The notes beneath the pieces are model-generated. The model worked only from the letters and a program-made list of their open reading frames with translations, searched no databases and had not been told where the DNA came from. From contig JADDQF010000130.1 of NCBI GenBank assembly GCA_016781505.1, positions 53,637 to 117,636 of the forward strand: a stretch of 64,000 bases of DNA, given 5' to 3'. This DNA is from a bacterium. Its GTDB lineage: Bacteria > Chloroflexota > Chloroflexia > Chloroflexales > Kallotenuaceae. The translations under genes were made by a program, and so were the position numbers. Of this stretch, positions 1 through 64,000 are shown in pieces; positions within the stretch are counted from its first letter, which is position 1; each line of letters begins with the position of its first letter.

Positions 1-1
1 C

Positions 2-358
2 ACCGACTCGGCGGTGCGCCTGACCTACAAGCCGGGCACGCCGGAACAAATCGTGGTTACTTGCCAAAATGAGCGCTCCCAGCTGCAAAACAAAGAAAAT
101 GCGATGAAGGTGCTTAAAGCCCGCTTGTTGGAGCGCGAGCTCCAGCATCAGCGCGAAGAGCGGCGAAAGCTGCGCGGCGAGTACCGTGAGGCGGCCTGGG
201 GCAACCAGATCCGGTCGTATGTGCTGCACCCGTATAACATGGTCAAGGACCATCGCACGAGTGCCGAAACCAGCAATACCCAGGCGGTGCTGGACGGCGA
301 TATCGACCTGTTTGTGGAAGCGTATCTGCGGCAGGATAGCGCGCCGGATGCGGTGTAG
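2..358 (+). CDS. prfB: Peptide chain release factor 2, C-terminal part (5' end outside window)
   Basis: RF2 recognises UGA and UAA stop codons and triggers peptide release at the ribosome. Only the last ~118 codons are present. They begin TDSAVRLTY, the segment that follows the catalytic GGQ loop in the RF1/RF2 family, so GGQ itself lies just left of the window. The rest matches the RF2 C-terminus: [13 protein letters not shown], a basic helix, WGNQIRSYV and [12 protein letters not shown]. The [14 protein letters not shown] pair is RF2-like rather than RF1-like. The gene ends TAG. Whether it carries the usual autoregulatory frameshift cannot be seen because the 5' end is missing. Confidence 0.95.
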
Positions 359-433
359 GAGAAAATAGTGAGCGCCCAGCACTGAGAGCTGAGTCACAGC
401 TGGTTCTGTTGCCGGTTCGTGGCGCCTGTATGT

Positions 434-1303
434 ATGAAGTACTTAGCACCCAGCATCCGCGTCCTCCGCGAGTACCTGCTGATCACCATCGGCGTCATTT
501 GTATTGCCATCGAAGTTGATCTGTTTCTGGTACCGAATGATGTGATCACCGGTGGGCTTACCGGTGTAGCCATCATCCTCAACGATCTTATCGGCACACC
601 GATTGGTTTGGTCGTGCTGCTGCTCAACGTACCGCTGCTGATCGCCGGGTTTCGGTACCTGGGCAGCTTTGTGTTTGGTGTGCGCACAATCTACGCCACA
701 GTCGTGCTGTCGTTCGCGATCGATCTGCTCAATCCGTATATCGGTTTGTACGTCCAGGCTCCCCGCGACCCATTGCTGTACACCCTGTATGGCGGAATTT
801 TGGACGATGTTGGTACCGGTCTGGTGTTTCGGTCACGCGGCACAAGCGGTGGCGTGGATATTGTAGCCCGCTTTCTGCAACGGTGGCGCGGCATTGCGCT
901 GGGTCGCTCATTGGTGGTGATGAATGGCATCGTCTTCACCGCCGCGGCCTATCTGTTTTCGCTGGACAAGCTGTTGTATGCCCTGATCGCAGCCTTTATC
1001 GCCGGGCGCATGGTCGATCTGGTGTTGGAAGGCGCGTCCTATGTGCGGCAGGCGATCATTATATCCGCCCGTCCCGAGCAAATCCAATCGTCGATTTTGC
1101 ATTCGTTGGGCCGCGGTGTCACCATTCTGGAAGGCAAGGGTGGCTTCACAACCGACCAGCGGACGGTGTTGCTTTCGGTGGTGGCCCAATCCGAGGTCAG
1201 TCTGCTCAAAGCGATCGTCCGTGAATGTGATCCGCAGGCCTTTGTCGTATTCAGCAATGTCAACGAAGTGCTCGGCGAAGGGTTCAAGCCGGCGTTTGAG
1301 TAA
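434..1303 (+). CDS. YitT family membrane protein (DUF161 plus DUF2179)
   Basis: Integral membrane protein of about 290 residues. The N-terminal ~200 residues hold about five hydrophobic segments of the YitT type, with FLVPNDVITGG near residues 33-43 and the family-typical SRGTSGGVDI near the middle. The C-terminal ~75 residues form a soluble DUF2179 domain with GRGVTILEGKGGF. The substrate and function of the family are not established. The start is uncertain: ATG at 434 and GTG at 419 are both in frame and neither has a strong Shine-Dalgarno. It follows prfB on the same strand after a short gap. Confidence 0.88.
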   Translation: MKYLAPSIRVLREYLLITIGVICIAIEVDLFLVPNDVITGGLTGVAIILNDLIGTPIGLVVLLLNVPLLIAGFRYLGSFVFGVRTIYATVVLSFAIDLLNPYIGLYVQAPRDPLLYTLYGGILDDVGTGLVFRSRGTSGGVDIVARFLQRWRGIALGRSLVVMNGIVFTAAAYLFSLDKLLYALIAAFIAGRMVDLVLEGASYVRQAIIISARPEQIQSSILHSLGRGVTILEGKGGFTTDQRTVLLSVVAQSEVSLLKAIVRECDPQAFVVFSNVNEVLGEGFKPAFE

Positions 1304-1361
1304 GATCGCCGCAGCCACAACTCAGCCAAGCTCAGCGCCTTTGGCTGCACAAGGAGCAAAG

Positions 1362-1853
1362 ATGGAGATCAAATGGACGCCGTGGCGTGGCGAGTATATC
1401 AAGAGCAGTGACGCTGTCGAAGCAGGCTGTGTTTTATGTCATGTGCACCAAGCCAATAACGACCGCGAAAAGCTTGTGTTGTACCGGGGCGCGCATGTGT
1501 TTGTGATGATGAATTTATATCCCTACAATCCGGGCCACCTGATGGTGGTGCCATACGAGCACACGGCTGATTTCGCGCAGCTTGCCCCACCAGCAGCCGG
1601 GGAACTAATGGCGCTGGGGCAGCGCTGCACGGCCGTACTGCAGGCCGAGCTGAGCCCACATGGTTTTAATCTAGGCATGAATTTGGGACGAGTAAGCGGC
1701 GCTGGTGTCGATCAGCATCTGCATCTGCATGTTGTGCCGCGCTGGAATGGCGACACGAATTTTATGCCACTGATCGGCGGCGTTAAGCTCATCCCCGAGG
1801 CGATCGACGATACCTACGCCGCGCTCCGCCCACATTTCGATAGGTCTACCTGA
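1362..1853 (+). CDS. HIT family nucleotide hydrolase/phosphorylase
   Basis: About 163 residues with the histidine-triad signature HLHLHVVP near residue 130, where the central His attacks the alpha-phosphate of nucleotide substrates. CVLCHVH near the N-terminus could hold a metal. The pattern (YPYNPGHLMVVPYEH, then GFNLGMNLGR) resembles the Ap4A phosphorylase/hydrolase branch. The exact substrate is inferred only. ATG 1362 was chosen because AAGGAG lies 5-6 nt upstream. The frame is open much further upstream, but that part overlaps the YitT gene and is a shadow. Confidence 0.92.
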   Translation: MEIKWTPWRGEYIKSSDAVEAGCVLCHVHQANNDREKLVLYRGAHVFVMMNLYPYNPGHLMVVPYEHTADFAQLAPPAAGELMALGQRCTAVLQAELSPHGFNLGMNLGRVSGAGVDQHLHLHVVPRWNGDTNFMPLIGGVKLIPEAIDDTYAALRPHFDRST

Positions 1854-1925
1854 AGCTAGCGCCACCACAGCTTAAACCACAACGTCGCCAGGCGCTGGCC
1901 TGACGGCGTTGCAGATCCAGAAAGT

Positions 1926-2291
1926 TTAGTCGGTCACATACATGTCAACGAGCGAAACAAGCTCGTCGACGTTGAACGGCTTTTGAATAATAACCGCGCC
2001 TTCGCCTTCCAGTTCGGACATCCATGCTTTACGGCCCAGGGCGGTCATCACAATGATCGGAATGTTGTCGTAGCGCAGCCGCTCCTGTATCGTCCGAAAG
2101 AACTCCACGCCATCCATTTGAGGCATCATCACGTCGGAGATAATCACATCCGGCTGTACGGCATCGAGCCGTTCCAGAGCCTCTGCGCCGTTGGAGGCCA
2201 ACTCAATATTGTAGCCAGCCTGCTTGAGGGCGATCTCCAAGACCATTTGCAAGCTTTCGTCGTCGTCGATCACGAGTACCGTTTTGGACAT
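1926..2291 (-). CDS. Stand-alone response regulator receiver (CheY-like)
   Basis: A single 121-residue receiver domain. Visible are the acidic pocket DDDE at residues 9-12, phospho-acceptor Asp53 in IISDVMMP, the Thr switch in IIVMTALG and the conserved Lys in IIQKPF. There is no output domain, so it must act through protein contacts or as a phosphorelay intermediate. No kinase is adjacent. An extended -10 promoter lies about 45 bp upstream and a frameshifted small gene lies just beyond, on the same strand. Confidence 0.93.
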   Translation of the reverse strand: MSKTVLVIDDDESLQMVLEIALKQAGYNIELASNGAEALERLDAVQPDVIISDVMMPQMDGVEFFRTIQERLRYDNIPIIVMTALGRKAWMSELEGEGAVIIQKPFNVDELVSLVDMYVTD

Positions 2292-2335
2292 CCAGCACCT
2301 CTTGCACCACGGAGGACGGGTTCACGACGGATGCT

Positions 2336-2344
2336 ATTATAGCA
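2336..2344 (-). promoter_or_regulatory. Extended -10 promoter for the receiver gene
   Basis: Read on the minus strand the sequence is TGCTATAAT, a full TGn-TATAAT extended -10, about 45 nt before the ATG at 2291. No good -35 stands at 16-18 bp, as is common for extended -10 promoters. The TATAAT overlaps the TAA stop of the broken upstream gene. Confidence 0.5.
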
Positions 2345-2539
2345 GACAATAGACGAGGCAATGACAACGACCAGCCTGATCACTATATGCGCGGCGCTGT
2401 CCGGCGTCATCCCGTACCTCCACGCGCAGCAACTCCGGCGCAGCGTGTAGCCCAGCGCCTGTGTTGAGTCGCATGTACCACGCGCCGGCAACAGCCCGTC
2501 GGCCGCAGCGTCGGGATACCAAACCTCCCAGGTTTCCAT
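2337..2539 (-). pseudogene. Small conserved-type gene broken by a single-base frame change
   Basis: Reading minus from ATG 2539 (AAGGTG Shine-Dalgarno just upstream) gives METWEVWYPDAAADGLL. Near 2446 the plausible reading jumps by one base to LHAAPELLRVEVRDDAG and continues to TAA at 2337. Joined, the product would be about 67 residues. METWEVWYP...ARG...HAAP...VEVRD resembles short uncharacterised proteins I associate with Chloroflexi, but that recognition is from memory. The break is one missing base near GCGCTGGGCTAC, so it is either a real lesion or a sequencing error. It probably preceded the receiver gene in one transcript. Confidence 0.45.
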
Positions 2540-2712
2540 AGCGCACCTTCTGCCGAGCAAGGCAGCAACAGCTGCGCAGCCAGAAACATATCAACCCCTA
2601 GACAAACCGCATCGCCGTCAGTATCATACTGCTTCGACGCGGAAAGAACACGCGGCTTGCCCCCACGCTCAGCAACCCAGGCGGCGAAACGTAGGGACGG
2701 AGGGATTGGCAG

Positions 2713-3894
2713 ATGCAGTGCTCGCAGTGTGGAGCAACCGTGGTCGCCACGGCCCAGTTTTGCCCGGTGTGCGGCTTGAAACTGCGAACCAACGCTGGGG
2801 TCGGAATTCCAGCCGCTTCCAACGACCCCCAAGCCCGAGGTGGTAGCTGGGCCGGGCACAACAGTTCAACGGTTATGCTGGAGCGTACCGCGAGCCCAAC
2901 CAGCGGCATTGACCCAGCGCGATCGCCCGGCCAGGTGGCCAGCTTTGTCGCGGGCATGAGCAAGTCGGTGATCGTTTCCCACTGGCAGCGCTGGTGGTGG
3001 AAGATCCTGATCATCGGCGTTGCGCTGTATATGGCCGTTAACAATGTCAGCTACTCCACGTCCAACGTCTTCCTGCTGCCCCAGCTCTTTATGATTGGCA
3101 CGTTTCTGGTGCCAATCGTGTACACCGCGTACCTGTACGAGGACGGCACGCTGTACGACGTGCCGCTCAGCAATATTGCGCTGGTTTTCTTTTTCGGCGG
3201 GGTGATTGGCTGTCTGGCAGCTGCTCTGCTTGAAGCGCGGCTGATTCATAGTGACAGCAGGGGGTTGTTCGGCTCGTTGACGTTGATCAACGCGTTTATC
3301 GTCGGCGTGAGCGAGGAGCTAGCCAAGCTGATTGTGGTGCTGCCTTTTTTGTTTGTTGCGCGGCGTCAATTCCCAACGGTGATGCATGGGATTGTGCTGG
3401 GCGCGGCGGCAGGGATGGGCTTCGCGGCGTTTGAAAGCATGGGCTATGCTTTTTTGGCGCTCGTTTCAACTCAGGGAGATATGAACCAGAGCATTGCCGC
3501 GATGCATGAAACAATTCGGCTGCGGGCGCTGCTGGCGCCGTTGGGGCATGGCACCTGGACCGCGATCATCGCGGCGGCAATGTGGCGCGATCTGGGTGCA
3601 GGCCGGGGGGCATTGACGCTCAATACGCTGTTTGCATTTGTGATGGCGGTATCGTTGCACGCGGCATGGGATTATGTCCCGCCGCTCAGACTACCGGGGA
3701 TCGATCTGCCGCTGACGCTGCTGATACTTGGCCTGATTGGCCTACTGATTCTGCGCTTCTTTTTGGTTGTAGCCAAGGGCGGACGGGAAGGCCCGTACCG
3801 GGAACAAAATCTGGCGCGGGCAATGCAGCTGTACTTTGGCGGTCTGCGCGACGAGGTCCGGGGCAAAGTTCGGCAGCCTACACGAACGAAGTAA
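2713..3894 (+). CDS. PrsW-like intramembrane protease with N-terminal zinc ribbon
   Basis: 393 residues. The N-terminus is a zinc ribbon (Cys3, Cys6, Cys17, Cys20), followed by a low-complexity linker and, from about residue 95, eight or so hydrophobic segments. PrsW/CPBP-type motifs are present: SEELAK with Glu201-Glu202, FAAFESMGY, HGTWTA and HAAWDY, which supply the Glu and His residues of the membrane metalloprotease active site. PrsW proteins cleave single-span anti-sigma factors or similar substrates; the substrate here is unknown. GGAGGG precedes ATG 2713. A C-terminal basic tail is cytoplasmic by prediction. Confidence 0.85.
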   Translation: MQCSQCGATVVATAQFCPVCGLKLRTNAGVGIPAASNDPQARGGSWAGHNSSTVMLERTASPTSGIDPARSPGQVASFVAGMSKSVIVSHWQRWWWKILIIGVALYMAVNNVSYSTSNVFLLPQLFMIGTFLVPIVYTAYLYEDGTLYDVPLSNIALVFFFGGVIGCLAAALLEARLIHSDSRGLFGSLTLINAFIVGVSEELAKLIVVLPFLFVARRQFPTVMHGIVLGAAAGMGFAAFESMGYAFLALVSTQGDMNQSIAAMHETIRLRALLAPLGHGTWTAIIAAAMWRDLGAGRGALTLNTLFAFVMAVSLHAAWDYVPPLRLPGIDLPLTLLILGLIGLLILRFFLVVAKGGREGPYREQNLARAMQLYFGGLRDEVRGKVRQPTRTK

Positions 3895-4004
3895 ACCAGC
3901 GGCTGGGGATGGGGCACGGGACGGGCAACCACTGTTGACCCAGCCAAGCAGACCAGCCGTGGCAAGCGGCAGGTAGCTGAGCAATCACAGGCACGGCAGG
4001 AGGC

Positions 4005-6002
4005 TTAATCGGACGGACGAACAGCCTCTGTGTGCTTGTCGAGCTCAATCACGGTCGCGCCGCCGGGGACGAGCTGGCCCGCGCTGAAGTGCACTGCTGT
4101 GACCACACCGGCGTAGGGCGCCACAATCGTATGCTCCATTTTCATCGCCTCCATCACCAGCAACGGCTGATTAGCGACTACCGCAGACCCAGCCTGCACC
4201 AACACCTTGACGATGGTACCGGGCATTGGGGCTTGCAGATTTGACTGGCCACCGACCACTTGCCCACCACCTACCGCATCAATGCTTAGGGGCTGCGTGC
4301 GTTGGAGCCGGTAGCTATGGCCGTTCCTGGCAACCATTATGCTGTCGGCGCCGCGGACCACGGACAGCCGGACGTGTGTATCGTCTACCCCCAGCGTCAG
4401 ATTCTGATCGCGCCATGCCACTACCCGCACGTCGGCGGCATGCTCACCAACAGCCAGTTGCCACATCTGCGCGCCGCGTTCCGCTGCCTCCACCACGTAC
4501 TCCGTTTCGCCAACCTGGTAGCGCAGGAGCTGCTTTGCCCCACGCGCCCGCCAAAGGTGTGCCCAAGGATCGGCATGGGCTGCGGGTGCCAGGAGGTCGC
4601 TGAGCGCTGCCCCGTACAACACCAGAGAGGGCACTTCAGCCGGCGCTTGTAAGGCCTCGGCCACAGCATAGGTCTGCAGAAAATCGGTGGTTGTATCGCC
4701 GGCACTGAAGGCCGGATGGGTCATGATCGCCTGAAGCAGCGGCAGATTGGTGGTAACGCCCAGCACGGCGTAGTCGGCCAAGGCGCGCTGTAAACGTCCA
4801 ATGGCAGCTTGCCGCGTTGGAGCCGTGACGATCAGCTTGGCCAGCAGCGGATCGTAGTTCACGCCGACATCATCGCCGCTGGCTACGCCGACATCATTGC
4901 GCACGCCCGGTCCTTCGGGCGGAGTGAACAGGGCAACCTGACCGATCGACGGCAACATGGTTACCGGATCTTCGGCATACACCCGCACCTCGATCGCATG
5001 GCCGCGCAGCGTCACGTCGGCCTGTGCGAACGGAAGCGGTTGACCGGCAGCAACGGCCAGCTGCAGCTGAACCAGATCAATCCCCGTAACACCCTCGGTG
5101 ACAGGATGCTCAACCTGCAGCCGGGTGTTCATCTCCAGGAAATAAAATTGACCAGCAGCGTCCAGCATGAACTCAACGGTGCCCGCATTGTGGTAGCCGA
5201 CTGCCCGCGCCACCCGCACTGCGGCTTGGCCCATCCGAGCCCGCAGCTCCGGCGTAAGGGCGACAGAAGGACTTTCCTCGACGATCTTTTGATGCCGGCG
5301 CTGGATGGAGCACTCGCGCTCGCCGAGGTAGACGACGTTGCCGTGCGCGTCGGCCATGATCTGGATTTCGACGTGCCGTGGCCGGACGATCAGCTTTTCA
5401 AGCAGCACCGCGTCATCGCCGAACGCGGTCAGTGCTTCGCGCTGCGCGCCTTCCAGCGCCGCCCCAAACTCCGCAGCCGCGTTGACCACCCGCATACCTT
5501 TGCCGCCGCCGCCCGCGCTGGCTTTGATCAGCAGCGGATAGCCGATGCGCTCCGCCTCCACAGCAAGCGTTGCTGCATCCTGATCGGCGCCGTCATAGCC
5601 AGGCACCACCGGCACATCCTGAGCAACCGCCAAACGTTTGGACGCGATTTTTGAGCCCATCAGCTCGATAGCTTCCGCCGGCGGACCGACAAACACAATG
5701 CCGGCTTCGGCGCAGGCGCGGGCGAAATGCGCGCGCTCGGATAAAAAGCCGTAGCCGGGATGGATCGCTTCGGCGTCACACATACGCGCAACCTCGACAA
5801 TGGTGTCGGCACGCAGATAGCTGTTGGTGGCGGAAGCGGGCCCGATCGCGTAGGCTTCGTCGGCCAGCCGCACATGCAAAGCTTCACGATCCGCCTCGGA
5901 ATACACGGCCACAGCGCGGATGCCGAGCTCCCGGCAGGCCCGAATAATGCGGACGGCAATCTCGCCCCGATTAGCGATCACTACTTTGTTGAAAATAGGC
6001 AT
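4005..6002 (-). CDS. mccA: Methylcrotonyl-CoA carboxylase, biotin-containing alpha subunit
   Basis: 665 residues: biotin carboxylase N-terminal domain (VVIANRGEIAVRI), ATP-grasp loop GGGGKGMRVV, catalytic region EMNTRLQVEHPVTE, a linker, and a C-terminal biotinyl domain with VMEAMKMEH, where Lys621 takes biotin. By itself this architecture also fits acetyl-, propionyl- or geranyl-CoA carboxylases. The assignment to leucine breakdown rests on the neighbours: hydratase, carboxyltransferase and HMG-CoA lyase genes on the same strand with gaps of 23-99 nt. It is the last gene of that operon. The enzyme carboxylates 3-methylcrotonyl-CoA using ATP and bicarbonate. Confidence 0.9.
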   Translation of the reverse strand: MPIFNKVVIANRGEIAVRIIRACRELGIRAVAVYSEADREALHVRLADEAYAIGPASATNSYLRADTIVEVARMCDAEAIHPGYGFLSERAHFARACAEAGIVFVGPPAEAIELMGSKIASKRLAVAQDVPVVPGYDGADQDAATLAVEAERIGYPLLIKASAGGGGKGMRVVNAAAEFGAALEGAQREALTAFGDDAVLLEKLIVRPRHVEIQIMADAHGNVVYLGERECSIQRRHQKIVEESPSVALTPELRARMGQAAVRVARAVGYHNAGTVEFMLDAAGQFYFLEMNTRLQVEHPVTEGVTGIDLVQLQLAVAAGQPLPFAQADVTLRGHAIEVRVYAEDPVTMLPSIGQVALFTPPEGPGVRNDVGVASGDDVGVNYDPLLAKLIVTAPTRQAAIGRLQRALADYAVLGVTTNLPLLQAIMTHPAFSAGDTTTDFLQTYAVAEALQAPAEVPSLVLYGAALSDLLAPAAHADPWAHLWRARGAKQLLRYQVGETEYVVEAAERGAQMWQLAVGEHAADVRVVAWRDQNLTLGVDDTHVRLSVVRGADSIMVARNGHSYRLQRTQPLSIDAVGGGQVVGGQSNLQAPMPGTIVKVLVQAGSAVVANQPLLVMEAMKMEHTIVAPYAGVVTAVHFSAGQLVPGGATVIELDKHTEAVRPSD

Positions 6003-6025
6003 GATGCTTCCAAAACCCGCTGCGG

Positions 6026-6814
6026 TTACTCCCGGTTTGTCACTGCCCAGCTCGGCCTGCGCTTCTCCAAAAAGGCCCGCAGCCCTTCCTGCCCTTCGGC
6101 GCTGGTACGGGCATCCGCAATCGCCGCGACGGTGTATCCTTGTACCTCCGCCGGTGGCAGCGTGGCCACAGCTTGGACCAGCTCCTTGGCCTGGGCGATT
6201 GACGCGGGACCGCTGGTCAACAGATCGTCGATCACCAGGCGAACCACACCGTCCAGCTTAGCTTCCGGCACAACGTCATGGACCAGGCCGATACGTTGGG
6301 CGTGCGCAGCATCAAAACGGCGACCCGACACAAACAAAGCACGGGCATGGCTGACCCCGATTTTGGGCACGACGTAGCGCGCAATCACCGCGGGCACCAG
6401 GCCCAGCTTGACCTCGCTAAAGCCAAACTTGGCTCCCTCGACGGCGACCACAATGTCGCAGCATGCCGCCAAGCCAACGCCGCCGCCAACCGCCGCGCCG
6501 TTGATCCGGCCAACGACCGGCTGCGGCAGGGTGTTGAGCGCCTCGTACATCGCGGCCAGTCGCTCAGCATCGGCGATATTTTCCGCGTGCGTCAGGTTAA
6601 GGGTATCGCGCATCCAACCGAGATCGGCGCCAGCACAGAATGAAGGACCGGCGCCGGTCAGCACGACCACCCGTACGGCGGGATCGTGGGCTAGCTCCGC
6701 GAAAGCAGTACTCAGCTCGACAATCATCTCGGCACTGAACGCATTGTGCAGCTGCGGCCGGTTCAACGTTACGGTAACGACCGGGCCATGCTGTGTGAGC
6801 TGTACAAAATCCAT
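6026..6814 (-). CDS. liuC: Methylglutaconyl-CoA hydratase (enoyl-CoA hydratase family)
   Basis: 262-residue crotonase-fold protein. The oxyanion-hole region is SFCAGADLGWM, and AAVGGGVGLAACCDIV is followed by FGFSEVKLGLVPAVI. The Glu in SEVKLGL corresponds to crotonase Glu164, while the Glu144 position is Gly. The GGGVGL plus LVPAVI combination is what LiuC-type methylglutaconyl-CoA hydratases show, as opposed to general FadB-type hydratases. It sits between the two carboxylase subunit genes, as in liu clusters. It would convert 3-methylglutaconyl-CoA to HMG-CoA. Confidence 0.88.
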   Translation of the reverse strand: MDFVQLTQHGPVVTVTLNRPQLHNAFSAEMIVELSTAFAELAHDPAVRVVVLTGAGPSFCAGADLGWMRDTLNLTHAENIADAERLAAMYEALNTLPQPVVGRINGAAVGGGVGLAACCDIVVAVEGAKFGFSEVKLGLVPAVIARYVVPKIGVSHARALFVSGRRFDAAHAQRIGLVHDVVPEAKLDGVVRLVIDDLLTSGPASIAQAKELVQAVATLPPAEVQGYTVAAIADARTSAEGQEGLRAFLEKRRPSWAVTNRE

Positions 6815-6895
6815 ACAATTAGTGCAAACCAGGGCTTGGAGCGCAGTGAGGGGCGCATGCCTGCCTATCCTTCCTGGTGGATGCTCCTTAGTCGA

Positions 6896-8500
6896 TCACA
6901 TCCGAAAGACGCCAAACTGTGTTGGCGGTAGCGGTGCGTTGGCGCTCATAGAGAGGCCCAGGGCCAGCGCCATGCGGGTATCGACCGGATCCAGAATGCC
7001 GTCGTCCCACAGGCGGGCGGTGGAATAATACGGATTGCCTTCGGCCTCGTATTTGTCGAGAATGGGCTGCATAAATTGCTGCTGCTCGTCGAGCGTCATA
7101 TCCCTGCCGCGGGCTTGCAGCCCATCGCGGCGAACTGTTAGCAGCACATTGGCCGCCTGCGTACCGCCCATGACCGAGATCCGGCTGTTCGGCCACATCC
7201 ACAGGAGGCGCGGACTGTAGGCACGTCCGGCCATGCCGTAGTTGCCCGCGCCGAACGATCCGCCGATCACCACCGTAAACTTAGGCACCTGCGCATTCGA
7301 CACCGCCATAACCAGCTTGGCGCCATCCTTGGCAATGCCGCCGTTCTCGTACTGCCTGCCGACCATGAAGCCTGTGATGTTTTGCAAAAACAGCAGCGGA
7401 ATCCCACGACTGGCACACAGCTCAATAAAATGCGCTCCTTTGAGCGCGCTTTCTGAGAAAAGGATACCGTTGTTTGCCAGAATGCCGATGGGCATGCCCA
7501 GAATATGCGCAAAGCCGCAAACCAAGGTCGTGCCATAACGGGCTTTGAACTCATCCAGCCGCGAGCCATCGACCATGCGCGCAATCACCTCGCGCACATC
7601 GAACTGTTTGCGCGGATCGGCCGGCAAGATGCCGTAAAGCTCGTGGGGATCGTAGCGCGGCTCTTCGGGCGCGGCCAGAACATAGGGCTGCGACTTGCAG
7701 CGGTTAAGGTTGGCCACGATTTGGCGCACATAGGCCAGCGCCTGCTGGTCGTTCTCAGCAAAGTAGTCGGCGACGCCGGATAATCGGGTATGCACGTCCG
7801 CGCCGCCCAAATCCTCGGCGCTTACCTCCTCGCCGGTCGCGGCCTTGACGAGCGGAGGGCCGCCGAGAAAGATGGTGCCGGTGTCGTTCACGATCACCAC
7901 CTCGTCGCTCATGGCCGGCACGTACGCGCCGCCAGCGGTACACGAGCCCATTACGGCAGCGATCTGCGGAATGCCCTGTGCCGACATCTGGGCCTGGTTA
8001 TAGAAGATCCGCCCGAAGTGATCGCGATCCGGAAAGACCTCGGCCTGCATCGGCAGAAACGCGCCTCCGCTATCGACCAGATAAACACAGGGCAGGTGGT
8101 TCTGCTCCGCAATTTCCTGTGCCCGCAGATGCTTTTTGACCGTTAGCGGGTAGTATGTACCCCCCTTTACCGTCGCATCGTTGGCCACAATCACCACTTC
8201 CTGGCCGGCTACCCGGCCGATGCCGGTCACGATCCCAGCGGCAGGCACATCATCTTCATACACGTGGTAGGCAGCCAGGGGCGACAATTCCAGAAAGGCG
8301 GTATCGGGATCGATCAGCCGCTCGATCCGTTGGCGGACAAAGAGCTTACCACGCGCCTCATGCTTGGCGCGAGCATCGGCGTTACCGCCCACGTGCGCCT
8401 CGCGCACACGGTCGCGCAGCTCCGCTGCTAACGCCTGGTTATGCTGCGTGTTCTCCTTAAACTCCGCGCTCCGGGTATCGACGTGGGATTGAATGATCAT
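6896..8500 (-). CDS. mccB: Methylcrotonyl-CoA carboxylase, carboxyltransferase beta subunit
   Basis: 534 residues from ATG 8500, which has AGGA upstream. A further in-frame start at 8545 exists but is less likely. The N- and C-terminal carboxyltransferase halves are both present: [45 protein letters not shown] and [15 protein letters not shown]. The length matches the MCC beta/propionyl-CoA carboxylase beta family. The operon context with HMG-CoA lyase and a LiuC-type hydratase selects methylcrotonyl-CoA as the substrate. It forms the holoenzyme with the biotin subunit encoded 0.9 kb downstream. Confidence 0.92.
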
Positions 8501-8599
8501 GTGTATCCTGGCAGGGGTTGGTAAGTTTAAGACGCGAAGGGACAACCCTTAAGCGCTTGTTCGGTAACAAAGTGCGGTGATGCAAGGCTGCCGAGCGCA

Positions 8600-9571
8600 T
8601 CAGCCGCGGGCCAGCTCGGCAATGCGGGGTTCGCCCTGTGACCCGAGGTGACCACAAATACCTGCCTTGACGGTCTGGCCCGGCACTGCGTGGCCCAGCA
8701 GGCGTTCAAGATTGCGAGCACAAGCCAGGACGCGCGGCAGCACAATGCCGCTAGCGATTCCCATCTCGTGCAGCATATGGGCCAAGTCCTCGGTGCACAC
8801 ATTGCCGGGCGCACCGGGGGCGAATGGGCAGCCGCCGATACCACCCACGCTGGCGTCAAAGCGATCAACGCCTACCTGTAGGGCAGCCAGCACATTGGCT
8901 AGGCCGGCACCACGGGCGCTGTGCGGATGGAAGCGTACGGGTACCTGCGGAAAGCGCTCGGCAAAGGCGAGACAAACTTCCTGCACCAGTCGCGGATGCG
9001 CCATGCCGGTAGTATCGCCCAGCGTGATCTGCTGCGCTCCCATCGCAACAAGCCGCTCGGCAATCTGGAGCACTCGTTCGATCGGCACGTCGCCCTCGAA
9101 CGGGCAGCCAAAGACGACCGACAAGACGGCATCAAAGAGTTTGCCGGCGTGCCGCACCAGCGCGGCGATCTCGGCTGCCTGGCTCAGCGAGTCGGCGATG
9201 CTCATATGGACATTGCTCTGGTTATGGCTTTCGGAGGTGCTCAGGAAAACCTGAATGGCATCCGCGCCCGCCGCCACAGCCCGCTCCGCCCCTTTGCGGT
9301 TGGGCGCGATGGCGCTGTACACAATGTTGGGATGGCGCTCAATCCGGGCAAAGACTTCGGCGGTATCGGCCATCTGCGGCACGGCCTGCGGATGAACAAA
9401 CGAGCCGACCTCGATATGCTCCAGCCCGGAGTCGGATAAACAATTGATCAGCGCGATCTTTTGCGCCGTCGAAAGGATGACATCCTCATTTTGCAAGCCG
9501 TCGCGTGGCCCGACCTCACGGATCGAAACACGGGCCGGCAAGGTCGCCAGGGGAATGTGTGCTTCTCGCAT
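8600..9571 (-). CDS. liuE: Hydroxymethylglutaryl-CoA lyase
   Basis: 323-residue TIM-barrel aldolase of the HMGL-like family. VSIREVGPRDGLQNE carries the metal-binding Asp and catalytic Arg, HPHSARGAG a metal His pair, and GGCPFAPGAPGN the catalytic Cys loop, followed by TEDL. It cleaves HMG-CoA to acetyl-CoA and acetoacetate, the last step of leucine breakdown. It is the first gene of the minus-strand liu operon, with a promoter and palindrome about 60-90 bp upstream. No leader peptide or targeting signal is seen. Confidence 0.93.
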   Translation of the reverse strand: MREAHIPLATLPARVSIREVGPRDGLQNEDVILSTAQKIALINCLSDSGLEHIEVGSFVHPQAVPQMADTAEVFARIERHPNIVYSAIAPNRKGAERAVAAGADAIQVFLSTSESHNQSNVHMSIADSLSQAAEIAALVRHAGKLFDAVLSVVFGCPFEGDVPIERVLQIAERLVAMGAQQITLGDTTGMAHPRLVQEVCLAFAERFPQVPVRFHPHSARGAGLANVLAALQVGVDRFDASVGGIGGCPFAPGAPGNVCTEDLAHMLHEMGIASGIVLPRVLACARNLERLLGHAVPGQTVKAGICGHLGSQGEPRIAELARG

Positions 9572-9621
9572 CTTCGCGATTCCTTGCTAGCTGTGGGGCC
9601 AACTCCATTGTTGGCGCTGCC

Positions 9622-9659
9622 CATAGCGCTATGCTAGCACAGCCCATGGCATTTGTCAC
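9622..9659 (-). promoter_or_regulatory. Promoter and palindromic operator of the leucine operon
   Basis: On the minus strand, GTGACA (9654-9659) is separated by 17 bp from TAGCAT (9631-9636), with a TGn extension before the -10. A perfect 12-bp palindrome CATAGCGCTATG (9622-9633) overlaps the downstream edge of the -10, where a repressor would block transcription. No regulator gene for it was recognised in the window. Confidence 0.45.
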
Positions 9660-9790
9660 ACCTGTAGCTAGAGTACTAGCACGAACTGAGGCCACTAGCT
9701 GTGGTGGCCGCACCTCGACTTCCATTCGTTGACCGGCTGTGCCGCTTGGTATGCGTTGCCATCAGACCAGTCAACCCAGGTGCCACTATC

Positions 9791-11476
9791 CTAGACGACC
9801 GTTACTTCGCGATACACGCCGAACACCTCGCGCAGCACATCACAAATCTCGCCCAGTGTAGCGTAGGCGCGCACCGCATCAAGCACCGGATACATCAGAT
9901 TGGTGTCGCCCGCGGCTGCCGCCCGCAGCGCTTGCAGCGTCGCCTCAACCTGCGCCTGGTCGCGCTCCTGACGAATGCGGTTTAGCCGGGCCAGGTGTTT
10001 TGTCTCGCCTTGCGGGTCCATCTCCAGGAGCGGAATCTCCAACGGCTCGTGCACGTTGTACTTGTTAACGCCAACGATGCCGCGCTGCCCATCGTCCACT
10101 TCGCGCTGGAAGCGGTAGGAAGCGTCCGCAATCTCACGCTGGATCCAGCCTTTTTCCAGCGCCGCCTCCATGCCGCCCTGCTCCGCGATGCGCTGGAAAT
10201 AATCCAAGCACTGTCGCTCCATCTCGTTGGTCAGCGCCTCGACAAAATAGGAGCCGCCTAGCGGATCCACGGTGTTGGTCACACCGCTCTCCTCGGCAAT
10301 GATCTGCTGCGTGCGCAGGGCGATAGTTACGGCTTTCTCACTCGGCAGCGCCAGCGCTTCGTCCATGCCGTCGGTGTGCAGCGACTGCGTACCGCCGAGC
10401 ACGCCCGCTAGGGCCTGGATCGCCACCCGCACAATGTTGAGCTCGGGCTGCTGCGCCGTGAGCGAGACACCCGCCGTCTGGGTATGAAAGCGCAGCCACA
10501 ACGAGCGCGGATTCTGGGCGTCAAAGACGTCCCGCATTTGACGCGCCCAGATGCGTCGTGCCGCGCGATACTTGGCGATCTCTTCAAAAAAATCGTTGTG
10601 GGCGTTGAAGAAGAACGAGATCCGCGGGGCGAAGTCGTCAATGTCAAGGCCGCGCTTGAGCGCCGCCTTGACATAGGCCAGACCATCGCCCAGGGTAAAC
10701 GCCAGCTCCTGCGCGGCGGTCGCACCAGCCTCTCGAATATGATAGCCCGACACCGAGACCGGATTCCACTTCGGCATATGCTTGGCCGCGAACTCGATCG
10801 TGTCGACCACCATCCGCATGGAGGGCTCGATGGGATAGATATATTCGTTTTGCGCGGCGTACTCTTTCAGGATGTCGTTTTGGAGCGTGCCGCCCAGCTT
10901 TTCCAGCCCAATGCCGCGCTTTTCGGCCGCAGCAATATACATCGCCCAGATCACGATCGCGGGCGAGTTGATCGTCATCGAGGTGGTAACTTTGTCGACG
11001 GGAATGCCATCGAACAACACTTCCATGTCGGCCAGCGACGAGATAGCCACGCCGCACTTGCCGAACTCGCCTTCGACCAGGGGATGATCGGTATCACGAC
11101 CATAGAGCGTAGGCATGTCAAAGGCAACCGACAGGCCGGTCTGGCCCTGGCTCAGCAGATACTTGAAGCGGGCATTGGTCTCTTCGGCCGTGCCAAAGCC
11201 CGCGAACATGCGCATCGTCCACAGCTTGCCGCGGTAACCGGTCGGGTGAATGCCGCGGGTAAACGGAAACTGGCCGGGAAACCCGATATCGTTGATGGGA
11301 TCGGTGTCGGCAATATCGAGCGGAGTGTACAGGCGCTGAATAGGCTCGCCGGAGATGGTGCTGAAGCCGGCGTTGCGCTCCTGTTCCGGCGCCTTTTCAA
11401 GCGTGGGAAAGAGGGTTTGCTGTTCCCAGCGCTGATGCGCGACCTGGAACTCGGCGCGCTGATTGGTATCGAACAT
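9791..11476 (-). CDS. Acyl-CoA mutase large subunit (methylmalonyl-/isobutyryl-CoA mutase type), lacking the B12 domain
   Basis: 561 residues from ATG 11476, chosen for AGGAG just upstream; the frame is open beyond it without homology. It holds the substrate-binding TIM barrel ([56 protein letters not shown]) but ends after the linker, so no DxHxxG cobalamin-binding domain is present. Such large subunits pair with a separate small B12 subunit, not found here. Tyr in the TGY motif stands where methylmalonyl-CoA mutase has its substrate Tyr. MCM versus ICM specificity cannot be fixed from this alone. Confidence 0.88.
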
Positions 11477-11814
11477 CGTTGTTCTCCTCACACAAACGCC
11501 ACAAGAATTTATACACAGCGAGCTGAAGCTCACGACACGTACACGCAGAAAGGTAGATGTAGTATAGCATGGCGCGCAGCACAGCAAGGCCCAGGCATGT
11601 TTGCCTCGGTGGCAAGGGAGCGACACGAACGCTCGTGATTGTTGGCCGAGCTGCACCATCTGCGCACTTTTGACAGGAGCGCTGCATTCTGAGAGGATTG
11701 CACGAACACGGTCATGCTCATTCGCCGTTGTACAACCGTACCAGCTTGGGTGATGGGAGCACCCAAGAAGTAACGCGTATGGCACGTGCTAGTTTGATAA
11801 GAGCAGCTTAAACC
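11477..11814. other. Divergent intergenic region (mutase / PQ-loop gene)
   Basis: 338 bp without a convincing gene. On the minus strand it contains TGCTATACT at 11561-11569, an extended -10 that would drive the mutase gene with a leader of about 80 nt. Its best -35 candidate is only 15 bp away. I see no clear promoter for the plus-strand PQ-loop gene and no RNA gene. Confidence 0.4.
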
Positions 11815-12414
11815 ATGACAAGTACCTCGATCCTCGGTGCCATTGGAACTGTGATCGGGTTGATCCGTGCGGTGCCCCAGCTCGTGCGGCTGCTGCGCAC
11901 ACGGCACGCCCACGGCGTGTCCGTCGATACCGCCGCCACCAGCTCGATCGTCAGTTTTGGGTGGGCAACGTACGGCGTGTTGACCACCCAACCGTACGTT
12001 AGTTTTGCCACTGGTTCATCGGGTGTTATCTTCGCCATGATTACCGCGCTGGCGTTGCGGTTTGGGCGGCGCGTCAGGGAATTCAGGATTGCCCCGCTAT
12101 GGCTGGCTGTGTTGCTTCTCGTCGGAATCAGCGCGGGAGAAACCGGGCTGGGCGTGGCGCTGCCGATCAGCGTGCTGGCCGCAAATATCCCCCAGCTGTG
12201 GGTTGCCTATAAAGAAGGCAATTTGGCAGACTTGTCATTGGGCACGTGGCTGCTTTCTATGAGCGACGGCCTGGTCTGGGGCGTGTATGCGCTGATCCAA
12301 CAGGACCTGAAGATCATGGTCTTTGGCGGGTTTCAGCTGACCACAAGCGGGCTAATTGTGGCGTTGAAGCTGGCGCATATGGCCAAACAATCAAAGCATG
12401 GTGTTGGCGTGTAA
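11815..12414 (+). CDS. PQ-loop repeat membrane protein (SemiSWEET-like)
   Basis: 199 residues with about six to seven hydrophobic helices arranged as two halves, each carrying a PQ-loop: AVPQLVRLLRTRHAHGVS near residue 20 and NIPQLWVAYKEGNLADLS near residue 125. This duplicated three-helix plan is that of SWEET/PQ-loop transporters, whereas most bacterial SemiSWEETs have one half of about 90 residues. Transport of a small solute such as a sugar or amino acid is possible but not shown. The gene stands alone, divergent from the mutase gene. Confidence 0.8.
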   Translation: MTSTSILGAIGTVIGLIRAVPQLVRLLRTRHAHGVSVDTAATSSIVSFGWATYGVLTTQPYVSFATGSSGVIFAMITALALRFGRRVREFRIAPLWLAVLLLVGISAGETGLGVALPISVLAANIPQLWVAYKEGNLADLSLGTWLLSMSDGLVWGVYALIQQDLKIMVFGGFQLTTSGLIVALKLAHMAKQSKHGVGV

Positions 12415-12517
12415 GGTTAACGGCCGAAATGACCAGCGCAGCTACGGGGAGCTACGCCATGCAATGCACAGGAGCCCGCTCAGTGAGCTCCTGTGCAACA
12501 TCGATATGCGCTGTGGT

Positions 12518-13108
12518 TTAGTCGGAGGTTGTGCGCTGGGGTGGCCAGCTCAACACCAGTGGGCCACCAATGCCACCCATGATCGCGCCCCAGATCGCGC
12601 CCTGCAGATAGTTGCCGGTCATCGACGCCAACAGCAGGCACAAGATAATCCCGAAGACGGCGCCGATCAAAATCCGCCGCAGGAGCACACCACGCGGCGC
12701 GGGATCATCCTGCACCGGAGCACTCACCTTGGGCGCGGCCGCTGGCTTGGGCGGGGCAGCTTTCGGCGCAGCTGGAGCAGGCGCAGCTGCCGCTGCACGG
12801 GCCGGCGGTTGGGTTGCAGCCGCATCCGGCGCAGTTGTTACCACGGGTGCGTCGCCCCCGGCCGCTTTCTTGGCAGCGTTTGCCGCTCGGATCGCCTCCA
12901 GCTTCGCCTTTTTGTCGTCCGACATGTTCGCGCCCGAAGCTGCTGGCGCCGATGTGGGGGCAGCAGCCGGCGCCTGAGTGGTTGCTGCGGCTACGGGAGC
13001 AGCTGGAGCGGCCGCGGGAGCCGCAGTGCCTTCAGCCTCTTTCTTAGCCCGGTTTGCAGCACGGATCGCTTCGAGCCGTGCCTTTTTGTCGTCTGCTGTG
13101 TCTGCCAT
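12518..13108 (-). CDS. Ala/Pro-rich membrane protein with duplicated DDKKAxLEAIRAAN motif
   Basis: 196 residues from ATG 13108 (MADTADDKKARLEAIRAAN). The charged helix DDKKA(R/K)LEAIRAAN is found twice, at about residues 6-19 and 64-77, each followed by (R/A)AKK and each leading into an Ala/Pro/Thr-rich disordered stretch. The C-terminal ~45 residues form two hydrophobic segments with a Gly-rich turn, so the long N-terminal part probably faces the cytoplasm. I do not recognise a family or function. A good sigma-70-type promoter lies ~75 bp upstream. The second repeat begins with MSDDKK, so it may be an old in-frame duplication. Confidence 0.75.
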   Translation of the reverse strand: MADTADDKKARLEAIRAANRAKKEAEGTAAPAAAPAAPVAAATTQAPAAAPTSAPAASGANMSDDKKAKLEAIRAANAAKKAAGGDAPVVTTAPDAAATQPPARAAAAAPAPAAPKAAPPKPAAAPKVSAPVQDDPAPRGVLLRRILIGAVFGIILCLLLASMTGNYLQGAIWGAIMGGIGGPLVLSWPPQRTTSD

Positions 13109-13179
13109 ATGCATTCCTTGAATCGGATGAACTGCTTTGCACCACAAAATCGGCTACACCGAGCCACAATTAAGTATTC

Positions 13180-13207
13180 AGTATATAGCGATTTTGCTTT
13201 TGTGCAA
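13180..13207 (-). promoter_or_regulatory. Promoter of the Ala/Pro-rich protein gene
   Basis: On the minus strand, TTGCAC (13202-13207), a 16-bp spacer and TATACT (13180-13185) lie about 75 bp upstream of the ATG at 13108. Both hexamers match the sigma-70 consensus at four or five positions. Confidence 0.5.
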
Positions 13208-13308
13208 CCAGCACAGGACGGAGCATAGGCATCAGGCATCAGGTGCGAAGCGTATTGCTCCTCAGTTCACCACAGCACTGCCGCACATCACTCCCACTGA
13301 TACCTGTT

Positions 13309-13333
13309 GCCTGTAGCCTGTAGCCTGTAGCCT
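13309..13333. repeat. Tandem 7-bp repeat (GCCTGTA)
   Basis: Three perfect copies of GCCTGTA in tandem followed by a partial fourth (GCCTA). They lie in the gap after the acyl-CoA dehydrogenase stop, where shorter reiterations of GGCATCA also occur about 90 bp away. It may be a slippage-prone microsatellite or transcription-end debris; no function is evident. Confidence 0.6.
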
Positions 13334-13335
13334 AT

Positions 13336-14493
13336 CTACAACTGTGCCGCGAAGCTGCCGAGCACATGGCGGGCGATCACCATCCGCTGGATCTCGCTCG
13401 TGCCCTCGCCAATCGTCAACAGGCGGGTGTCACGATACAGACGCTCAACCGGATACTCGGACGAGTAGCCATTGCCGCCCAGCACCTGGATCGCATCCCG
13501 GCAGATCTTCTCGGAGGCTTCGGTGGCGTACAGCTTCGCCACGGCCGCCGCATGGGAAAAAGGCTGGCCCTGGTCTTTGAGCCAGGCCACCTTGTACACC
13601 AGCAGCCGGGCTGCTTCCAAGCCCACGACCATGTCCGCGATCATGTTGGAGACCGACTGATACGCGCCGATCGGCTTGCCAAAGGTTTCGCGCTGCTGGG
13701 CATACTTAACGGCCGTCTCGTACGCGGTTTGGGCCAGACCAATGGCCATCGCGCCGATGGTGATGCGACCGCCGTCCAGCACCTGGAGAAAATGCGAGTA
13801 GCCGCGACCACGCTGCCCCAGCAGGTTTTCCTTCGGCACGCGCACATCATTCAAAAACACAGCGGTGCTCATCGAGCCGCGCAGGCCCATCTTGTGCTCG
13901 TGCTTGCCGAAGCTCAGGCCAGGCGTGCCGCGCGGCACAATAATCATCGAGATGCCTTTGCGGCCCTGCTCCTTGTCGGTAAGCGCTGCCACAATGATAT
14001 GCCCGGCGATCGGCGCATTAGTGATCCACAGCTTCTCGCCGTTGATCACCCACTCGTCGCCTTCCAAACGTGCCGTGGTCCGAGTTGCACCGGCATCCGA
14101 GCCCGCCTGTGGCTCCGTCAAGCCAAAGGCGGCCATGTACTCGCCTTGTGCCGCTGGCGTTAAGAACCGCCGCTTCTGCTCCTCGGTGCCGAACAGATGC
14201 AGCGGCGTCGAGCCGAGACCGATATGGGCCAGATAGGCCAGGGCTGTAGAACCGTCGCCGCGAGCAATTTCCTCCGTCGCCAAGGCGACGCTTAGCGCGT
14301 CGGCCTCAGCGCCGCCATATTCTTCCGGAAAGGGCAAGCCCAGCAAGCCGAGCTCGGCCATGTGGCGGAAAATAGCGTGGGGGAACTCGCCCGTCGCGTC
14401 GATGTGCGCGGACCTGGGCGCGATCTCCTTTTGGGCAAAGTCACGCACGGTCTGCTGGATAAACTGTTGTTCTTCGGTCAGCTCGAAATTCAC
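13336..14493 (-). CDS. Acyl-CoA dehydrogenase
   Basis: 385 residues, flavin-dependent, with the standard three-part fold: helical N-domain, beta domain (FGLTEPQAGSDAG, EKLWITNAPIAGH) and C-terminal helical domain (QRETFGKPI, QVLGGNGYSSEYPVERLYRD). The catalytic base is Glu363 in GEGTSEIQ, the position used by short/medium-chain and short-branched enzymes. Isovaleryl-CoA dehydrogenases keep the base elsewhere and have Gly-Ala here. So despite the nearby leucine operon, this reads as a butyryl/short-branched type rather than classic LiuA. It passes electrons to ETF. Confidence 0.9.
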   Translation of the reverse strand: MNFELTEEQQFIQQTVRDFAQKEIAPRSAHIDATGEFPHAIFRHMAELGLLGLPFPEEYGGAEADALSVALATEEIARGDGSTALAYLAHIGLGSTPLHLFGTEEQKRRFLTPAAQGEYMAAFGLTEPQAGSDAGATRTTARLEGDEWVINGEKLWITNAPIAGHIIVAALTDKEQGRKGISMIIVPRGTPGLSFGKHEHKMGLRGSMSTAVFLNDVRVPKENLLGQRGRGYSHFLQVLDGGRITIGAMAIGLAQTAYETAVKYAQQRETFGKPIGAYQSVSNMIADMVVGLEAARLLVYKVAWLKDQGQPFSHAAAVAKLYATEASEKICRDAIQVLGGNGYSSEYPVERLYRDTRLLTIGEGTSEIQRMVIARHVLGSFAAQL

Positions 14494-14761
14494 AGCATTC
14501 CTCCTCGTTGAGGATGATCAACATATCAGCGTTCAAACGTTCGGCTACAGGTACGCCGGGGCCAGAAGCCTACCTTGGGACACAGCATTCGTCACACATT
14601 AAGTGTACTCCGGCTACGGTCCCCCTGCAACTTGGCGCAATGGGCCAACGCAGGGACCCTGGTTCCCCCACCTGAGCCGAAGGCACGAAAAATGACAGGA
14701 ATGAGCACGGACTTTGCCCGTTCTGGACGGGTACGTGTGCAGGGAGATGAAGGAGGATGCC

Positions 14762-14998
14762 ATGAGCGAGAAGACTGTAGTGGTGTACACTCAGCCCGGC
14801 TGAGCGCCATGTCACCAGGAGATAGAGTTTCTATCTCGGCACGGAGTTGTGTTTACCAACAAGAACATTCGGGAAGATCCAGTGGCGCTGCAGGAAGTGA
14901 TTGCAACCGGCAGTACCTCAACCCCAACCACGATCATCGACGGCCAGCTGATCATCGGCTTTGACCAACGTCGGCTCAAGGAATTGCTGAACCTGTAA
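14762..14998 (+). CDS. Selenocysteine-containing glutaredoxin-like protein (in-frame UGA)
   Basis: A 79-codon frame opens at ATG 14762 behind a perfect AAGGAGG and closes at TAA 14996-14998. It contains one TGA (14801-14803), exactly where glutaredoxins have the first Cys of CxxC: VVVYTQPG-U-APC. Sec14 and Cys17 would make a UxxC active site. The rest is a complete small Grx/NrdH-like thioredoxin fold: EIEFLSRHGV, the cis-Pro motif TSTPTTI, IDGQLIIGF and a C-terminal helix RLKELLNL. A bacterial SECIS-like hairpin follows the TGA at the right distance. The alternative is a one-base nonsense mutation or sequencing error (TGC to TGA). It needs selA/B/C/D elsewhere in the genome. Confidence 0.8.
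14819..14837 (+). promoter_or_regulatory. Bacterial SECIS-like hairpin after the UGA codon
   Basis: GAGATAGA (14819-14826) pairs perfectly with TCTATCTC (14830-14837) around a GTT loop, giving an 8-bp stem with G as the first loop base. The loop begins 24 nt after the TGA. Bacterial SECIS elements lie within the coding sequence just after UGA, with a small apical loop carrying a G in its first two positions and bound by SelB. This fits that description. Confidence 0.7.
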
Positions 14999-15016
14999 GG
15001 TAGGTTTTGCCCGATG

Positions 15017-15046
15017 CCCTCCCAGCCGATCATCCGGTTGGGAGGG
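15017..15046 (+). terminator. Hairpin after the seleno-glutaredoxin gene
   Basis: CCCTCCCAGCC pairs with GGTTGGGAGGG (one G-U pair) around an 8-nt loop, starting 18 nt after the TAA. It lacks a T-run, so termination is likely but not certain. It also spans the stop codon of the convergent small gene. Confidence 0.5.
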
Positions 15047-15209
15047 TCGGCCTCGCTTGTCGCACAGCGTAGCGCGATGTTACAACCAGATAGCCGTCCT
15101 CAAACTCCACCAGAACACTGTTCATGCGTCCACGGGCGAGTACCCGGCAGCGTTGATCTTTGCGGTCGGCGAGCCGTGAGCGCCAATACCAGATGCAATC
15201 AAAGCTCAT
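15030..15209 (-). CDS. Small conserved-type protein, 59 residues
   Basis: ATG 15209 to TGA 15030-15032 encodes 59 residues beginning MSFDCIWYWRSRLADRKDQRC and continuing with CRVLARGRMNSVLVEFEDG and VVTSRYAVR. The alternating beta pattern and basic charge suggest a compact, possibly nucleic-acid-binding fold. I associate similar short proteins with Chloroflexi, from memory only. GAGAGG precedes the ATG by about 12 nt. The gene starts 25 nt after the HerA-like stop on the same strand, so they may be co-transcribed. Confidence 0.65.
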   Translation of the reverse strand: MSFDCIWYWRSRLADRKDQRCRVLARGRMNSVLVEFEDGYLVVTSRYAVRQARPTLPTG

Positions 15210-15233
15210 CGGACGTTACTACCTCTCGTTGCG

Positions 15234-16829
15234 TTAAAACAGATCGTCCACGTCCTCCAAGACCTTGGCATAGTCCTTTTTGGCGGCAGTTTTAGGTGCA
15301 ACTGCGGCATAAAAGGTCTCGTCGTAGGGCCGCGTGCGGATCACCACCGGCATCGGCACGGCATGGCCCAAGATCATGGCTTGCTGGCGGGTATCCAGGC
15401 TAGCCAGCACTGCCCGCAGCTTAGCCGCACCGCCCACGCCGGTAAAAACGGCCTCGATGTCGCGCTCGTCGTTCAGGAGCGCGGTAATGCGCGAGCCGAG
15501 CTGCGACATCACCTCGTTATCGATCGCACTCGGCCGCTGATCGACGATCAGCAGGGTCACGCTGTATTTACGAAGCTCACGCGCGATGGTGCCGAAGATT
15601 GTTTGACGCGCCGCCTGTGGATTCAGAAACTTATGCGCTTCCTCGACGGTGATCACCAGCGGACGCGGCCGGTCGCCTTCACGCTTCGACTGGAGATACG
15701 TTTCGGTCTGCTCAACCCAGCGCTGGTGAATCCGTCGTGTGATGATATTGGCTACCAGCATGTACGCCAGCGAGGAGTTGTGCTGCCCAAACTCAAGGAC
15801 CACATGCTTGCCGGCGGCCAGGGCGTCGATGATCCCATCGACCGATTTAACGGGCGCACGCGGCCGCACAAAATCCAGTCGCGCCACCTTTTCCAGCTTG
15901 CGCTTCAACGCGGCCAACGAGCCGCCATGCGCGCCGCTTTTTTGCGCGAATTCGTCTAACTCTTCGCTGCTCATGGCGCGCAAGCGCTCAAGCCATTTGT
16001 CTTTGAAATGATCCACCAGCAGATACGACGTTTCGGCCGCGGTGGAGGTAAGGTTCAGCTCGTCTTGCAGCAGGACCACATCCTCGACGTCGATCTGATC
16101 CAGGCCAATCACCACCTCGCTGTCGATGGTGACACCCCGCTGCCGTGACGATTTGGGATCGAGCGAGTACACCAGCACTTGATGGCCGAAGAGCTGCCGG
16201 AGCCCTTTGACAAAGATGCCTTCTTCCGAGCGCGCGTCCCAGCCGTACTCGGAGTGCATGTCAAAGATCAGGGTGCTGGCCGCGTTGCGTGTGATCACGC
16301 CACACAGCAGCAGCCGCGTCAAAAACGACTTGCCGGTGCCCGACTTGCCGAAGACCCCGTTTGAGCGCTCCACAAAGCGGCCCAGATCCAAACAGACCGG
16401 AATATCCATGTCGAGCGGCATGCCCATCTGGAACTTCGTGCCGCCTTCGGCGCCAAAGACCTGCGCGAAGCTCCGGTCGTCGGCGGTATAGACGGGCGCG
16501 AAATGCCGTGGCACTGTGCGCACTGGCCGCAAGCCTTCCAGGGCGTCGACCATCAGCATCGGAGTGATGTTGAAGGTGCCATAGGTGGCTGTGCCACGTA
16601 GCACGCGCTGCAAAAAATCGTCGTCGTCCGGCGGGGGATCGGCGAGCACATCCCGATTCGCGGCGTCAAGCTTAACGTCGCCGATCATGGAGAAGAACTG
16701 ATGCTGCTCGCCCTGGACCACCACGAACTGGCCGACTCGCAGCTCTTCAATCGAGCTGGCGGGATCGAGCCGAACGGTCAATCCTTCGGTGAGCGAGCCA
16801 GCGACAACCGTGCCAAGTTTATCTTTCAT
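15234..16829 (-). CDS. HerA-like P-loop ATPase (DUF87 family)
   Basis: 531 residues. A beta-rich N-terminal ~120 residues (HAS-barrel type) is followed by a RecA-like ATPase: Walker A GKSGTGKS near residue 185, IFDMHSEYGWD, and Walker B LVITVEEAHKFLN near residue 400. A glutamine-bearing sensor region (LLIVDQRPSAID) and an arginine-rich end follow. HerA/FtsK-type ATPases are hexameric DNA translocases. HerA usually pairs with NurA nuclease, but no nurA is adjacent. The gene reads toward the small 59-residue gene. Confidence 0.88.
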   Translation of the reverse strand: MKDKLGTVVAGSLTEGLTVRLDPASSIEELRVGQFVVVQGEQHQFFSMIGDVKLDAANRDVLADPPPDDDDFLQRVLRGTATYGTFNITPMLMVDALEGLRPVRTVPRHFAPVYTADDRSFAQVFGAEGGTKFQMGMPLDMDIPVCLDLGRFVERSNGVFGKSGTGKSFLTRLLLCGVITRNAASTLIFDMHSEYGWDARSEEGIFVKGLRQLFGHQVLVYSLDPKSSRQRGVTIDSEVVIGLDQIDVEDVVLLQDELNLTSTAAETSYLLVDHFKDKWLERLRAMSSEELDEFAQKSGAHGGSLAALKRKLEKVARLDFVRPRAPVKSVDGIIDALAAGKHVVLEFGQHNSSLAYMLVANIITRRIHQRWVEQTETYLQSKREGDRPRPLVITVEEAHKFLNPQAARQTIFGTIARELRKYSVTLLIVDQRPSAIDNEVMSQLGSRITALLNDERDIEAVFTGVGGAAKLRAVLASLDTRQQAMILGHAVPMPVVIRTRPYDETFYAAVAPKTAAKKDYAKVLEDVDDLF

Positions 16830-17061
16830 AAGCTGCGTGTATCAGGCAATAGGCTTCAGGCGGCAAGACCTGAAACGAGCATGTTGAGTGCTGTGAAACT
16901 CAGCACATTGTACACGAGCCAGGCAACGCCAACATGTCCATTTTGGGCAATTCGAGGGTGCGCTTGATCGAACATGTGGTCGCCCAGGTTTGACATAAGC
17001 CATGGTTTGCGCTACCATCCTGGCTCATTAGTTTCAAAAAACCGACACGGAGCCGCATCCT

Positions 17062-17961
17062 ATGCGCGACCAGCTTGACCAGTTTCTGGCACATCTTGCT
17101 AGCGAACGCAGGCTTTCCACCAACACGACTTCAGCGTATCGCACCGACCTTGAGCAGTTCAGCGAGTTTGTTCAAGAGCGTGGCCACGGTGACTGGCACA
17201 ACCTCAGCCGCGATGATGTGCTGGCGTTTTTGCTTTTTTTGAAGGAACGAAGATACGCAACCTCGACGCTTGCTCGCCGCACGGCAGCCGTTAAGTCGTT
17301 CTGTGATTTTCTGGTTCGGGGCAATGTCATCGGCGCCGATCCAACCGCCGAGATGGACTCGCCGCGGGTTGACCGGACGCCCCCAGTGGCGATCTCGGTG
17401 GTCCAGGTGGATGAACTGCTTGAGCTGCCGCTGCGTTCGTCTGGCCCTGAAGCGTTGCGTGACAAAGCGATGCTGGAGCTGCTGTATGCCACGGGTATGC
17501 GCGTGTCTGAGCTGGTGGCGCTGGATCAGCACGACATCAACCTTGAAGCCGAGTGTGTGCGCTGCAATGGACGCAACAAGGAGCGTCAGCTGCCGATCAG
17601 CGCGTCGACCGTTACCGCCGTCGAAGAATACCTTGACATCGCTCGGCCGCAGCTGGCGCGTGGCAGCCGCCAGGTCGATAGTGCCTTGTTCCTCAACCAT
17701 CGCGGCAAGCGGCTGACCCGGCAAGGTTTTTGGCTGATCTTGAAGCGCTACGCCAGCCAGCTTGGCGTACATGAGCTGACACCGCATACGCTGCGCCACT
17801 CGTTTGCCACGCATATGCTGGCCAACGGCGCGGATCTGCGCTCGGTGCAGCAGCTGCTTGGTCATGCGTCGATCTCGACGACCCAGATTTACCAGCAGAT
17901 GGGGCAGAACGAGGACAAGAGCGCCAAGCGCCAAAAAGTGCTCGCGGAGATCGAAAGCTAG
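17062..17961 (+). CDS. xerD: Tyrosine recombinase XerC/XerD
   Basis: 299 residues. The N-terminal core-binding SAM-like domain (FLAHLASERRLSTNT) is followed by the catalytic domain with the Arg in TGMRVSELV, a Lys in the beta hairpin, HTLRHSFATH (His and Arg), LGHASISTTQIY with the nucleophilic Tyr, and the XerCD-type tail. The length and full active site fit the chromosome-dimer resolvase family rather than a phage integrase. XerC versus XerD is not separable by eye. No dif site was identified nearby. Confidence 0.9.
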   Translation: MRDQLDQFLAHLASERRLSTNTTSAYRTDLEQFSEFVQERGHGDWHNLSRDDVLAFLLFLKERRYATSTLARRTAAVKSFCDFLVRGNVIGADPTAEMDSPRVDRTPPVAISVVQVDELLELPLRSSGPEALRDKAMLELLYATGMRVSELVALDQHDINLEAECVRCNGRNKERQLPISASTVTAVEEYLDIARPQLARGSRQVDSALFLNHRGKRLTRQGFWLILKRYASQLGVHELTPHTLRHSFATHMLANGADLRSVQQLLGHASISTTQIYQQMGQNEDKSAKRQKVLAEIES

Positions 17962-17993
17962 GAGCATGTTGTTCTAAGCGGCGGACAACAGTC

Positions 17994-18022
17994 TTGATCC
18001 GACGCATGGCCTATGCTATCCT
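17994..18022 (+). promoter_or_regulatory. Promoter of the T-box leader and glyS
   Basis: TTGATC (17994-17999), a 17-bp spacer and TATCCT (18017-18022) with TGC directly before the -10. Transcription would start near 18030, about 300 nt before the glyS ATG, which fits a full T-box leader. Confidence 0.6.
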
Positions 18023-18029
18023 TGGATCC

Positions 18030-18310
18030 GGCGACGAAACAGAGGAGTACTTGTTCGCGTGTTTCCAGAGAGCCGGCGGGTGGTGCAAGCCGGCAACACA
18101 ACGACGAGGAATGGCGCTGTGGAGCCGAATTGTTTGTTTGAGCGGCGTTTGGCGCGGGAACTAGGCCTAGCTGAACGCAACTGGGGTGGAACCGCGGTGA
18201 ATCGGGGCGGCAGCAAGCGCTAAAGCCGCACCCTGCATCGTCCCCAGGTGGCACGTACCGGCGTACGACGATACGCCCTTACCGCCGCCTGGGGACCTTT
18301 GATTCTCCAG
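18030..18310 (+). promoter_or_regulatory. T-box riboswitch (glycine) upstream of glyS
   Basis: The leader carries the conserved T-box elements in order: GGAGTA near its start, the AG-bulge CAGAGAG, a GGTG apical motif in a hairpin, a specifier loop GAAT-GGC with Gly codon GGC at 18113-18115, and the T-box GGTGGAACCGCGG at 18185-18197. A terminator stem GTCCCCAGG (18240-18248) with CCTGGGGAC (18288-18296) follows and runs into CTTT. Uncharged tRNA-Gly would pair with GGC and with the T-box bulge, favour the antiterminator and turn on glyS. Confidence 0.9.
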
Positions 18311-18332
18311 GGGCAATCCAAAGGAGGCTGCA

Positions 18333-19949
<1,617 letters not shown>

Positions 19950-20064
19950 CGTCACATCTGCCGCGATCTCATACGCTTGCGGGCAAACCTCGGCCCAGGG
20001 CAGATCTACGGGTCTGCCCCTGGCCGGCACTAGGTTGTCCAACACTCTAAAGTGTAGCCGGAAC

Positions 20065-20823
20065 ATGAGAACATTCACCATTACCAGCCACGTTGCCGAT
20101 CAGGTTGCGGCGCTGGAAGCCAGCAGCGTCCGGCGGCGGGTGTTGTTGAAGCCGCTCAGCTGGGGGCTGTTCACGCTCATGGTTTTGGGTGTCGGACTGC
20201 TTGTGTTTATGGGACGAACGCAGATGGCCCTGGCAGTTGGCGGCGGAGGGCTGATCGCGCTGGTGCTGCTGGGGGTGGTGGCAGTGGCCGGCCCAAAAGA
20301 GCGCGATATTGCGATCAAGCGGGCCGGCGCGGCGGGCGAAGCCGTCCTACCTCAGCTGCTTCGCGCACTGCCCGACACGTATACCTTGCTCAACGGCGTA
20401 CCTGTGCCGGGCGCACGAGCCGACATCGACCATGTCCTCGTCGGGCCGCGCGGCATCTGGGCGATCGAGGCCAAGCATCATGTAGGCATGGTGCAATGTG
20501 TCGGCGATGCCTGGGGTTATGCGCGATTGGGCGCGGGCGGGATACCGCGATCGGGGCATATCGGTAATCCATCGCAGCAGGCGCGCCGCGCTGCAGAGGC
20601 ACTCCAACGCTTTCTGGCGCAACGCCGCCTCCCGCAGCACGTACAGCCGCTGGTCGTCTTCACTCACCCCAAGGTAGAGCTGACACTTGAAGCACCAACG
20701 GTGCCGATCATCCGGGCAGACGAAGTCCTTGCATTTCTGGCCCGCTCACCGGATCGTCTGGCGCCAGCGACCGTCGATCACCTTGTGGATACGCTTCGCA
20801 AGCTACGACCGCTTGCGTCATAA
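20065..20823 (+). CDS. NERD-domain membrane protein
   Basis: 252 residues from ATG 20065. The first ~85 residues include two hydrophobic segments (WGLFTLMVLGVGLLVFMG and LIALVLLGVVAVA). The cytoplasmic part is a nuclease-related (NERD) domain with AGAAGEAVLPQLL, DIDHVLVGPRGIWAIEAKHH and a GYARLG strand. The D-D/E-K pattern (DIDH, EAKHH) follows the restriction-endonuclease-like fold, so DNA cleavage or processing is possible, although most NERD proteins are uncharacterised. The frame upstream of 20065 overlaps glyS and is not coding. A hairpin overlaps its stop codon. Confidence 0.82.
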   Translation: MRTFTITSHVADQVAALEASSVRRRVLLKPLSWGLFTLMVLGVGLLVFMGRTQMALAVGGGGLIALVLLGVVAVAGPKERDIAIKRAGAAGEAVLPQLLRALPDTYTLLNGVPVPGARADIDHVLVGPRGIWAIEAKHHVGMVQCVGDAWGYARLGAGGIPRSGHIGNPSQQARRAAEALQRFLAQRRLPQHVQPLVVFTHPKVELTLEAPTVPIIRADEVLAFLARSPDRLAPATVDHLVDTLRKLRPLAS

Positions 20824-20837
20824 TCGCAAGCGGTCGT
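20805..20837. terminator. Terminator hairpin overlapping the NERD gene stop
   Basis: ACGACCGCTTGCG pairs perfectly with CGCAAGCGGTCGT (13 bp); the 7-nt loop contains the TAA stop. It sits between convergent genes and could work in both directions, although neither side has a long T-run. Confidence 0.6.
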
Positions 20838-20891
20838 CTGATGTATCGATTGATGTTCCTGTGACAGGTCTATCCGTCGCGTCGTCGCGCT

Positions 20892-21104
20892 TTAAGCCGC
20901 ACGATTGGGACTACGACGCAGGCGCAGGTTGCCGAAGGTCTTGAGGGAGCGCCAAAGGCTAACCAAAGTTGAATGCAAGCCTGCAAGCTGCGGAACAGCT
21001 GAATCCTGGCCGACTTGTTTCGCTCGACGCATCTGCTCGGCTTCCTTGAGCAGCATAGCCTGACGAGAGGCTGCCAGCAGTTCAAGGTCGTAGATATGTT
21101 GCAC
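20892..21104 (-). CDS. Small hypothetical protein, 70 residues
   Basis: Starts at GTG 21104 behind GGGAGGTGG on the minus strand, with good spacing. The product begins MQHIYDLELLAASRQAMLLKE; the first half is a charged amphipathic helix (EAEQMRRAKQVGQ) and the end is basic (LRLRRSPNR). No family recognised. Overlapping frames in this stretch have no comparable ribosome binding site. It lies downstream of the MoxR gene on the same strand after a hairpin. Confidence 0.6.
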   Translation of the reverse strand: MQHIYDLELLAASRQAMLLKEAEQMRRAKQVGQDSAVPQLAGLHSTLVSLWRSLKTFGNLRLRRSPNRAA

Positions 21105-21254
21105 TGTGCCACCTCCCGCCTAATCTATAACCTCACTATCTATAGCTGCGTAACCCACCAGGTAAAGGGAGTTACGTTGTAGCCATACGATACAGGCAGG
21201 CGCGACTTTTCGGCACAGTCTCAGGGCTAAACATTACCTCCGCACAAGGACACA

Positions 21255-21285
21255 TCCACCACTGCGGCTAAAGTCCAGTGGTGGA
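21255..21285 (-). terminator. Hairpin downstream of the MoxR ATPase gene
   Basis: TCCACCACTG pairs with CAGTGGTGGA (10 bp) around an 11-nt loop, about 50 bp beyond the MoxR stop. There is no T-run. The remaining ~150 bp before the small gene shows nothing else I can name. Confidence 0.45.
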
Positions 21286-21331
21286 CTGCCAACATACAGG
21301 CACGGCGCAACGCTGGGGCAGCTCTCGGCCG

Positions 21332-22321
21332 CTACTCAACCGGAACCGGCACGCGCTCCACGATGTGCTGCACAATCGTGGCGGTCGAGCGGCTGCGTAG
21401 GCGGGCTTCCGGCTGGAGCACCAGGCGATGCGCCAGGGCCGGCACTGCCAGGCGCTTCACATCGTCAGGCAGCACAAATGGACGGCCATTCAGTGCGGCG
21501 TAGGCTTGGCTGGCGCGGTACAACGCGAGCGAGCCACGGGGACTAGCGCCCAGCTCCAAATCGTCCGAGGTGCGCGTGGCACGCACCAATGCAACCAGAT
21601 ATTGTCGCACCACGTCGCTGACAGCGACATGGGCAACTGCTCTTTGCAGGGCATGAAGCTCGTCTGCCCGCACGATGGGCTGCATCTCAGCCAGCGGATC
21701 GGCGTTCCCATGGCGCAGCAAGATGCTGTCTTCTTCTTCCGCCGTCGGATAGCCAAGACTTAGCTTGAGCAGAAAGCGGTCGAGCTGCGCCTCGGGCAGC
21801 GGAAATGTACCTTCCAGCTCGATTGGGTTTTGTGTCGCCAGCACCAGGAATGGCCGCGGCAGCGGGCGCGTCTCGCCATCCAGCGTCACGGTGCGCTCCT
21901 GCATCGCCTCCAGCAGCGCCGACTGAGTGCGCGGCGTCGCACGATTGATTTCGTCGGCAAGCACAATCTGCGCGAAGATCGGACCAGGTCGAAACACAAA
22001 GTCGGCCAGCTTCTGATTGAAATACGACAAGCCCGTAACATCAGTGGGCAGCACATCCGGTGTGAACTGCATGCGCCGAAACTCGCAGTCAAGCGTACGC
22101 GCGAGGGCCCGCGCCAGCGTTGTCTTGCCCGTACCCGGGACATCTTCCAGCAACACATGACCTTCGCACAGCAAGGCGACCAGCAGCAACTCCACGATCT
22201 CCGTCTTGCCAACGACAACGCGACCGATCTGCGCCTGAATATCGGCGCCAAACTGCTGTACCGCCTGAATCGCTGTTTTGGTTGATGCTGCCTGCACTGC
22301 GGGCTCCTTTGCAACTGCCAT
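21332..22321 (-). CDS. MoxR family AAA+ ATPase
   Basis: About 329 residues. Walker A is EDVPGTGKTTLARAL near residue 60, Walker B is FAQIVLADEINRA, with sensor motifs FLVLATQNPIELEGTFPLPEAQLDRFLLK and ASPRGSLALYRASQAYA. The C-terminal lid ends ALAHRLVLQPEARLRS. MoxR proteins act as chaperones for the assembly or activation of other complexes, often with VWA and DUF58 proteins encoded next door; neither is adjacent here. ATG 22321 (GGTGAG just before it) is preferred over GTG 22327. Confidence 0.92.
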   Translation of the reverse strand: MAVAKEPAVQAASTKTAIQAVQQFGADIQAQIGRVVVGKTEIVELLLVALLCEGHVLLEDVPGTGKTTLARALARTLDCEFRRMQFTPDVLPTDVTGLSYFNQKLADFVFRPGPIFAQIVLADEINRATPRTQSALLEAMQERTVTLDGETRPLPRPFLVLATQNPIELEGTFPLPEAQLDRFLLKLSLGYPTAEEEDSILLRHGNADPLAEMQPIVRADELHALQRAVAHVAVSDVVRQYLVALVRATRTSDDLELGASPRGSLALYRASQAYAALNGRPFVLPDDVKRLAVPALAHRLVLQPEARLRSRSTATIVQHIVERVPVPVE

Positions 22322-22420
22322 TCTCACCGCAGTTTAACACACTTGGTTCACCAGGCCGCATCGTGGCACTGATTATGCTTACTGGCGGCTTGGCATCGCC
22401 TCAAGGTAACCTCTGGATAC

Positions 22421-22429
22421 TGCTATAAT
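22421..22429 (+). promoter_or_regulatory. Extended -10 promoter of rpoN
   Basis: TGCTATAAT, the same extended -10 form as at 2336-2344, lies about 58 bp before the rpoN ATG. The best -35-like sequence 17 bp upstream is weak. Confidence 0.5.
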
Positions 22430-22486
22430 ATGCATAGATTTTTTAACTTGATGTAAGCACCGAATGTTATGAGGAGCGAACAACCC

Positions 22487-23875
22487 ATGATGGATATGTC
22501 GATGGGGATGCAGATGACGCCGCAGATGCAGATGAAAGCATCCCCGGCGCTTATCGCGTTGAACAATATGCTGATCCTCTCGACGCTGGAACTACAGCAG
22601 ATGATCCAGCAGGAGCTGGAAGATAACCCGGCGCTTGAGGTGACCGAGCCGCAAGAAGAGCTCTGCCAGCGCTGTGGTCGCCCATACAGCGGCACCACCT
22701 GTATGCATTGTTTGCAAGAAGACATGCGGACGATCGAGGCCGACCGCGACGATTATACCGGGCCGCTGGAGGATGACGAGTTCGATCCGTTAATGTTGGT
22801 AGCAGCGCCACCGTCGCTTGGCGAATCCCTGCTGCGCGACTTACGCGCCAGTTTGGCACAGGAAGATCATTTCATTGGCGAGTATCTGATTGGCAGCTTG
22901 AACGACCAGGGCTATCTGGAAGGCACGTTGGAGGACGTGGCAGCCACGTTGGGCATCGACCTTGAGCGTGCTGAGCGAGTGCTCCGCAAGCTGCAAGATG
23001 TTGGCCCCGTCGGCGTCGGCGCCCGCAACGTACCTGAATGTTTGCTGCTGCAGCTGCGCCGCCTCAGCCAGGAAGGTGTAACGCAACCGCACGTCGAGCA
23101 GATCATCCGCAACCATTGGCTTGATCTGGGCGAGCATCGGTATGGCGCAATTGCTCAAGCTCTTGGCATCACCTACGACGAGGTCGTGGCTGCTCGTGAT
23201 TTTATCCGCCAGTATCTGCGGCCATATCCGCTGGAGCGGGGCAATATCGACGGCACCGTCAGCCCGACCCAGACCGCCTATCTTACGCCCGATGTTATTA
23301 TCCGTGAGGAGGAAGGCCGCCTGGTAGCGGAGGTCGTCGAAAGCCAGCGCTACTTTTTGCGCCTCAACCCGCTGTACCAGGAGCTGGCGCGCCAGGCTAT
23401 GCGCGGCAACGAGGCGGGCGTGTCGATGGAAGAAAAGGACCACCTGACGCAGTTTGTGGGCCGCGCCCAGCTCTTTCTGACTAACCTGCGCCAGCGCCGC
23501 GAAACGATCCGCCGCATCGCGACCTACCTGATCGAGCGTCAGGAGCCATTTTTGCGACACGGTGTGCGCCATCTGGAACCGTTAACGCGGGCCGAAGTTG
23601 CCGGGGCGATTGGCGTGCACGAGTCGACAGTTAGCCGCGCGACCGCCAACAAGCACGTTCAGATTCCATCGCACGAAGTGATTCCGTTCAGCCACTTTTT
23701 CACGGCCTCGCTGAGCATCAAGGACGTGCTGCTGGAGCTGGTGACCAAAGAAGCGCGGCCGTTGACCGACCAGGAGTTGGTTGAGATGCTGCGGGAGCGG
23801 GGCTTTGACGTTGCGCGCCGGACGGTGGCCAAGTATCGCAACCAGCTTAAGATCCTGCCCTCCACACTCCGCTAA
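22487..23875 (+). CDS. rpoN: RNA polymerase sigma-54 factor with zinc-ribbon insert
   Basis: About 462 residues from ATG 22487, chosen because GAGGAG lies 10 nt upstream; an earlier ATG at 22469 is possible. Region I is Met/Gln-rich (MQMTPQMQM, LELQQMIQQELEDNPALE). Next comes an unusual CQRC-N8-CMHC zinc ribbon where the variable acidic Region II normally lies. The core-binding region (VGPVGVGARNVPECLLLQLRRL) and the C-terminal RpoN box RRTVAKYRNQL follow. It directs RNA polymerase to -24/-12 promoters that need an AAA+ activator; none with a GAFTGA loop is in the window. A -24/-12 candidate lies upstream of the MFS gene. Confidence 0.93.
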   Translation: MMDMSMGMQMTPQMQMKASPALIALNNMLILSTLELQQMIQQELEDNPALEVTEPQEELCQRCGRPYSGTTCMHCLQEDMRTIEADRDDYTGPLEDDEFDPLMLVAAPPSLGESLLRDLRASLAQEDHFIGEYLIGSLNDQGYLEGTLEDVAATLGIDLERAERVLRKLQDVGPVGVGARNVPECLLLQLRRLSQEGVTQPHVEQIIRNHWLDLGEHRYGAIAQALGITYDEVVAARDFIRQYLRPYPLERGNIDGTVSPTQTAYLTPDVIIREEEGRLVAEVVESQRYFLRLNPLYQELARQAMRGNEAGVSMEEKDHLTQFVGRAQLFLTNLRQRRETIRRIATYLIERQEPFLRHGVRHLEPLTRAEVAGAIGVHESTVSRATANKHVQIPSHEVIPFSHFFTASLSIKDVLLELVTKEARPLTDQELVEMLRERGFDVARRTVAKYRNQLKILPSTLR

Positions 23876-23887
23876 CCATTTCAGCAC

Positions 23888-23931
23888 AACGCCAAGGTTG
23901 CTAAAGCAGATGCTTTTGGCTCCTTGGCGTT
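23888..23931 (+). terminator. Nested hairpin after rpoN
   Basis: AACGCCAAGG (23888-23897) pairs with CCTTGGCGTT (23922-23931), and an inner AAAGCA/TGCTTT stem sits inside the loop. It starts 12 nt after the rpoN stop. No T-run follows, so it may be an RNA-stabilising structure rather than a full terminator. Confidence 0.5.
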
Positions 23932-23986
23932 ATGATTCATAGCTTTGTTGGGCAGCAGGAAGCCTGGCATAGGTTTTGGTATAGCA

Positions 23987-24289
23987 ATGATCAAAAGCAA
24001 CATTGGAGCAGTGCTGTTTGGCCTGCTGGAAGGCCTGCTGTTGTTGCGCCTGGTAGCCTTGCTCTTTGCCGGGCGGCCGGACAATCCATGGCTGGCACTC
24101 GTCCTGGCATTGACGGCACCACTCACTGTTCCGTTTCGTGTCCTTGACCAATGGGCTGGACAACCACGTTTCGGTGCGCGGCTCGAGCTGGCTACCCTGG
24201 CTGCTATGCTGCTGCTCGGACTCGGCGCGGCAGGATGGCTATGGTATCGCCAGCGGCGAGCAGTCACGCAGCAGGATGCCGGGGGATAA
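23987..24289 (+). CDS. YggT-like small membrane protein
   Basis: 100 residues with an N-terminal hydrophobic helix, then AGRPDNPWLALVLALTAPLT and VPFRVLDQW, and a second hydrophobic helix before a basic tail (WYRQRRAV). The NPW...LTAPL..PFR pattern resembles YggT proteins (inner-membrane, unknown function). A TTG-initiated extension from 23945 is possible; ATG 23987 is used here. It is the first of a run of small membrane-protein genes reading toward the lipid kinase. Confidence 0.6.
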   Translation: MIKSNIGAVLFGLLEGLLLLRLVALLFAGRPDNPWLALVLALTAPLTVPFRVLDQWAGQPRFGARLELATLAAMLLLGLGAAGWLWYRQRRAVTQQDAGG

Positions 24290-24340
24290 GACTGGCAGGG
24301 ATCTGCCGTCAGATCATGAAGCACAACTGGGCGGTCCAGC

Positions 24341-24784
24341 ATGGATGACTCGCTACGCACATTTGGTTTCGTGCTCCTGAGCCTGTTGTTGATCGGCGTT
24401 GTGCTCGGCGCGATCATGCTGGCCATCGTTTGGCGGAGCCTGCGGCGCATCAAGCTGCCGCCGAACGCCGACTTTTTCACCACGGTGCGCGCTGTACCGC
24501 TTGGGCTGGTAGTCGGCCTGGATCTGCTTGATCTCGGGCTTGATATGTTCGCAGCGCCGCTTGTGTGGATCGTGTTGAACCGCTTCAAGCTCCAGGCGCT
24601 CCGGAATGTCGCCGCGTTTGAAGCGATCGTGCCTTTTACCCAGCCAGTACCAACCCTGACGATTGCCTGGTTTGCGGCACGGCTGCTCAACCTGGGCGAT
24701 CCGCCGCGCGCTCACGATTCAACGATCCTGGACACTGATGAAAATGGGCCGAGCGAATTCGCTCCGCGCACAGGGAGGCGCTAA
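24341..24784 (+). CDS. Hypothetical membrane protein, 147 residues
   Basis: An N-terminal helix (FVLLSLLLIGVVLGAIMLAI), a basic turn RSLRRIKLP, one or two longer amphipathic hydrophobic segments (PLGLVVGLDLLDLGLDMFAA, PLVWIVLNRF) and a hydrophilic tail. No family recognised. Its stop codon overlaps the first base of the next ATG (TAATG), so the two are very probably translated together. Confidence 0.65.
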   Translation: MDDSLRTFGFVLLSLLLIGVVLGAIMLAIVWRSLRRIKLPPNADFFTTVRAVPLGLVVGLDLLDLGLDMFAAPLVWIVLNRFKLQALRNVAAFEAIVPFTQPVPTLTIAWFAARLLNLGDPPRAHDSTILDTDENGPSEFAPRTGRR

Positions 24785-25095
24785 TGGGCTTAATTGAACT
24801 TTTGATTTTGCTGGTGATTGCCGGCATTTGTGGCGTAATCGCGGAGTTTATTGTTGGCTTTAGCCCTGGCGGCTTCGTTGTGTCGATCGTTGTCGGCGTG
24901 ATCGGCGCTTATCTAGGCAGCTATTTGGCTAATCAGCTCGGCTTGCCCCAGTACTTACCGGTATCGCTGCTCTTGCCGACCACAGCCTACAACTTCTCGA
25001 TGCTCTGGGCGGTCATCGGTTCAATTCTGCTGGTTGCTTTGATCAAAGCTCTACGCAGCGGTGGTCGTGGACGCCGCCGTGGCCGGCTGTTATAG
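24784..25095 (+). CDS. GlsB/YeaQ/YmgE family membrane protein
   Basis: 103 residues with three hydrophobic stretches. The family pattern is clear: LVIAGICGVIAEFIVG, then GGFVVSIVVGVIGAYLGSYL, and a final helix before an Arg-rich end (RSGGRGRRRGRLL). Proteins of this family (transglycosylase-associated) are stress-linked inner-membrane proteins of unknown mechanism. Translationally coupled to the preceding gene and two bases from the following lipid-kinase gene. Confidence 0.82.
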   Translation: MGLIELLILLVIAGICGVIAEFIVGFSPGGFVVSIVVGVIGAYLGSYLANQLGLPQYLPVSLLLPTTAYNFSMLWAVIGSILLVALIKALRSGGRGRRRGRLL

Positions 25096-25097
25096 CT

Positions 25098-25997
25098 ATG
25101 CAGGCATGGGCGATCATCAACCCGCAGGCCGGCACTGCAACTGATGTCCAAACTGTGATCGACGGCCTGGGCCGCTTGGGGATCACCACTGTTAAAACCA
25201 CCTCGTCGCCGGGCGACGCAAAGCGTCTGGCCCACGAAGCAGTTGCCGATGGATGCGAGCTGGTCGTGGCAGCGGGCGGTGATGGCACGATCAATGAGGT
25301 GGTCAATGGCCTGGCGACTGATTTTGCGCAAGCCCGCCTCGGCATTATTCCGCTGGGTACCGGCAACGACTTTGTGCGCTCGGTCAACATTCCCACCGAG
25401 CGCAACGCGGCGCTGAAGGTGCTGGATGAGGCCCGCGCAATGGCGATCGACGTTGTGTCTGTGACCAGCGATGAAAGGCGCTATTTCATCAACGTTTCGG
25501 CTGGCGGATTCAGTGGGCTGGTCGACGAGAAGCTCACAGCTGAAATGAAGCGTGCCTGGGGCCCGCTCGCGTATCTGCGCTCGGCGGCCATGGCCTTGCC
25601 GGATCTCACCGATTATCACACTTATCTTACCTTTGACGACGAGGAGCAGCAGGAAGTCAAAACGTATAACATTGTGGTCGCCAATGCCCGATTTGTCGCC
25701 GGTGGCATTCCAATTGCCCCGCAAGCCGAGCTGGACGACGGGCTGTTCGACGTGATGATTGTGCCCGCGGCGTCGTTATCACAGCTAGCGCTGGTGGCGC
25801 CAAAAATTATGCTCGGCCAGCATGTCGACGACGAGCGGCTCTTGTTTCGCCGCGCGCGGAAGTTGCGCGTCGACTCGCAGCCAAAGATGTGGTTCAACGC
25901 GGATGGCGAGCTGGTCGGCAACGAGCCCTCGACCTTTGAGCTGTTGCCGCGGGCGCTGAACGTTATCGTCGGCCCGGAGAAACCGGCCGAGGCTTAG
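25098..25997 (+). CDS. Diacylglycerol/lipid kinase (YegS/BmrU family)
   Basis: 299 residues. The N-terminal nucleotide-binding fold starts MQAWAIINPQAGT and carries the signature VAAGGDGTINEVVNGL, followed by LGIIPLGTGNDFVRS. The C-terminal beta-sandwich includes NVSAGGFSGLVDE, DDGLFDVMIV and WFNADGELVGNEP. Such enzymes phosphorylate diacylglycerol or related lipids at the membrane. It starts two bases after the GlsB-like stop, so it is part of the same operon. Confidence 0.92.
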   Translation: MQAWAIINPQAGTATDVQTVIDGLGRLGITTVKTTSSPGDAKRLAHEAVADGCELVVAAGGDGTINEVVNGLATDFAQARLGIIPLGTGNDFVRSVNIPTERNAALKVLDEARAMAIDVVSVTSDERRYFINVSAGGFSGLVDEKLTAEMKRAWGPLAYLRSAAMALPDLTDYHTYLTFDDEEQQEVKTYNIVVANARFVAGGIPIAPQAELDDGLFDVMIVPAASLSQLALVAPKIMLGQHVDDERLLFRRARKLRVDSQPKMWFNADGELVGNEPSTFELLPRALNVIVGPEKPAEA

Positions 25998-26071
25998 CCC
26001 AAGGAGTGTGGGCATGGCCTGATACGCTTGCGGCCGGACGTTTGTTGATGATGCAGGCTTATGGAGGTTTT

Positions 26072-26758
26072 ATGACAGACCGTGAGGGTCCAATTCCAGC
26101 CGGACATACACCACAACACAATGTATCGATGGAGCCACGTCCCGATCCAACTCCCGATCAGGATCAGGGTGACAGCACCGAATTTCTGGAGCAGTTGGCG
26201 GGAACGCACGCGGATGCGACAGGATACTTCGACGACGAGGATGTCGAGCAGACGCAGGATATCACCATGACCGACGTCTACCAGGGCGAAACAGACGTCA
26301 ATCAAGAGCGGCGCGAGTCCAGCGAGTCACTTTCGCTGCTCGAATCCCTTGAGCTGCGTGAGGGCGAGACCGATGACGCAATGGTTGCGGTCGAGGAAGG
26401 CCTCACGTATGTCCCGCCGATCGACCCGCCGATCGAGATCGACCCCGACCATCCCGAGAGCATTCAAGTAGCTGCGGGCACGGCTTTGGACGCTGACCAG
26501 GAGGACGACACCTACGGCGGCTTCGATTCCGGCCGCACCGCCGAAGACGACATGGTTGCACGAGTACGACGGGCATTGCTCAATGACAGCACGACCACGC
26601 ATCTCGCTGACCGGCTGCAGATCGTCACGGTTCACGGCACCATTACCCTACGCGGCATGGTCGACGACCTGGACGACACGGACAACATCGTCGCAGTTGT
26701 GAGCGACATACCCGGCGTTGAGGCGGTGCGCGACGAGACAACCGTACGCGGATTGTAA
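26072..26758 (+). CDS. BON-domain protein with acidic disordered N-terminus
   Basis: 228 residues from ATG 26072, behind ATGGAGG. The first ~155 residues are highly acidic and Gln/Thr-rich, with no predicted fold. The C-terminal ~70 residues are a BON domain: DDMVARVRRALLNDS, VTVHGTITLRGMVDD and a final strand VEAVRDETTV. BON domains bind phospholipid or other membrane components, often in osmotic protection. There is no signal peptide, so it is probably cytoplasmic, at the inner face of the membrane. Follows the lipid kinase gene by about 75 bp. Confidence 0.75.
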   Translation: MTDREGPIPAGHTPQHNVSMEPRPDPTPDQDQGDSTEFLEQLAGTHADATGYFDDEDVEQTQDITMTDVYQGETDVNQERRESSESLSLLESLELREGETDDAMVAVEEGLTYVPPIDPPIEIDPDHPESIQVAAGTALDADQEDDTYGGFDSGRTAEDDMVARVRRALLNDSTTTHLADRLQIVTVHGTITLRGMVDDLDDTDNIVAVVSDIPGVEAVRDETTVRGL

Positions 26759-26784
26759 CCGAGCGCAGCATCGTTAAAACAAAA

Positions 26785-26814
26785 AACCGTCAGGTCGCCA
26801 TCGGCCCGGCGGTT
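26785..26814. terminator. Bidirectional terminator between convergent genes
   Basis: AACCGTC-A-GGTCG pairs with CGGCC-C-GGCGGTT around a CCAT loop. On the plus strand CTTTGTGTTT follows. On the minus strand the hairpin runs into TTTTTTGTTTT, a strong intrinsic terminator for the membrane-protein gene at 26837-27241. Confidence 0.75.
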
Positions 26815-26836
26815 CTTTGTGTTTGGGAGCTTGCGC

Positions 26837-27241
26837 TTATTGGCGCCGCGTCTGCCACCAGCGCATGGCGCTGACCAGCAGCGCACCAACAAAGACGGCG
26901 CCAAAAAACGGTCCGATGTGGGTAAAGAACAAGAATTTATGAACGGGATTGACGCGTCCCGGCGAGAAGAACCAGCCCAGCACCAGCGTTTCCACCACCA
27001 GCACCGCCGTGCGCGCCAAAGGCCAGCGGTTCAGCACGGGAGCTAACAACCATTCATCGGCCAGGCCTAACGCGACAAAAAAGAGAATATTGGTCGCGAT
27101 CCGTAGCTGCAGCGGATTGATTGTGCGCAGCGGCGTCGAAAGGATGATCAGCGCGCCGACAATAACCGCCATCAAAGCAAGACGCCCAAAAATAGTCGAC
27201 AGCCGCGAAGACTGCCGCAAAGTTGTACTTGTTGTAGCCAT
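26837..27241 (-). CDS. Hypothetical membrane protein, 134 residues
   Basis: Four hydrophobic helices after a short Ser/Thr-rich N-terminus: LALMAVIVGALIILS, ATNILFFVALGLADEWLLA, AVLVVETLVLGWFF and HIGPFFGAVFVGALLVSAM. The protein ends with a basic WWQTRRQ. No family recognised. It is followed by a strong terminator and appears to be a single transcription unit, separated by about 40 bp from the large glycosyltransferase-like gene. Confidence 0.6.
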   Translation of the reverse strand: MATTSTTLRQSSRLSTIFGRLALMAVIVGALIILSTPLRTINPLQLRIATNILFFVALGLADEWLLAPVLNRWPLARTAVLVVETLVLGWFFSPGRVNPVHKFLFFTHIGPFFGAVFVGALLVSAMRWWQTRRQ

Positions 27242-27280
27242 ACAATCATGATACCACGAGCGCCGCCTGCACTTCGGGCG

Positions 27281-29194
27281 CTAGAACCGCTGTCTCACCC
27301 CCCAGGCGATTGCGCCAAGCCCGACTGTCAGCCACAGGCCGCCGAGCAATACTTGCAGCTCCGTTGAAAGGGGGCTATGGGCTAAATACCACCACCAGAA
27401 ATCCCAATGTCCCAGGCGGTGATCGCTGGTCCAACGCCGCAGCGAAGACTGACCTGCCGGCATGGGTGGGATGGGCACAAGCTCGCCCTGAACCACAAGC
27501 GCCCGGCCCGCGGCGTCACCGGACACATGCCGCAGCAAGACACCCAGCCGCCCGTCGCGCTGAATGCCAACCGCGCTGGGCTCCCACGCTGTTGCGCCAA
27601 GCCGTACGGTATTGCTCTTGGACGGAACCAGCAGATGGTACGACCGCGGCGGACATGGCTGATGGCTTACTACCAGCGGCTGCTGACCAACTTCAAGCGT
27701 AACTTGCGCGGGCCCCGGTTGTACCGCACAACTATCTAACGCCAGTGTTACCGCCGCAACAAACGATTGGGCACGCACCGCAATTGTGGCTGCGGGCAGG
27801 GTCCAGCGGGGAACTTGCGCCGGACGACCCTCGCTGTAGTCAAAGCCGTCGCGCAGCACAACGCTGTTGGGCGCAACATGCAGGTTGTACAGTGTGCGGA
27901 GCTGGCGCGTCGCAAAGCGCAAATGCCCCACAATCGCCGAGTCGGCGATGCGGTAATAGCTCGTCTCGGCCGAACGCGTTGCGCTGAAAAATGCGTTCAT
28001 GTTGATCGTCAGTCCAGCAACCTGCACCGGCACAGTCAACAGCACCACCGCGAGCAGGAGACTTGTGCGCCCAGGCGTGCGCCAGCCACGCAGCGTTTCC
28101 AAAAAGGCGGCAAGTGGCAGCACCATAAACGGCAGCACCGTGTTCAAAAAACGCGGTCCCCACGCGCCCGCGCCATCCCACGCCACCCACTTGGCGTAGA
28201 GCAGCAGATGCGACAGCGCCATCAACAGGCACAGCAGCGCTACGTGGGGGTCACGCGACCGGAATAGCCATAGTCCGGCCGGCAGCAGCAGCAATGGGGG
28301 AGCGTACCAGATAATGCCGCGACCGCTGCTCCACAGTTGCCCGTTGAAGCCCTCCCAAAAGGGCGCGTTAAAATCGCTCCACACGCTGCTGCCATACCCG
28401 GTTTGCAGCACGCTGCCGAAGAGCACAAACTGGTACAGCGCAAGCAGGCCAAGCCCTAGGCCCGCTCCAGCGCTCCATACACTCGCTTTGACGATGCCGC
28501 GCCGCCAGCTCCATGCGGGCGTGCCAAACGCGGCTAGCGTTGCATACAGCGCCAGCACCGGCAGCGCCACCCCCGTCTGAACTTTGACGCTGGGCGCCAA
28601 GCCCGCCAGCAGTCCCGATATTGCTACCAGCCACAGCTGTGGCGCGGACGCAGCGAGCGCGTGACGCAGACGCAGCAGGATCACAAAGGACGCAAACAGC
28701 AGCAGTGCCGTCAGCGGCTCCGCAAAGAATGTTTTGCTGTGCGGCCATGCCATGGTGCCCAGTCCATACAGCAGTGCAGTGGCCAGGCCGACCCGGTGGC
28801 GATAGCCGAGCATACACACTGCTTGGTACAGGAGCGCCGCGACGGCCGCCGTGATCAGCGGGTTGAACCAACCGACGACGGCTCGCGTCAAAAATGCATA
28901 TGTTTGGGTCGGGAACATGCGGGCGAGCGCACGACCAAGGCCATACAATGGCAGCGCAGCGATCGATTGGCCTGGCCCGTACTGGCTATACTGCGCTGGC
29001 TCAGCCGCGCTGCCGGCATTCAGGGCAAAGCCACCGTGCAGCACCAAGTTTTCCGTGACCTCGAACATCAGCTCTTCGTCAATCGCGTAGTTGTGGCCAC
29101 TGCTGGTGAGCAAATAAATCCCGAACAAGCACGCAAAGAGCGCCTGGGCGGCACGCTGAGGTGCTGAACGACTGAACCGTGGCAATTGCCTCAT
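27281..29194 (-). CDS. Large membrane protein of the glycosyltransferase 39/83 type
   Basis: 637 residues with around eleven hydrophobic segments in the first two thirds. The first loop, NYAIDEELMFEVTENL, has an acidic DEE motif where ArnT/PMT-type GT-C enzymes place the catalytic Asp, followed by YSQYGPGQSIAALPLYGLGR. A beta-rich extracytoplasmic domain fills residues ~430-590, and a single hydrophobic helix ends the protein. GT-C enzymes transfer sugars from polyprenyl phosphates on the outer face of the membrane. The substrate is unknown and the assignment rests on fold-level similarity only. Confidence 0.65.
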   Translation of the reverse strand: MRQLPRFSRSAPQRAAQALFACLFGIYLLTSSGHNYAIDEELMFEVTENLVLHGGFALNAGSAAEPAQYSQYGPGQSIAALPLYGLGRALARMFPTQTYAFLTRAVVGWFNPLITAAVAALLYQAVCMLGYRHRVGLATALLYGLGTMAWPHSKTFFAEPLTALLLFASFVILLRLRHALAASAPQLWLVAISGLLAGLAPSVKVQTGVALPVLALYATLAAFGTPAWSWRRGIVKASVWSAGAGLGLGLLALYQFVLFGSVLQTGYGSSVWSDFNAPFWEGFNGQLWSSGRGIIWYAPPLLLLPAGLWLFRSRDPHVALLCLLMALSHLLLYAKWVAWDGAGAWGPRFLNTVLPFMVLPLAAFLETLRGWRTPGRTSLLLAVVLLTVPVQVAGLTINMNAFFSATRSAETSYYRIADSAIVGHLRFATRQLRTLYNLHVAPNSVVLRDGFDYSEGRPAQVPRWTLPAATIAVRAQSFVAAVTLALDSCAVQPGPAQVTLEVGQQPLVVSHQPCPPRSYHLLVPSKSNTVRLGATAWEPSAVGIQRDGRLGVLLRHVSGDAAGRALVVQGELVPIPPMPAGQSSLRRWTSDHRLGHWDFWWWYLAHSPLSTELQVLLGGLWLTVGLGAIAWGVRQRF

Positions 29195-29340
29195 TGGATG
29201 CTCAAATCTCGATATCTTCGCATACTCGCACTATTGTACCTAATAACCCTCAGGCGTTGGCACTGCAAGGACGAGCATTGCTCCATACGTCTCTGCTCAT
29301 TGTTAGCATCACTGACGAACGGCATCAGCTTGCCCAGTGC

Positions 29341-29376
29341 AAAAAAACAACGGGCGCTGCTCATGTTGCAGCGCCC
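29341..29376 (-). terminator. Intrinsic terminator of asnS
   Basis: On the minus strand GGGCGCTGC pairs with GCAGCGCCC around a 7-nt loop, followed by GTTG and a seven-T run. A textbook rho-independent terminator about 35 bp after the asnS stop. Confidence 0.85.
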
Positions 29377-29411
29377 AAGGGCAACAGCCTGCCGGCAGCC
29401 AGAGCTCCGTA

Positions 29412-30755
29412 TCATGGATAGATGCGGTACAGCTGGCGCGGGAAGGGAATTGTCTCGCGAATATGGCGAGTGCCTGCAATCCAGGCGGTACAGCGCTCAA
29501 TGCCCATGCCAAAGCCCGAATGCGGTACCGTGCCGTAGCGCCGGAGGTCGAGATACCACTGGTAATGCTCCGGATTAAGGCCATGCTCCCGAATCCGGCG
29601 CTCAAGCAGGTCGGCGTCGTGGATGCGCTGCGACCCGCCGATGATCTCGCCGTAGCCTTCGGGCGCCAGCAAATCAGCACAATGCACGACTTCGGGTCGT
29701 CCAGCGACCGGCTGCATATAAAAGGCTTTGACCTCGGTTGGGTAGTTGACGACAAAGACGGGCCGGTCGAATTGGGCCGCCAAAAACGTCTCGTGGGGCG
29801 AGCCAAAGTCTTCGCCCCAGGTGATCGGCGGTACGGGCTGATCTTCGGGCGGCACCGTCACTCCATCACGTGCGGCGTTGTTGATCATTTCGACCGCTTG
29901 ATCGTAGCTGATGCGCGGAAACGGCGGCTTGATCTGCTCCAACGTTGAGGTATCGCGCTCCAGAGTCGCCAAGTCGGCGCCACGGCGTTCCAGCACCCGC
30001 TGCACAATCGCCGACACAAAATGTTCTTGCAGCACCATGTTGTCTTCCTGGTCTGCAAACGCTACTTCCGGCTCGATCATCCAAAACTCGGTCAGATGGC
30101 GCCGCGTCTTGGAGCGCTCAGCGCGAAAGGTTGGGCCGAAGCAGTACACCTTGCCAAAGCTCAACATCCCCGACTCAACGTAGAGCTGACCCGTCTGGGC
30201 CAGGTAGGCCGGCCCCAGATCAAAATACTCGGTCGCAAAAAGATTGGTCGTGCCTTCGGCGGCAACCGGAGTGAGAATGGGCGTATCATAGCGGACGAAA
30301 TCATTGCGGTTGAGATAGTCTTGCGCCGCGGCGATAACCTCGTGGCGGATACGCAGCAACGCGTGCTGCTTCGCCGAGCGGACCCACAGATGTCGATGGG
30401 CCATCAAAAACTCGGTACCATGCTCCTTGGGGGTGATCGGGTATTCATGCGCCAGCGACTCGACCCGCAGATCCTTGACGTCCAGCTCGAAGCCACCGGG
30501 CGCGCGCTCATCTGCCCGCACAGTACCTGTCAGATACACCGAAGACTCTTGGGTGAGTGATTTAGCCGCAGCAAAAGCTTCGTCACTCACATTTTTCTTG
30601 AAAACAACGGCCTGGATCGCACCGGTGCCGTCGCGAAGTTGGATAAAAACTAGCTTGCCTTTTTCGGTCTTGTTATACACCCAACCGGCCAGTGTCACCT
30701 GCTGACCTTCATGCTCGGCTATCTGGGCAATATATGATGTTGGCAGCAAAGACAT
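29412..30755 (-). CDS. asnS: Asparaginyl-tRNA synthetase
   Basis: 447 residues, class IIb synthetase. The N-terminal OB-fold is [24 protein letters not shown]. The catalytic domain has motif 2 [25 protein letters not shown] and motif 3 [13 protein letters not shown]. The short inter-domain region and the lack of a GAD domain place it with AsnRS rather than AspRS. AGGAG precedes ATG 30755, and a TTGTGG/TATAAT promoter lies ~90 bp upstream. gatC is about 5 kb away, so transamidation may also operate for Gln or Asn. Confidence 0.94.
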
Positions 30756-30840
30756 GTATACTCCTTGTCAAGACAACGGACATTGGACCGGCAGTTGATG
30801 GGCGCACGAGGCGACCCGCCGCAATGCTTATTTGCGGATC

Positions 30841-30868
30841 ATTATACGCGAGGTCGGGGCAACCACAA
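30841..30868 (-). promoter_or_regulatory. Promoter of asnS
   Basis: On the minus strand TTGTGG (30863-30868), a 16-bp spacer and a perfect TATAAT (30841-30846), with a leader of ~80 nt. No T-box motif is present in the leader. The rest of the 325-bp gap (30756-31080) shows no gene I can support. Confidence 0.6.
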
Positions 30869-31080
30869 TCTCGGCGTTAGCTCAGCATATGCAAGGGCTG
30901 CACTAAAGCGCTCCACTCGGCAATGCCATCGTCCGGCAAACGGACCACGGGTTTGCAAAGGGAGCAGCACAGCGGCGCCGGGGCTGGGGCGCGATCAAGA
31001 GCTGGATCGCAACGTGCCGCCGGCAGCAAAACGAGCGACGCTTCTCTGCGCCCTCCCAAGCAGCACACGCAGGCACGTCG

Positions 31081-31761
31081 TCACAGTCGTTCAAACACAG
31101 CAAGGTAGGCTGGATGGGGCTTCAACCAGTGCCACAGCGCCGCCGGCCAAAACGGACAGTAGCTGGCTTCCAGCGTCCGAAAGCCTGCCTGCTCAAACAG
31201 CTGATTGAACGCCTCGCCGGATGGCCGGTACACATGGGTCGGGTCGCTTTCATAGGTTCGGGCATAAATCCAGCCGCTCAGCTGGCTGCTGATCGTGGGC
31301 AGGTGCGCGACCACAATACCGCCTGGACGAATGGCGGCGGCGATCGCGTCAGCCGCCGTTGCCGGAGCTGGCAGATGCTCCAGCACATTCACCGCAATCA
31401 GCGCATCGAACTGGCCGCTAAAAGGAATACCCTGCTGAATATCCGCCGCCACAATCGCGGCGTGCGGGAGCCGACGTTGCGCCACGGCGGCGGCATGGGC
31501 GGAGATGTCGGTACCGTGCAGCTGCCATTGAGCCGGGACTGCCCGGGAAAAGCTGCTCAGCAGGTAGCCGAAGCCGCAGCCAATCTCCAACAGCCGGCCT
31601 CCGCTGGCATACTTCGCCACCAGCCGGCGGATAAGCCAATCTCGCCCGCGATCGATCAGCGTTTGTTGAGGAGCCTCGCCATATAGCGTAACAAAATAGT
31701 TGTCGCCGTAATCCGCAAATGTGGGCGGCTTACGCTCCCTAGGCTGTGCTTGGTGGGTCAT
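31081..31761 (-). CDS. Class I SAM-dependent methyltransferase
   Basis: 226 residues from ATG 31761. Motif I, LLEIGCGFGYLL, binds AdoMet; GTDIS is motif II, and FDALIAVNVLEHLPAP and IRPGGIVVAHLP are the later strands. This is the Methyltransf_11/23 layout typical of small-molecule or sugar methyltransferases. The C-terminal part (YRPSGEAFNQLFEQAGFRTLEASY) is a partner-substrate region. The substrate is not identifiable. It stands alone on the minus strand, upstream of asnS but more than 300 bp away. Confidence 0.85.
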   Translation of the reverse strand: MTHQAQPRERKPPTFADYGDNYFVTLYGEAPQQTLIDRGRDWLIRRLVAKYASGGRLLEIGCGFGYLLSSFSRAVPAQWQLHGTDISAHAAAVAQRRLPHAAIVAADIQQGIPFSGQFDALIAVNVLEHLPAPATAADAIAAAIRPGGIVVAHLPTISSQLSGWIYARTYESDPTHVYRPSGEAFNQLFEQAGFRTLEASYCPFWPAALWHWLKPHPAYLAVFERL

Positions 31762-32087
31762 GCACGGCAGTATGCCATAGGTTGGTTCAAAGGACAACGA
31801 AGACCACCTTTTGTTGGAAGCTCTCCGAGACCGAGGGTGAGAGGTGCTAGCACGCCACCACTATGGCGACTGGATATTGATGCGAATGTGAGAAACAGGG
31901 CAACGTGTCTTGATCAGGCTTCTCGACACTTAATCATACACTTTGCGGTATAGTAGACTAATCAGGAGTGTACGTTCGCGGTAATGCATGCCTTTGACGT
32001 CATAACATATCCTATTACAGTCCAGACAACGACGTATGACAGTCCGCGATCAAGGTTTTGTACAGCGAGTCAAACACGTGAGGGATA
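31762..32087. other. Divergent intergenic region
   Basis: 326 bp, AT-richer than its surroundings toward the right end. TATAGT at 31950-31955 could be a -10 for the plus-strand gene at 32088, but I see no -35 at the right spacing. No RNA gene or repeat recognised. Confidence 0.35.
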
Positions 32088-33422
32088 ATGACAGAACATT
32101 ACCCGCCGCCAAATGATGCTAGTGAATTTGCGGGAATGCTTCGATGCTCTGTGGCTGAGGCGGCGCGATTGCTTGGTGTAAGCGAAACAACCGTTAGGGA
32201 GCGTATCGAAGGGGGTATGTTGCCCGCCGACTACGATGGCGCACGTTGGACTGTGTTCCTGCCGCGCGTCCTGCTTCAAAACGAGATAGAGGCTACCAAG
32301 AGTAACTCTAACCTATCAGCAGCGGATAGGACGGCCGAACCAGCTCATGAAGTGGAGGCAACGCCTGAGGCGTTAACCGTCGATCAGGAAGCCTCCCCAG
32401 CGGCTGCGGATATATCTCGCCCTGGAAACACTGCATCAATGATACCCTCCGCAACGAACGTCCAGACCGATAAAGACAACAAGCGTTTGCCACGGGAAGG
32501 AAGGTCAGACGCACGCTTGCGTATGGTAGGCATACTGATGCTATGGCTTGTCACAGGCATGACCGGGGGTTATGTAACAGCTACACTATTTGGAACCTCG
32601 GGTGACACGGCAAGTCTGCCCCCACCCAATCCAACGCTCAGCAATCCAGAGCTTTCATCATTGCAACAGCCGAACGAGACGCTCATAAGCGAGCGGGAAA
32701 CACCTACCCCAACTCGCCGCACCAGCATTCTGGGCGCTAGTGACGGTACACCTGCAGCGTCACCAACACAGGTCGAGGTCACACCAGACACCACACCATC
32801 ACCAATCCCCCCCTCAGCACTGCCGCTCGCGTCGACCACCGCCGTACAGGACCAACCTCCAGACGCAACCACAGCACCAGACCGCTTTGTTGAGGCTACC
32901 TTCAACTCTGATACTGGCGAATGGATTGTGGAGCGGACGCCAACCTGGAGTGCGAAATACGTAGATGGAAAGTATCGGCTTATGCTCGACGGGCAGCCCA
33001 GCATTGGCTTCTCTTCAGCTATCGATACTGATAGCTATGACGTGAGTGCTGATGTTGCGGTAAGCAAAGGGGCCGCCGGCATCACTTTCCTGGGAGTCGA
33101 GCCCGCTAGCTTCTTCCGCTTCCTGATTCGCCCTGATGGGACGTACACTGTCCAGATGTACGATCAAGCAACTGGCACCCACACGGATGTGATTGAGTGG
33201 ACAGCGACAGCAGCTCTGACGGTAGGCGATGGCGTTTCCAACCACCTCCAGGTGACGCGACGTGGGGCAACGGTGCAACTCTTAGCGAATGGTCAACTGC
33301 TGACAGACTTTTCAATACCACCAGGAAACGTGAGGAGTCACTATGGCGTGGTGCTTGCCGCACAGGATGGGCAGGGAGAGGCCAGCTTCGACAATCTCAT
33401 TGGCGAGCGCTTCGCGAGGTAA
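32088..33422 (+). CDS. HTH - transmembrane - ectodomain protein
   Basis: 444 residues. Residues ~15-50 form an excisionase/MerR-like helix-turn-helix (SVAEAARLLGVSETTVRERI). A low-complexity stretch to ~145 is followed by one transmembrane helix (VGILMLWLVTGMTGGYVTATLF). A long Thr/Pro/Ser-rich outside linker (~165-280) leads to a C-terminal ~170-residue beta-sandwich resembling LamG/DUF1080-type domains (GEWIVERTPTW, AGITFLGVEP, YGVVLAAQDG, FDNLIGERF). The topology puts the HTH inside and the binding domain outside. This could be a one-component membrane sensor; no DNA target or ligand is known. The codon usage looks less GC-rich than the neighbours. Confidence 0.7.
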   Translation: MTEHYPPPNDASEFAGMLRCSVAEAARLLGVSETTVRERIEGGMLPADYDGARWTVFLPRVLLQNEIEATKSNSNLSAADRTAEPAHEVEATPEALTVDQEASPAAADISRPGNTASMIPSATNVQTDKDNKRLPREGRSDARLRMVGILMLWLVTGMTGGYVTATLFGTSGDTASLPPPNPTLSNPELSSLQQPNETLISERETPTPTRRTSILGASDGTPAASPTQVEVTPDTTPSPIPPSALPLASTTAVQDQPPDATTAPDRFVEATFNSDTGEWIVERTPTWSAKYVDGKYRLMLDGQPSIGFSSAIDTDSYDVSADVAVSKGAAGITFLGVEPASFFRFLIRPDGTYTVQMYDQATGTHTDVIEWTATAALTVGDGVSNHLQVTRRGATVQLLANGQLLTDFSIPPGNVRSHYGVVLAAQDGQGEASFDNLIGERFAR

Positions 33423-33451
33423 CGATCCACCGCATACTACAAGGAGGACGT

Positions 33452-34264
33452 ATGGGACGGCGACAGTTGTGGATACGAGGTTATGTACTTCTCGTGCTTG
33501 GAGTATTGGCGAGTTTCGGGAATGTTCAAGCGCAGTCCAATACAGCACGGGTCCGCATTATTCATGCGTCGCAGGACATGCCGCCAGTTGACATCCTGCT
33601 CGATGGTCAGCGGGTTTTGGCCAATGTGCCTTTCCCATCCATAAGTGATTACCTCGACGTCCCAGCAGGTCAGCGCCAAGTCGCCGTGGTTCCTGCCGGC
33701 CAGGATGCATCCGCCGCGCTCCTAACCTCGGCAGCAACCTTCGAAGCCGGCAAGGCGTATAGCGTGGCCGCAGTTGGGCAGAAGAATGTGGCTGTGGAGG
33801 TGTACACGGATGATCTTTCACCACCGCCAGCGGAGAAGGCACATGTCCGGCTCATCCATCTATCACCAGACGCGCCGGGAGCCAATGTCGAGATCGTCAA
33901 TGGCCCTACCTTGGCTACGGACCTAGCGTTCACGGAAGCTACGGCCTATCAAGCTGTTGATGCGGGCACCTACAATTTACGTCTCGTAGCTACAGGCCAG
34001 AATACGGTAATTGTGCAGTTACCCAATACAACCCTCGAAGCGGGAAAAATTTACACAGTTGCGGCAACGGGACGGCTCGCGAATATTCAGGTCGTAACGA
34101 ACGCTGTGACGCCTGTGGCAGCTAATCAAAGCCAGCAACGTCAAGGACAGGCAGCACTCCCGCAGGCGGGTGTTGACACTGAGCATACGTTAATTCTGCT
34201 CCTGGTTGGCCTGCTTGCCATCGTTTGTGGGCAAGTGCTTCGCCGACAGGCACGAGTTTGTTAA
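33452..34264 (+). CDS. DUF4397 surface protein with LPxAG-type C-terminal anchor
   Basis: 270 residues from ATG 33452 behind AAGGAGG. A signal peptide (WIRGYVLLVLGVLASFGNVQAQ) is followed by two DUF4397 repeats, one starting ARVRIIHASQDMPPVDILLDG and the other HVRLIHLSPDAPGANVEI. After a Gln-rich linker comes LPQAG, then a hydrophobic helix and a basic end (RRQAR). That tripartite tail resembles a sortase sorting signal, although the motif is not the canonical LPxTG and no sortase gene is seen here. It follows the HTH-TM protein by 29 bp and is probably co-transcribed. Confidence 0.8.
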   Translation: MGRRQLWIRGYVLLVLGVLASFGNVQAQSNTARVRIIHASQDMPPVDILLDGQRVLANVPFPSISDYLDVPAGQRQVAVVPAGQDASAALLTSAATFEAGKAYSVAAVGQKNVAVEVYTDDLSPPPAEKAHVRLIHLSPDAPGANVEIVNGPTLATDLAFTEATAYQAVDAGTYNLRLVATGQNTVIVQLPNTTLEAGKIYTVAATGRLANIQVVTNAVTPVAANQSQQRQGQAALPQAGVDTEHTLILLLVGLLAIVCGQVLRRQARVC

Positions 34265-34434
34265 CCATTCGCTCCACCCGCACTGCGTGACGACCGCACC
34301 ATTGAGGTCAGAACAAGGCGCCAGCCATTTGTGCTTTGATTGTTACCTGGCTAGCGACCGCTAATAATACAATCTGCCATGCGAGAAGCGCTGGAGAATC
34401 TGTAACCGTAGCCAAACCCTGATCGCACACAACA

Positions 34435-34459
34435 AACGAGTGGCCTAGGGCCACTCGTT
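34435..34459. terminator. Bidirectional terminator hairpin
   Basis: AACGAGTGGCC pairs perfectly with GGCCACTCGTT around TAG (11-bp stem), followed by GTTCTCC. It lies between the convergent DUF4397 and membrane-protein genes. Confidence 0.7.
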
Positions 34460-34484
34460 GTTCTCCAGATGGTGAATGCGCTGA

Positions 34485-34898
34485 TTACAGCGTGCGCTGA
34501 CGCAGGCGCAGCAGCTGTCGAGCCTGGCTTACAACATTTCGTCCAGCATTGGCATACGCCCGCGCTACGCCGACCCGGTTGAGCGTCAGCGGCAGCGCCA
34601 GGAAGAGCAGCAAGATCGCCAGCGGCCAGAACAGCAGCTTCAGCACGATCTCGCCGACAAAGTAGCTGACCAACGCTAAGCCAATCAAAGTATTATGCAC
34701 CGCCGAGCCCCATTGCCGCTGCTGCAGCGCACGTGCCAGCTCCGGTAAATTCCCGATCAGCAGCATTACCCCGGCGATAAGCGCGATATATGCCTGGAGG
34801 CCGGCGGTCAAAAACTGATACACGACATAGATCGCAACCAACACGCCGACCAGCGCAAAGATATAGATCCAGTTTTGGTTCCCCAATCGTCGATTCAT
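34485..34898 (-). CDS. Hypothetical membrane protein, 137 residues
   Basis: From ATG 34898 (AAGGAA upstream) the product has four hydrophobic segments: WIYIFALVGVLVAIYVVYQFL, AYIALIAGVMLLIGNL, LIGLALVSYFVGEIVLKLLF and LAILLLFLALPLTLN, then a basic tail. Upstream in-frame starts exist but translate into an Arg-rich segment unlike the rest. No family recognised. It lies 3' of gatC on the same strand with a gap of ~120 bp. Confidence 0.6.
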   Translation of the reverse strand: MNRRLGNQNWIYIFALVGVLVAIYVVYQFLTAGLQAYIALIAGVMLLIGNLPELARALQQRQWGSAVHNTLIGLALVSYFVGEIVLKLLFWPLAILLLFLALPLTLNRVGVARAYANAGRNVVSQARQLLRLRQRTL

Positions 34899-35021
34899 GG
34901 CAACGTTCCTTTTTCTCGATGTGTTGAGCATTGGACGTGCCACACGCGCCAAAGGTTGCACCACGAAAGAGGGGCTTTTCCGGGCGAACGTACGTCGGTG
35001 GCCCACAAACGTGCACGCAGC

Positions 35022-35309
35022 TTACTCAAAGACCGGCTTGACCTTGAAATACCCACCCTCGTGGGCCGGCGCATTAGCCAGCACATCTTCCAGCGGCAGC
35101 GAAGGCCGAACCTCATCCGGCCGCATCACGTTGACCACATCCGTGACCTGCGCGGTTGGCGGCACATCGGCGACGTCAACTTCTTGCAACACCTGCATGT
35201 AATCCAAAATCGACGATAGCTGCTGCTGCATGCGTTGGAGCTCTTCGTCATCCAACCGCAACCGGGCCAGCAGCGCCACTTTGCGGACGTCTTCCATTGT
35301 CAAAGCCAT
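35022..35309 (-). CDS. gatC: Asp-tRNA(Asn)/Glu-tRNA(Gln) amidotransferase subunit C
   Basis: 95 residues, with the family pattern MALTMEDVRKVALLARLRLDDEEL, then QLSSILDYMQVLQEVD, TAQVTDVVNVMRPDEV and a final AHEGGYFKVKPVFE. GatC wraps around GatA and stabilises the GatCAB transamidase, which converts mis-acylated Glu-tRNA(Gln) or Asp-tRNA(Asn). gatA and gatB are not adjacent, which is common in this phylum. Confidence 0.93.
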   Translation of the reverse strand: MALTMEDVRKVALLARLRLDDEELQRMQQQLSSILDYMQVLQEVDVADVPPTAQVTDVVNVMRPDEVRPSLPLEDVLANAPAHEGGYFKVKPVFE

Positions 35310-35364
35310 AGTGCCTCCATAAACCGCTGGTGAAGGGCAGATACGCGCACGATAGGTTTCGGTC

Positions 35365-37347
35365 CTACTTAATCAACCGCAATGATTCGACACAGGTACG
35401 AGTTGCTTCGGTACCGTCGCCCACCGCGATCGGGTCGAGCCGGAGCCGCGTGATCCAGCCAGTCCAGCCCGGCACGTCGGCCAACGGAATGACATAGGTC
35501 TGCGGTGTGCCATCAGCGATAAGCTCCCAGCGCACCGAGTGCTCATCCGACATCGCGCCATCAGTGCCGGCAAAAAAGAGCTGCGCTTGCTGATGCGGGG
35601 CGGTGGTGTGCATCCGCACCTCAACCGCGCGAAACCACGATCCATCGATATCTAACCGGGGACTAAGCAGCGCCGGATCAGCTTGTGGATTGAAGCACCA
35701 CTCAGTATCGAAGGTGGGCGCCTGGACGTTGCTTGCTTCCCATCCTAAACGGGACGATTGCCACTGCCACCCAGCGCCACGTGCCAGCTCGGTCGCGTTC
35801 GGGATGCGCCAATAGTACGTAGTGCCGTTGTGGATGACCGCCGGCTGAAGCGCAGCGCGGTAGGTGGACCAGAACGCATCCAGCTCCGGTTGCCGCAGGG
35901 GATAGCGTTGAAAAATATCCAGCGGCAGCTCCAGCGCTTCGCGCCCCACCAGCACCGCCAGCCCGGCATGCAGCGTCGCGTCGATCTCATACTGGAGCCG
36001 GCCGAGCGCAGCCGGAATATCGCCGTTGTTTTCAAACAAGATACCGTTCAGGGTTCGGACATAAGAGCGCTGCTCGTAATACGGCAGATACAACTCCATC
36101 ACGCCGCCCGGCGTGACGATCAGATCGGCAGGACTCGTCTGCTCACGAACCATAACTGCGATCTGACGCTGCAAATCTTGGCTGGCATCGCCCCGGCGCT
36201 CCACCAGAGGAAAGTTATGCCAGGCCAGCGCCAACGGCATGGCCGCCGCTACCACGGGGAGCACGCGTCCAGCCAGCCCAATCCTTAAGGAGGCAACACT
36301 GACGCCGACCAGCAGCCACAGCGGTAGCAGGGCGCCGATCCAGAACTCGATGTTATCGCCTTCCCACCAGGCAAAGAACCCGCCGAATATCGCAATCCAC
36401 AGGGCACAGATCGCAACAACCCGGGGCCACCGCCTGATCGCTTGCGGCAATCCCAGCCCCAGCAGCACAACCACCGCCAGCCAAAAGGGCCAAGCGCCCT
36501 GTGTTGAAATCGAGTTGCCTAAGCCCGCCCCCAGATCGGTCCAGCGGTCACGCACGGCGTTGCCCCACCAGCCCGTCTCCACATAGAACAACATCCAGTC
36601 GCGCAGTTCGCCGAGCGAGCGATAGCCGTTGTAGCCAAAGCCAACCAAGCTATAGCCGAGCGCTACGACGCCACCGGCGGCAACGCCGCTAAGCAGCAGC
36701 TGCTTGATGCGCTGGCGCCACCCCACCGGGCTCAGCGCCACACCAGCGATCACGACCGGCACAAGCAGCCCGTTGGTTTGATGGAACAACGCGGCCATGC
36801 CAACGCACAGTCCCAGCAGCGTGGCGGTCCAGCGGCCAGGGCGCGTTACCAATGTGATTAGCAGCCTGAGCACCAGCAGCAGCCAGACCAGCGCCAGCAG
36901 ATATACTTCGACCTCGACAGAGAAGTACCACAGGCCATAGTTGAAGAGCAGCAAGCCGCCGGCAGCGAGCGCAGCCCATACGTTGCCCGTCAAGCGCAGC
37001 ACAAGGCGGTACAAGCCAAAGCCACCCACAGCACCCGCTACACTGTTGAGCACTTCCAGCGCCAGCTCGGAGCCGGCATCATAGCCGAAGAGCCGCCAGC
37101 TTTGCCAGAAGAGCCAGCCGGTAGGACTGTACAACAGATGATGCGGATGGAAAAAAAAGCCAGCGCGTTGGTCAACATCGCGAATGTACGAGAGCGCATC
37201 AAAGGTATGCACACCCGACAGCGTGCTCAGATACAGGGCCAGCGCGAAGGCAGCCATCAACAGTGGCACGAGCCAGCGCACCACCCAGCGCGGCATCCCG
37301 CGTTGCCGCGCAGGAGCAACAGCAGAATCAATCGTTCGAGTCGTCAT
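35365..37347 (-). CDS. Large membrane protein, GT-C/DUF2723-like
   Basis: 660 residues from ATG 37347. About ten to twelve hydrophobic helices are followed by a C-terminal ~150-residue extracytoplasmic beta domain. The first loop (GVHTFDALSYIRDVD, then FFHPHHLLYSP) carries the acidic and His residues typical of the DUF2723/PMT-like membrane family, which is thought to transfer sugars or lipids from polyprenyl carriers. The C-terminal domain (WRIPNATELARG, MHTTAPHQQAQLFFAG) may bind the acceptor. Specificity is unknown. It is downstream of no obvious partner and reads toward gatC. Confidence 0.6.
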   Translation of the reverse strand: MTTRTIDSAVAPARQRGMPRWVVRWLVPLLMAAFALALYLSTLSGVHTFDALSYIRDVDQRAGFFFHPHHLLYSPTGWLFWQSWRLFGYDAGSELALEVLNSVAGAVGGFGLYRLVLRLTGNVWAALAAGGLLLFNYGLWYFSVEVEVYLLALVWLLLVLRLLITLVTRPGRWTATLLGLCVGMAALFHQTNGLLVPVVIAGVALSPVGWRQRIKQLLLSGVAAGGVVALGYSLVGFGYNGYRSLGELRDWMLFYVETGWWGNAVRDRWTDLGAGLGNSISTQGAWPFWLAVVVLLGLGLPQAIRRWPRVVAICALWIAIFGGFFAWWEGDNIEFWIGALLPLWLLVGVSVASLRIGLAGRVLPVVAAAMPLALAWHNFPLVERRGDASQDLQRQIAVMVREQTSPADLIVTPGGVMELYLPYYEQRSYVRTLNGILFENNGDIPAALGRLQYEIDATLHAGLAVLVGREALELPLDIFQRYPLRQPELDAFWSTYRAALQPAVIHNGTTYYWRIPNATELARGAGWQWQSSRLGWEASNVQAPTFDTEWCFNPQADPALLSPRLDIDGSWFRAVEVRMHTTAPHQQAQLFFAGTDGAMSDEHSVRWELIADGTPQTYVIPLADVPGWTGWITRLRLDPIAVGDGTEATRTCVESLRLIK

Positions 37348-37535
37348 CGGGGCGGAGTATACCAGAAAGCTGGGCAAACAAGCCACGAGATTGGCTCCGT
37401 AAGCGCTGATCGCACGAAATCAGCTCGGCCCGGCGCATGAGCGGATGCAAGCGCCTCACTTCGCCAAAGACTTCGGCCCCGATTGATGATCTCCGTTCTT
37501 TGCGTTACATGCAGGCTTGGTGTATCCTGCCCGTC

Positions 37536-38501
37536 ATGTCGCCCACCACTCAGCTACGAGGCTACGTCCTCGTCCTTGTCGCAGCCTGCTTCTGGGCGAC
37601 CATCGGCCTCTTTTACCGTGCTCTGGTCGACCAATTTCAGCTTACGCGCGGGGTAATCGTCGCGTATCGGGCTGGCATTGCCGCGCTGGTGCTGCTTCTA
37701 TATCTCGCCGTATTCCGGCCACGGCTGCTGATCGTCCACCGGCGTGATTGGCTGTACTTCACCAGCTACGGCTGCATCGGCGTAGCCGCCTTTTTTCTCA
37801 GCTACATCCAAGCAACCACAAGCGGACCACTCGCCGTCGCGGCGGTGTTGCTGTACACCGCCCCAATCTGGATTATGCTGTGGTCGTGGCTCAAGGGCGA
37901 GGCGCCATCCCGTCGTAAGCTGGTCGCGCTCAGCCTGGCGTTCGTGGGCTGTGCGCTTGTAGCCGATATCTTCAATCCGGCGAATGTAGCCGTGAACGGT
38001 CCATCACTCCTGTTTGGCCTACTGTCGGGACTATCCTACGCGGCCTACAGCGTATGGAGTGCGGAAGGTACGCGCCGGGGCTACCACGTGTGGCCGGTCG
38101 TGGCCTACTCGTTGGGCATCGGCGCTGTGGTGCTGTTTGCCGCCCAGCCGCTGCGCGAGTCGTTGCGGCCCTTGCACCTGCCGGGCGCGTGGCCGTATTT
38201 GCTCGGCGTGGCGCTTGGCCCGTCGTTGCTCGCCCAAACCTGCTTTACGCTTGGCTTGGCGCAGGTGCCGACGGCGAACGCCTCGATTGTCGCCACCATC
38301 GAGCCCGTCATTGCCGCGCTCCTGGGCTGGCTCGTGGTCGTACCGCCGGAACCGTTGAGTGGCTGGCAGCTGGCGGGCGGCGGGTGTGTGCTAGCAGCAG
38401 TGGTGGTGCTGACGCGAGCGGGCGTCAACACACCGCCAGATGCGCGGCGCCGTCGTGGACTGTACCAGCGGCCTCGCGTAGCCAACTCGGATGATGTGTA
38501 G
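37536..38501 (+). CDS. EamA/DMT superfamily permease (first of a pair)
   Basis: 321 residues, ten hydrophobic helices as two EamA repeats of five: CFWATIGLFYRAL begins repeat one and LLSGLSYAAYSVW begins repeat two. The SxVAxIEPVxAALLGWLV-type motif (ASIVATIEPVIAALLGW) near the end is characteristic. DMT proteins usually export amino acids or other metabolites. ATG 37536 was chosen as the first Met before the first helix. A second EamA gene follows within 10 bp, so they may form a heteromeric exporter. Confidence 0.85.
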   Translation: MSPTTQLRGYVLVLVAACFWATIGLFYRALVDQFQLTRGVIVAYRAGIAALVLLLYLAVFRPRLLIVHRRDWLYFTSYGCIGVAAFFLSYIQATTSGPLAVAAVLLYTAPIWIMLWSWLKGEAPSRRKLVALSLAFVGCALVADIFNPANVAVNGPSLLFGLLSGLSYAAYSVWSAEGTRRGYHVWPVVAYSLGIGAVVLFAAQPLRESLRPLHLPGAWPYLLGVALGPSLLAQTCFTLGLAQVPTANASIVATIEPVIAALLGWLVVVPPEPLSGWQLAGGGCVLAAVVVLTRAGVNTPPDARRRRGLYQRPRVANSDDV

Positions 38502-38509
38502 CCCTGCCA

Positions 38510-39469
38510 ATGTACCTACAGGTTCCAGCTATGCCTAATCGGACCCTTGTGCCTTATCTCGTTTTGCTTGGCGGTGTGCTGATCGTCTCCATGGCCGCGG
38601 TGCTGATTACGTCCGCGATTGAGCTGGGCGTGCGCCCGATCACCATCGCGGCCGGGCGGCTTGCGTTCGCCACGTTGATCTTGACGCCGATTGCCTGGAG
38701 CAAAGCCGGAGGAGAGCTGCGTCGGTTGGAGCGCCGAGACTGGCTGTGGGGGCTGGGCTCAGGAGTCTTTTTGGCCATCCACTTCGCGGCCTGGATCAGC
38801 TCGTTAGACTACACCTCGGTGGCCTCGTCCACGGCGCTCGTGGCCACGAACCCGATCTTTGTAGCGCTGGCGTCCTCCCTGATTTTCCGGGAGCGGCTGG
38901 GCCTTGCGGTATGGCTCGGGGTGCTGCTGACTGTGCTTGGCTCGGCACTGATCGGCTTGAGCGACCGCGACGGTACTGGCGGCACCCATCCACTGCTGGG
39001 CGATGCCCTGGCCCTGCTGGGCGCGGTCTGTGGCTCGGGCTATTTCCTGGTCGGCCGCAGCCTGCGCACCCGCCTTACGATCTTGCCCTATATCTGGGTT
39101 GTGTACAGTACGGCCGCGGTTATTTTGTTGGTCTGGATGATGTTGGCCGGCCAGTCGCTGTTTGGCCTCCCGCCCGCCGTGTACCTGGTGCTGCTCGGCC
39201 TGGCAGTCGGACCGCAGCTCCTCGGGCATACCGCGTTCAACTGGGCTATCCGCTATGTGTCGGCGACGCTGGTCACCATGGCGATTCTGGGTGAACCGAT
39301 AGGCTCGGCCTTGCTGGCTTACCTGTTCCTGCGCCAACCTGTCCAACCGCTACAGCTTGTTGGTGGCGCGCTGCTGCTGGGAGGCATTGCCGTGGCTACC
39401 CTTGCCGAACGCCGCGCGCAGCCATCAACGGCGCAGCTGGCCGAGGTGGAAAGCGTGATCGCGCCGTAG
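38510..39469 (+). CDS. EamA/DMT superfamily permease (second of a pair)
   Basis: 319 residues (312 if ATG 38531 is used), again with ten helices in two repeats: GGVLIVSMAAVLITSAIE at the start, HFAAWISSLDYTSVASST, then LGAVCGSGYFLVGR and ATLVTMAILGEPIGSALLAY. It begins 9 bp after the first permease stop, so the two are an operon. The paralogues are clearly divergent, which fits two different substrates or a paired transporter. The stand-alone Lrp-type sensor gene downstream is convergent. Confidence 0.85.
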   Translation: MYLQVPAMPNRTLVPYLVLLGGVLIVSMAAVLITSAIELGVRPITIAAGRLAFATLILTPIAWSKAGGELRRLERRDWLWGLGSGVFLAIHFAAWISSLDYTSVASSTALVATNPIFVALASSLIFRERLGLAVWLGVLLTVLGSALIGLSDRDGTGGTHPLLGDALALLGAVCGSGYFLVGRSLRTRLTILPYIWVVYSTAAVILLVWMMLAGQSLFGLPPAVYLVLLGLAVGPQLLGHTAFNWAIRYVSATLVTMAILGEPIGSALLAYLFLRQPVQPLQLVGGALLLGGIAVATLAERRAQPSTAQLAEVESVIAP

Positions 39470-39497
39470 CGCCGGAGCGTAGCATGAGCAGCTTGTT

Positions 39498-39782
39498 TCA
39501 GGAAAGCCCGATATCAAAGGCGCTGTCAAGCTCACGCCGGGTAAACGCGCGAAAGGCCAGCGTTGTCTCGGTCTCCGTCACACCCTCGGTCATGGCGATC
39601 TGATCGGGCACAACTTCGGCCAGTTGCTCGTAGGCCGGCAGGTGCAGAATCGCGATCAGATCATGCACCCCCGTGACGCTGTACACTTCCGCCACATGCT
39701 CAAGCTCCGCAATGCGCTGAGCCACCTCTGATGCCCGGCGGCCCTCAGTCTTGATCATCACAAACGCAGTAACTCTTGCCAT
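39498..39782 (-). CDS. Stand-alone Lrp/AsnC ligand-binding (RAM) domain protein
   Basis: 94 residues from ATG 39782, with GGAGAA upstream. The whole protein is the effector-binding alpha/beta sandwich of the Lrp/AsnC family (ARVTAFVMIKTEG, VAEVYSVTGVHDLIAI, TEGVTETETTLAF) without the HTH. Such stand-alone RAM proteins bind amino acids and may modulate other Lrp proteins or transporters. It faces the two DMT permease genes, so regulation of their use is possible but only inferred. Confidence 0.85.
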   Translation of the reverse strand: MARVTAFVMIKTEGRRASEVAQRIAELEHVAEVYSVTGVHDLIAILHLPAYEQLAEVVPDQIAMTEGVTETETTLAFRAFTRRELDSAFDIGLS

Positions 39783-40125
39783 GAAATTCTCCATTAATGA
39801 CGCAGTTTGCTGCTCGGACGGGATCCTTCAGCACAGAACTATTACGGGCACCTGCACTGGTGCCATGTCGCATCGTTGCACCGCAAGGTAGCGGCAGCCG
39901 GAGCAACTCGTTACATATCTCATGTCAAGCAGCAAGCTCAGCAACGCATTCATCCGCTGCCGCCAATTCTAACGCATGATCGGCGGGATGCGACTGCATC
40001 TGCTGGTTCAGCGTGCCGCGAAGTCTTGTTTCGAGCAATCAAATGCCATGTATAATGGATCTGCGAAACCGATCAAGAACAAGCTTGGCTGCCCTTGGCA
40101 GCTGCGCACAACGTGGTGATCCCCG
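39783..40125. other. Intergenic region
   Basis: 343 bp between the divergent Lrp-type and hydrolase genes. I find no supported gene, hairpin or promoter of good quality. Confidence 0.4.
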
Positions 40126-40971
40126 ATGCAGCCTGAACAAAAGGTGGTCGAGATTGCTGGCGTGCCGACCCGGTATCAGATCGCTGGTTCAGGAGCGTTT
40201 TTGCTGTTGCTGCACGGGCTGGGCGACAATCTCGCTGATTGGCAGTGGGTGCTGCCACATTTAGCCGACCGGTACCGTGTTTGCGCCCTGGATTTGCCGG
40301 GCTTCAGCGGGCTTTGTGGCCAGCTTCCAAGCTATGCGCTGGACTTTTTCACCCAATATGTCCTCGCCTTTCTCACGGAGCTAGAGGTTGATCAGGCTGG
40401 GCTGATCGGCAACTCACTCGGCGGGCTGATCGCGCTGCAGCTTGCCTTGGTTGCCCCATCCCGCGTGGGCGCACTCGTGCTTGCCGACAGCGCGGGCCTT
40501 GGGCGGGCAATTCACCCGACGCTACGGGCGTTAACCACACCTGGCTACGGCGATTTGGCGACAGCCTGGGCTAGCACTGCTCCGGGCGCTGCCCAACGCG
40601 CGACCTTTCGAAGGTCGCTGCTGTTCGCACAGCCCGCCCGCGCACCCAAGGACTGGTTTGTTGAACAATATCGACTGGCGCAACGTCCATACGTCATGTC
40701 CAATGCCCTACGTACGTTACGGGCCCATGTTTCAGCACGAGGACAGCGCTCGGTGCTGCTCGATCAGCTGCCCAAGGTGGCGCCGCCGACCCTGATCGTT
40801 TGGGGCGAGCAGGATAGCGTCGTACCCCCTAGCCAGGCACAGCAGGCGCTCCAGCTGCTACCCAAAGGTGATCTTGTGCTCGTGCCCGCTTGCGGTCATC
40901 TGCCACACGTCGAGCAACCGGAGCGCTTTGTGGCGGCAGTGCGGCAATTTGTGCGAAAATCGTTTGCCTGA
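40126..40971 (+). CDS. Alpha/beta hydrolase
   Basis: 281 residues. The oxyanion loop LLLLHGLGDNLADWQWVLPHL comes first, then the nucleophile elbow IGNSLGGLIAL with Ser, WGEQDSVVPP with the acid Asp, and CGHLPHVEQPERF with the His. This is the standard triad of the hydrolase-1 family (esterases, haloalkane- or C-C hydrolases). No cap-domain hallmark reveals the substrate. It lies just upstream of the sensor-kinase genes, with an intervening 190 bp, but no functional link is visible. Confidence 0.88.
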   Translation: MQPEQKVVEIAGVPTRYQIAGSGAFLLLLHGLGDNLADWQWVLPHLADRYRVCALDLPGFSGLCGQLPSYALDFFTQYVLAFLTELEVDQAGLIGNSLGGLIALQLALVAPSRVGALVLADSAGLGRAIHPTLRALTTPGYGDLATAWASTAPGAAQRATFRRSLLFAQPARAPKDWFVEQYRLAQRPYVMSNALRTLRAHVSARGQRSVLLDQLPKVAPPTLIVWGEQDSVVPPSQAQQALQLLPKGDLVLVPACGHLPHVEQPERFVAAVRQFVRKSFA

Positions 40972-41161
40972 TCACATCGTCCAGCTCGTCGGTGTGAAGT
41001 ACACCAACCCAAAAAGCCTGCCGTGGGTTTGCGGAGCAGGCCGCAGCTAGCGGAACTGGCTGAAAATCGGTCTCGGCATACTGGACTTGACGTACTGGTA
41101 CACCCGCCACTAGCAAGCGATCCGTTGACCAGCGTTCCATTCCGACCATACGTGTACAGCC

Positions 41162-42259
41162 GTGGAATTACAACAGCTTAAGCAGCATCACTCATTAATT
41201 CTGAACTCCGTCGGCGAAGGTATCTTTGGGCTGAATGCTCAAGGAGTTATTACCTTTGCGAATCCGGCTGCCACTACCATACTCGGATATGGCGAGGGCG
41301 AGCTGATTGGCCAGCTGCAACACCCGCTCATCCACCATACACGGGCGAATGGCACACCCTACCCGCTGGACCTATGCCCGATTGCCGCCTCCATGCGGGA
41401 TGGCATAACCCGCTCTTCGGAGACTGATGTATTCTGGACAAAGCAGGGTACCAGCATTCCGGTGGCCTACACCAGCACGCCGTTGCGCGAACACGATGTG
41501 ATAGTGGGTGCGGTGATTGCCTTTCAAGATATTACCGAGCGGAAGCGGATCGAAGCGCGGCAAACAACGCAGTTTGCGGTCACACGCGTCATGGCCGAAG
41601 CTGAAAGCATCCGAGATGCCGTACCCGGCCTGCTGCAAGCGATCTGTGTGGGCATGGATTGGGACCTAGGCGAGCTGTGGTATGTGGATCGCGACGCCCA
41701 GGTGTTGCGGCGACTGGGTGGGTGGTATGCGCTCACGGTACATGCGGTCGATTTCGAAATCGGCAGCCGCCACATGACCTTCGCCAAAGAACAGGGATTG
41801 CCCGGCCAAGTCTGGGCCAGTGGCCAAGCGTCGTGGATCACCAACGTCATCACCGAGTCCGGTTTTATGCGGGCGGAGCTTGCGGCCGACCACGGGTTGT
41901 ACACCGCCTTTGCTGTGCCCATCCGCAACGGCCGCGAAGTGATCGGCGTGCTCGTATGTTTCAGCCGAGCCATGCGGCGGCGCAACGACGACCTGCTGCA
42001 GCTCATGGCCGATATTAGCAGCCAGATTGGCCAATATATCGAGCGCCGGCAAGCCGAGGCGGCGGTTGAGCGCTCGGCAACTCGGCTTGCAACCTTGCAC
42101 CAGATCGATGGCGCGATTCTGGCGGCTGAGTCGCCGCGTGAGATTGCGCTGGCCGCGTTGCGCCATTTGTGGCAGTTCGTCCCGTATCACCAGGCGAGTG
42201 TCGCGATGCGCAATGGTGCTGCGGATACCAGCGTGTGCTCGCCACCATCGACCGCATGA
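41162..42259 (+). CDS. Sensor kinase, N-terminal part (PAS-GAF, frame broken in second GAF)
   Basis: 365 residues from GTG 41162. A PAS domain (ILNSVGEGIFGLNAQGVITF, GYGEGELIG) with a PAC tail (VIAFQDITERKR) is followed by a GAF domain (residues ~145-290: FAKEQGLPGQVWASGQ, YTAFAVPIRNG). A second GAF begins (LHQIDGAILAAESPREIALAAL) and is cut off by TGA after ~60 residues. The missing half is in the next frame, so this is one kinase split by a one-base change. No Shine-Dalgarno precedes the start, so it is tentative. Confidence 0.75.
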   Translation: MELQQLKQHHSLILNSVGEGIFGLNAQGVITFANPAATTILGYGEGELIGQLQHPLIHHTRANGTPYPLDLCPIAASMRDGITRSSETDVFWTKQGTSIPVAYTSTPLREHDVIVGAVIAFQDITERKRIEARQTTQFAVTRVMAEAESIRDAVPGLLQAICVGMDWDLGELWYVDRDAQVLRRLGGWYALTVHAVDFEIGSRHMTFAKEQGLPGQVWASGQASWITNVITESGFMRAELAADHGLYTAFAVPIRNGREVIGVLVCFSRAMRRRNDDLLQLMADISSQIGQYIERRQAEAAVERSATRLATLHQIDGAILAAESPREIALAALRHLWQFVPYHQASVAMRNGAADTSVCSPPSTA

Positions 42260-43221
42260 GCTTGACGCAGCCTGCCGCGCTGGAACAAATGCCCTTCAGC
42301 CAGCTTACCACCGATCAGCCCAATAATGCGCCTAGCACGTTTACCCTCCAAGTCCCGTTGATTGCTCACGAGAGCGAGATCGGCGAGCTCAACATCGTGG
42401 GCGCGGCTGGCCACTCCTTTAACGACGAGCAGCGGGCGGTGCTGCGCGAAGTCGCGGCGCAGCTGGCAGTTGCACTGCAGCAAGCGCGGCTGTTTGAACA
42501 GGTACGGACCGGCAATGAGCGGCTGCACACGCTATCCGCCCATTTGTTAGAGGTGCAAGAACAGGAACGGCGGCATATCGCGCGCGAGCTGCACGATGAA
42601 ATCGGCCAGGCGCTCACCGCGGCGCAGCTCAATCTGCAGGATTTAACCGAGGTGACCAAGCTTGAAGCGCTGCCGGCGCGGGTGGAAGACACCCTGGTGC
42701 TGATCGAGACCGTGCTGGGGCAGGTCCGCAGCTTGTCGCTTGATCTACGGCCGTCGATGTTGGACGACCTTGGCCTTGGCGCAGCTTTACGCTGGTATGT
42801 GAAACGCCAGGCTGAGCGTGCTAAACTGATGGCGGAGATTAATGCCGATGCGATTGAGCCACGTCCTCCCACCACTATCGAAACCGCTTGTTACCGGATC
42901 GCGCAAGAAGCGGTCACAAATATCGTTCGCTATGCCCGCGCAACCGAAGTGTGCGTCGATCTGTACGTGCGCAGCGGCGTTTTGCATCTGGTTGTGCGCG
43001 ACAATGGCGTTGGCTTTGATGTTGACGCAGCCCAGGCGCGCGCCTCACAAGGTGGCAGTGTCGGCATCTTAGGCATGCAGGAGCGGGCGCAGCTGGCCGG
43101 GGGCTGGTGGAGTGTTGCGTCCACGCCCGGGCAAGGCACCACCATTCGAGCATTCTTCCCGTTGCATCCAGCAGAAAGGAGCGACGCCAATGACGTCGAT
43201 TCGCACCATTTTGGCGGATGA
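42256..43221 (+). CDS. Sensor kinase, C-terminal part (GAF remnant, HisKA_3, HATPase)
   Basis: About 321 residues from ATG 42256, which overlaps the previous TGA as ATGA. It completes the GAF (IGELNIVGAAGHSFNDEQRAVLREVAAQ), then has a NarL-type kinase core: dimerisation helix ERRHIARELHDEIGQALTAAQ with phospho-His, and an ATPase domain (IAQEAVTNIVRYARAT, VVRDNGVGFD, GSVGILGMQERA). There is no Shine-Dalgarno before 42256, so expression could rely on coupled re-initiation, or the genuine gene may be one continuous frame spoiled by a mutation or sequence error. The response regulator overlaps its 3' end. Confidence 0.75.
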   Translation: MSLTQPAALEQMPFSQLTTDQPNNAPSTFTLQVPLIAHESEIGELNIVGAAGHSFNDEQRAVLREVAAQLAVALQQARLFEQVRTGNERLHTLSAHLLEVQEQERRHIARELHDEIGQALTAAQLNLQDLTEVTKLEALPARVEDTLVLIETVLGQVRSLSLDLRPSMLDDLGLGAALRWYVKRQAERAKLMAEINADAIEPRPPTTIETACYRIAQEAVTNIVRYARATEVCVDLYVRSGVLHLVVRDNGVGFDVDAAQARASQGGSVGILGMQERAQLAGGWWSVASTPGQGTTIRAFFPLHPAERSDANDVDSHHFGG

Positions 43222-43864
43222 TCACGAGCTCGTGCGGGCCGGTATTCGTGCGCTGCTCCAAAACATCGCGGGGGTTGATGTCGTAGGCGAGGCCAGCAAC
43301 GGCGAAGAAGCCCTGCGACTGGTTGCGGCGCTCCAACCAGATGTGGCACTCCTTGACATTGCTATGCCAGGCTTGAATGGGCTGGAAACGGCAGCCAGAA
43401 TCACTGCACAGTTTCCCAATGTCCGAATCATTATGTTGTCGATGTACGCCGACGAAGAATATGTGCTGCAAGCGTTACGGGCGGGTGCGTCAGGCTACCT
43501 GCTGAAAGGTGCCCGCCGTCCCGAGCTGGAGCTGGCCGTTTCCGCCGTGGTTCATGGCGAAACCTACCTCAGTCCGGCCGCGTCCAAGCATGTGGTCGGC
43601 GACTTTGTGCAGCGTGCCACCGGAGGTACCGAAACCAAAGAGAGCGAGCAGCGCCAGGCTGAGCGCCTGACGCCGCGTCAGCGTGAGATCTTGCAGCTGA
43701 TCGCCCAAGGCCAGACGACCAAGGAGATGGCGCGCACGCTCAACCTCAGCGTCAAAACCGTCGAGATGCATCGCTCGCAGTTGATGGATCGGCTGGGAAT
43801 TCATGATGTCGCCGGCCTGGTCCGCTATGCCATTCGCACGGGCATGATCTCGCCCAGCGAGTAG
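43190..43864 (+). CDS. NarL/LuxR family response regulator
   Basis: 224 residues from ATG 43190, behind AAAGGAG. The receiver domain (LADDHELVRAG, Asp56 in LLDIAMPG, IMLSMYADE, a Lys in YLLKG) is joined to a C-terminal LuxR HTH (LTPRQREILQLIAQGQTTKEMARTLNLSVKTVEMHRSQLMDRLG). It begins inside the 3' end of the kinase gene, overlapping by 32 bp, and is its obvious partner. Confidence 0.93.
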   Translation: MTSIRTILADDHELVRAGIRALLQNIAGVDVVGEASNGEEALRLVAALQPDVALLDIAMPGLNGLETAARITAQFPNVRIIMLSMYADEEYVLQALRAGASGYLLKGARRPELELAVSAVVHGETYLSPAASKHVVGDFVQRATGGTETKESEQRQAERLTPRQREILQLIAQGQTTKEMARTLNLSVKTVEMHRSQLMDRLGIHDVAGLVRYAIRTGMISPSE

Positions 43865-43871
43865 TGCTTCC

Positions 43872-43892
43872 CCAGGCACCCGGTATGCCTGG
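43872..43892 (+). terminator. Hairpin after the response regulator
   Basis: CCAGGCA pairs with TGCCTGG around a 7-nt loop, 8 nt after the stop codon. There is no T-run. Confidence 0.4.
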
Positions 43893-43936
43893 CAGCCCAC
43901 GCATCGCCGCAGCTCACCGCATATGCCTGTAGCTCC

Positions 43937-43976
43937 CCTAGGTTTTCCCTGTACCCACCCCAGGGCTATCCCCAAT
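43937..43976 (+). promoter_or_regulatory. CCTAGG-type upstream element, copy 1
   Basis: CCTAGG, TTTTCCCTGTA and CCACCCC, then AGGGC-TATCCCC. It is nearly identical to 53731-53770, upstream of adk (about 33 of 40 positions match). A -10-like TATAAC lies 65 bp downstream of its start; in the other copy the spacing is about 62. It is probably a transcription-factor site for the receiver gene at 44076. Confidence 0.45.
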
Positions 43977-44075
43977 TGTTGGCCCGCCGCCCAACCAGTA
44001 CTATAACGCCATGCCAACGTTGCAGATGTACTAATCGGCACAAGCACCTTGCAACACCCAGCGCGCAGGAGCACG

Positions 44076-44507
44076 ATGCACAGCTCACACCACCCTGTCC
44101 GCATCCTCCTCGTCGACGACAGCGTCACGTTCCTCGACTCGGTCACGCGCTTTCTGGCGGTTGAGCCATGGCTCGCCATCGCCGGGCGAGCACATTCGGG
44201 ACCCGCAGCCCTTGACCAGGTGCTGCTGACGGAGCCTGATCTCGTACTGATGGACATTGCGATGCCAGGCATGAATGGACTGGAGGCAACCCGACAGATC
44301 AAGGCGCAGTCCAACGCGCCATTCGTTCTGATCCTGACCATGGCCGACGATCCGGAGTACCAGGTTGTTGCCGCACAGGTTGGCGCCGATGGCTTTCTGC
44401 CAAAGGTGCAGTGTCGCAGGCTATTGTTACCCCTGATTCGCTCATTATTTCCTTCGTTCACTCAAGATGGCGGCGGGGCTGACAAAGCGGTGGATTTTAC
44501 GTTGTAG
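44076..44507 (+). CDS. Receiver-only response regulator
   Basis: 143 residues from ATG 44076, with AGGAG upstream. A receiver domain (ILLVDDSVTFLDSV, Asp in LVLMDIAMPGMNG, ILTMADD, Lys in FLPKVQ) is followed by a short tail of ~25 residues without a recognisable output domain. Its sequence is near that of NarL-type receivers (Asp-Ile-Ala-Met-Pro-Gly is shared with the regulator at 43190). It may be a phosphate sink or a partner of the same kinase. A hairpin follows. Confidence 0.85.
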   Translation: MHSSHHPVRILLVDDSVTFLDSVTRFLAVEPWLAIAGRAHSGPAALDQVLLTEPDLVLMDIAMPGMNGLEATRQIKAQSNAPFVLILTMADDPEYQVVAAQVGADGFLPKVQCRRLLLPLIRSLFPSFTQDGGGADKAVDFTL

Positions 44508-44522
44508 GCAGGCAGTGCTTTG

Positions 44523-44540
44523 GCTCCACACGGGTGGAGC
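44523..44540 (+). terminator. Hairpin after the receiver gene
   Basis: GCTCCAC pairs with GTGGAGC around a 4-nt loop, 15 nt after the stop. Short and without a T-run. Confidence 0.4.
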
Positions 44541-44618
44541 GGGGCTAGCTGAGCAATATCCGTGGTTGGAATGGCGGAAGCCACGGCGGTAAATTGGTTG
44601 AAATTTGGTAAATAGTTG

Positions 44619-44633
44619 TGGCACGGGCTCTGC
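44619..44633 (+). promoter_or_regulatory. Candidate sigma-54 (-24/-12) promoter
   Basis: TGGCAC-GGGCT-CTGCT: the invariant GG (44620-44621) and GC (44632-44633) are exactly 10 bp apart, and the match to TGGCAC-N5-TTGCW is 10 of 11. It is about 130 bp upstream of the MFS gene, leaving a leader of ~115 nt. rpoN is in this window, but no activator is visible. Confidence 0.45.
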
Positions 44634-44761
44634 TGACTCGAAGGGATCACGGCTTATGCCTGCGTTCCTCTCCGCCGGAGTAAGCAGAAAGGAGCCAACT
44701 CCCTTTCAAGCCCACACAATCGTTCGCTCGCGCTTGTATGTCTCATTGAGGAGGAACCGGT

Positions 44762-46204
44762 ATGGCGAAGGAATACCGCACGCAAGGGCCACACGCTGGA
44801 AGCATGACCATGGCGTCAGCATCGACCGAAGGGGCTCAGGTTGAATCGGGAGACAACATTTGGAAAGTTATTTCCGCGTCCGCTGCCGGCACCATGATCG
44901 AATGGTATGATTTCTACCTCTTTGGAAGCCTCAGCGCCGTCTTAGCGCCGCAGTTCTTTCCGAAGACCAACCCCACCGCTGCCTTCCTCTACACGCTTGG
45001 AACCTTTGGCGCAGGCTTTGCCGCCCGACCATTCGGTGCATTAGTCTTCGGCAGAATTGGAGACCTGGTTGGTCGTAAGTACGCCTTTTTGGTGACCTTG
45101 GTCTTAATGGGTGGAGCGACAACACTTATTGGTTTGCTGCCTGGATATGCTGCAATTGGCATCGCCGCTCCGATCATTCTGCTGCTCATCCGGCTCTTGC
45201 AGGGGCTTGCCCTCGGCGGTGAGTACGGCGGCGCGGCCGTGTATGTGGCGGAGCACTCACCTGATAACAGGCGAGGCTTCTACACGAGCTTTATCCAAAC
45301 CACTGCCACGCTTGGTCTGTTCGTCTCGCTTGCCGTGATTCTCGCCGTCCGCGGCACGATGAGTCCGGAAGCGTTTGCTTCCTGGGGCTGGCGCATCCCG
45401 TTCCTGCTGTCAATCGTGCTTGTCGTGATCTCCGTGTACATCCGGACTAAAATGAGCGAGTCGCCGCTCTTCAAGAAGATGAAGGCCGAGGGGAAGACCT
45501 CCAAGGCTCCGCTCAAGGACTCTTTCGGCAACCGACGGAACTGGGCAGTTATCCTCACGGTGCTCTTCGGCGCAGCGGCTGGACAGGCGGTGATCTGGTA
45601 CGTCGGCCAGTTTTATGCCCTGTTCTTCCTCCAAAACGTGCTCAAGGTCGAGTTTAGCATGGCCAGCACGATTGTCGCTATCGCGCTGCTGCTGGGCCTA
45701 CCCTGGTTCGTCTTCTTCGGCTGGTTATCCGACCGAATCGGGCGCAAAAAGGTCATGTTGGCGGGCAACTTGCTTGGCGCTTTGGCCGTTTATCCGACTT
45801 ACCAGGCCATTGCGGCGGCGGCAGGCCCGATCGATCCGGCCACCAAGCTTGCGACCAATGCGAATCCCGTCCTGCTGACCTTCCTGGTTTGGACCCTCTT
45901 GATCTGGGTTGGCATGGTGTATGGTCCAATTGCGGCCTTTCTGGTAGAAGCCTTCCCGGCGAAAATTCGTTACACCTCGGTCTCCTTGCCGTACCACGTC
46001 GCCAACGGCTACTTCGGCGGTTTCCTGCCGCTGATCGCCGCCTCGGTAACGGCCGCCACCGGCAATATCTTTACTGGGCTGTGGTACCCGATCATCGTTG
46101 CGCTCGCGACATTCGTCATTGGTCTGTTCACACTCAAAGAGACGTACCAGATCAAATTCTTCACCGATGACGGACAGCCGGCACCAGAAGCACATACGGC
46201 ATAA
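44762..46204 (+). CDS. MFS transporter, metabolite:H+ symporter (MHS) type
   Basis: 480 residues, twelve hydrophobic helices. ASAAGTMIEWYDFYLFG at the start of helix 1 is the hallmark of the metabolite:H+ symporter subfamily (alpha-ketoglutarate, proline/betaine and citrate carriers). MFS loop motifs are GRIGDLVGRKYAF and SDRIGRKKVML, and GLALGGEYGGAAVYVAE lies in helix 4. It is immediately upstream of acs, so uptake of acetate or another short carboxylate is a reasonable inference. GAGGAGGAA precedes the ATG. A sigma-54-like promoter lies upstream. Confidence 0.88.
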   Translation: MAKEYRTQGPHAGSMTMASASTEGAQVESGDNIWKVISASAAGTMIEWYDFYLFGSLSAVLAPQFFPKTNPTAAFLYTLGTFGAGFAARPFGALVFGRIGDLVGRKYAFLVTLVLMGGATTLIGLLPGYAAIGIAAPIILLLIRLLQGLALGGEYGGAAVYVAEHSPDNRRGFYTSFIQTTATLGLFVSLAVILAVRGTMSPEAFASWGWRIPFLLSIVLVVISVYIRTKMSESPLFKKMKAEGKTSKAPLKDSFGNRRNWAVILTVLFGAAAGQAVIWYVGQFYALFFLQNVLKVEFSMASTIVAIALLLGLPWFVFFGWLSDRIGRKKVMLAGNLLGALAVYPTYQAIAAAAGPIDPATKLATNANPVLLTFLVWTLLIWVGMVYGPIAAFLVEAFPAKIRYTSVSLPYHVANGYFGGFLPLIAASVTAATGNIFTGLWYPIIVALATFVIGLFTLKETYQIKFFTDDGQPAPEAHTA

Positions 46205-46256
46205 TACAAGGGAGATAGTTCAGGCCGGTTAGCAGTTTAAAGATTATCTCCCGAGT

Positions 46257-46291
46257 GGGGTAGGTGTTGCCTGACTGGAAGCACCTACCCC
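46257..46291 (+). terminator. Terminator-like hairpins after the MFS gene
   Basis: GGGGTAGGTG pairs with CACCTACCCC around a 15-nt loop. A second hairpin, GGGAGATA (46210-46217) with TATCTCCC (46245-46252), precedes it. The remaining ~200 bp before acs has no gene; the acs promoter is not obvious. Confidence 0.55.
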
Positions 46292-46500
46292 GTCACCGTG
46301 ATCAACCGATTTCCCGGAGTTGGGCACACAACCCCTGACGTTCTTAGCTACACGCCGCAGTTGGTCAGCTATCTTTTGCTCGTATCTGGACCTCGTTGAC
46401 CCTAACGTCATCATTCGCTCGGCAATGTCCAGCTGATCCATCGCAACAGTATGGAACTGGTCGAGCGACACCTGATGGAAGCATGCATAAGGAGGCTGGT

Positions 46501-48492
46501 ATGACCCACAAGGAATCTCCCGTCGAGGAAATCTCTGCAACGGCATCAAAAACCACTGATCAGAATGGTGCCGGGAAGAGCGCACAACAGAAATTCTACT
46601 TGCCTCCCGAAGAGCTGGCACAGAACTCAAACATCATGGCCTACGCTCGTGAAAAAGGCTTTGCCAGCGTGGACGAGCTGTATCAGTGGACCATTCAAAA
46701 CCCCCAACAGTTTTGGGGCGAGATGGCCACGCGCTTTCTTGACTGGTACCAGCCCTGGAACCACGTGCTCGACGAGTCCCAAGCGCCCTTTTATAAATGG
46801 TTCACCCGCGCGACCACCAACATCGTCCATAACGCGATCGAGCGCCACGCGAACGGCGCAAACCGTGACAAAACCGCCCTGATCTGGGAGTCGGAGCAGG
46901 GCGAGGTGCGCCGCTTCACCTATGCCGAGTTTGCCGCCGAGGTCAACCGCTTTGCCAACGTGCTCAAAAGCCAGGGCGTTAAGCGCGGCGACATCGTCAC
47001 GGTGTACCTGTCGCGCGTGCCCGAGCTGCTCTTCGCCATGCACGCGATTGTTAAGCTTGGCGCGCTCCACTCCGTGGTGTATGGCGGCTTTTCGACCGAC
47101 GCGCTCCATTCGCGCATCTTGGATGCCAAATCGCGGGTCGTGATTACCGGCGACGGCGGCTGGATGAACAACAAGATCGTCGAGCTGAAAAAGATCACCG
47201 ACGCGGCCGTGGACGAGGCCGGCGAGGTCGTCGAGCATGTGATCGTGGTCCGTCGCACCGGCCATGATGTGATGATCAAAGAAGGCCGGGATGTCTGGTA
47301 CCACGAGCTCGCGGCCCAGCCGGGCATGGACGAGCCCTGCGCGACCGAGCAGATGGACGCCGAAGATCCGATGTTCCTGCTGTACACCTCGGGCTCGACC
47401 GGCACGCCCAAGGGGTTGGTCCATAGCTGTGGCGGCTATCAGGTTCAGGTAGCGACGACGCTCAGCTTCACCTTTGACATCAAGCCGGATGACGTGTACT
47501 GGTGCACCGCCGATCCAGGCTGGATCACCGGCCATTCCTATATCGTGTATGGTCCGATGATCCTGGGGGCGACGCAGGTGATGTACGAAGGGGCGCCGAC
47601 CTATCCCAATCCCGGCCGCTGGTGGGAGATTGCCCAAAAATACGGCGTGACCATTATTTATACCGCCCCGACTGCTGTTCGCAGCTTGATGCGCTTTGGC
47701 GACGACGTGCCCGCCCAGTACGATTTGAGCAAGCTGCGCCTGCTAGGCTCGGTCGGCGAGCCGATCAACCCCGAGGCTTGGCGCTGGTATCATCGCGTCG
47801 TGGGCCAGAACCGCTGCCCAATCATGGACACGTGGTGGCAGACCGAAACGGGCGCGTTTATGATTACGCCCAATCCCACGACCCCGCTCAAGCCCGGCTC
47901 GGGCACCAAGCCATTCCTTGGCATTGAAGCTGATGTATTGACGGAAGAAGGCCAGCCCGCCCGCCAATCCGACGACGGTCTGCTGGTGATTAAGCGGCCT
48001 TGGCCTTCGATGTTGCGCACGATCCACGGCGATCCCCAGCGCTACGTCGACACGTACTGGTCGCGCTTACCCGGCTTGTACACCGCGGGCGACTCAGCGC
48101 GCCGTGATGAGGACGGCTACTTCTGGGTGATCGGCCGCATCGACGATGTGATCAAGGTGTCGGGTTATCGGCTCGGAACGGCCGAGGTGGAGTCGGCGCT
48201 GGTGTCGCATCCGGCGGTGGCCGAGGCAGCGGCGATCGGCTTGCCCCATGAGCTCAAGGGCAATGCTATCCATACGTTTGTGATTCTGCGCCAAGGCTAC
48301 GAGGCGACCGACGCTCTGGCCGAGGAGCTGCGCAAGCACGTGGGCAAGGAGATGGGACCAATTGCCCGGCCCGAAGCAGTTAATTTCGTGCCGAACTTGC
48401 CCAAGACGCGATCAGGTAAAATCATGCGGCGTGTCCTGAAAGCACGATCGCTTGGCTTGCCCGAAGGTGATTTGAGCACGCTTGAAGGGTAG
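46501..48492 (+). CDS. acs: Acetyl-CoA synthetase
   Basis: 663 residues from ATG 46501, behind AAGGAGG; the frame upstream has no homology. It is an ANL-superfamily enzyme with the AMP-binding signature LLYTSGSTGTPKGLVH, the acetate pocket VGEPINPEAWRWY, and TWWQTETG. The C-terminal domain has GRIDDVIKVSGYRL, and the regulatory Lys lies in PKTRSGKIMRRVL. It activates acetate (ATP to AMP) to acetyl-CoA. Its position between a carboxylate carrier and phaA makes an acetate-to-PHA route plausible. Confidence 0.95.
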   Translation: MTHKESPVEEISATASKTTDQNGAGKSAQQKFYLPPEELAQNSNIMAYAREKGFASVDELYQWTIQNPQQFWGEMATRFLDWYQPWNHVLDESQAPFYKWFTRATTNIVHNAIERHANGANRDKTALIWESEQGEVRRFTYAEFAAEVNRFANVLKSQGVKRGDIVTVYLSRVPELLFAMHAIVKLGALHSVVYGGFSTDALHSRILDAKSRVVITGDGGWMNNKIVELKKITDAAVDEAGEVVEHVIVVRRTGHDVMIKEGRDVWYHELAAQPGMDEPCATEQMDAEDPMFLLYTSGSTGTPKGLVHSCGGYQVQVATTLSFTFDIKPDDVYWCTADPGWITGHSYIVYGPMILGATQVMYEGAPTYPNPGRWWEIAQKYGVTIIYTAPTAVRSLMRFGDDVPAQYDLSKLRLLGSVGEPINPEAWRWYHRVVGQNRCPIMDTWWQTETGAFMITPNPTTPLKPGSGTKPFLGIEADVLTEEGQPARQSDDGLLVIKRPWPSMLRTIHGDPQRYVDTYWSRLPGLYTAGDSARRDEDGYFWVIGRIDDVIKVSGYRLGTAEVESALVSHPAVAEAAAIGLPHELKGNAIHTFVILRQGYEATDALAEELRKHVGKEMGPIARPEAVNFVPNLPKTRSGKIMRRVLKARSLGLPEGDLSTLEG

Positions 48493-48551
48493 GCCGTCCG
48501 CAAGGAGAGCTATGAGCTTGTGCGCGAGCGTCCGACCGTGATGCCGAGTTT

Positions 48552-48589
48552 CAGCCGCAGCAGTGTCCACGATGCTGCTGCTGCGGCTG
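48552..48589 (+). terminator. Hairpin between acs and the PHA genes
   Basis: CAGCCGCAGCAG pairs with CTGCTGCGGCTG (12 bp) around a 14-nt loop, about 60 bp after the acs stop. No T-run, so read-through into the PHA genes is possible. Confidence 0.5.
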
Positions 48590-48624
48590 GACGCGTTCCA
48601 ACCGTAGCGTGAGGAGAATGGTAC

Positions 48625-48837
48625 ATGAGTAGCGAGCACGAAGAGCACAAGGCGACCGGCGACGAGCAGCCCGGAACCACCCCGATGAATCCCGGCGATG
48701 AGGTGCCAGCCGGAGCCCCCAACTCGGGCGAAAACATCTGCCCCGAGTGCGGCGGGAACGGCAAGGTGAATGGCCAAGCCTGCGCCAATTGCGGCGGAAC
48801 CGGATTTGTTACCGAAGCGGTCAGTGGCGGCGCTTAG
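48625..48837 (+). CDS. Small DnaJ-type zinc-finger protein
   Basis: 70 residues. The first ~37 are acidic and disordered (EHEEHKATGDEQPG), then two CxxCxGxG-like repeats follow: CPECGGNGKV and CANCGGTGFV. This is half of a DnaJ central zinc-finger domain without the J domain. Stand-alone forms can act as thiol or chaperone accessories. It sits between acs and phaA with good Shine-Dalgarno spacing (GAGGAG), so an accessory role in PHA granule or enzyme folding is possible but unproven. Confidence 0.75.
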   Translation: MSSEHEEHKATGDEQPGTTPMNPGDEVPAGAPNSGENICPECGGNGKVNGQACANCGGTGFVTEAVSGGA

Positions 48838-48856
48838 GCAGAAAGGGAGAACAGCG

Positions 48857-50044
48857 ATGAGTAATGGGCGTGAAGTCGTTGTGTTGAGCGGCGTGCGCAC
48901 GGCAATCGGTAAATACGGCGGCAGCTTGAAAGATAAACCACCTACCGAGCTTGCAGCGGCAGTCGTGCGTGAGGCGGTGAGCCGTGCCGGGGTCGATCCG
49001 CAAGCTGTCGGGCACTGTGTCTTTGGCAACGTGATCCATACCAGCATCCACGACATGTATCTAGCACGCGTTGCCGCAATTAAAGGCGGGCTGCCGGTCG
49101 AGACGCCGGCCTTTACGCTCAACCGCCTGTGCGGGAGCGGCCTCCAAGCAATCGTGTCGGCGGCCCAAACGATCCTGCAAGGTGACACCGACGTCGCTAT
49201 CGGCGGTGGCGCCGAGGTGATGAGCCGTGGCCAGTATAGCCTGCCGGGTATGCGCTGGGGCCAGCGCATGAACGACGGGGCGGTGGTCGATATGATGGTG
49301 GGCGCGCTCACCGATCCCTTCGATGATTGCCATATGGGCATTACCGCCGAAAATGTCGCCGCCAAGTGGAACATTTCCCGCGAAGATCAGGATCGGTTAG
49401 CCGTCGAGAGTCAGCACCGGGCGGCCAAGGCCATCGAGCAGGGCTACTTCAAGGAGCAGATTCTGCCGATCGAGCTCAAAGCCAAGACGGGCACGACGCA
49501 GTTCGACACGGACGAGTTCGTGCGCAAGGATGCCAGTCTGGAGGCTATGGCCAAGCTTAAGCCGGTCTTTGACCGCAACGGCAGCGTGACCGCGGGCAAT
49601 GCGGCCGGCATCAACGATGCAGCCGCGGCCGTGGTGTTGATGGAGCGCCGAGCGGCCGAAGAGCAGGGCCTCCAACCTATGGGTCGGCTTGTATCATATG
49701 CGTTTGCCGGCGTCGAGCCGAAGTATATGGGCGTCGGTCCGGTTCCGGCGGTTCGGGCGGCGCTGGATCGCGCTGGTCTCGGCGTAGGCGACATGGACGT
49801 GATCGAGCTCAATGAGGCCTTTGCCGCGCAGGCGTTGGCGGTGATGCGCGATCTGGAACTGCCGCCAGAAAAAACCAATCCGGTTGGCAGTGGTATCTCG
49901 CTGGGCCATCCCATCGGTGCGACGGGATGTATCTTGACGGTGAAAGCGCTCTTCGAATTGCAGCGCACCGGCGGGCGTTTCGCGCTGGTGACCATGTGCA
50001 TCGGCGGCGGGCAGGGCATCGCGGCGGTCTTCGAGCGCATGTAG
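48857..50044 (+). CDS. phaA: Acetyl-CoA acetyltransferase (PhaA)
   Basis: 395-residue thiolase from ATG 48857. The acyl-accepting Cys is in LNRLCGSGLQAI, the His in NPVGSGISLGHPIGATG, and the second Cys in TMCIGGGQGIA, the complete biosynthetic-type active site; NEAFAAQ is also present. It condenses two acetyl-CoA to acetoacetyl-CoA, the first step toward polyhydroxybutyrate. It is followed by phaB after an 84-bp gap that holds a palindrome. Confidence 0.94.
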   Translation: MSNGREVVVLSGVRTAIGKYGGSLKDKPPTELAAAVVREAVSRAGVDPQAVGHCVFGNVIHTSIHDMYLARVAAIKGGLPVETPAFTLNRLCGSGLQAIVSAAQTILQGDTDVAIGGGAEVMSRGQYSLPGMRWGQRMNDGAVVDMMVGALTDPFDDCHMGITAENVAAKWNISREDQDRLAVESQHRAAKAIEQGYFKEQILPIELKAKTGTTQFDTDEFVRKDASLEAMAKLKPVFDRNGSVTAGNAAGINDAAAAVVLMERRAAEEQGLQPMGRLVSYAFAGVEPKYMGVGPVPAVRAALDRAGLGVGDMDVIELNEAFAAQALAVMRDLELPPEKTNPVGSGISLGHPIGATGCILTVKALFELQRTGGRFALVTMCIGGGQGIAAVFERM

Positions 50045-50053
50045 ACCATCGGT

Positions 50054-50106
50054 GCAACATGTTGCGATACGTGTTGCGCATGATCAGAGCCTGTTTTTGG
50101 TGCAAC
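50054..50106. promoter_or_regulatory. GCAACATGTTGC palindrome and half-sites before phaB
   Basis: A perfect 12-bp palindrome GCAACATGTTGC at 50054-50065, another GTTGCG at 50073-50078 and another TGCAAC at 50101-50106. Such TGCAA/TTGCA half-sites in a phaA-phaB gap suggest an operator for a PHA-responsive regulator, but no phaR-like repressor gene is recognised here. Confidence 0.4.
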
Positions 50107-50128
50107 GCAGCGCATGAGGGAGGAAACG

Positions 50129-50872
50129 ATGGGACGTTTAGACAACAAAATTGCGCTAGTGACTGGAGCTTCGCGTGGGATCGGCCGCGCTATTGCGACG
50201 ATCCTGGCGCGTGAAGGAGCGGCTGTCGCGCTCAACTATCGGAGCGGCGAGGCGGAAGCACGCGCTGTGGCCGATGAAATCGCGACCTTTGGCGGCCAAA
50301 CCATGCTGGCTCAAGGCAACGTCAGCGATAAAACGGAAGCCCGTGAGATGGTCAAGCGCGTCGTCGAGCATTATGGCCGCTTGGATGTGCTGGTCAACAA
50401 TGCCGGCATTACCCGCGACCGCTCCATGCGCAAGCTGACCGACGAGGACTGGCTCGATGTCATCAACACCAATCTGAACAGCGTGTACTACTGCACGTCC
50501 GCGGCGATGGAGGGCATGATCGCCCAAAAATACGGGCGGATCATCAACATCAGCTCGTATGTCGGGCAAGCCGGCAACTTTGGTCAGGCCAATTATGCGG
50601 CCAGCAAAGGCGGCATTATTGCGTTTACCAAGACCGCCGCGATCGAGCTGGCAAAGTACAATATCACCGTCAATGCCCTCGCGCCCGGCTTTACGCTGAC
50701 CGATATGTTGGCGAAGGTGCCGGACAATGTGCAGGACCAGATCAAGGCCAAAATTCCGATGGGCCGCTTTGGGCTGCCGGAAGAGGTTGCCAAAGCGGTC
50801 TTGTTCCTGGCGGCGGACGGCGACTACATTACCGGCCAGCAGATCAACGTCAACGGCGGCGTGTACATGTAG
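50129..50872 (+). CDS. phaB: Acetoacetyl-CoA reductase (PhaB-like SDR)
   Basis: 247 residues from ATG 50129, behind GGGAGGAAACG. Short-chain dehydrogenase with TGASRGIGRAI, NNAGITRD, the catalytic Ser in INISSY, and YAASKGG with Tyr and Lys. The C-terminal FLAADGDYITGQQINVNGG is shared by FabG and PhaB. Function as NADPH-dependent acetoacetyl-CoA reductase is inferred from its position between phaA and phaC; by sequence alone FabG is equally possible. Confidence 0.88.
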   Translation: MGRLDNKIALVTGASRGIGRAIATILAREGAAVALNYRSGEAEARAVADEIATFGGQTMLAQGNVSDKTEAREMVKRVVEHYGRLDVLVNNAGITRDRSMRKLTDEDWLDVINTNLNSVYYCTSAAMEGMIAQKYGRIINISSYVGQAGNFGQANYAASKGGIIAFTKTAAIELAKYNITVNALAPGFTLTDMLAKVPDNVQDQIKAKIPMGRFGLPEEVAKAVLFLAADGDYITGQQINVNGGVYM

Positions 50873-50894
50873 GCTGAAGATAGGCCGTTTGCCG

Positions 50895-50926
50895 TGAACT
50901 GGCCTGTAACCGCGCAGTGGTATGTT
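50895..50926 (+). promoter_or_regulatory. PHA-linked promoter element, copy 1 (before phaE/R-like gene)
   Basis: TGAACT-N4-TGTAACCG at 50895-50912 followed, at a fixed distance, by TATGTT as a -10 (50921-50926). The same element occurs at 53265 and 58120. It lies 22 bp after the phaB stop, so it would be an internal promoter for the synthase pair. Confidence 0.55.
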
Positions 50927-50982
50927 CACAGCATCACGAGCTGACGGCCCGTCGTCGCTATTCACTCAAAGGAGAGACGCTC

Positions 50983-51462
50983 ATGACTCAACGCCCTGAT
51001 GATGCTAATCCGTTCGATCCATTCGGCACCATGCGCTCCATGCGGGACGCCAACATGGAAGCATGGTCGAAGATGATGCAGCAGTTTGTCAATACCCAGG
51101 AATACTCGCAGGCCACCAGTGCCATGCTGGATGCTTACCACACAACCTCAGCGCCGTTTCGCAAGGCGATCGAGCAAGCGATGACGCAGGTGCTGCAGCA
51201 GTTTAACATGCCTACCCGCATGGATGTAACAAATCTGGCCGACCGGCTCACAAACATCGAGACACGGCTTGACGACCTGGACGCGCAGCTGTCGGCGCTC
51301 CAACGCGGTGGCGGAGCGGCTACCGGCGCGCAGGGCCAGGGGCAAGCCCAGGCGCCGGGCGCTCCTTCAGACGCCGCCGCGTCGATGGACCCGGTCGTGG
51401 AGCAGCTGAGCGAAACAGATAGCGGCCAAGGCGGCAATCCGCAGTCGGAGGAGCGACCGTGA
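50983..51462 (+). CDS. PHA synthase small subunit (PhaE/PhaR-like)
   Basis: 159 residues from ATG 50983, AAAGGAG upstream. An N-terminal helical part (DPFGTMRSMRDANMEAWSKMMQQF) is followed by VLQQFNMPTRMDVTNLADRLTNIETRLDDLDAQL, a coiled coil closely patterned on PhaR/PhaE (NMPT-x-x-DV then heptads). The tail is Gly/Gln/Ala-rich. PhaE and PhaR activate the catalytic PhaC subunit of class III and IV synthases. The size is closer to PhaR. Its last codons overlap the phaC ATG (GTGATG), a sign of tight coupling. Confidence 0.8.
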   Translation: MTQRPDDANPFDPFGTMRSMRDANMEAWSKMMQQFVNTQEYSQATSAMLDAYHTTSAPFRKAIEQAMTQVLQQFNMPTRMDVTNLADRLTNIETRLDDLDAQLSALQRGGGAATGAQGQGQAQAPGAPSDAAASMDPVVEQLSETDSGQGGNPQSEERP

Positions 51463-52544
51463 TGAAGCAGCAGGAGATGCCCCGGACACCCGAAGACATG
51501 CGGGCAGAGCTGGAGCGCATCACGCAGCAAACACAAACGCTGAGCCGGGTACTCACAACCCGTTATCCGGTTGGACAAACACCCAAAGAGACGGTTTGGA
51601 CGTTGAACAAGGCCAAGCTGTACCGGTACATACCCCAGGTGCCACCGGAGCAGCGGCATCGCACGCCGCTGCTGCTGGTGTTTGCGATCATGAACAAGCC
51701 CGCGATTCTTGACCTGCGCCCCGGCAATAGCTTTGTGGAGTACATGGTCAAGCAGGGCTACGATGTGTACCTGCTGGATTGGGGCGTTCCCGGTCCCGAA
51801 GACAAGCACATCAAGTTCGACGACTATGCGCTCGAATATCTACCCCGTGCGATTCGTAAGCTCAAGGCAGTGTCGGGGTCCGACGAGTTTTCGATGTTGG
51901 GATGGTGCCTGGGCGCGCTGATCACGACGATCTATGCTGCGCTCCGGCCCAATGACGGGTTGAAAAACCTGCTCCTGCTCACGGCGCCGCTAGACTTCTC
52001 GGACAAAACGGCCGGTGGATTTATCCGTTGGACCAATGATAAAAACTTCGACGTCGATCAAATTCTGGCGACCTATGGCAACATGCCGGGCAAGCTGATC
52101 GACTACGGGGCGAAGGCGCTCAAGCCCGTCGAGAATTATATCGGCACCTATCTCAATCTTTGGGACAACCTCGACAATCCCAAGATCGTCGAGTCGTGGC
52201 ACGCGATGAACACCTGGGTCAACGATCTGATCCCGATGGCGGGCGCTGCATTCCAGCAACTGATCAAAGATTTCTATCGCGGCAACAAATTGGCCGAGGG
52301 CACGCTCACGATCCGGGGCGAGCGCGTAGACTTAGCCAATGTGCGGGCAAACTTGTTGAACCTCATTGCCCTATCGGATCATATCACGCCCACCTGCCAA
52401 TCCGAGACCGTGATGCCCGCCTTTGGCTCGCAGGACAAGACGTTGCTCAAGATTCCAGGTGGACATATCGGGATAATGGCGGGCAGCGGCGCGCTTAAAC
52501 GAACCTGGCCACAGATCGATCAATGGTTGGCGGCGCGGGACTAA
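51462..52544 (+). CDS. phaC: PHA synthase catalytic subunit (class III/IV PhaC)
   Basis: 360 residues, alpha/beta-hydrolase fold. The lipase-like box is GWCLGA with nucleophile Cys149; Asp306 (SDHITP) and His335 (GGHIGI) complete the catalytic triad. The short length without the N-terminal extension of class I enzymes places it in class III/IV, in agreement with the small-subunit gene just upstream. It polymerises (R)-3-hydroxyacyl-CoA on the PHA granule. Confidence 0.93.
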   Translation: MKQQEMPRTPEDMRAELERITQQTQTLSRVLTTRYPVGQTPKETVWTLNKAKLYRYIPQVPPEQRHRTPLLLVFAIMNKPAILDLRPGNSFVEYMVKQGYDVYLLDWGVPGPEDKHIKFDDYALEYLPRAIRKLKAVSGSDEFSMLGWCLGALITTIYAALRPNDGLKNLLLLTAPLDFSDKTAGGFIRWTNDKNFDVDQILATYGNMPGKLIDYGAKALKPVENYIGTYLNLWDNLDNPKIVESWHAMNTWVNDLIPMAGAAFQQLIKDFYRGNKLAEGTLTIRGERVDLANVRANLLNLIALSDHITPTCQSETVMPAFGSQDKTLLKIPGGHIGIMAGSGALKRTWPQIDQWLAARD

Positions 52545-52592
52545 GTGCCCAACGGTGCAAGGCTGCTGCGCTCCTCAGGAGGAGGTATTGAT

Positions 52593-53135
52593 ATGATCCG
52601 CCAAACCACGCTTCAACCGCGTACCTCACAGCTCCGAGACGGACGTTCCGTAACGGTCCGTGCGCTAGCCGAGAGCGACCACGAGGCGATGACCCGATTT
52701 GGCTCGGCTCTGCCCGAAGATGACTGGCTGTACTTGGAGCTGGATTTTCATAACCCGAATACCATCACCCGGCTCGTAAATGCGGCCGCGGCCGAGAACT
52801 GGCGGCAGGTCGTCGCCGAGTACGAAGGGGCAATTGTGGGCTACAGCAACGTTCGCCTGCTGCCGGGCTGGAAGAGTCATGTTGCGGACACGCATCTGGT
52901 GATCAGCGAAGGCTGGCGGCGGAGTGGGCTTGGACTTGAGGTGGCCCAGACGATTTTGGAAGCTGCGCGCGACTTGGGCGTCACCAAGGTGATCGCGGAG
53001 ATGCCCGATGAGCAGCGCGCCGGCCGAGCGATCTTCAAGCACCTTGGCTTTCATGTGGAAGGCATCTTAAACAACCACGTGCGCGACCATCATGGTCATT
53101 ACCACGACATGGTGATCATGGGCTACGAGCTGTAA
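52593..53135 (+). CDS. GNAT family acetyltransferase
   Basis: 180 residues from ATG 52593, with AGGAGGAGG upstream. The GNAT core is visible: VTVRALAESDHEAMTRF, the acetyl-CoA loop of the EGWRRSGLGLEVAQ type (R/Q-x-x-G-x-G/A analogue), and AGRAIFKHLGFHVEGI near the end. A bulky His-rich tail (RDHHGHYHDM) follows. The substrate is unknown. It follows phaC by ~50 bp and is the last gene before a strong hairpin, so it is co-transcribed with the synthase genes. Confidence 0.85.
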   Translation: MIRQTTLQPRTSQLRDGRSVTVRALAESDHEAMTRFGSALPEDDWLYLELDFHNPNTITRLVNAAAAENWRQVVAEYEGAIVGYSNVRLLPGWKSHVADTHLVISEGWRRSGLGLEVAQTILEAARDLGVTKVIAEMPDEQRAGRAIFKHLGFHVEGILNNHVRDHHGHYHDMVIMGYEL

Positions 53136-53162
53136 CGCCGGTCCATCAATGCAGTGCCGTGT

Positions 53163-53194
53163 GAAACGAGGAGTGAACGTTCACTCCTCGTTTC
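53163..53194. terminator. Strong terminator hairpin after the PHA/GNAT genes
   Basis: GAAACGAGGAGTGAA pairs perfectly with TTCACTCCTCGTTTC (15 bp) around CG, followed by GTTGTCTCGTTTG. Confidence 0.75.
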
Positions 53195-53264
53195 GTTGTC
53201 TCGTTTGTTGGCACCGATGGCTGCGGCTTGGACACCCTAAATTCACGCCCGGCTTGTGAAGTTT

Positions 53265-53296
53265 TGAACTTGGTTGTAACCGGCCTGCGGTACACT
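53265..53296 (+). promoter_or_regulatory. PHA-linked promoter element, copy 2 (before phasin gene)
   Basis: TGAACT-N4-TGTAACCGG (53265-53283) with TACACT (53291-53296) as the -10 at the same spacing as the other copies. About 65 bp upstream of the phasin ATG. Confidence 0.55.
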
Positions 53297-53360
53297 CACG
53301 CTATCTTAAAGAGTCGGACAACGCGCCGACACTGAATTGAATCTTTTGGAGGAATGTACC

Positions 53361-53657
53361 ATGAGCGACGCAACGACGACGCAGCAGCAGTATCGCGAAC
53401 AGTTTACGGCGGCCGGCCAGGCTACCCAGGAGGCGTTTCAGGCGGCGAATGAGGTTGCGCTTGCCACGGCGGAGTGGACCCTGCGCACTACGGAACAGGG
53501 CCTACGCTTCAGCCAAGACCTGCGGAACCAGAATGACCGCATCGCCCAGGATGCGTTTGCAACCTATCGCCGCTGCTACGAGGACGGCCTGCGCAACTGG
53601 CAAGGCTACGTCCAGAGTGTCACCGGCATCATGAACCGCTCGCTGGACCGACGGTAA
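53361..53657 (+). CDS. phaP: Phasin-like granule protein
   Basis: 98 residues from ATG 53361, with GGAGG upstream. Entirely helical and amphipathic (QYREQFTAAGQATQEAFQAANE, TAEWTLRTTEQGLRFSQDLRNQN), with no Cys and few Pro, the usual profile of short phasins that coat PHA granules. The assignment rests on composition, context and the shared promoter element rather than a precise motif. A gap of 248 bp with the CCTAGG-type element follows. Confidence 0.75.
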   Translation: MSDATTTQQQYREQFTAAGQATQEAFQAANEVALATAEWTLRTTEQGLRFSQDLRNQNDRIAQDAFATYRRCYEDGLRNWQGYVQSVTGIMNRSLDRR

Positions 53658-53730
53658 TATCCTTCGTGTCGGCGCCGATTGTCGGCTGCACGCTTTGCTT
53701 TGATACGGCCTGTGTTGATCGCCAACGCAT

Positions 53731-53770
53731 CCTAGGATTTCCCTGTAGCCACCCCCAGGATTTCCCCACT
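53731..53770 (+). promoter_or_regulatory. CCTAGG-type upstream element, copy 2
   Basis: CCTAGG-ATTTCCCTGTA-GCCACCCCC-AGG-ATTTCCCC, nearly identical to 43937-43976. A TACGAT that could be a -10 lies 62 bp downstream of its start, before adk. Confidence 0.45.
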
Positions 53771-53905
53771 GGCGGTAGTGCTCATCAGCACCTACGATAT
53801 ATTGCACAAGGCAAGGCAGAGCGTGCAGCTTAGGAGATAGCCCATCCATCGGCAAGCGCTATCGGCTCGCTTTTCGCCTCATCGATGAGTACAAGGTGCA
53901 TCACG

Positions 53906-54589
53906 ATGAATGTGATTCTGGTTGGCCCTCCCGGAGCAGGCAAAGGCACTCAAGCCGCCGTACTGGAAGAAAAAACAAAGCTTAAGCATGTGGCGAGCGG
54001 CGATCTGTTTCGGCAGCATATGCTCAACGAAACGCCGCTTGGTCTGCAAGCCCGCTCCTTCGTCAGTCGAGGGGAGCTGGTACCGGACGACATCGTGATC
54101 GGCATGATTTTGGACCGGGTTTTTCAGCCCGACTGCAGCCGCGGAGTTATCTTCGACGGCTTTCCTCGCACCCAGGAACAAGCGCAGGCTTTGGCACACG
54201 CGCTGCAGCTTCATCACAAGACGCTTGATGCCGTTGTTTTCTTGAGCGCGCCTCGTGATACGTTGTTGAAGCGCATTGTGGGACGGCAAACATGTCGTAC
54301 CTGTCAAACGCCCTACAATCTGTACTATAACCCGTCGCGCGAAGAAGGCATGTGTGACCTGTGCAACGGCACCCTGTACACCCGTCCCGACGATAATCTC
54401 GAAACGGCGCGCCATCGCCTCGACGTGTATATGGCGCAAACAATGCCGCTGATCGAGCATTACCGCAGCCTCGGCCTGCTGCACGAAGTGGACGGGCTTG
54501 GGGATGTGCACGAGGTAACGGCGCGGGTCGTGCAGCAGCTTGGCCTCGCCTCCACCGAAGCCGAGGAACACTGCCTCACGCAGCCCTAA
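53906..54589 (+). CDS. adk: Adenylate kinase, long Zn-LID form
   Basis: 227 residues from ATG 53906. The P-loop VGPPGAGKGTQ, AMP-binding SGDLFR and the FDGFPRT motif are present. The LID domain carries CRTC and CDLC, a four-Cys zinc site of Gram-positive-type adenylate kinases. It catalyses ATP plus AMP to 2 ADP. ATG 53885 is an alternative start 21 bases earlier. The C-terminal end is longer than usual by ~10 residues. It follows the CCTAGG-type element and not, as usual, secY. Confidence 0.92.
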   Translation: MNVILVGPPGAGKGTQAAVLEEKTKLKHVASGDLFRQHMLNETPLGLQARSFVSRGELVPDDIVIGMILDRVFQPDCSRGVIFDGFPRTQEQAQALAHALQLHHKTLDAVVFLSAPRDTLLKRIVGRQTCRTCQTPYNLYYNPSREEGMCDLCNGTLYTRPDDNLETARHRLDVYMAQTMPLIEHYRSLGLLHEVDGLGDVHEVTARVVQQLGLASTEAEEHCLTQP

Positions 54590-54653
54590 CCTATCCTAAC
54601 CCAGCAGTCCGTTACCACTGCCACTGCTTCAGCCGATGCTTCCAGACACCGAT

Positions 54654-57600
54654 TCAAGCTCTTTTTACCGCTTCGTAGGCGAGGGTTGTTCGGGGCAACG
54701 GCGCAACGCCGAGATGGATTTGTAAGTTGCGGACGCAGCGCTCATAGGTTGCGAGCGCTTGCTGTCGATTGCCTTGCAGCGTGTACGCCTCGATCAGGAG
54801 CCGGTAGCCGTCTTCCCACGCTGGATTGCGTGCCACAATCAGCTCGCCAAACTGGATCGCCTCGGTGATGCGCTGCGACCGAATCAGCAGCTCAGCGAGC
54901 AGCGTTACCGCTTCAAGATACACCGGCCGCAGCCGTTCCCGCTCGTTCTGCGACCACTCCTCGTACAAATACTCGCTCAGATATTCACCACCGTACATGC
55001 CGACAGCCAGCATCAGCGTCGCCAGCGCGTGTTGGATGTCATCGTTCGTGCCCTTATCAGCTGCGGCCTGCGCCGCGGCGACACGAGCCTCGAATTCCTC
55101 CACGTCCAGCCACACGCCGTCAAGCCCCACAAAGCGGTAGGTTTCGTCCTGCCGCCGGATGTAGAAGGGCTGGGTGCGGGCTGGCCGCGCCGGCTCAAGC
55201 GCGGTGTTGAGCGCATGGAGTGTCACTTTGAGCTGCCCGACCGCCTCTGCGGGTGTTTCGTCGGGCCAGAGCCACTCACAAATTTGATCGCGCAGCAGCC
55301 AGCGATGCCGATTGGTGATCAGCAGCGCTAACAGCAGCGCGGCCTTTTTGCGCCGCCATTCGCGCGGAGCGATCTCAGCCATGCCCCGCCAAACACGTAA
55401 TGTTCCCAACGTTTGAACACGCAGCGTGGAGCCGGGATGGTAGCTTTCGGTATCATAATCGGTTGCAATGGCGGGAAAGCCATCCGCCAACCAGCGCTGC
55501 GCAGGCACGTGCCAGCGTTGGTCTGCCCGCGCCGTCAACAAGATCGGCACAAGCATCATCCGGTCGCGCGGACCGAGCAGGGTAGCTCCGGTAAGCAAGC
55601 CGGCGTAATCATGCTGCTGGACTAATGCCAATACGGCGTCAATATGGGGTAATGCGTTCGCGCTCTGTTCGCCGCGCTGCCACCAGATGGCTTGCCAAAG
55701 CCGCACCATCGCCTGGCCGTAGGTATCCTTGCAGCGCTCAAACTGGTGTTGTGCTTGTCCGAGCCATCCGGGGGCATCCTGCGCGCCATGCACGACGCTT
55801 ATGGCGCCGAGCGCCGTCCACAGCTGCGCGGCCATCCACATATCACCACTCGGCTCTACGCTCGCCAGGCCCTCGTGGGCTGCCGCTTGCGCCGCCCGCA
55901 GATCGCCGCCGAATCCATGCAACAGCGCGAGCCCGAGGTAGGCCTCAGCCTTGGTCCGCTGCACATTGAACGAGTCCGCCAGCGCGATTGCCTGCAGATA
56001 ATGCTGGTTGGCGGCCAAGGGATCCGCCGTCGGGCCGAGCTGGCAAGCATGACCCATCCGCATCTCGGCAATCGCCTCAAGCAAACCTGAGCCTCGTTGT
56101 CGCGCGGCCGTCAATGCTTGTTGGGCATACTGCGCCGCACCACCGTGGTCGCCTTGCAACGCACAAATGTAGGCGAGCAGCACAGTCGCTTCGCGGTGCG
56201 CTTCAGCCGGCCGCTGGGAGCCGTCGCTCTGATTGTGCCGTAGCTCCTGCCGCAGCATCGCAGCTGCTTCCGAGAGGCGACCGAGGCGCAGCAGCAGGCG
56301 GGGCTGATGTTGTGCAAGCTCAGCGGGCGTTGGTGGCTCAACTTGGTCGGCCAGCTGGTAGAGACGCGCAGCCTGATCTGCCCGCCCGCCGTTGAGCCGA
56401 TTTTCGGCAATCAAGCGGAGCAGGGCAGCGCGTCTTGACGTTTGTGCCCGTGGTATCAGGCGGTATGCTTGGCGGAGCAGATCGTGGGCACGAGCGGGGC
56501 GCACTGTGTCAAGCAACACGCGCGCTTGGCCCGCGAGCGCGCTTGCCTGTCCCAAGCGATTGCCCTGCCGCGTATAGCTGTGCTCAGCGGCCTGGTAGGC
56601 TGCCACGGCAAGCTCGAAGCGATCAAGGAGGCGGGCTGCGTCACCGCGAGCAACAAGCAGCTGGGGGTGCTCGGCAAGCACGGTATCAGGCAGACGGTCG
56701 GTCCAGGCCAGCAGTGTGGTAAAGCGTCCGGTATCCAACCATTGCTCGGCCCAACGCTCTAATTCCGCGGCTACGACGGACAGGTCGCCCGTGGCGCTGA
56801 GGTGCTCCAGGACCAGCTCACCGCTACCTTGTTGGCGATAATAGTCGGCAGCGCGCAGGTGCAGCGCGGCCCAATCCGGCAGTGTAGCCCGGCCTTGCTG
56901 GCGCAGAAAGGCATGAAACAACGGATGGTAGCGGTAGCGGTCAGGGCTGAGCATGGTAAGAAACACGCCGCGCTGGTCGAGCGCCTGCAAGGTGGTGCTT
57001 GAGGAGTCGGAATGGAGCACCCAATCGCATACCTGAGGTTCAAGTTGTGTTAGCACTGCCGAACGTAACAAAAATGATTGCAGCTCCGGCGGCTGATCGG
57101 CAAACACGTCCTGCGCCAAGTATGCGAATACAAGCTCACGGGCAGCTGCTCCTAACACATGCTCGACGGGATTATCCGTACCCGCGTTCACCTCTGCCCC
57201 GAGCCCAGTTCCAGCTGGGCTGTGTAGCTGCTGCGGCATGCCGCCCCCATGCCGCGTGCCTTGCCCGATCAGCTGCAGTGCGATTGGCCAGCCGCCTGTT
57301 TGTTGGTGCAACACAGCTGCTTCTGAGGGCGTCAGCTGCCAGCTGTAGTTTGCGGCGAAGAGCGCCCGCATCTCGTCCGGTGTAAACGCCAGATCCGCTT
57401 CGCGAATTGCCAATAGCTCGCCCCGTGCATGCAGCGTGAGGAGATTATGGAGCTGTGGCCAATGGCGGGTTGCCAGCACCAGATGTAAACGAGGCGGCAG
57501 ATGGTTGATCAGCTGTTCCAGAAGCGCGCGGATGGCCGGCACATCCGCGACCACGTGCAAATCGTCGAGAATCAACAAGGTTTCGTCGTCCAGCGCGTCG

Positions 57601-57974
57601 ACGAGGTCGTTGATCAAGGCGTCGAGGGCCGCTGCCCACCGTGCTGGGCCCGGTTCGTGACTTTCCAGCAGCGCAATTGTATGGGTGCCTACCTCCGGCA
57701 TAACGGTTCGGCAGGCATACACTAAATGCAGCAGAAAGACCAGCGGATCCGCAACGCCTTCGCCTACGCTGAACCACATTGTTGGCCAGCCACCCCGCAC
57801 GGCGAACGATGCCAGCTCACTCGATTTACCGTATCCGGCACTTGCCTGCACAATGCAGATCGTGCGCTCTGCTGCCTCCGCCAAAAGGTCGTCCAAGCGT
57901 GGACGACGCATCCAGCCTCGCGGTAGACGAGGCGGAATGAGGCGGGTACGAACAATCAGCTCAGCGGCGGGCAT
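54654..57974 (-). CDS. STAND ATPase regulator with C-terminal SARP/BTAD domains
   Basis: About 1106 residues from ATG 57974 (GTG 57998 also possible). Domains: MalT-like STAND ATPase, with Walker A-like VQASAGYGKSS near residue 50, ETLLILDDLHVV as Walker B and TGGWPIALQL as a conserved MalT-type segment. A long TPR array follows (residues ~440-830). At ~850-940 comes an OmpR-type winged helix (TLRVWRGMAEIAPREWRRKKAALLLAL, CEWLWPDE), and last a BTAD domain (GEYLSEYLYEEW, ALATYERCVRNL). Such proteins are ligand-controlled activators. It is divergent from the SDR and phaC-like pair, so a role in PHA control is a strong hypothesis. Confidence 0.85.
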   Translation of the reverse strand: MPAAELIVRTRLIPPRLPRGWMRRPRLDDLLAEAAERTICIVQASAGYGKSSELASFAVRGGWPTMWFSVGEGVADPLVFLLHLVYACRTVMPEVGTHTIALLESHEPGPARWAAALDALINDLVDALDDETLLILDDLHVVADVPAIRALLEQLINHLPPRLHLVLATRHWPQLHNLLTLHARGELLAIREADLAFTPDEMRALFAANYSWQLTPSEAAVLHQQTGGWPIALQLIGQGTRHGGGMPQQLHSPAGTGLGAEVNAGTDNPVEHVLGAAARELVFAYLAQDVFADQPPELQSFLLRSAVLTQLEPQVCDWVLHSDSSSTTLQALDQRGVFLTMLSPDRYRYHPLFHAFLRQQGRATLPDWAALHLRAADYYRQQGSGELVLEHLSATGDLSVVAAELERWAEQWLDTGRFTTLLAWTDRLPDTVLAEHPQLLVARGDAARLLDRFELAVAAYQAAEHSYTRQGNRLGQASALAGQARVLLDTVRPARAHDLLRQAYRLIPRAQTSRRAALLRLIAENRLNGGRADQAARLYQLADQVEPPTPAELAQHQPRLLLRLGRLSEAAAMLRQELRHNQSDGSQRPAEAHREATVLLAYICALQGDHGGAAQYAQQALTAARQRGSGLLEAIAEMRMGHACQLGPTADPLAANQHYLQAIALADSFNVQRTKAEAYLGLALLHGFGGDLRAAQAAAHEGLASVEPSGDMWMAAQLWTALGAISVVHGAQDAPGWLGQAQHQFERCKDTYGQAMVRLWQAIWWQRGEQSANALPHIDAVLALVQQHDYAGLLTGATLLGPRDRMMLVPILLTARADQRWHVPAQRWLADGFPAIATDYDTESYHPGSTLRVQTLGTLRVWRGMAEIAPREWRRKKAALLLALLITNRHRWLLRDQICEWLWPDETPAEAVGQLKVTLHALNTALEPARPARTQPFYIRRQDETYRFVGLDGVWLDVEEFEARVAAAQAAADKGTNDDIQHALATLMLAVGMYGGEYLSEYLYEEWSQNERERLRPVYLEAVTLLAELLIRSQRITEAIQFGELIVARNPAWEDGYRLLIEAYTLQGNRQQALATYERCVRNLQIHLGVAPLPRTTLAYEAVKRA

Positions 57975-58119
57975 AGGCAAGCAGCAAGCGCCTTTCACCG
58001 GTAGGCGGGGGCCGGGCGCAGGTAATCCATATTCCAGATGTAGGCCTGTAAACTAGGTTTAACTATACCATAGCTCACCGCACGGCTACTGGTCGGTGTC
58101 CGCGCTGAACTACGGCGTG

Positions 58120-58151
58120 TGAACTGTAGTGTAACCGGGGTGCTGTACCTT
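58120..58151 (+). promoter_or_regulatory. PHA-linked promoter element, copy 3 (before SDR/PhaC-like genes)
   Basis: TGAACT-N4-TGTAACCGG (58120-58138) with TACCTT (58146-58151) as -10, in the same alignment as the copies at 50895 and 53265. It is in the divergent gap next to the STAND-SARP gene. The rest of the 380-bp gap (57975-58354) shows nothing else. Confidence 0.55.
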
Positions 58152-58354
58152 AGGTTTTTAAGTGTGTCGGCCGCAGCAGGGACGCTCTGGAACTGCAAAC
58201 GACGAGCAAGCCAGCGCGGTTCTAAGTGGTTCTTAGGGTGACCGTACGCTTCGCTTGCGTTCTGGCCTGCCGCTGAGGAAGTCATGCGCTGGCGACAAAC
58301 GCCTGCACCGTGTTGCAGCTGCACAATGGACCAATGGAGGGCAAACCGAACACT

Positions 58355-59134
58355 ATGGGCATCGAACTAAACGGGCGGATTGCGGTTATTTCTGGTGGGG
58401 CGAACGGCATTGGCTACGCAACAGCGCGGACGTTTGCTCAAGCTGGGGCAAAGGTCGTCATATGGGACTATGCCGCGGAAGCAGGCGAGGCAGCAGTCAG
58501 CAGCTTGACCGCTGACGGGGGCGAAGCGGTGTTCCACAAAGCTAATGTGGCTTCGCCATCCGATACGGAAGCTGCGGCCGGTGCTACCATCGCGCAGTTT
58601 GGACGCATCGATATCCTGATTAACAACGCCGGGATTTGTCGCGATGCCCAACTGGTGAAAGTCAAAGGTGGCGACGTCGTCGGCAAGCTGAGCGAGGCCG
58701 ATTGGGACGCCGTGATCGCCGTCAACCTCAAGGGTGTATTCAATTGTACCCAGGCGGTGGCGCCGTATATGATCCAGCAGCGCTATGGCCGGATCGTCAA
58801 TGCGGCGTCGGTGGTTGCATTACACGGTAATTTCGGGCAGACGAACTACGTCGCGAGCAAGGCGGGAGTGATCGGCATGACCAAGGTATGGTCACGAGAG
58901 CTGGGCAAGCGTGGCATCACGGTTAATGCCATCGCGCCGGGCTTTATCGCCACCGAGATGACCAAAGGCATGCCCGAACAAGTGCTGGGCGCGATGGTCG
59001 AGCATACGCCGGTTGGTCGGATCGGACAGCCGCAGGATGTGGCCAATGCGTATCTGTTTCTCGCGTCGGACGAGGCAAGCTTCGTTAATGGCGCAGTGCT
59101 AAGCGTCGACGGTGGCCTGGTTTTAGGCACTTAA
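58355..59134 (+). CDS. Short-chain dehydrogenase/reductase (FabG/PhaB-like)
   Basis: 259 residues from ATG 58355; ATG 58334 is in frame and equally possible. Features: SGGANGIGYATA, NNAGICRD, the Ser in NAASVV, and YVASKAG. It has the FabG-like C-terminus (LSVDGGLVL). A ten-residue insertion (VKVKGGDVVGKL) follows NNAGICRDAQL. By context it is a second 3-ketoacyl-CoA reductase for PHA or fatty-acid turnover, transcribed with the PhaC-like gene 168 bp downstream. Confidence 0.85.
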   Translation: MGIELNGRIAVISGGANGIGYATARTFAQAGAKVVIWDYAAEAGEAAVSSLTADGGEAVFHKANVASPSDTEAAAGATIAQFGRIDILINNAGICRDAQLVKVKGGDVVGKLSEADWDAVIAVNLKGVFNCTQAVAPYMIQQRYGRIVNAASVVALHGNFGQTNYVASKAGVIGMTKVWSRELGKRGITVNAIAPGFIATEMTKGMPEQVLGAMVEHTPVGRIGQPQDVANAYLFLASDEASFVNGAVLSVDGGLVLGT

Positions 59135-59169
59135 GCCCGCCGCTATTGCCGATACCGCACACCATGGAC

Positions 59170-59203
59170 GCAAGGGCGTACAAGGTCGATCTACGCCCTT
59201 TGC
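59170..59203. terminator. Hairpin after the SDR gene
   Basis: GCAAGGGCGTA pairs with TACGCCCTTTGC (one bulged T), 36 bp after the SDR stop. It may attenuate transcription into the following PhaC-like gene. Confidence 0.45.
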
Positions 59204-59302
59204 ATATCGGCCTGGGACGAATCCTGGGGTCCAACGCGCCTACCATCGTCCGAACTGCTCACTGCTGCGGCTGCTGAGTGCTGTAGCTGACAAGGAGTTA
59301 CC

Positions 59303-60394
59303 GTGTTTCCACCCTTCTGGGGCTTTCCACCCGTCAACCCGGCAATGTTGCAACAGATGCAGCAGTATGTGGAACAGATGCAAGGCCGCTTCGATGCCTC
59401 GTTTCGGGCGCTGCTTGCGCTCGATCCGCGCGTCGTCGCGCAAACGCCTGCCGACGTCGTCTTCCGCAAAAACAAACTGCGCCTGTTACATTACCGCGCC
59501 GTCGCTCCGCAGGTACAGCCGGTGCCGCTGCTGGTTGTGCCGTCGATTCTGACCCGCTACTATGCGCTGGACTTGATGCCTGGCCAAAGCATGATCGAAT
59601 ATCTGGTTGGACGCGGGATCGATGTGTATCTGCTGGATTGGGGCCCGACCGGCAAAGAGGACCGCTCCACCACCTTCGACCAGTACGTGACCACACGGCT
59701 GGGACAGTTTGTGCAGCAGGTCCGCGAACACGCTGGTGGCCAGCCGATCAGCCTGCTCGGCTATAGCTTGGGCGGAACGTGGGCTGCGATCTACAGCGCG
59801 CTCTTTCCCGAGGATATCCGCAATCTGGTCGCGATTGCCGCGCCGATCAATTTCCACGACGACGGCGTCCTTTCACAATGGGCGCGCAAAGAACGTTTCA
59901 ACGTGGATCTGGTGGTCGACACGATCGGCGCGATGCCCGCGCCCTTGATGCAAGCCAGCTTTCGGATGCTCAAGCCGACGTTAACCATTGCGCAGCAGCT
60001 GGCGTTGGCCGACACATCCGGGGAGCTGGATGTGGTGCAAGATTATTTGGCGATGCAAAGCTGGCTCACCGATACGACGCCTTGGCTGGGTGAAGCGTAT
60101 CGCACCTACATCAAGGAGTGCTACCAGGAAAATCACCTCGTGCAAGGCAAGCTCGTTGTCGCGGGACGGCGGGTGGACCTTCGTTCGATCACCAGTGCAC
60201 TCCTGACCGTAATCGCCGCCAAAGACCAGCTATGCCCGCCCCGTTCGTCAGCTGTTTTGCACGATTTGGCCTCCAGTACGGACAAGCAGCTGCTTGAACT
60301 GCCTGGCGGGCATGTCAGCATGGTATCCGGACGTAAAGCCCTCAACCAGCTCTGGCCGCAGCTGGCGGACTGGCTCATACGCCAGTCGGCCTAG
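59303..60394 (+). CDS. PhaC-like protein with Ser nucleophile
   Basis: 363 residues, clearly a paralogue of the PHA synthase at 51462 (IDVYLLDWG, TFDQYV, LGYSLGG, AAPINFHDDG). The nucleophile elbow is GYSLGG with Ser155, where PHA synthases have Cys; Asp308 and His337 are kept. In characterised PHA synthases, Cys to Ser largely abolishes polymerisation, while Ser is the nucleophile of hydrolases. So this could be a PHA or 3-hydroxyacyl thioester hydrolase, or a divergent synthase. It shares an operon with an SDR and an upstream PHA element. Confidence 0.85.
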   Translation: MFPPFWGFPPVNPAMLQQMQQYVEQMQGRFDASFRALLALDPRVVAQTPADVVFRKNKLRLLHYRAVAPQVQPVPLLVVPSILTRYYALDLMPGQSMIEYLVGRGIDVYLLDWGPTGKEDRSTTFDQYVTTRLGQFVQQVREHAGGQPISLLGYSLGGTWAAIYSALFPEDIRNLVAIAAPINFHDDGVLSQWARKERFNVDLVVDTIGAMPAPLMQASFRMLKPTLTIAQQLALADTSGELDVVQDYLAMQSWLTDTTPWLGEAYRTYIKECYQENHLVQGKLVVAGRRVDLRSITSALLTVIAAKDQLCPPRSSAVLHDLASSTDKQLLELPGGHVSMVSGRKALNQLWPQLADWLIRQSA

Positions 60395-60432
60395 CTCAAG
60401 CCTTGCAATCCGGGCCAATGGGTTCGGGTTGC

Positions 60433-61575
60433 TTAGCGCCGGAAGCGGGCCAGCCAATCGCCCTGCGCCGCGCCTACAACTCCGCCGACCAGCCCGGCCA
60501 GTGTCGCGACGAGGATGACCTGGCCGTGCGTAAGCAGATCGAGGGACGCTAGCCCAAAAACCGGCCGCAGCAGCAAAAATTGCAGCGCGAGCAGCCCACC
60601 CCATACGAGACCGGCCACAACGCCGAAGCGCAACGTCGTCCAAGCGCGGCCAGCCTTGGTCAACGCCACGAGCACTGTTGTCGGCAGCACCAGCACCAGC
60701 GTTGTGACCCACAGGCCAAGATCCCAATCAAACAGCGGGACGAAGGGGCGGCGCAGCGTTTGCACGCCCCACGGCAGAACCAGCGCAAAGCCTACTGCAC
60801 TGACCACAAACTCAAGCGCCCGCAGCACAAGCACGAGACCCAATACAGCCAACGGTAGTCGTGCTTGACGACCCGGCCAGCAGCGCGCACTTGCCACGAG
60901 CGTCCAGCCAATGAATAGGCTTGCCCACAATCCCCACCACGGAGCCCATGGCCCGGCGACCGCATACTCAGCTTCCCGTAGCTGCCATGAAAGCTGCAGC
61001 GTGGTTGAGTTCAAAAACGTAATCCAACGAACGACCAGTGCAAACAGCAGCGCAAGTAACCAAAAGACCGCGCGTTGCTGACCAGGACGAGCATGGAGGG
61101 GCCTCTGACGCTCCGCACAAACTGCGATAATCAGACCGCTCAACATCGTGATCGCCCCGGAAAACCCAATCAAGTGCGGCGGGCTCCACACAGTTACGTC
61201 AACGCCGTAAACCCGGTGCCACCAATCGTCGAACGGCGCGGACACCACCATCTGCAGCGCGCCCGCGCCAAGCACAAAGATGCCCAGCGGCGCCCGCAAG
61301 CCCAAGATGGTCGTTACTTCACCGTCAGCCGCACCACGCGCCGTATCGCCAACCACTACCACTGCCGCCGCTAGACCGCTCAGCGCAACGGCACTATACA
61401 TCATGGCGTGTGGCGGAATCCAGAACGTGTCACGGCCGATCACAATATGCCAATAAAGATCCCAGGCATTCCCAATCGCACCTACCAGCGCCAGCAAGCT
61501 CAGCCCTACAAGCAGCGGCCAACCCGCAACGGAACGAGTTAGCGTCACCAGCCGAGCCAGGATCGGTTGTGCCAT
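60433..61575 (-). CDS. Hypothetical membrane protein, 380 residues
   Basis: Around nine to ten hydrophobic helices (WPLLVGLSLLALVGAIGNAW, SAVALSGLAAAVVVVGDTA, LIGFSGAITMLSGLIIAV, TTLVLVLPTTVLVALT). Few charged residues in the core; the loops contain WYWHIVIGRDTFW-like aromatic His/Trp clusters near the N-terminus (YWHIVIG, PPHAMMYS), possibly metal- or haem-related. No family recognised. It faces the PhaC-like gene with 38 bp between stops and is probably its own unit. Confidence 0.65.
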   Translation of the reverse strand: MAQPILARLVTLTRSVAGWPLLVGLSLLALVGAIGNAWDLYWHIVIGRDTFWIPPHAMMYSAVALSGLAAAVVVVGDTARGAADGEVTTILGLRAPLGIFVLGAGALQMVVSAPFDDWWHRVYGVDVTVWSPPHLIGFSGAITMLSGLIIAVCAERQRPLHARPGQQRAVFWLLALLFALVVRWITFLNSTTLQLSWQLREAEYAVAGPWAPWWGLWASLFIGWTLVASARCWPGRQARLPLAVLGLVLVLRALEFVVSAVGFALVLPWGVQTLRRPFVPLFDWDLGLWVTTLVLVLPTTVLVALTKAGRAWTTLRFGVVAGLVWGGLLALQFLLLRPVFGLASLDLLTHGQVILVATLAGLVGGVVGAAQGDWLARFRR

Positions 61576-61635
61576 ACGCGGATCCTTTTTTGGCTACAAA
61601 CACGTGTCTTCACCACATTTGCCCAGGTGGCGTTC

Positions 61636-61672
61636 GGTGGTAGGGTAGTCCCTTGTGCACTGCCCTACCACC
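61636..61672. terminator. Hairpin after the OsmC gene
   Basis: GGTGGTAGGG pairs with CCCTACCACC around a 17-nt loop. No T-run on either side. Confidence 0.45.
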
Positions 61673-61716
61673 AAATTGACCACATGAGCAGCCCGTTAAC
61701 TGGATTGGCCGACCCG

Positions 61717-62226
61717 TTACGCTTCGACTGCATAGGACACAGTCATGTCGGGCGTGCGGCGCAACGTTTGGTACACCACACAATACCGCTCCGTCAGCCG
61801 CAGCAGGGTATCCAGCTGCTCCTGCGTAGCCGTGGTATCCAGTCGAAACTGCAGGCGAATGGCTTGAAAGCCGACCGGCACCTCTTTCGCAACTCCAAGG
61901 GTGCCCCGAAAATCCAGATCGCCCTCAGCTCGCACGTGGCCGTCCCGAATCTCCACGCCAATAGCCGTCGCCACGGCACTCAGGGTTACTCCCGCACAGG
62001 CCACCAGGGCTTCAAGGAGCATGTCGCCGGAACAAGCGGCGAGGCCGGTGCCGCCTGTGGCGGGATGCAAGCCCGCTTCGACCAATGCTCGCCCGGTTTC
62101 AACACGGCAGGTAATGCCTTCGCCTAAACGCCCATCCGCCTTCAATGTAATCAGCGCCGCTTCCGGGTTGGTACGGTACGTCTCCTTTAGCGGCGCCTGC
62201 AGCTCACGTAGTTGTGTTTGATCCAT
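61717..62226 (-). CDS. OsmC family protein
   Basis: 169 residues. OsmC/Ohr fold with two conserved Cys: one in GDMLLEALVACAGVTLSA and one in LTERYCVVYQTL. These form the peroxidatic and resolving pair that reduces organic hydroperoxides. The spacing and EALVACAGVT fit the OsmC-like branch rather than Ohr. It is a single gene with a hairpin downstream and no MarR/OhrR regulator nearby. Confidence 0.88.
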   Translation of the reverse strand: MDQTQLRELQAPLKETYRTNPEAALITLKADGRLGEGITCRVETGRALVEAGLHPATGGTGLAACSGDMLLEALVACAGVTLSAVATAIGVEIRDGHVRAEGDLDFRGTLGVAKEVPVGFQAIRLQFRLDTTATQEQLDTLLRLTERYCVVYQTLRRTPDMTVSYAVEA

Positions 62227-62339
62227 CCTATTCCTCCCAAACAGTAGGCCTGAAGCGTAGCGGGATTATGTCGCGTGTGCAACACCGAGCGCAATGTATA
62301 AAACTACTCCGCAACACACAGCAAACACCAGTTAAAACA

Positions 62340-62370
62340 AGAAACCCGTGCTGCAACAGCACGGGTTTCT
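62340..62370 (-). terminator. Intrinsic terminator of the micro-gene
   Basis: On the minus strand AGAAACCCGTGCTG pairs perfectly with CAGCACGGGTTTCT (14 bp) around TTG, followed by TGTTTT. It ends the transcript that contains the 14-codon ORF, 28 bp downstream of its stop. Confidence 0.85.
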
Positions 62371-62398
62371 ATCGGTTCAGAAGGACATCGCCTTGAGG

Positions 62399-62443
62399 CT
62401 ACTTGGTAACCTTCGCGGCGATGCCCGAACGCTTGTCACTCAT
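62399..62443 (-). CDS. Micro-ORF, 14 residues, with perfect Shine-Dalgarno
   Basis: ATG 62443 to TAG 62399-62401 encodes MSDKRSGIAAKVTK. AAGGAGGTGAT lies 8 nt before the ATG, a near-complete anti-16S match. A second ATG six bases upstream is only 2 nt from the Shine-Dalgarno, so 62443 is the likelier start. The ORF has its own sigma-70 promoter (TTGACA, 17 bp, TACACT) and a strong terminator, so the transcript is about 160 nt. It could be a small basic protein, a leader peptide without target, or a regulatory RNA with a decoy ORF. No homologue is known to me. Confidence 0.65.
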   Translation of the reverse strand: MSDKRSGIAAKVTK

Positions 62444-62507
62444 GGGCATCACCTCCTTCATCCCTGGTCGGTACGAGTGTCGCTTGGATGGGGCGAGCAC
62501 GGAGGAT

Positions 62508-62536
62508 AGTGTACCTGAGCCCACGGACGTTGTCAA
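62508..62536 (-). promoter_or_regulatory. Consensus sigma-70 promoter of the micro-gene
   Basis: On the minus strand a perfect TTGACA (62531-62536), a 17-bp spacer and TACACT (62508-62513). The best promoter in the window. The transcript would start near 62501 with a leader of about 58 nt before the ATG. Confidence 0.8.
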
Positions 62537-62685
62537 GCTATTTTGGGCCAAATGGGCAAAGCTGTTCACGCCCAATCTGATGTACCGCAGCGCCTGCTCT
62601 GATGGGCGACAATCCCAGGCCAAGCCCGCACATGCCTGCCAACCGGTGTCAGGGCTGCAACCCATGCGCGAGCCTGCATTACCGC

Positions 62686-64000
62686 CTAATCGGTTGACAC
62701 GGCTTCATCCACCACCGCATTCTCTTCGACCACCCGCTGGTAAAAGTGTGCGCTGTCTTTCAACACCCGCGTCTGGCTTGGATAGTCCACATAGACGATG
62801 CCGAAGCGTTTGCTATAGCCGTGGGCCCACTCAAAGTTGTCCAGCAGCGACCACACAAAGTAGCCCCGCAGCGCGGCACCGGCGTGCAAAGCCTCCCAGG
62901 CCGCCGCAAAGTGCGACCGCAGATAGGCCGTGCGCCGCGGATCATTGACCGTGCCGTCGGCCAACGTATCATCAAAGGCTGCGCCGTTTTCGGTGATGTA
63001 GATCGCTTTGGGCGCATAGTCGGTCTGGACGCGCTTCAACACATCGGTCAGCCCTTCCGGCGCCACCGGCCAGCCCATCGCCGTAATTTCGCGGCCGGCT
63101 GCGATCTCTTCCTCGGGTGAGCGTGTGCCAATGCCTAACGGGTGCTGGCTGAAGGGCACAGCTCGAACGGTTTGCGGGAAGTAATAGTTGATGCCCAAAA
63201 AGTCCGTCGGCGTGGCGATCAAGTCAAGGTCGTTGGCCTCGATCTCCGGCATCAGCGCACCATACAGCTCCACCAGCGCTTGGGGATATCCCTGCCCATA
63301 CAGGGGATCCAGGAACCAGCGATTGAAGGCCATGTCGAGCCGCTCTGCCGCAGCCTGGTCTTCAGCCGAGTCCGAGGCGGGCAGACTGGGCGAAAGGTTG
63401 AGCGTGATCCCCACCTGCGCACCGGCGCGGGCAGAGCGCAGGATCGGCACCGTGCGGCCATGCGACAGCAACAGATGGTGCGCAACCTGCAGCGCAACCC
63501 GCGGATCTTGCACGCCCGGAGCGTGGCGACCCTCGAAGTGGCCGACGAATGCCGCAACCTGCGGCTCGTTATGGGTGATCCAGTGCGTGACCCGATCGCC
63601 CAGCCGGGCTACAACCGCGTCGGCATACTCCACAAACGCATCAACCGTTGCACGATTGGCCCAACCGCCTTTGTCTTGCAAGGCCTGCGGCAGATCCCAG
63701 TGGTACAGGGTTACAAACGGCGTGATGTTGGCTTCGAGTAAGCCATCGACCAGATTATCGTAAAAGTCAAGGCCACGTTCATTTGGCTGCCCAAAGCCCT
63801 GCGGGATGACCCGCGGCCACGAGATTGAGAAGCGGTAGGCTTGCAAGCCAAGTTGCTGCATCAGCTTCACATCATCCTGCCACAGATGATAATGATCGCA
63901 GGCCACATCGCCCGTGTCGCCGTTGTTGGTTTTTCCCGGCGTGTGGCTGAACGTGTCCCAGATCGAGGGGCCGCGGCCATCCTCGTCGACCGCCCCTTCG
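62686..64000 (-). CDS. GH1 beta-glucosidase (5' end outside window)
   Basis: 438 codons are present, and the frame continues across the right edge (PSIWDTFSHTPGKTNNGDTGD, the GH1 N-terminal hallmark, is visible). Features are the acid/base Glu in ITHNEPQVA, the nucleophile Glu in IYITENGAAF, and SLLDNFEWAHGYSKRFGIVYVDY near the C-terminus. It hydrolyses beta-glucosides or related beta-glycosides in the cytoplasm. Only the first ~20 residues are probably missing. It ends about 185 bp upstream of the micro-gene promoter (same strand), with no obvious terminator. Confidence 0.93.
   Translation of the reverse strand, partial: EGAVDEDGRGPSIWDTFSHTPGKTNNGDTGDVACDHYHLWQDDVKLMQQLGLQAYRFSISWPRVIPQGFGQPNERGLDFYDNLVDGLLEANITPFVTLYHWDLPQALQDKGGWANRATVDAFVEYADAVVARLGDRVTHWITHNEPQVAAFVGHFEGRHAPGVQDPRVALQVAHHLLLSHGRTVPILRSARAGAQVGITLNLSPSLPASDSAEDQAAAERLDMAFNRWFLDPLYGQGYPQALVELYGALMPEIEANDLDLIATPTDFLGINYYFPQTVRAVPFSQHPLGIGTRSPEEEIAAGREITAMGWPVAPEGLTDVLKRVQTDYAPKAIYITENGAAFDDTLADGTVNDPRRTAYLRSHFAAAWEALHAGAALRGYFVWSLLDNFEWAHGYSKRFGIVYVDYPSQTRVLKDSAHFYQRVVEENAVVDEAVSTD

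What the first reader, a model, noticed from the sequence alone, without database searches (positions are those of the whole stretch)
62340..62536. Free-standing 14-codon gene with consensus promoter, perfect Shine-Dalgarno and terminator
Seen: TTGACA-17-TACACT, AAGGAGGTGAT 8 nt before ATG, MSDKRSGIAAKVTK, stop, 14-bp hairpin with T-run, all within 200 bp and no other gene in it. The quality of every signal is higher than for any other gene here, which suggests high expression. Inference: an unannotated micro-protein, or a dual-function small RNA.
Basis: partly seen in the sequence, partly recalled or inferred. Interest (0 to 1): 0.78.

Follow-up and report, generated by a model that had tools for sequence, protein, structure and literature searches.

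The report
Self-gating mini-gene RNA of Chloroflexota
A stand-alone ~165-nucleotide RNA with a perfect ribosome-binding site and a 14-codon reading frame, found about once per genome across one class of Chloroflexota bacteria and in several others, carries two mutually exclusive hairpins that open or close its own ribosome site; the frame is kept but the peptide sequence is free to change, so ribosome traffic on the RNA, rather than the peptide, is probably what matters.

Summary
The element belongs to an undescribed family: 85 of 93 good genomes of the window's class (14 families, usually one copy), plus several other Chloroflexota families; no Rfam match. The window copy is an extra paralogue; the genome's other copy sits at the ancestral site behind a LysM-lipoprotein gene. 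A:B buries the SD; B:C frees it. In 100 aligned sequences 94.7% of A:B and 94.6% of B:C cells pair; all 11 B:C pairs have double changes. The frame is kept (AUG-to-B phase constant), but dN/dS is about 1 outside arm B, so it is not a conserved micro-protein. Downstream genes vary with random orientation (no leader); no antisense promoter (no type I toxin). Stops avoid UGA, and an SD-like motif precedes them. Best mechanism (inferred): a ribosome-operated gate, where a ribosome at AUG lets B:C form and one at the stop lets B close the SD. The output is unknown.

The parts
62508..62536 (-). sigma-70-type promoter TTGACA-17-TACACT
   Evidence: conserved in 133 relatives, mean 2.5 mismatches against 5.2 shuffled
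62463..62471 (-). conserved 5' UTR motif CCGNNCAGG just before the SD
   Evidence: conserved columns in alignment A1
62448..62458 (-). perfect extended Shine-Dalgarno AAGGAGGTGAT
   Evidence: nearly invariant in 100 sequences
62444..62453 (-). arm A (GGTGATGCCC), overlaps the SD and the spacer
62399..62443 (-). 14-codon ORF MSDKRSGIAAKVTK with stop TAG
   Evidence: frame conserved, peptide not; position
62417..62426 (-). arm B (GGGCATCGCC) inside the ORF, complementary to A and to C
62408..62413 (-). SD-like stretch AAGGTT before the stop (weak form of the GAGGT seen in relatives)
62383..62392 (-). arm C (GGCGATGTCC), complementary to B
62340..62370 (-). intrinsic terminator, 14-bp stem
   Evidence: terminators in 107 of 133 relatives against 6.6 shuffled

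Best explanation
A free-standing, bistable, ribosome-operated RNA. SHOWN by comparative sequence: conserved promoter, perfect SD, a short frame that is kept, arms A/B/C supporting two mutually exclusive helices, and an own terminator. INFERRED cycle: as the RNA emerges, A pairs with B and hides the SD; once C is made, the more stable B:C hairpin, with the stop codon near its tip, forms and frees the SD. A ribosome on the start codon covers A and leaves B:C intact. After 14 codons it stands at the stop codon between B and C; B is released behind it and re-pairs with A, so no second ribosome can enter until it leaves. An SD-like stretch before the stop and avoidance of UGA suggest that the terminating ribosome is held there and that RF1 releases it. 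The RNA would thus admit one ribosome at a time and report initiation and termination by its fold. INFERRED output: RNA-level (a 30S/ribosome decoy or capacity sensor, or a ribosome-controlled trans-acting or decay state), not the peptide and not a downstream gene.
For: Two exclusive helices: A:B 310/310 cells in 31 sequences and 94.7% in 100; B:C 94.6%, 11 of 11 pairs with double changes, covariation 0.414 against 0.185 +/- 0.010 shuffled. Compensatory rewriting of A with B in distant members. Frame phase kept in 128 of 135 ORFs while stop-to-C varies in all phases. dN/dS about 1 outside arm B. UGA stops 5 of 134 against 40% in neighbouring genes; anti-SD affinity before the stop -8.0 against -5.1 shuffled and -6.1 synonymous. 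In the window RNA, blocking a ribosome footprint at the stop leaves A:B, blocking it at the start leaves B:C. Downstream orientation 49 to 46, own terminator. One copy in nearly all good genomes of the class.
Against: No transcript, ribosome-profiling or probing data were available. The footprint argument is geometric and its edges are assumed. The thermodynamic fold of the full RNA is not uniformly SD-open: mean SD openness 0.33 full-length against 0.26 truncated at B, higher in only 49 of 83. In the window RNA itself, A:B (-24.0 with 5' flank) and B:C (-26.6) are close, and one predicted full-length fold still keeps A:B. A:B covariation is sparse because A is almost invariant. The SD-like stretch is weak in the window copy and absent as GAGG in 43 of 134 ORFs. 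No output or partner is known.
Confidence: 0.45

Rival explanations
1. A regulatory or structural micro-protein of 14-16 residues whose translation is tuned by the mRNA fold; the peptide is the product.
For: Perfect SD and kept frame; recurring pattern M-S-S....G-I/V-T/A-x-E-V near the C terminus in many families.
Against: dN/dS about 1 before arm B and 0.84 after it; no third-position excess; residues in arm B follow base pairing; E-V coincides with an SD-like GAGGT that is stronger than synonymous versions.
Confidence: 0.12
2. A small RNA that regulates other mRNAs in trans through arm B (anti-SD-like GGGCAUCACC) or arm C, with translation of the ORF controlling which arm is free (a translation-gated dual-function sRNA).
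For: One of A or C is always free when B is paired; B resembles an anti-SD; free-standing gene with own promoter and terminator.
Against: Arms B and C are free to change together, which conserved trans targets would resist; sites for GGTGATGCCC in the genome gave nothing interpretable.
Confidence: 0.2
3. A leader-peptide attenuator of a downstream gene (OsmC in the window).
For: Three-arm logic and terminator resemble attenuators; OsmC is co-directional in the window.
Against: Downstream genes are 49 co-directional and 46 opposite and mostly unrelated; in several loci the next gene is convergent bL25 or the rRNA operon; the terminator does not share sequence with arms A to C.
Confidence: 0.04
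4. A type I toxin mRNA with SD-hiding metastable hairpins.
For: SD hidden by an anti-SD inside the ORF, as in H. pylori aapA3 (PMC6733600).
Against: No conserved antisense promoter (4.7 mismatches against 4.6 shuffled); peptide short, hydrophilic and unconstrained; near-universal single copy is unlike a toxin module.
Confidence: 0.04

Closest known systems
erm-type leader peptides (translational attenuation; PMC5118997)
   Same: Short ORF with own SD, alternative hairpins, ribosome position on the ORF decides which hairpin forms.
   Different: erm leaders control a co-transcribed methyltransferase gene; here no downstream gene is conserved and the SD that is hidden is the ORF's own.
aapA3 type I toxin mRNA of Helicobacter pylori (PMC6733600)
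   Same: Metastable SD-hiding hairpins whose anti-SD lies within the ORF, supported by covariation.
   Different: aapA3 makes a toxin, has the antisense RNA IsoA3 and ends translationally inert; here the final fold is predicted to favour B:C, the peptide is unconstrained and no antisense promoter is conserved.
prfB (RF2) autoregulatory frameshift site (from own knowledge)
   Same: SD-like sequence near a stop codon that engages the ribosome, and dependence on a release factor.
   Different: No frameshift is seen, stops are UAG/UAA rather than UGA, and it is not linked to a release-factor gene.
Dual-function small RNAs such as SgrS/SgrT or RNAIII (from own knowledge)
   Same: Free-standing small transcript with a short ORF.
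   Different: No target is known here and the peptide is not conserved.

Membership tests
Known Rfam RNA families (release 15) | Score above the curated gathering threshold | tested here: not met
   No match in the window or at the element in 12 relative loci; best sub-threshold hit Leu_leader 22.5 against 50
Conserved micro-protein | Purifying selection on the amino-acid sequence | tested here: not met
   dN/dS 1.08 before arm B, 0.84 after; 0.47 inside arm B where pairing confounds
Conserved micro-protein | Reading frame kept | tested here: met
   AUG-to-B phase constant in 128 of 135 ORFs
Leader-peptide attenuator | Co-directional downstream gene under control | tested here: not met
   49 co-directional, 46 opposite, mostly unrelated genes
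Leader-peptide attenuator | Alternative helices sharing an arm inside the ORF | tested here: met
Type I toxin-antitoxin | Antisense RNA gene overlapping the mRNA | tested here: not met
   antisense promoters not enriched; an antisense RNA from another promoter type is not excluded
Type I toxin-antitoxin | Toxic, usually hydrophobic peptide | tested here: not met
   peptides hydrophilic and variable; toxicity itself not testable here
Dual-function sRNA | Base-pairing target in trans | not testable with these tools
   needs RNA-RNA interactome data

The most novel reading that the evidence does not exclude
A general housekeeping RNA of Chloroflexota that reads the state of the translation machinery itself (free 30S, initiation, RF1 termination) by letting single ribosomes flip its fold, with an RNA-level output: a free-standing ribosome-cycle sensor, a class of regulator not described before.
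Probability: 0.3. Interest if true: 0.93.

Novelty: new variant of a known kind. Interest (0 to 1): 0.8.

Why it matters
An RNA gene kept at about one copy per genome through a whole bacterial class, and traceable in other classes of the phylum, appears in none of the RNA or protein family libraries searched; its ORF is only 14 codons long. It seems to use translation as its switch while the peptide does not matter. That makes ribosome initiation and termination on one tiny RNA directly testable and may reveal how these bacteria sense translation capacity.

Tried and rejected
Micro-protein as product (dN/dS about 1). Leader of OsmC or another gene. Type I toxin. Known Rfam family. rRNA-linked element: it adjoins rRNA genes in Herpetosiphon-like loci but not elsewhere. 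Conserved operon partner: a LysM lipoprotein (PF01476) lies upstream in 28 of 96 loci, read as ancestral position rather than partner. Trans targets via GGTGATGCCC sites: uninformative.

Full report
OBSERVATION. The element lies on the minus strand between a GH1 beta-glucosidase gene and an OsmC gene. The SD is the only perfect AAGGAGGTGAT in the window and is complementary to the 16S 3' end read in a relative...GGATCACCTCCTTTCT. The predicted RNA is far more structured than shuffles (z -4.8).

A FAMILY. blastn finds a second copy in the same genome (87%, contig C81) and related cores in 44 of 60 genomes searched. A covariance model from 31 of them hits 130 of 158 genomes of the class, 85 of 93 good ones, in 14 families, nearly always once. 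A broader model finds 18 genomes outside the class; most of these were read and are homologues with rewritten arms, but the weakest (L151, L153) are doubtful. In the class of G162 only 8 of 118 genomes hit, weakly; six of these loci show the same SD, a short ORF and GGAGGTG before the stop, two do not. Named records include Chloroflexus islandicus, Oscillochloris, Chloroploca, Viridilinea, Roseiflexus, Kouleothrix, Sphaerobacter and Anaerolineales. Rfam has no match. The C81 copy follows a LysM lipoprotein gene, as do 28 of 96 loci, so the window copy is read as the displaced paralogue; its arms B and C are fully paired and differ in step from those of C81.

THREE ARMS. Arm A is the 3' half of the SD plus the spacer (GGTGATGCCC), arm B lies in the ORF (GGGCATCGCC here) and arm C follows the stop (GGCGATGTCC here). 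On the 31-sequence alignment A:B pairs in 310 of 310 cells, all variation being G-U/A-U or G-C/G-U exchanges; B:C pairs in 94.1%, with double changes in 5 of 11 pairs. On 100 sequences A:B is 94.7% and B:C 94.6% paired; all 11 B:C pairs show double changes, covariation 0.414 against 0.185 +/- 0.010 shuffled, and slid controls collapse. That alignment was fitted to a B:C model, which favours B:C somewhat; A:B was not in the model. A:B alone has little covariation because A is nearly invariant; its best support is distant members in which A and B change together: GCTA with TAGC and GCGA with TCGC, GTGCAG with CTGCAC.

TRANSLATION BUT NOT PEPTIDE. The distance between AUG and B is 11, 14, 17, 20 or 23 nt, always 2 mod 3, in 128 of 135 ORFs; the seven exceptions are distant or doubtful members and one unrelated Rhizobium hit. 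Lengths differ within several families, so several independent indels, perhaps ten, were all multiples of three (my count, not a formal tree test), whereas stop-to-C occurs in all phases. Yet substitutions show no third-position excess and dN/dS is 1.08 before and 0.84 after arm B. AGT is 65% of Ser codons in the ORFs against 11% in neighbouring genes; UGA stops are 5 of 134 against 40%, UAG 95 of 134 against 35%; the last codons bind the anti-SD more strongly (-8.0) than shuffled (-5.1) or synonymous (-6.1) versions. The sequences are related, so effect sizes count rather than p-values.

NOT A LEADER, NOT A TOXIN. Downstream genes are 49 co-directional and 46 opposite and mostly unrelated; terminators are found in 107 of 133; antisense promoters are not enriched; no protein family matches.

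MECHANISM. In the window RNA the A:B hairpin is predicted at -24.0 (with 5' flank) and B:C at -26.6 kcal/mol. Blocking a ribosome-sized stretch at the stop leaves A:B as the fold; blocking it at the start leaves B:C. ORF length thus sets B between the initiating and the terminating ribosome. I infer a gate that admits one ribosome at a time, the terminating ribosome perhaps held by the SD-like stretch and released by RF1. Unconstrained full-length folding does not settle the matter: the SD is more open in the full RNA than in one truncated at B in only 49 of 83 cases, and the free fold of the window RNA can keep A:B. Which signal leaves the RNA is unknown: decoy or capacity sensor, trans pairing, and ribosome-controlled decay remain open.

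COMPARISON. It works like erm leaders (PMC5118997) and like the metastable hairpins of aapA3 mRNA (PMC6733600), but is filed under neither: a conserved downstream gene and an antisense promoter were looked for and not found. Paper searches found no description; the library holds only open papers. Weinberg et al. 2010 list a Chloroflexi-1 motif (RF01698; PMC2864571), which is in Rfam and does not match here.

Noticed in passing
L034 (G000:C81:16377-16533): Second copy of the element in the same genome, behind a LysM lipoprotein gene, the position shared by 28 of 96 loci; the window copy is an extra one.
   Followed up: partly
L105-L108, L110-L114, L160: In several families the start codon lies 4 nt further from the SD (AAGGAGGTGATGCCNNNNATG), an unusual spacing kept across those families.
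   Followed up: no
L050, L051, L057: In Herpetosiphon-like genomes the element faces the rRNA operon tail to tail, which puts it near contig ends in draft assemblies.
   Followed up: partly
L119 (G127:C533:5794-5950): Two copies overlap tail to tail near a contig end; possibly an inverted duplication or an assembly artefact.
   Followed up: no
L302-L304, L306-L308: In the class of G162 the mini-ORFs are longer (about 18-24 codons) with the same SD and GGAGGTG 11 nt before the stop; the arms there were not worked out.
   Followed up: no
ORFs of 134 family members: Ser codon AGT and stop UAG are strongly over-represented compared with neighbouring genes.
   Followed up: partly
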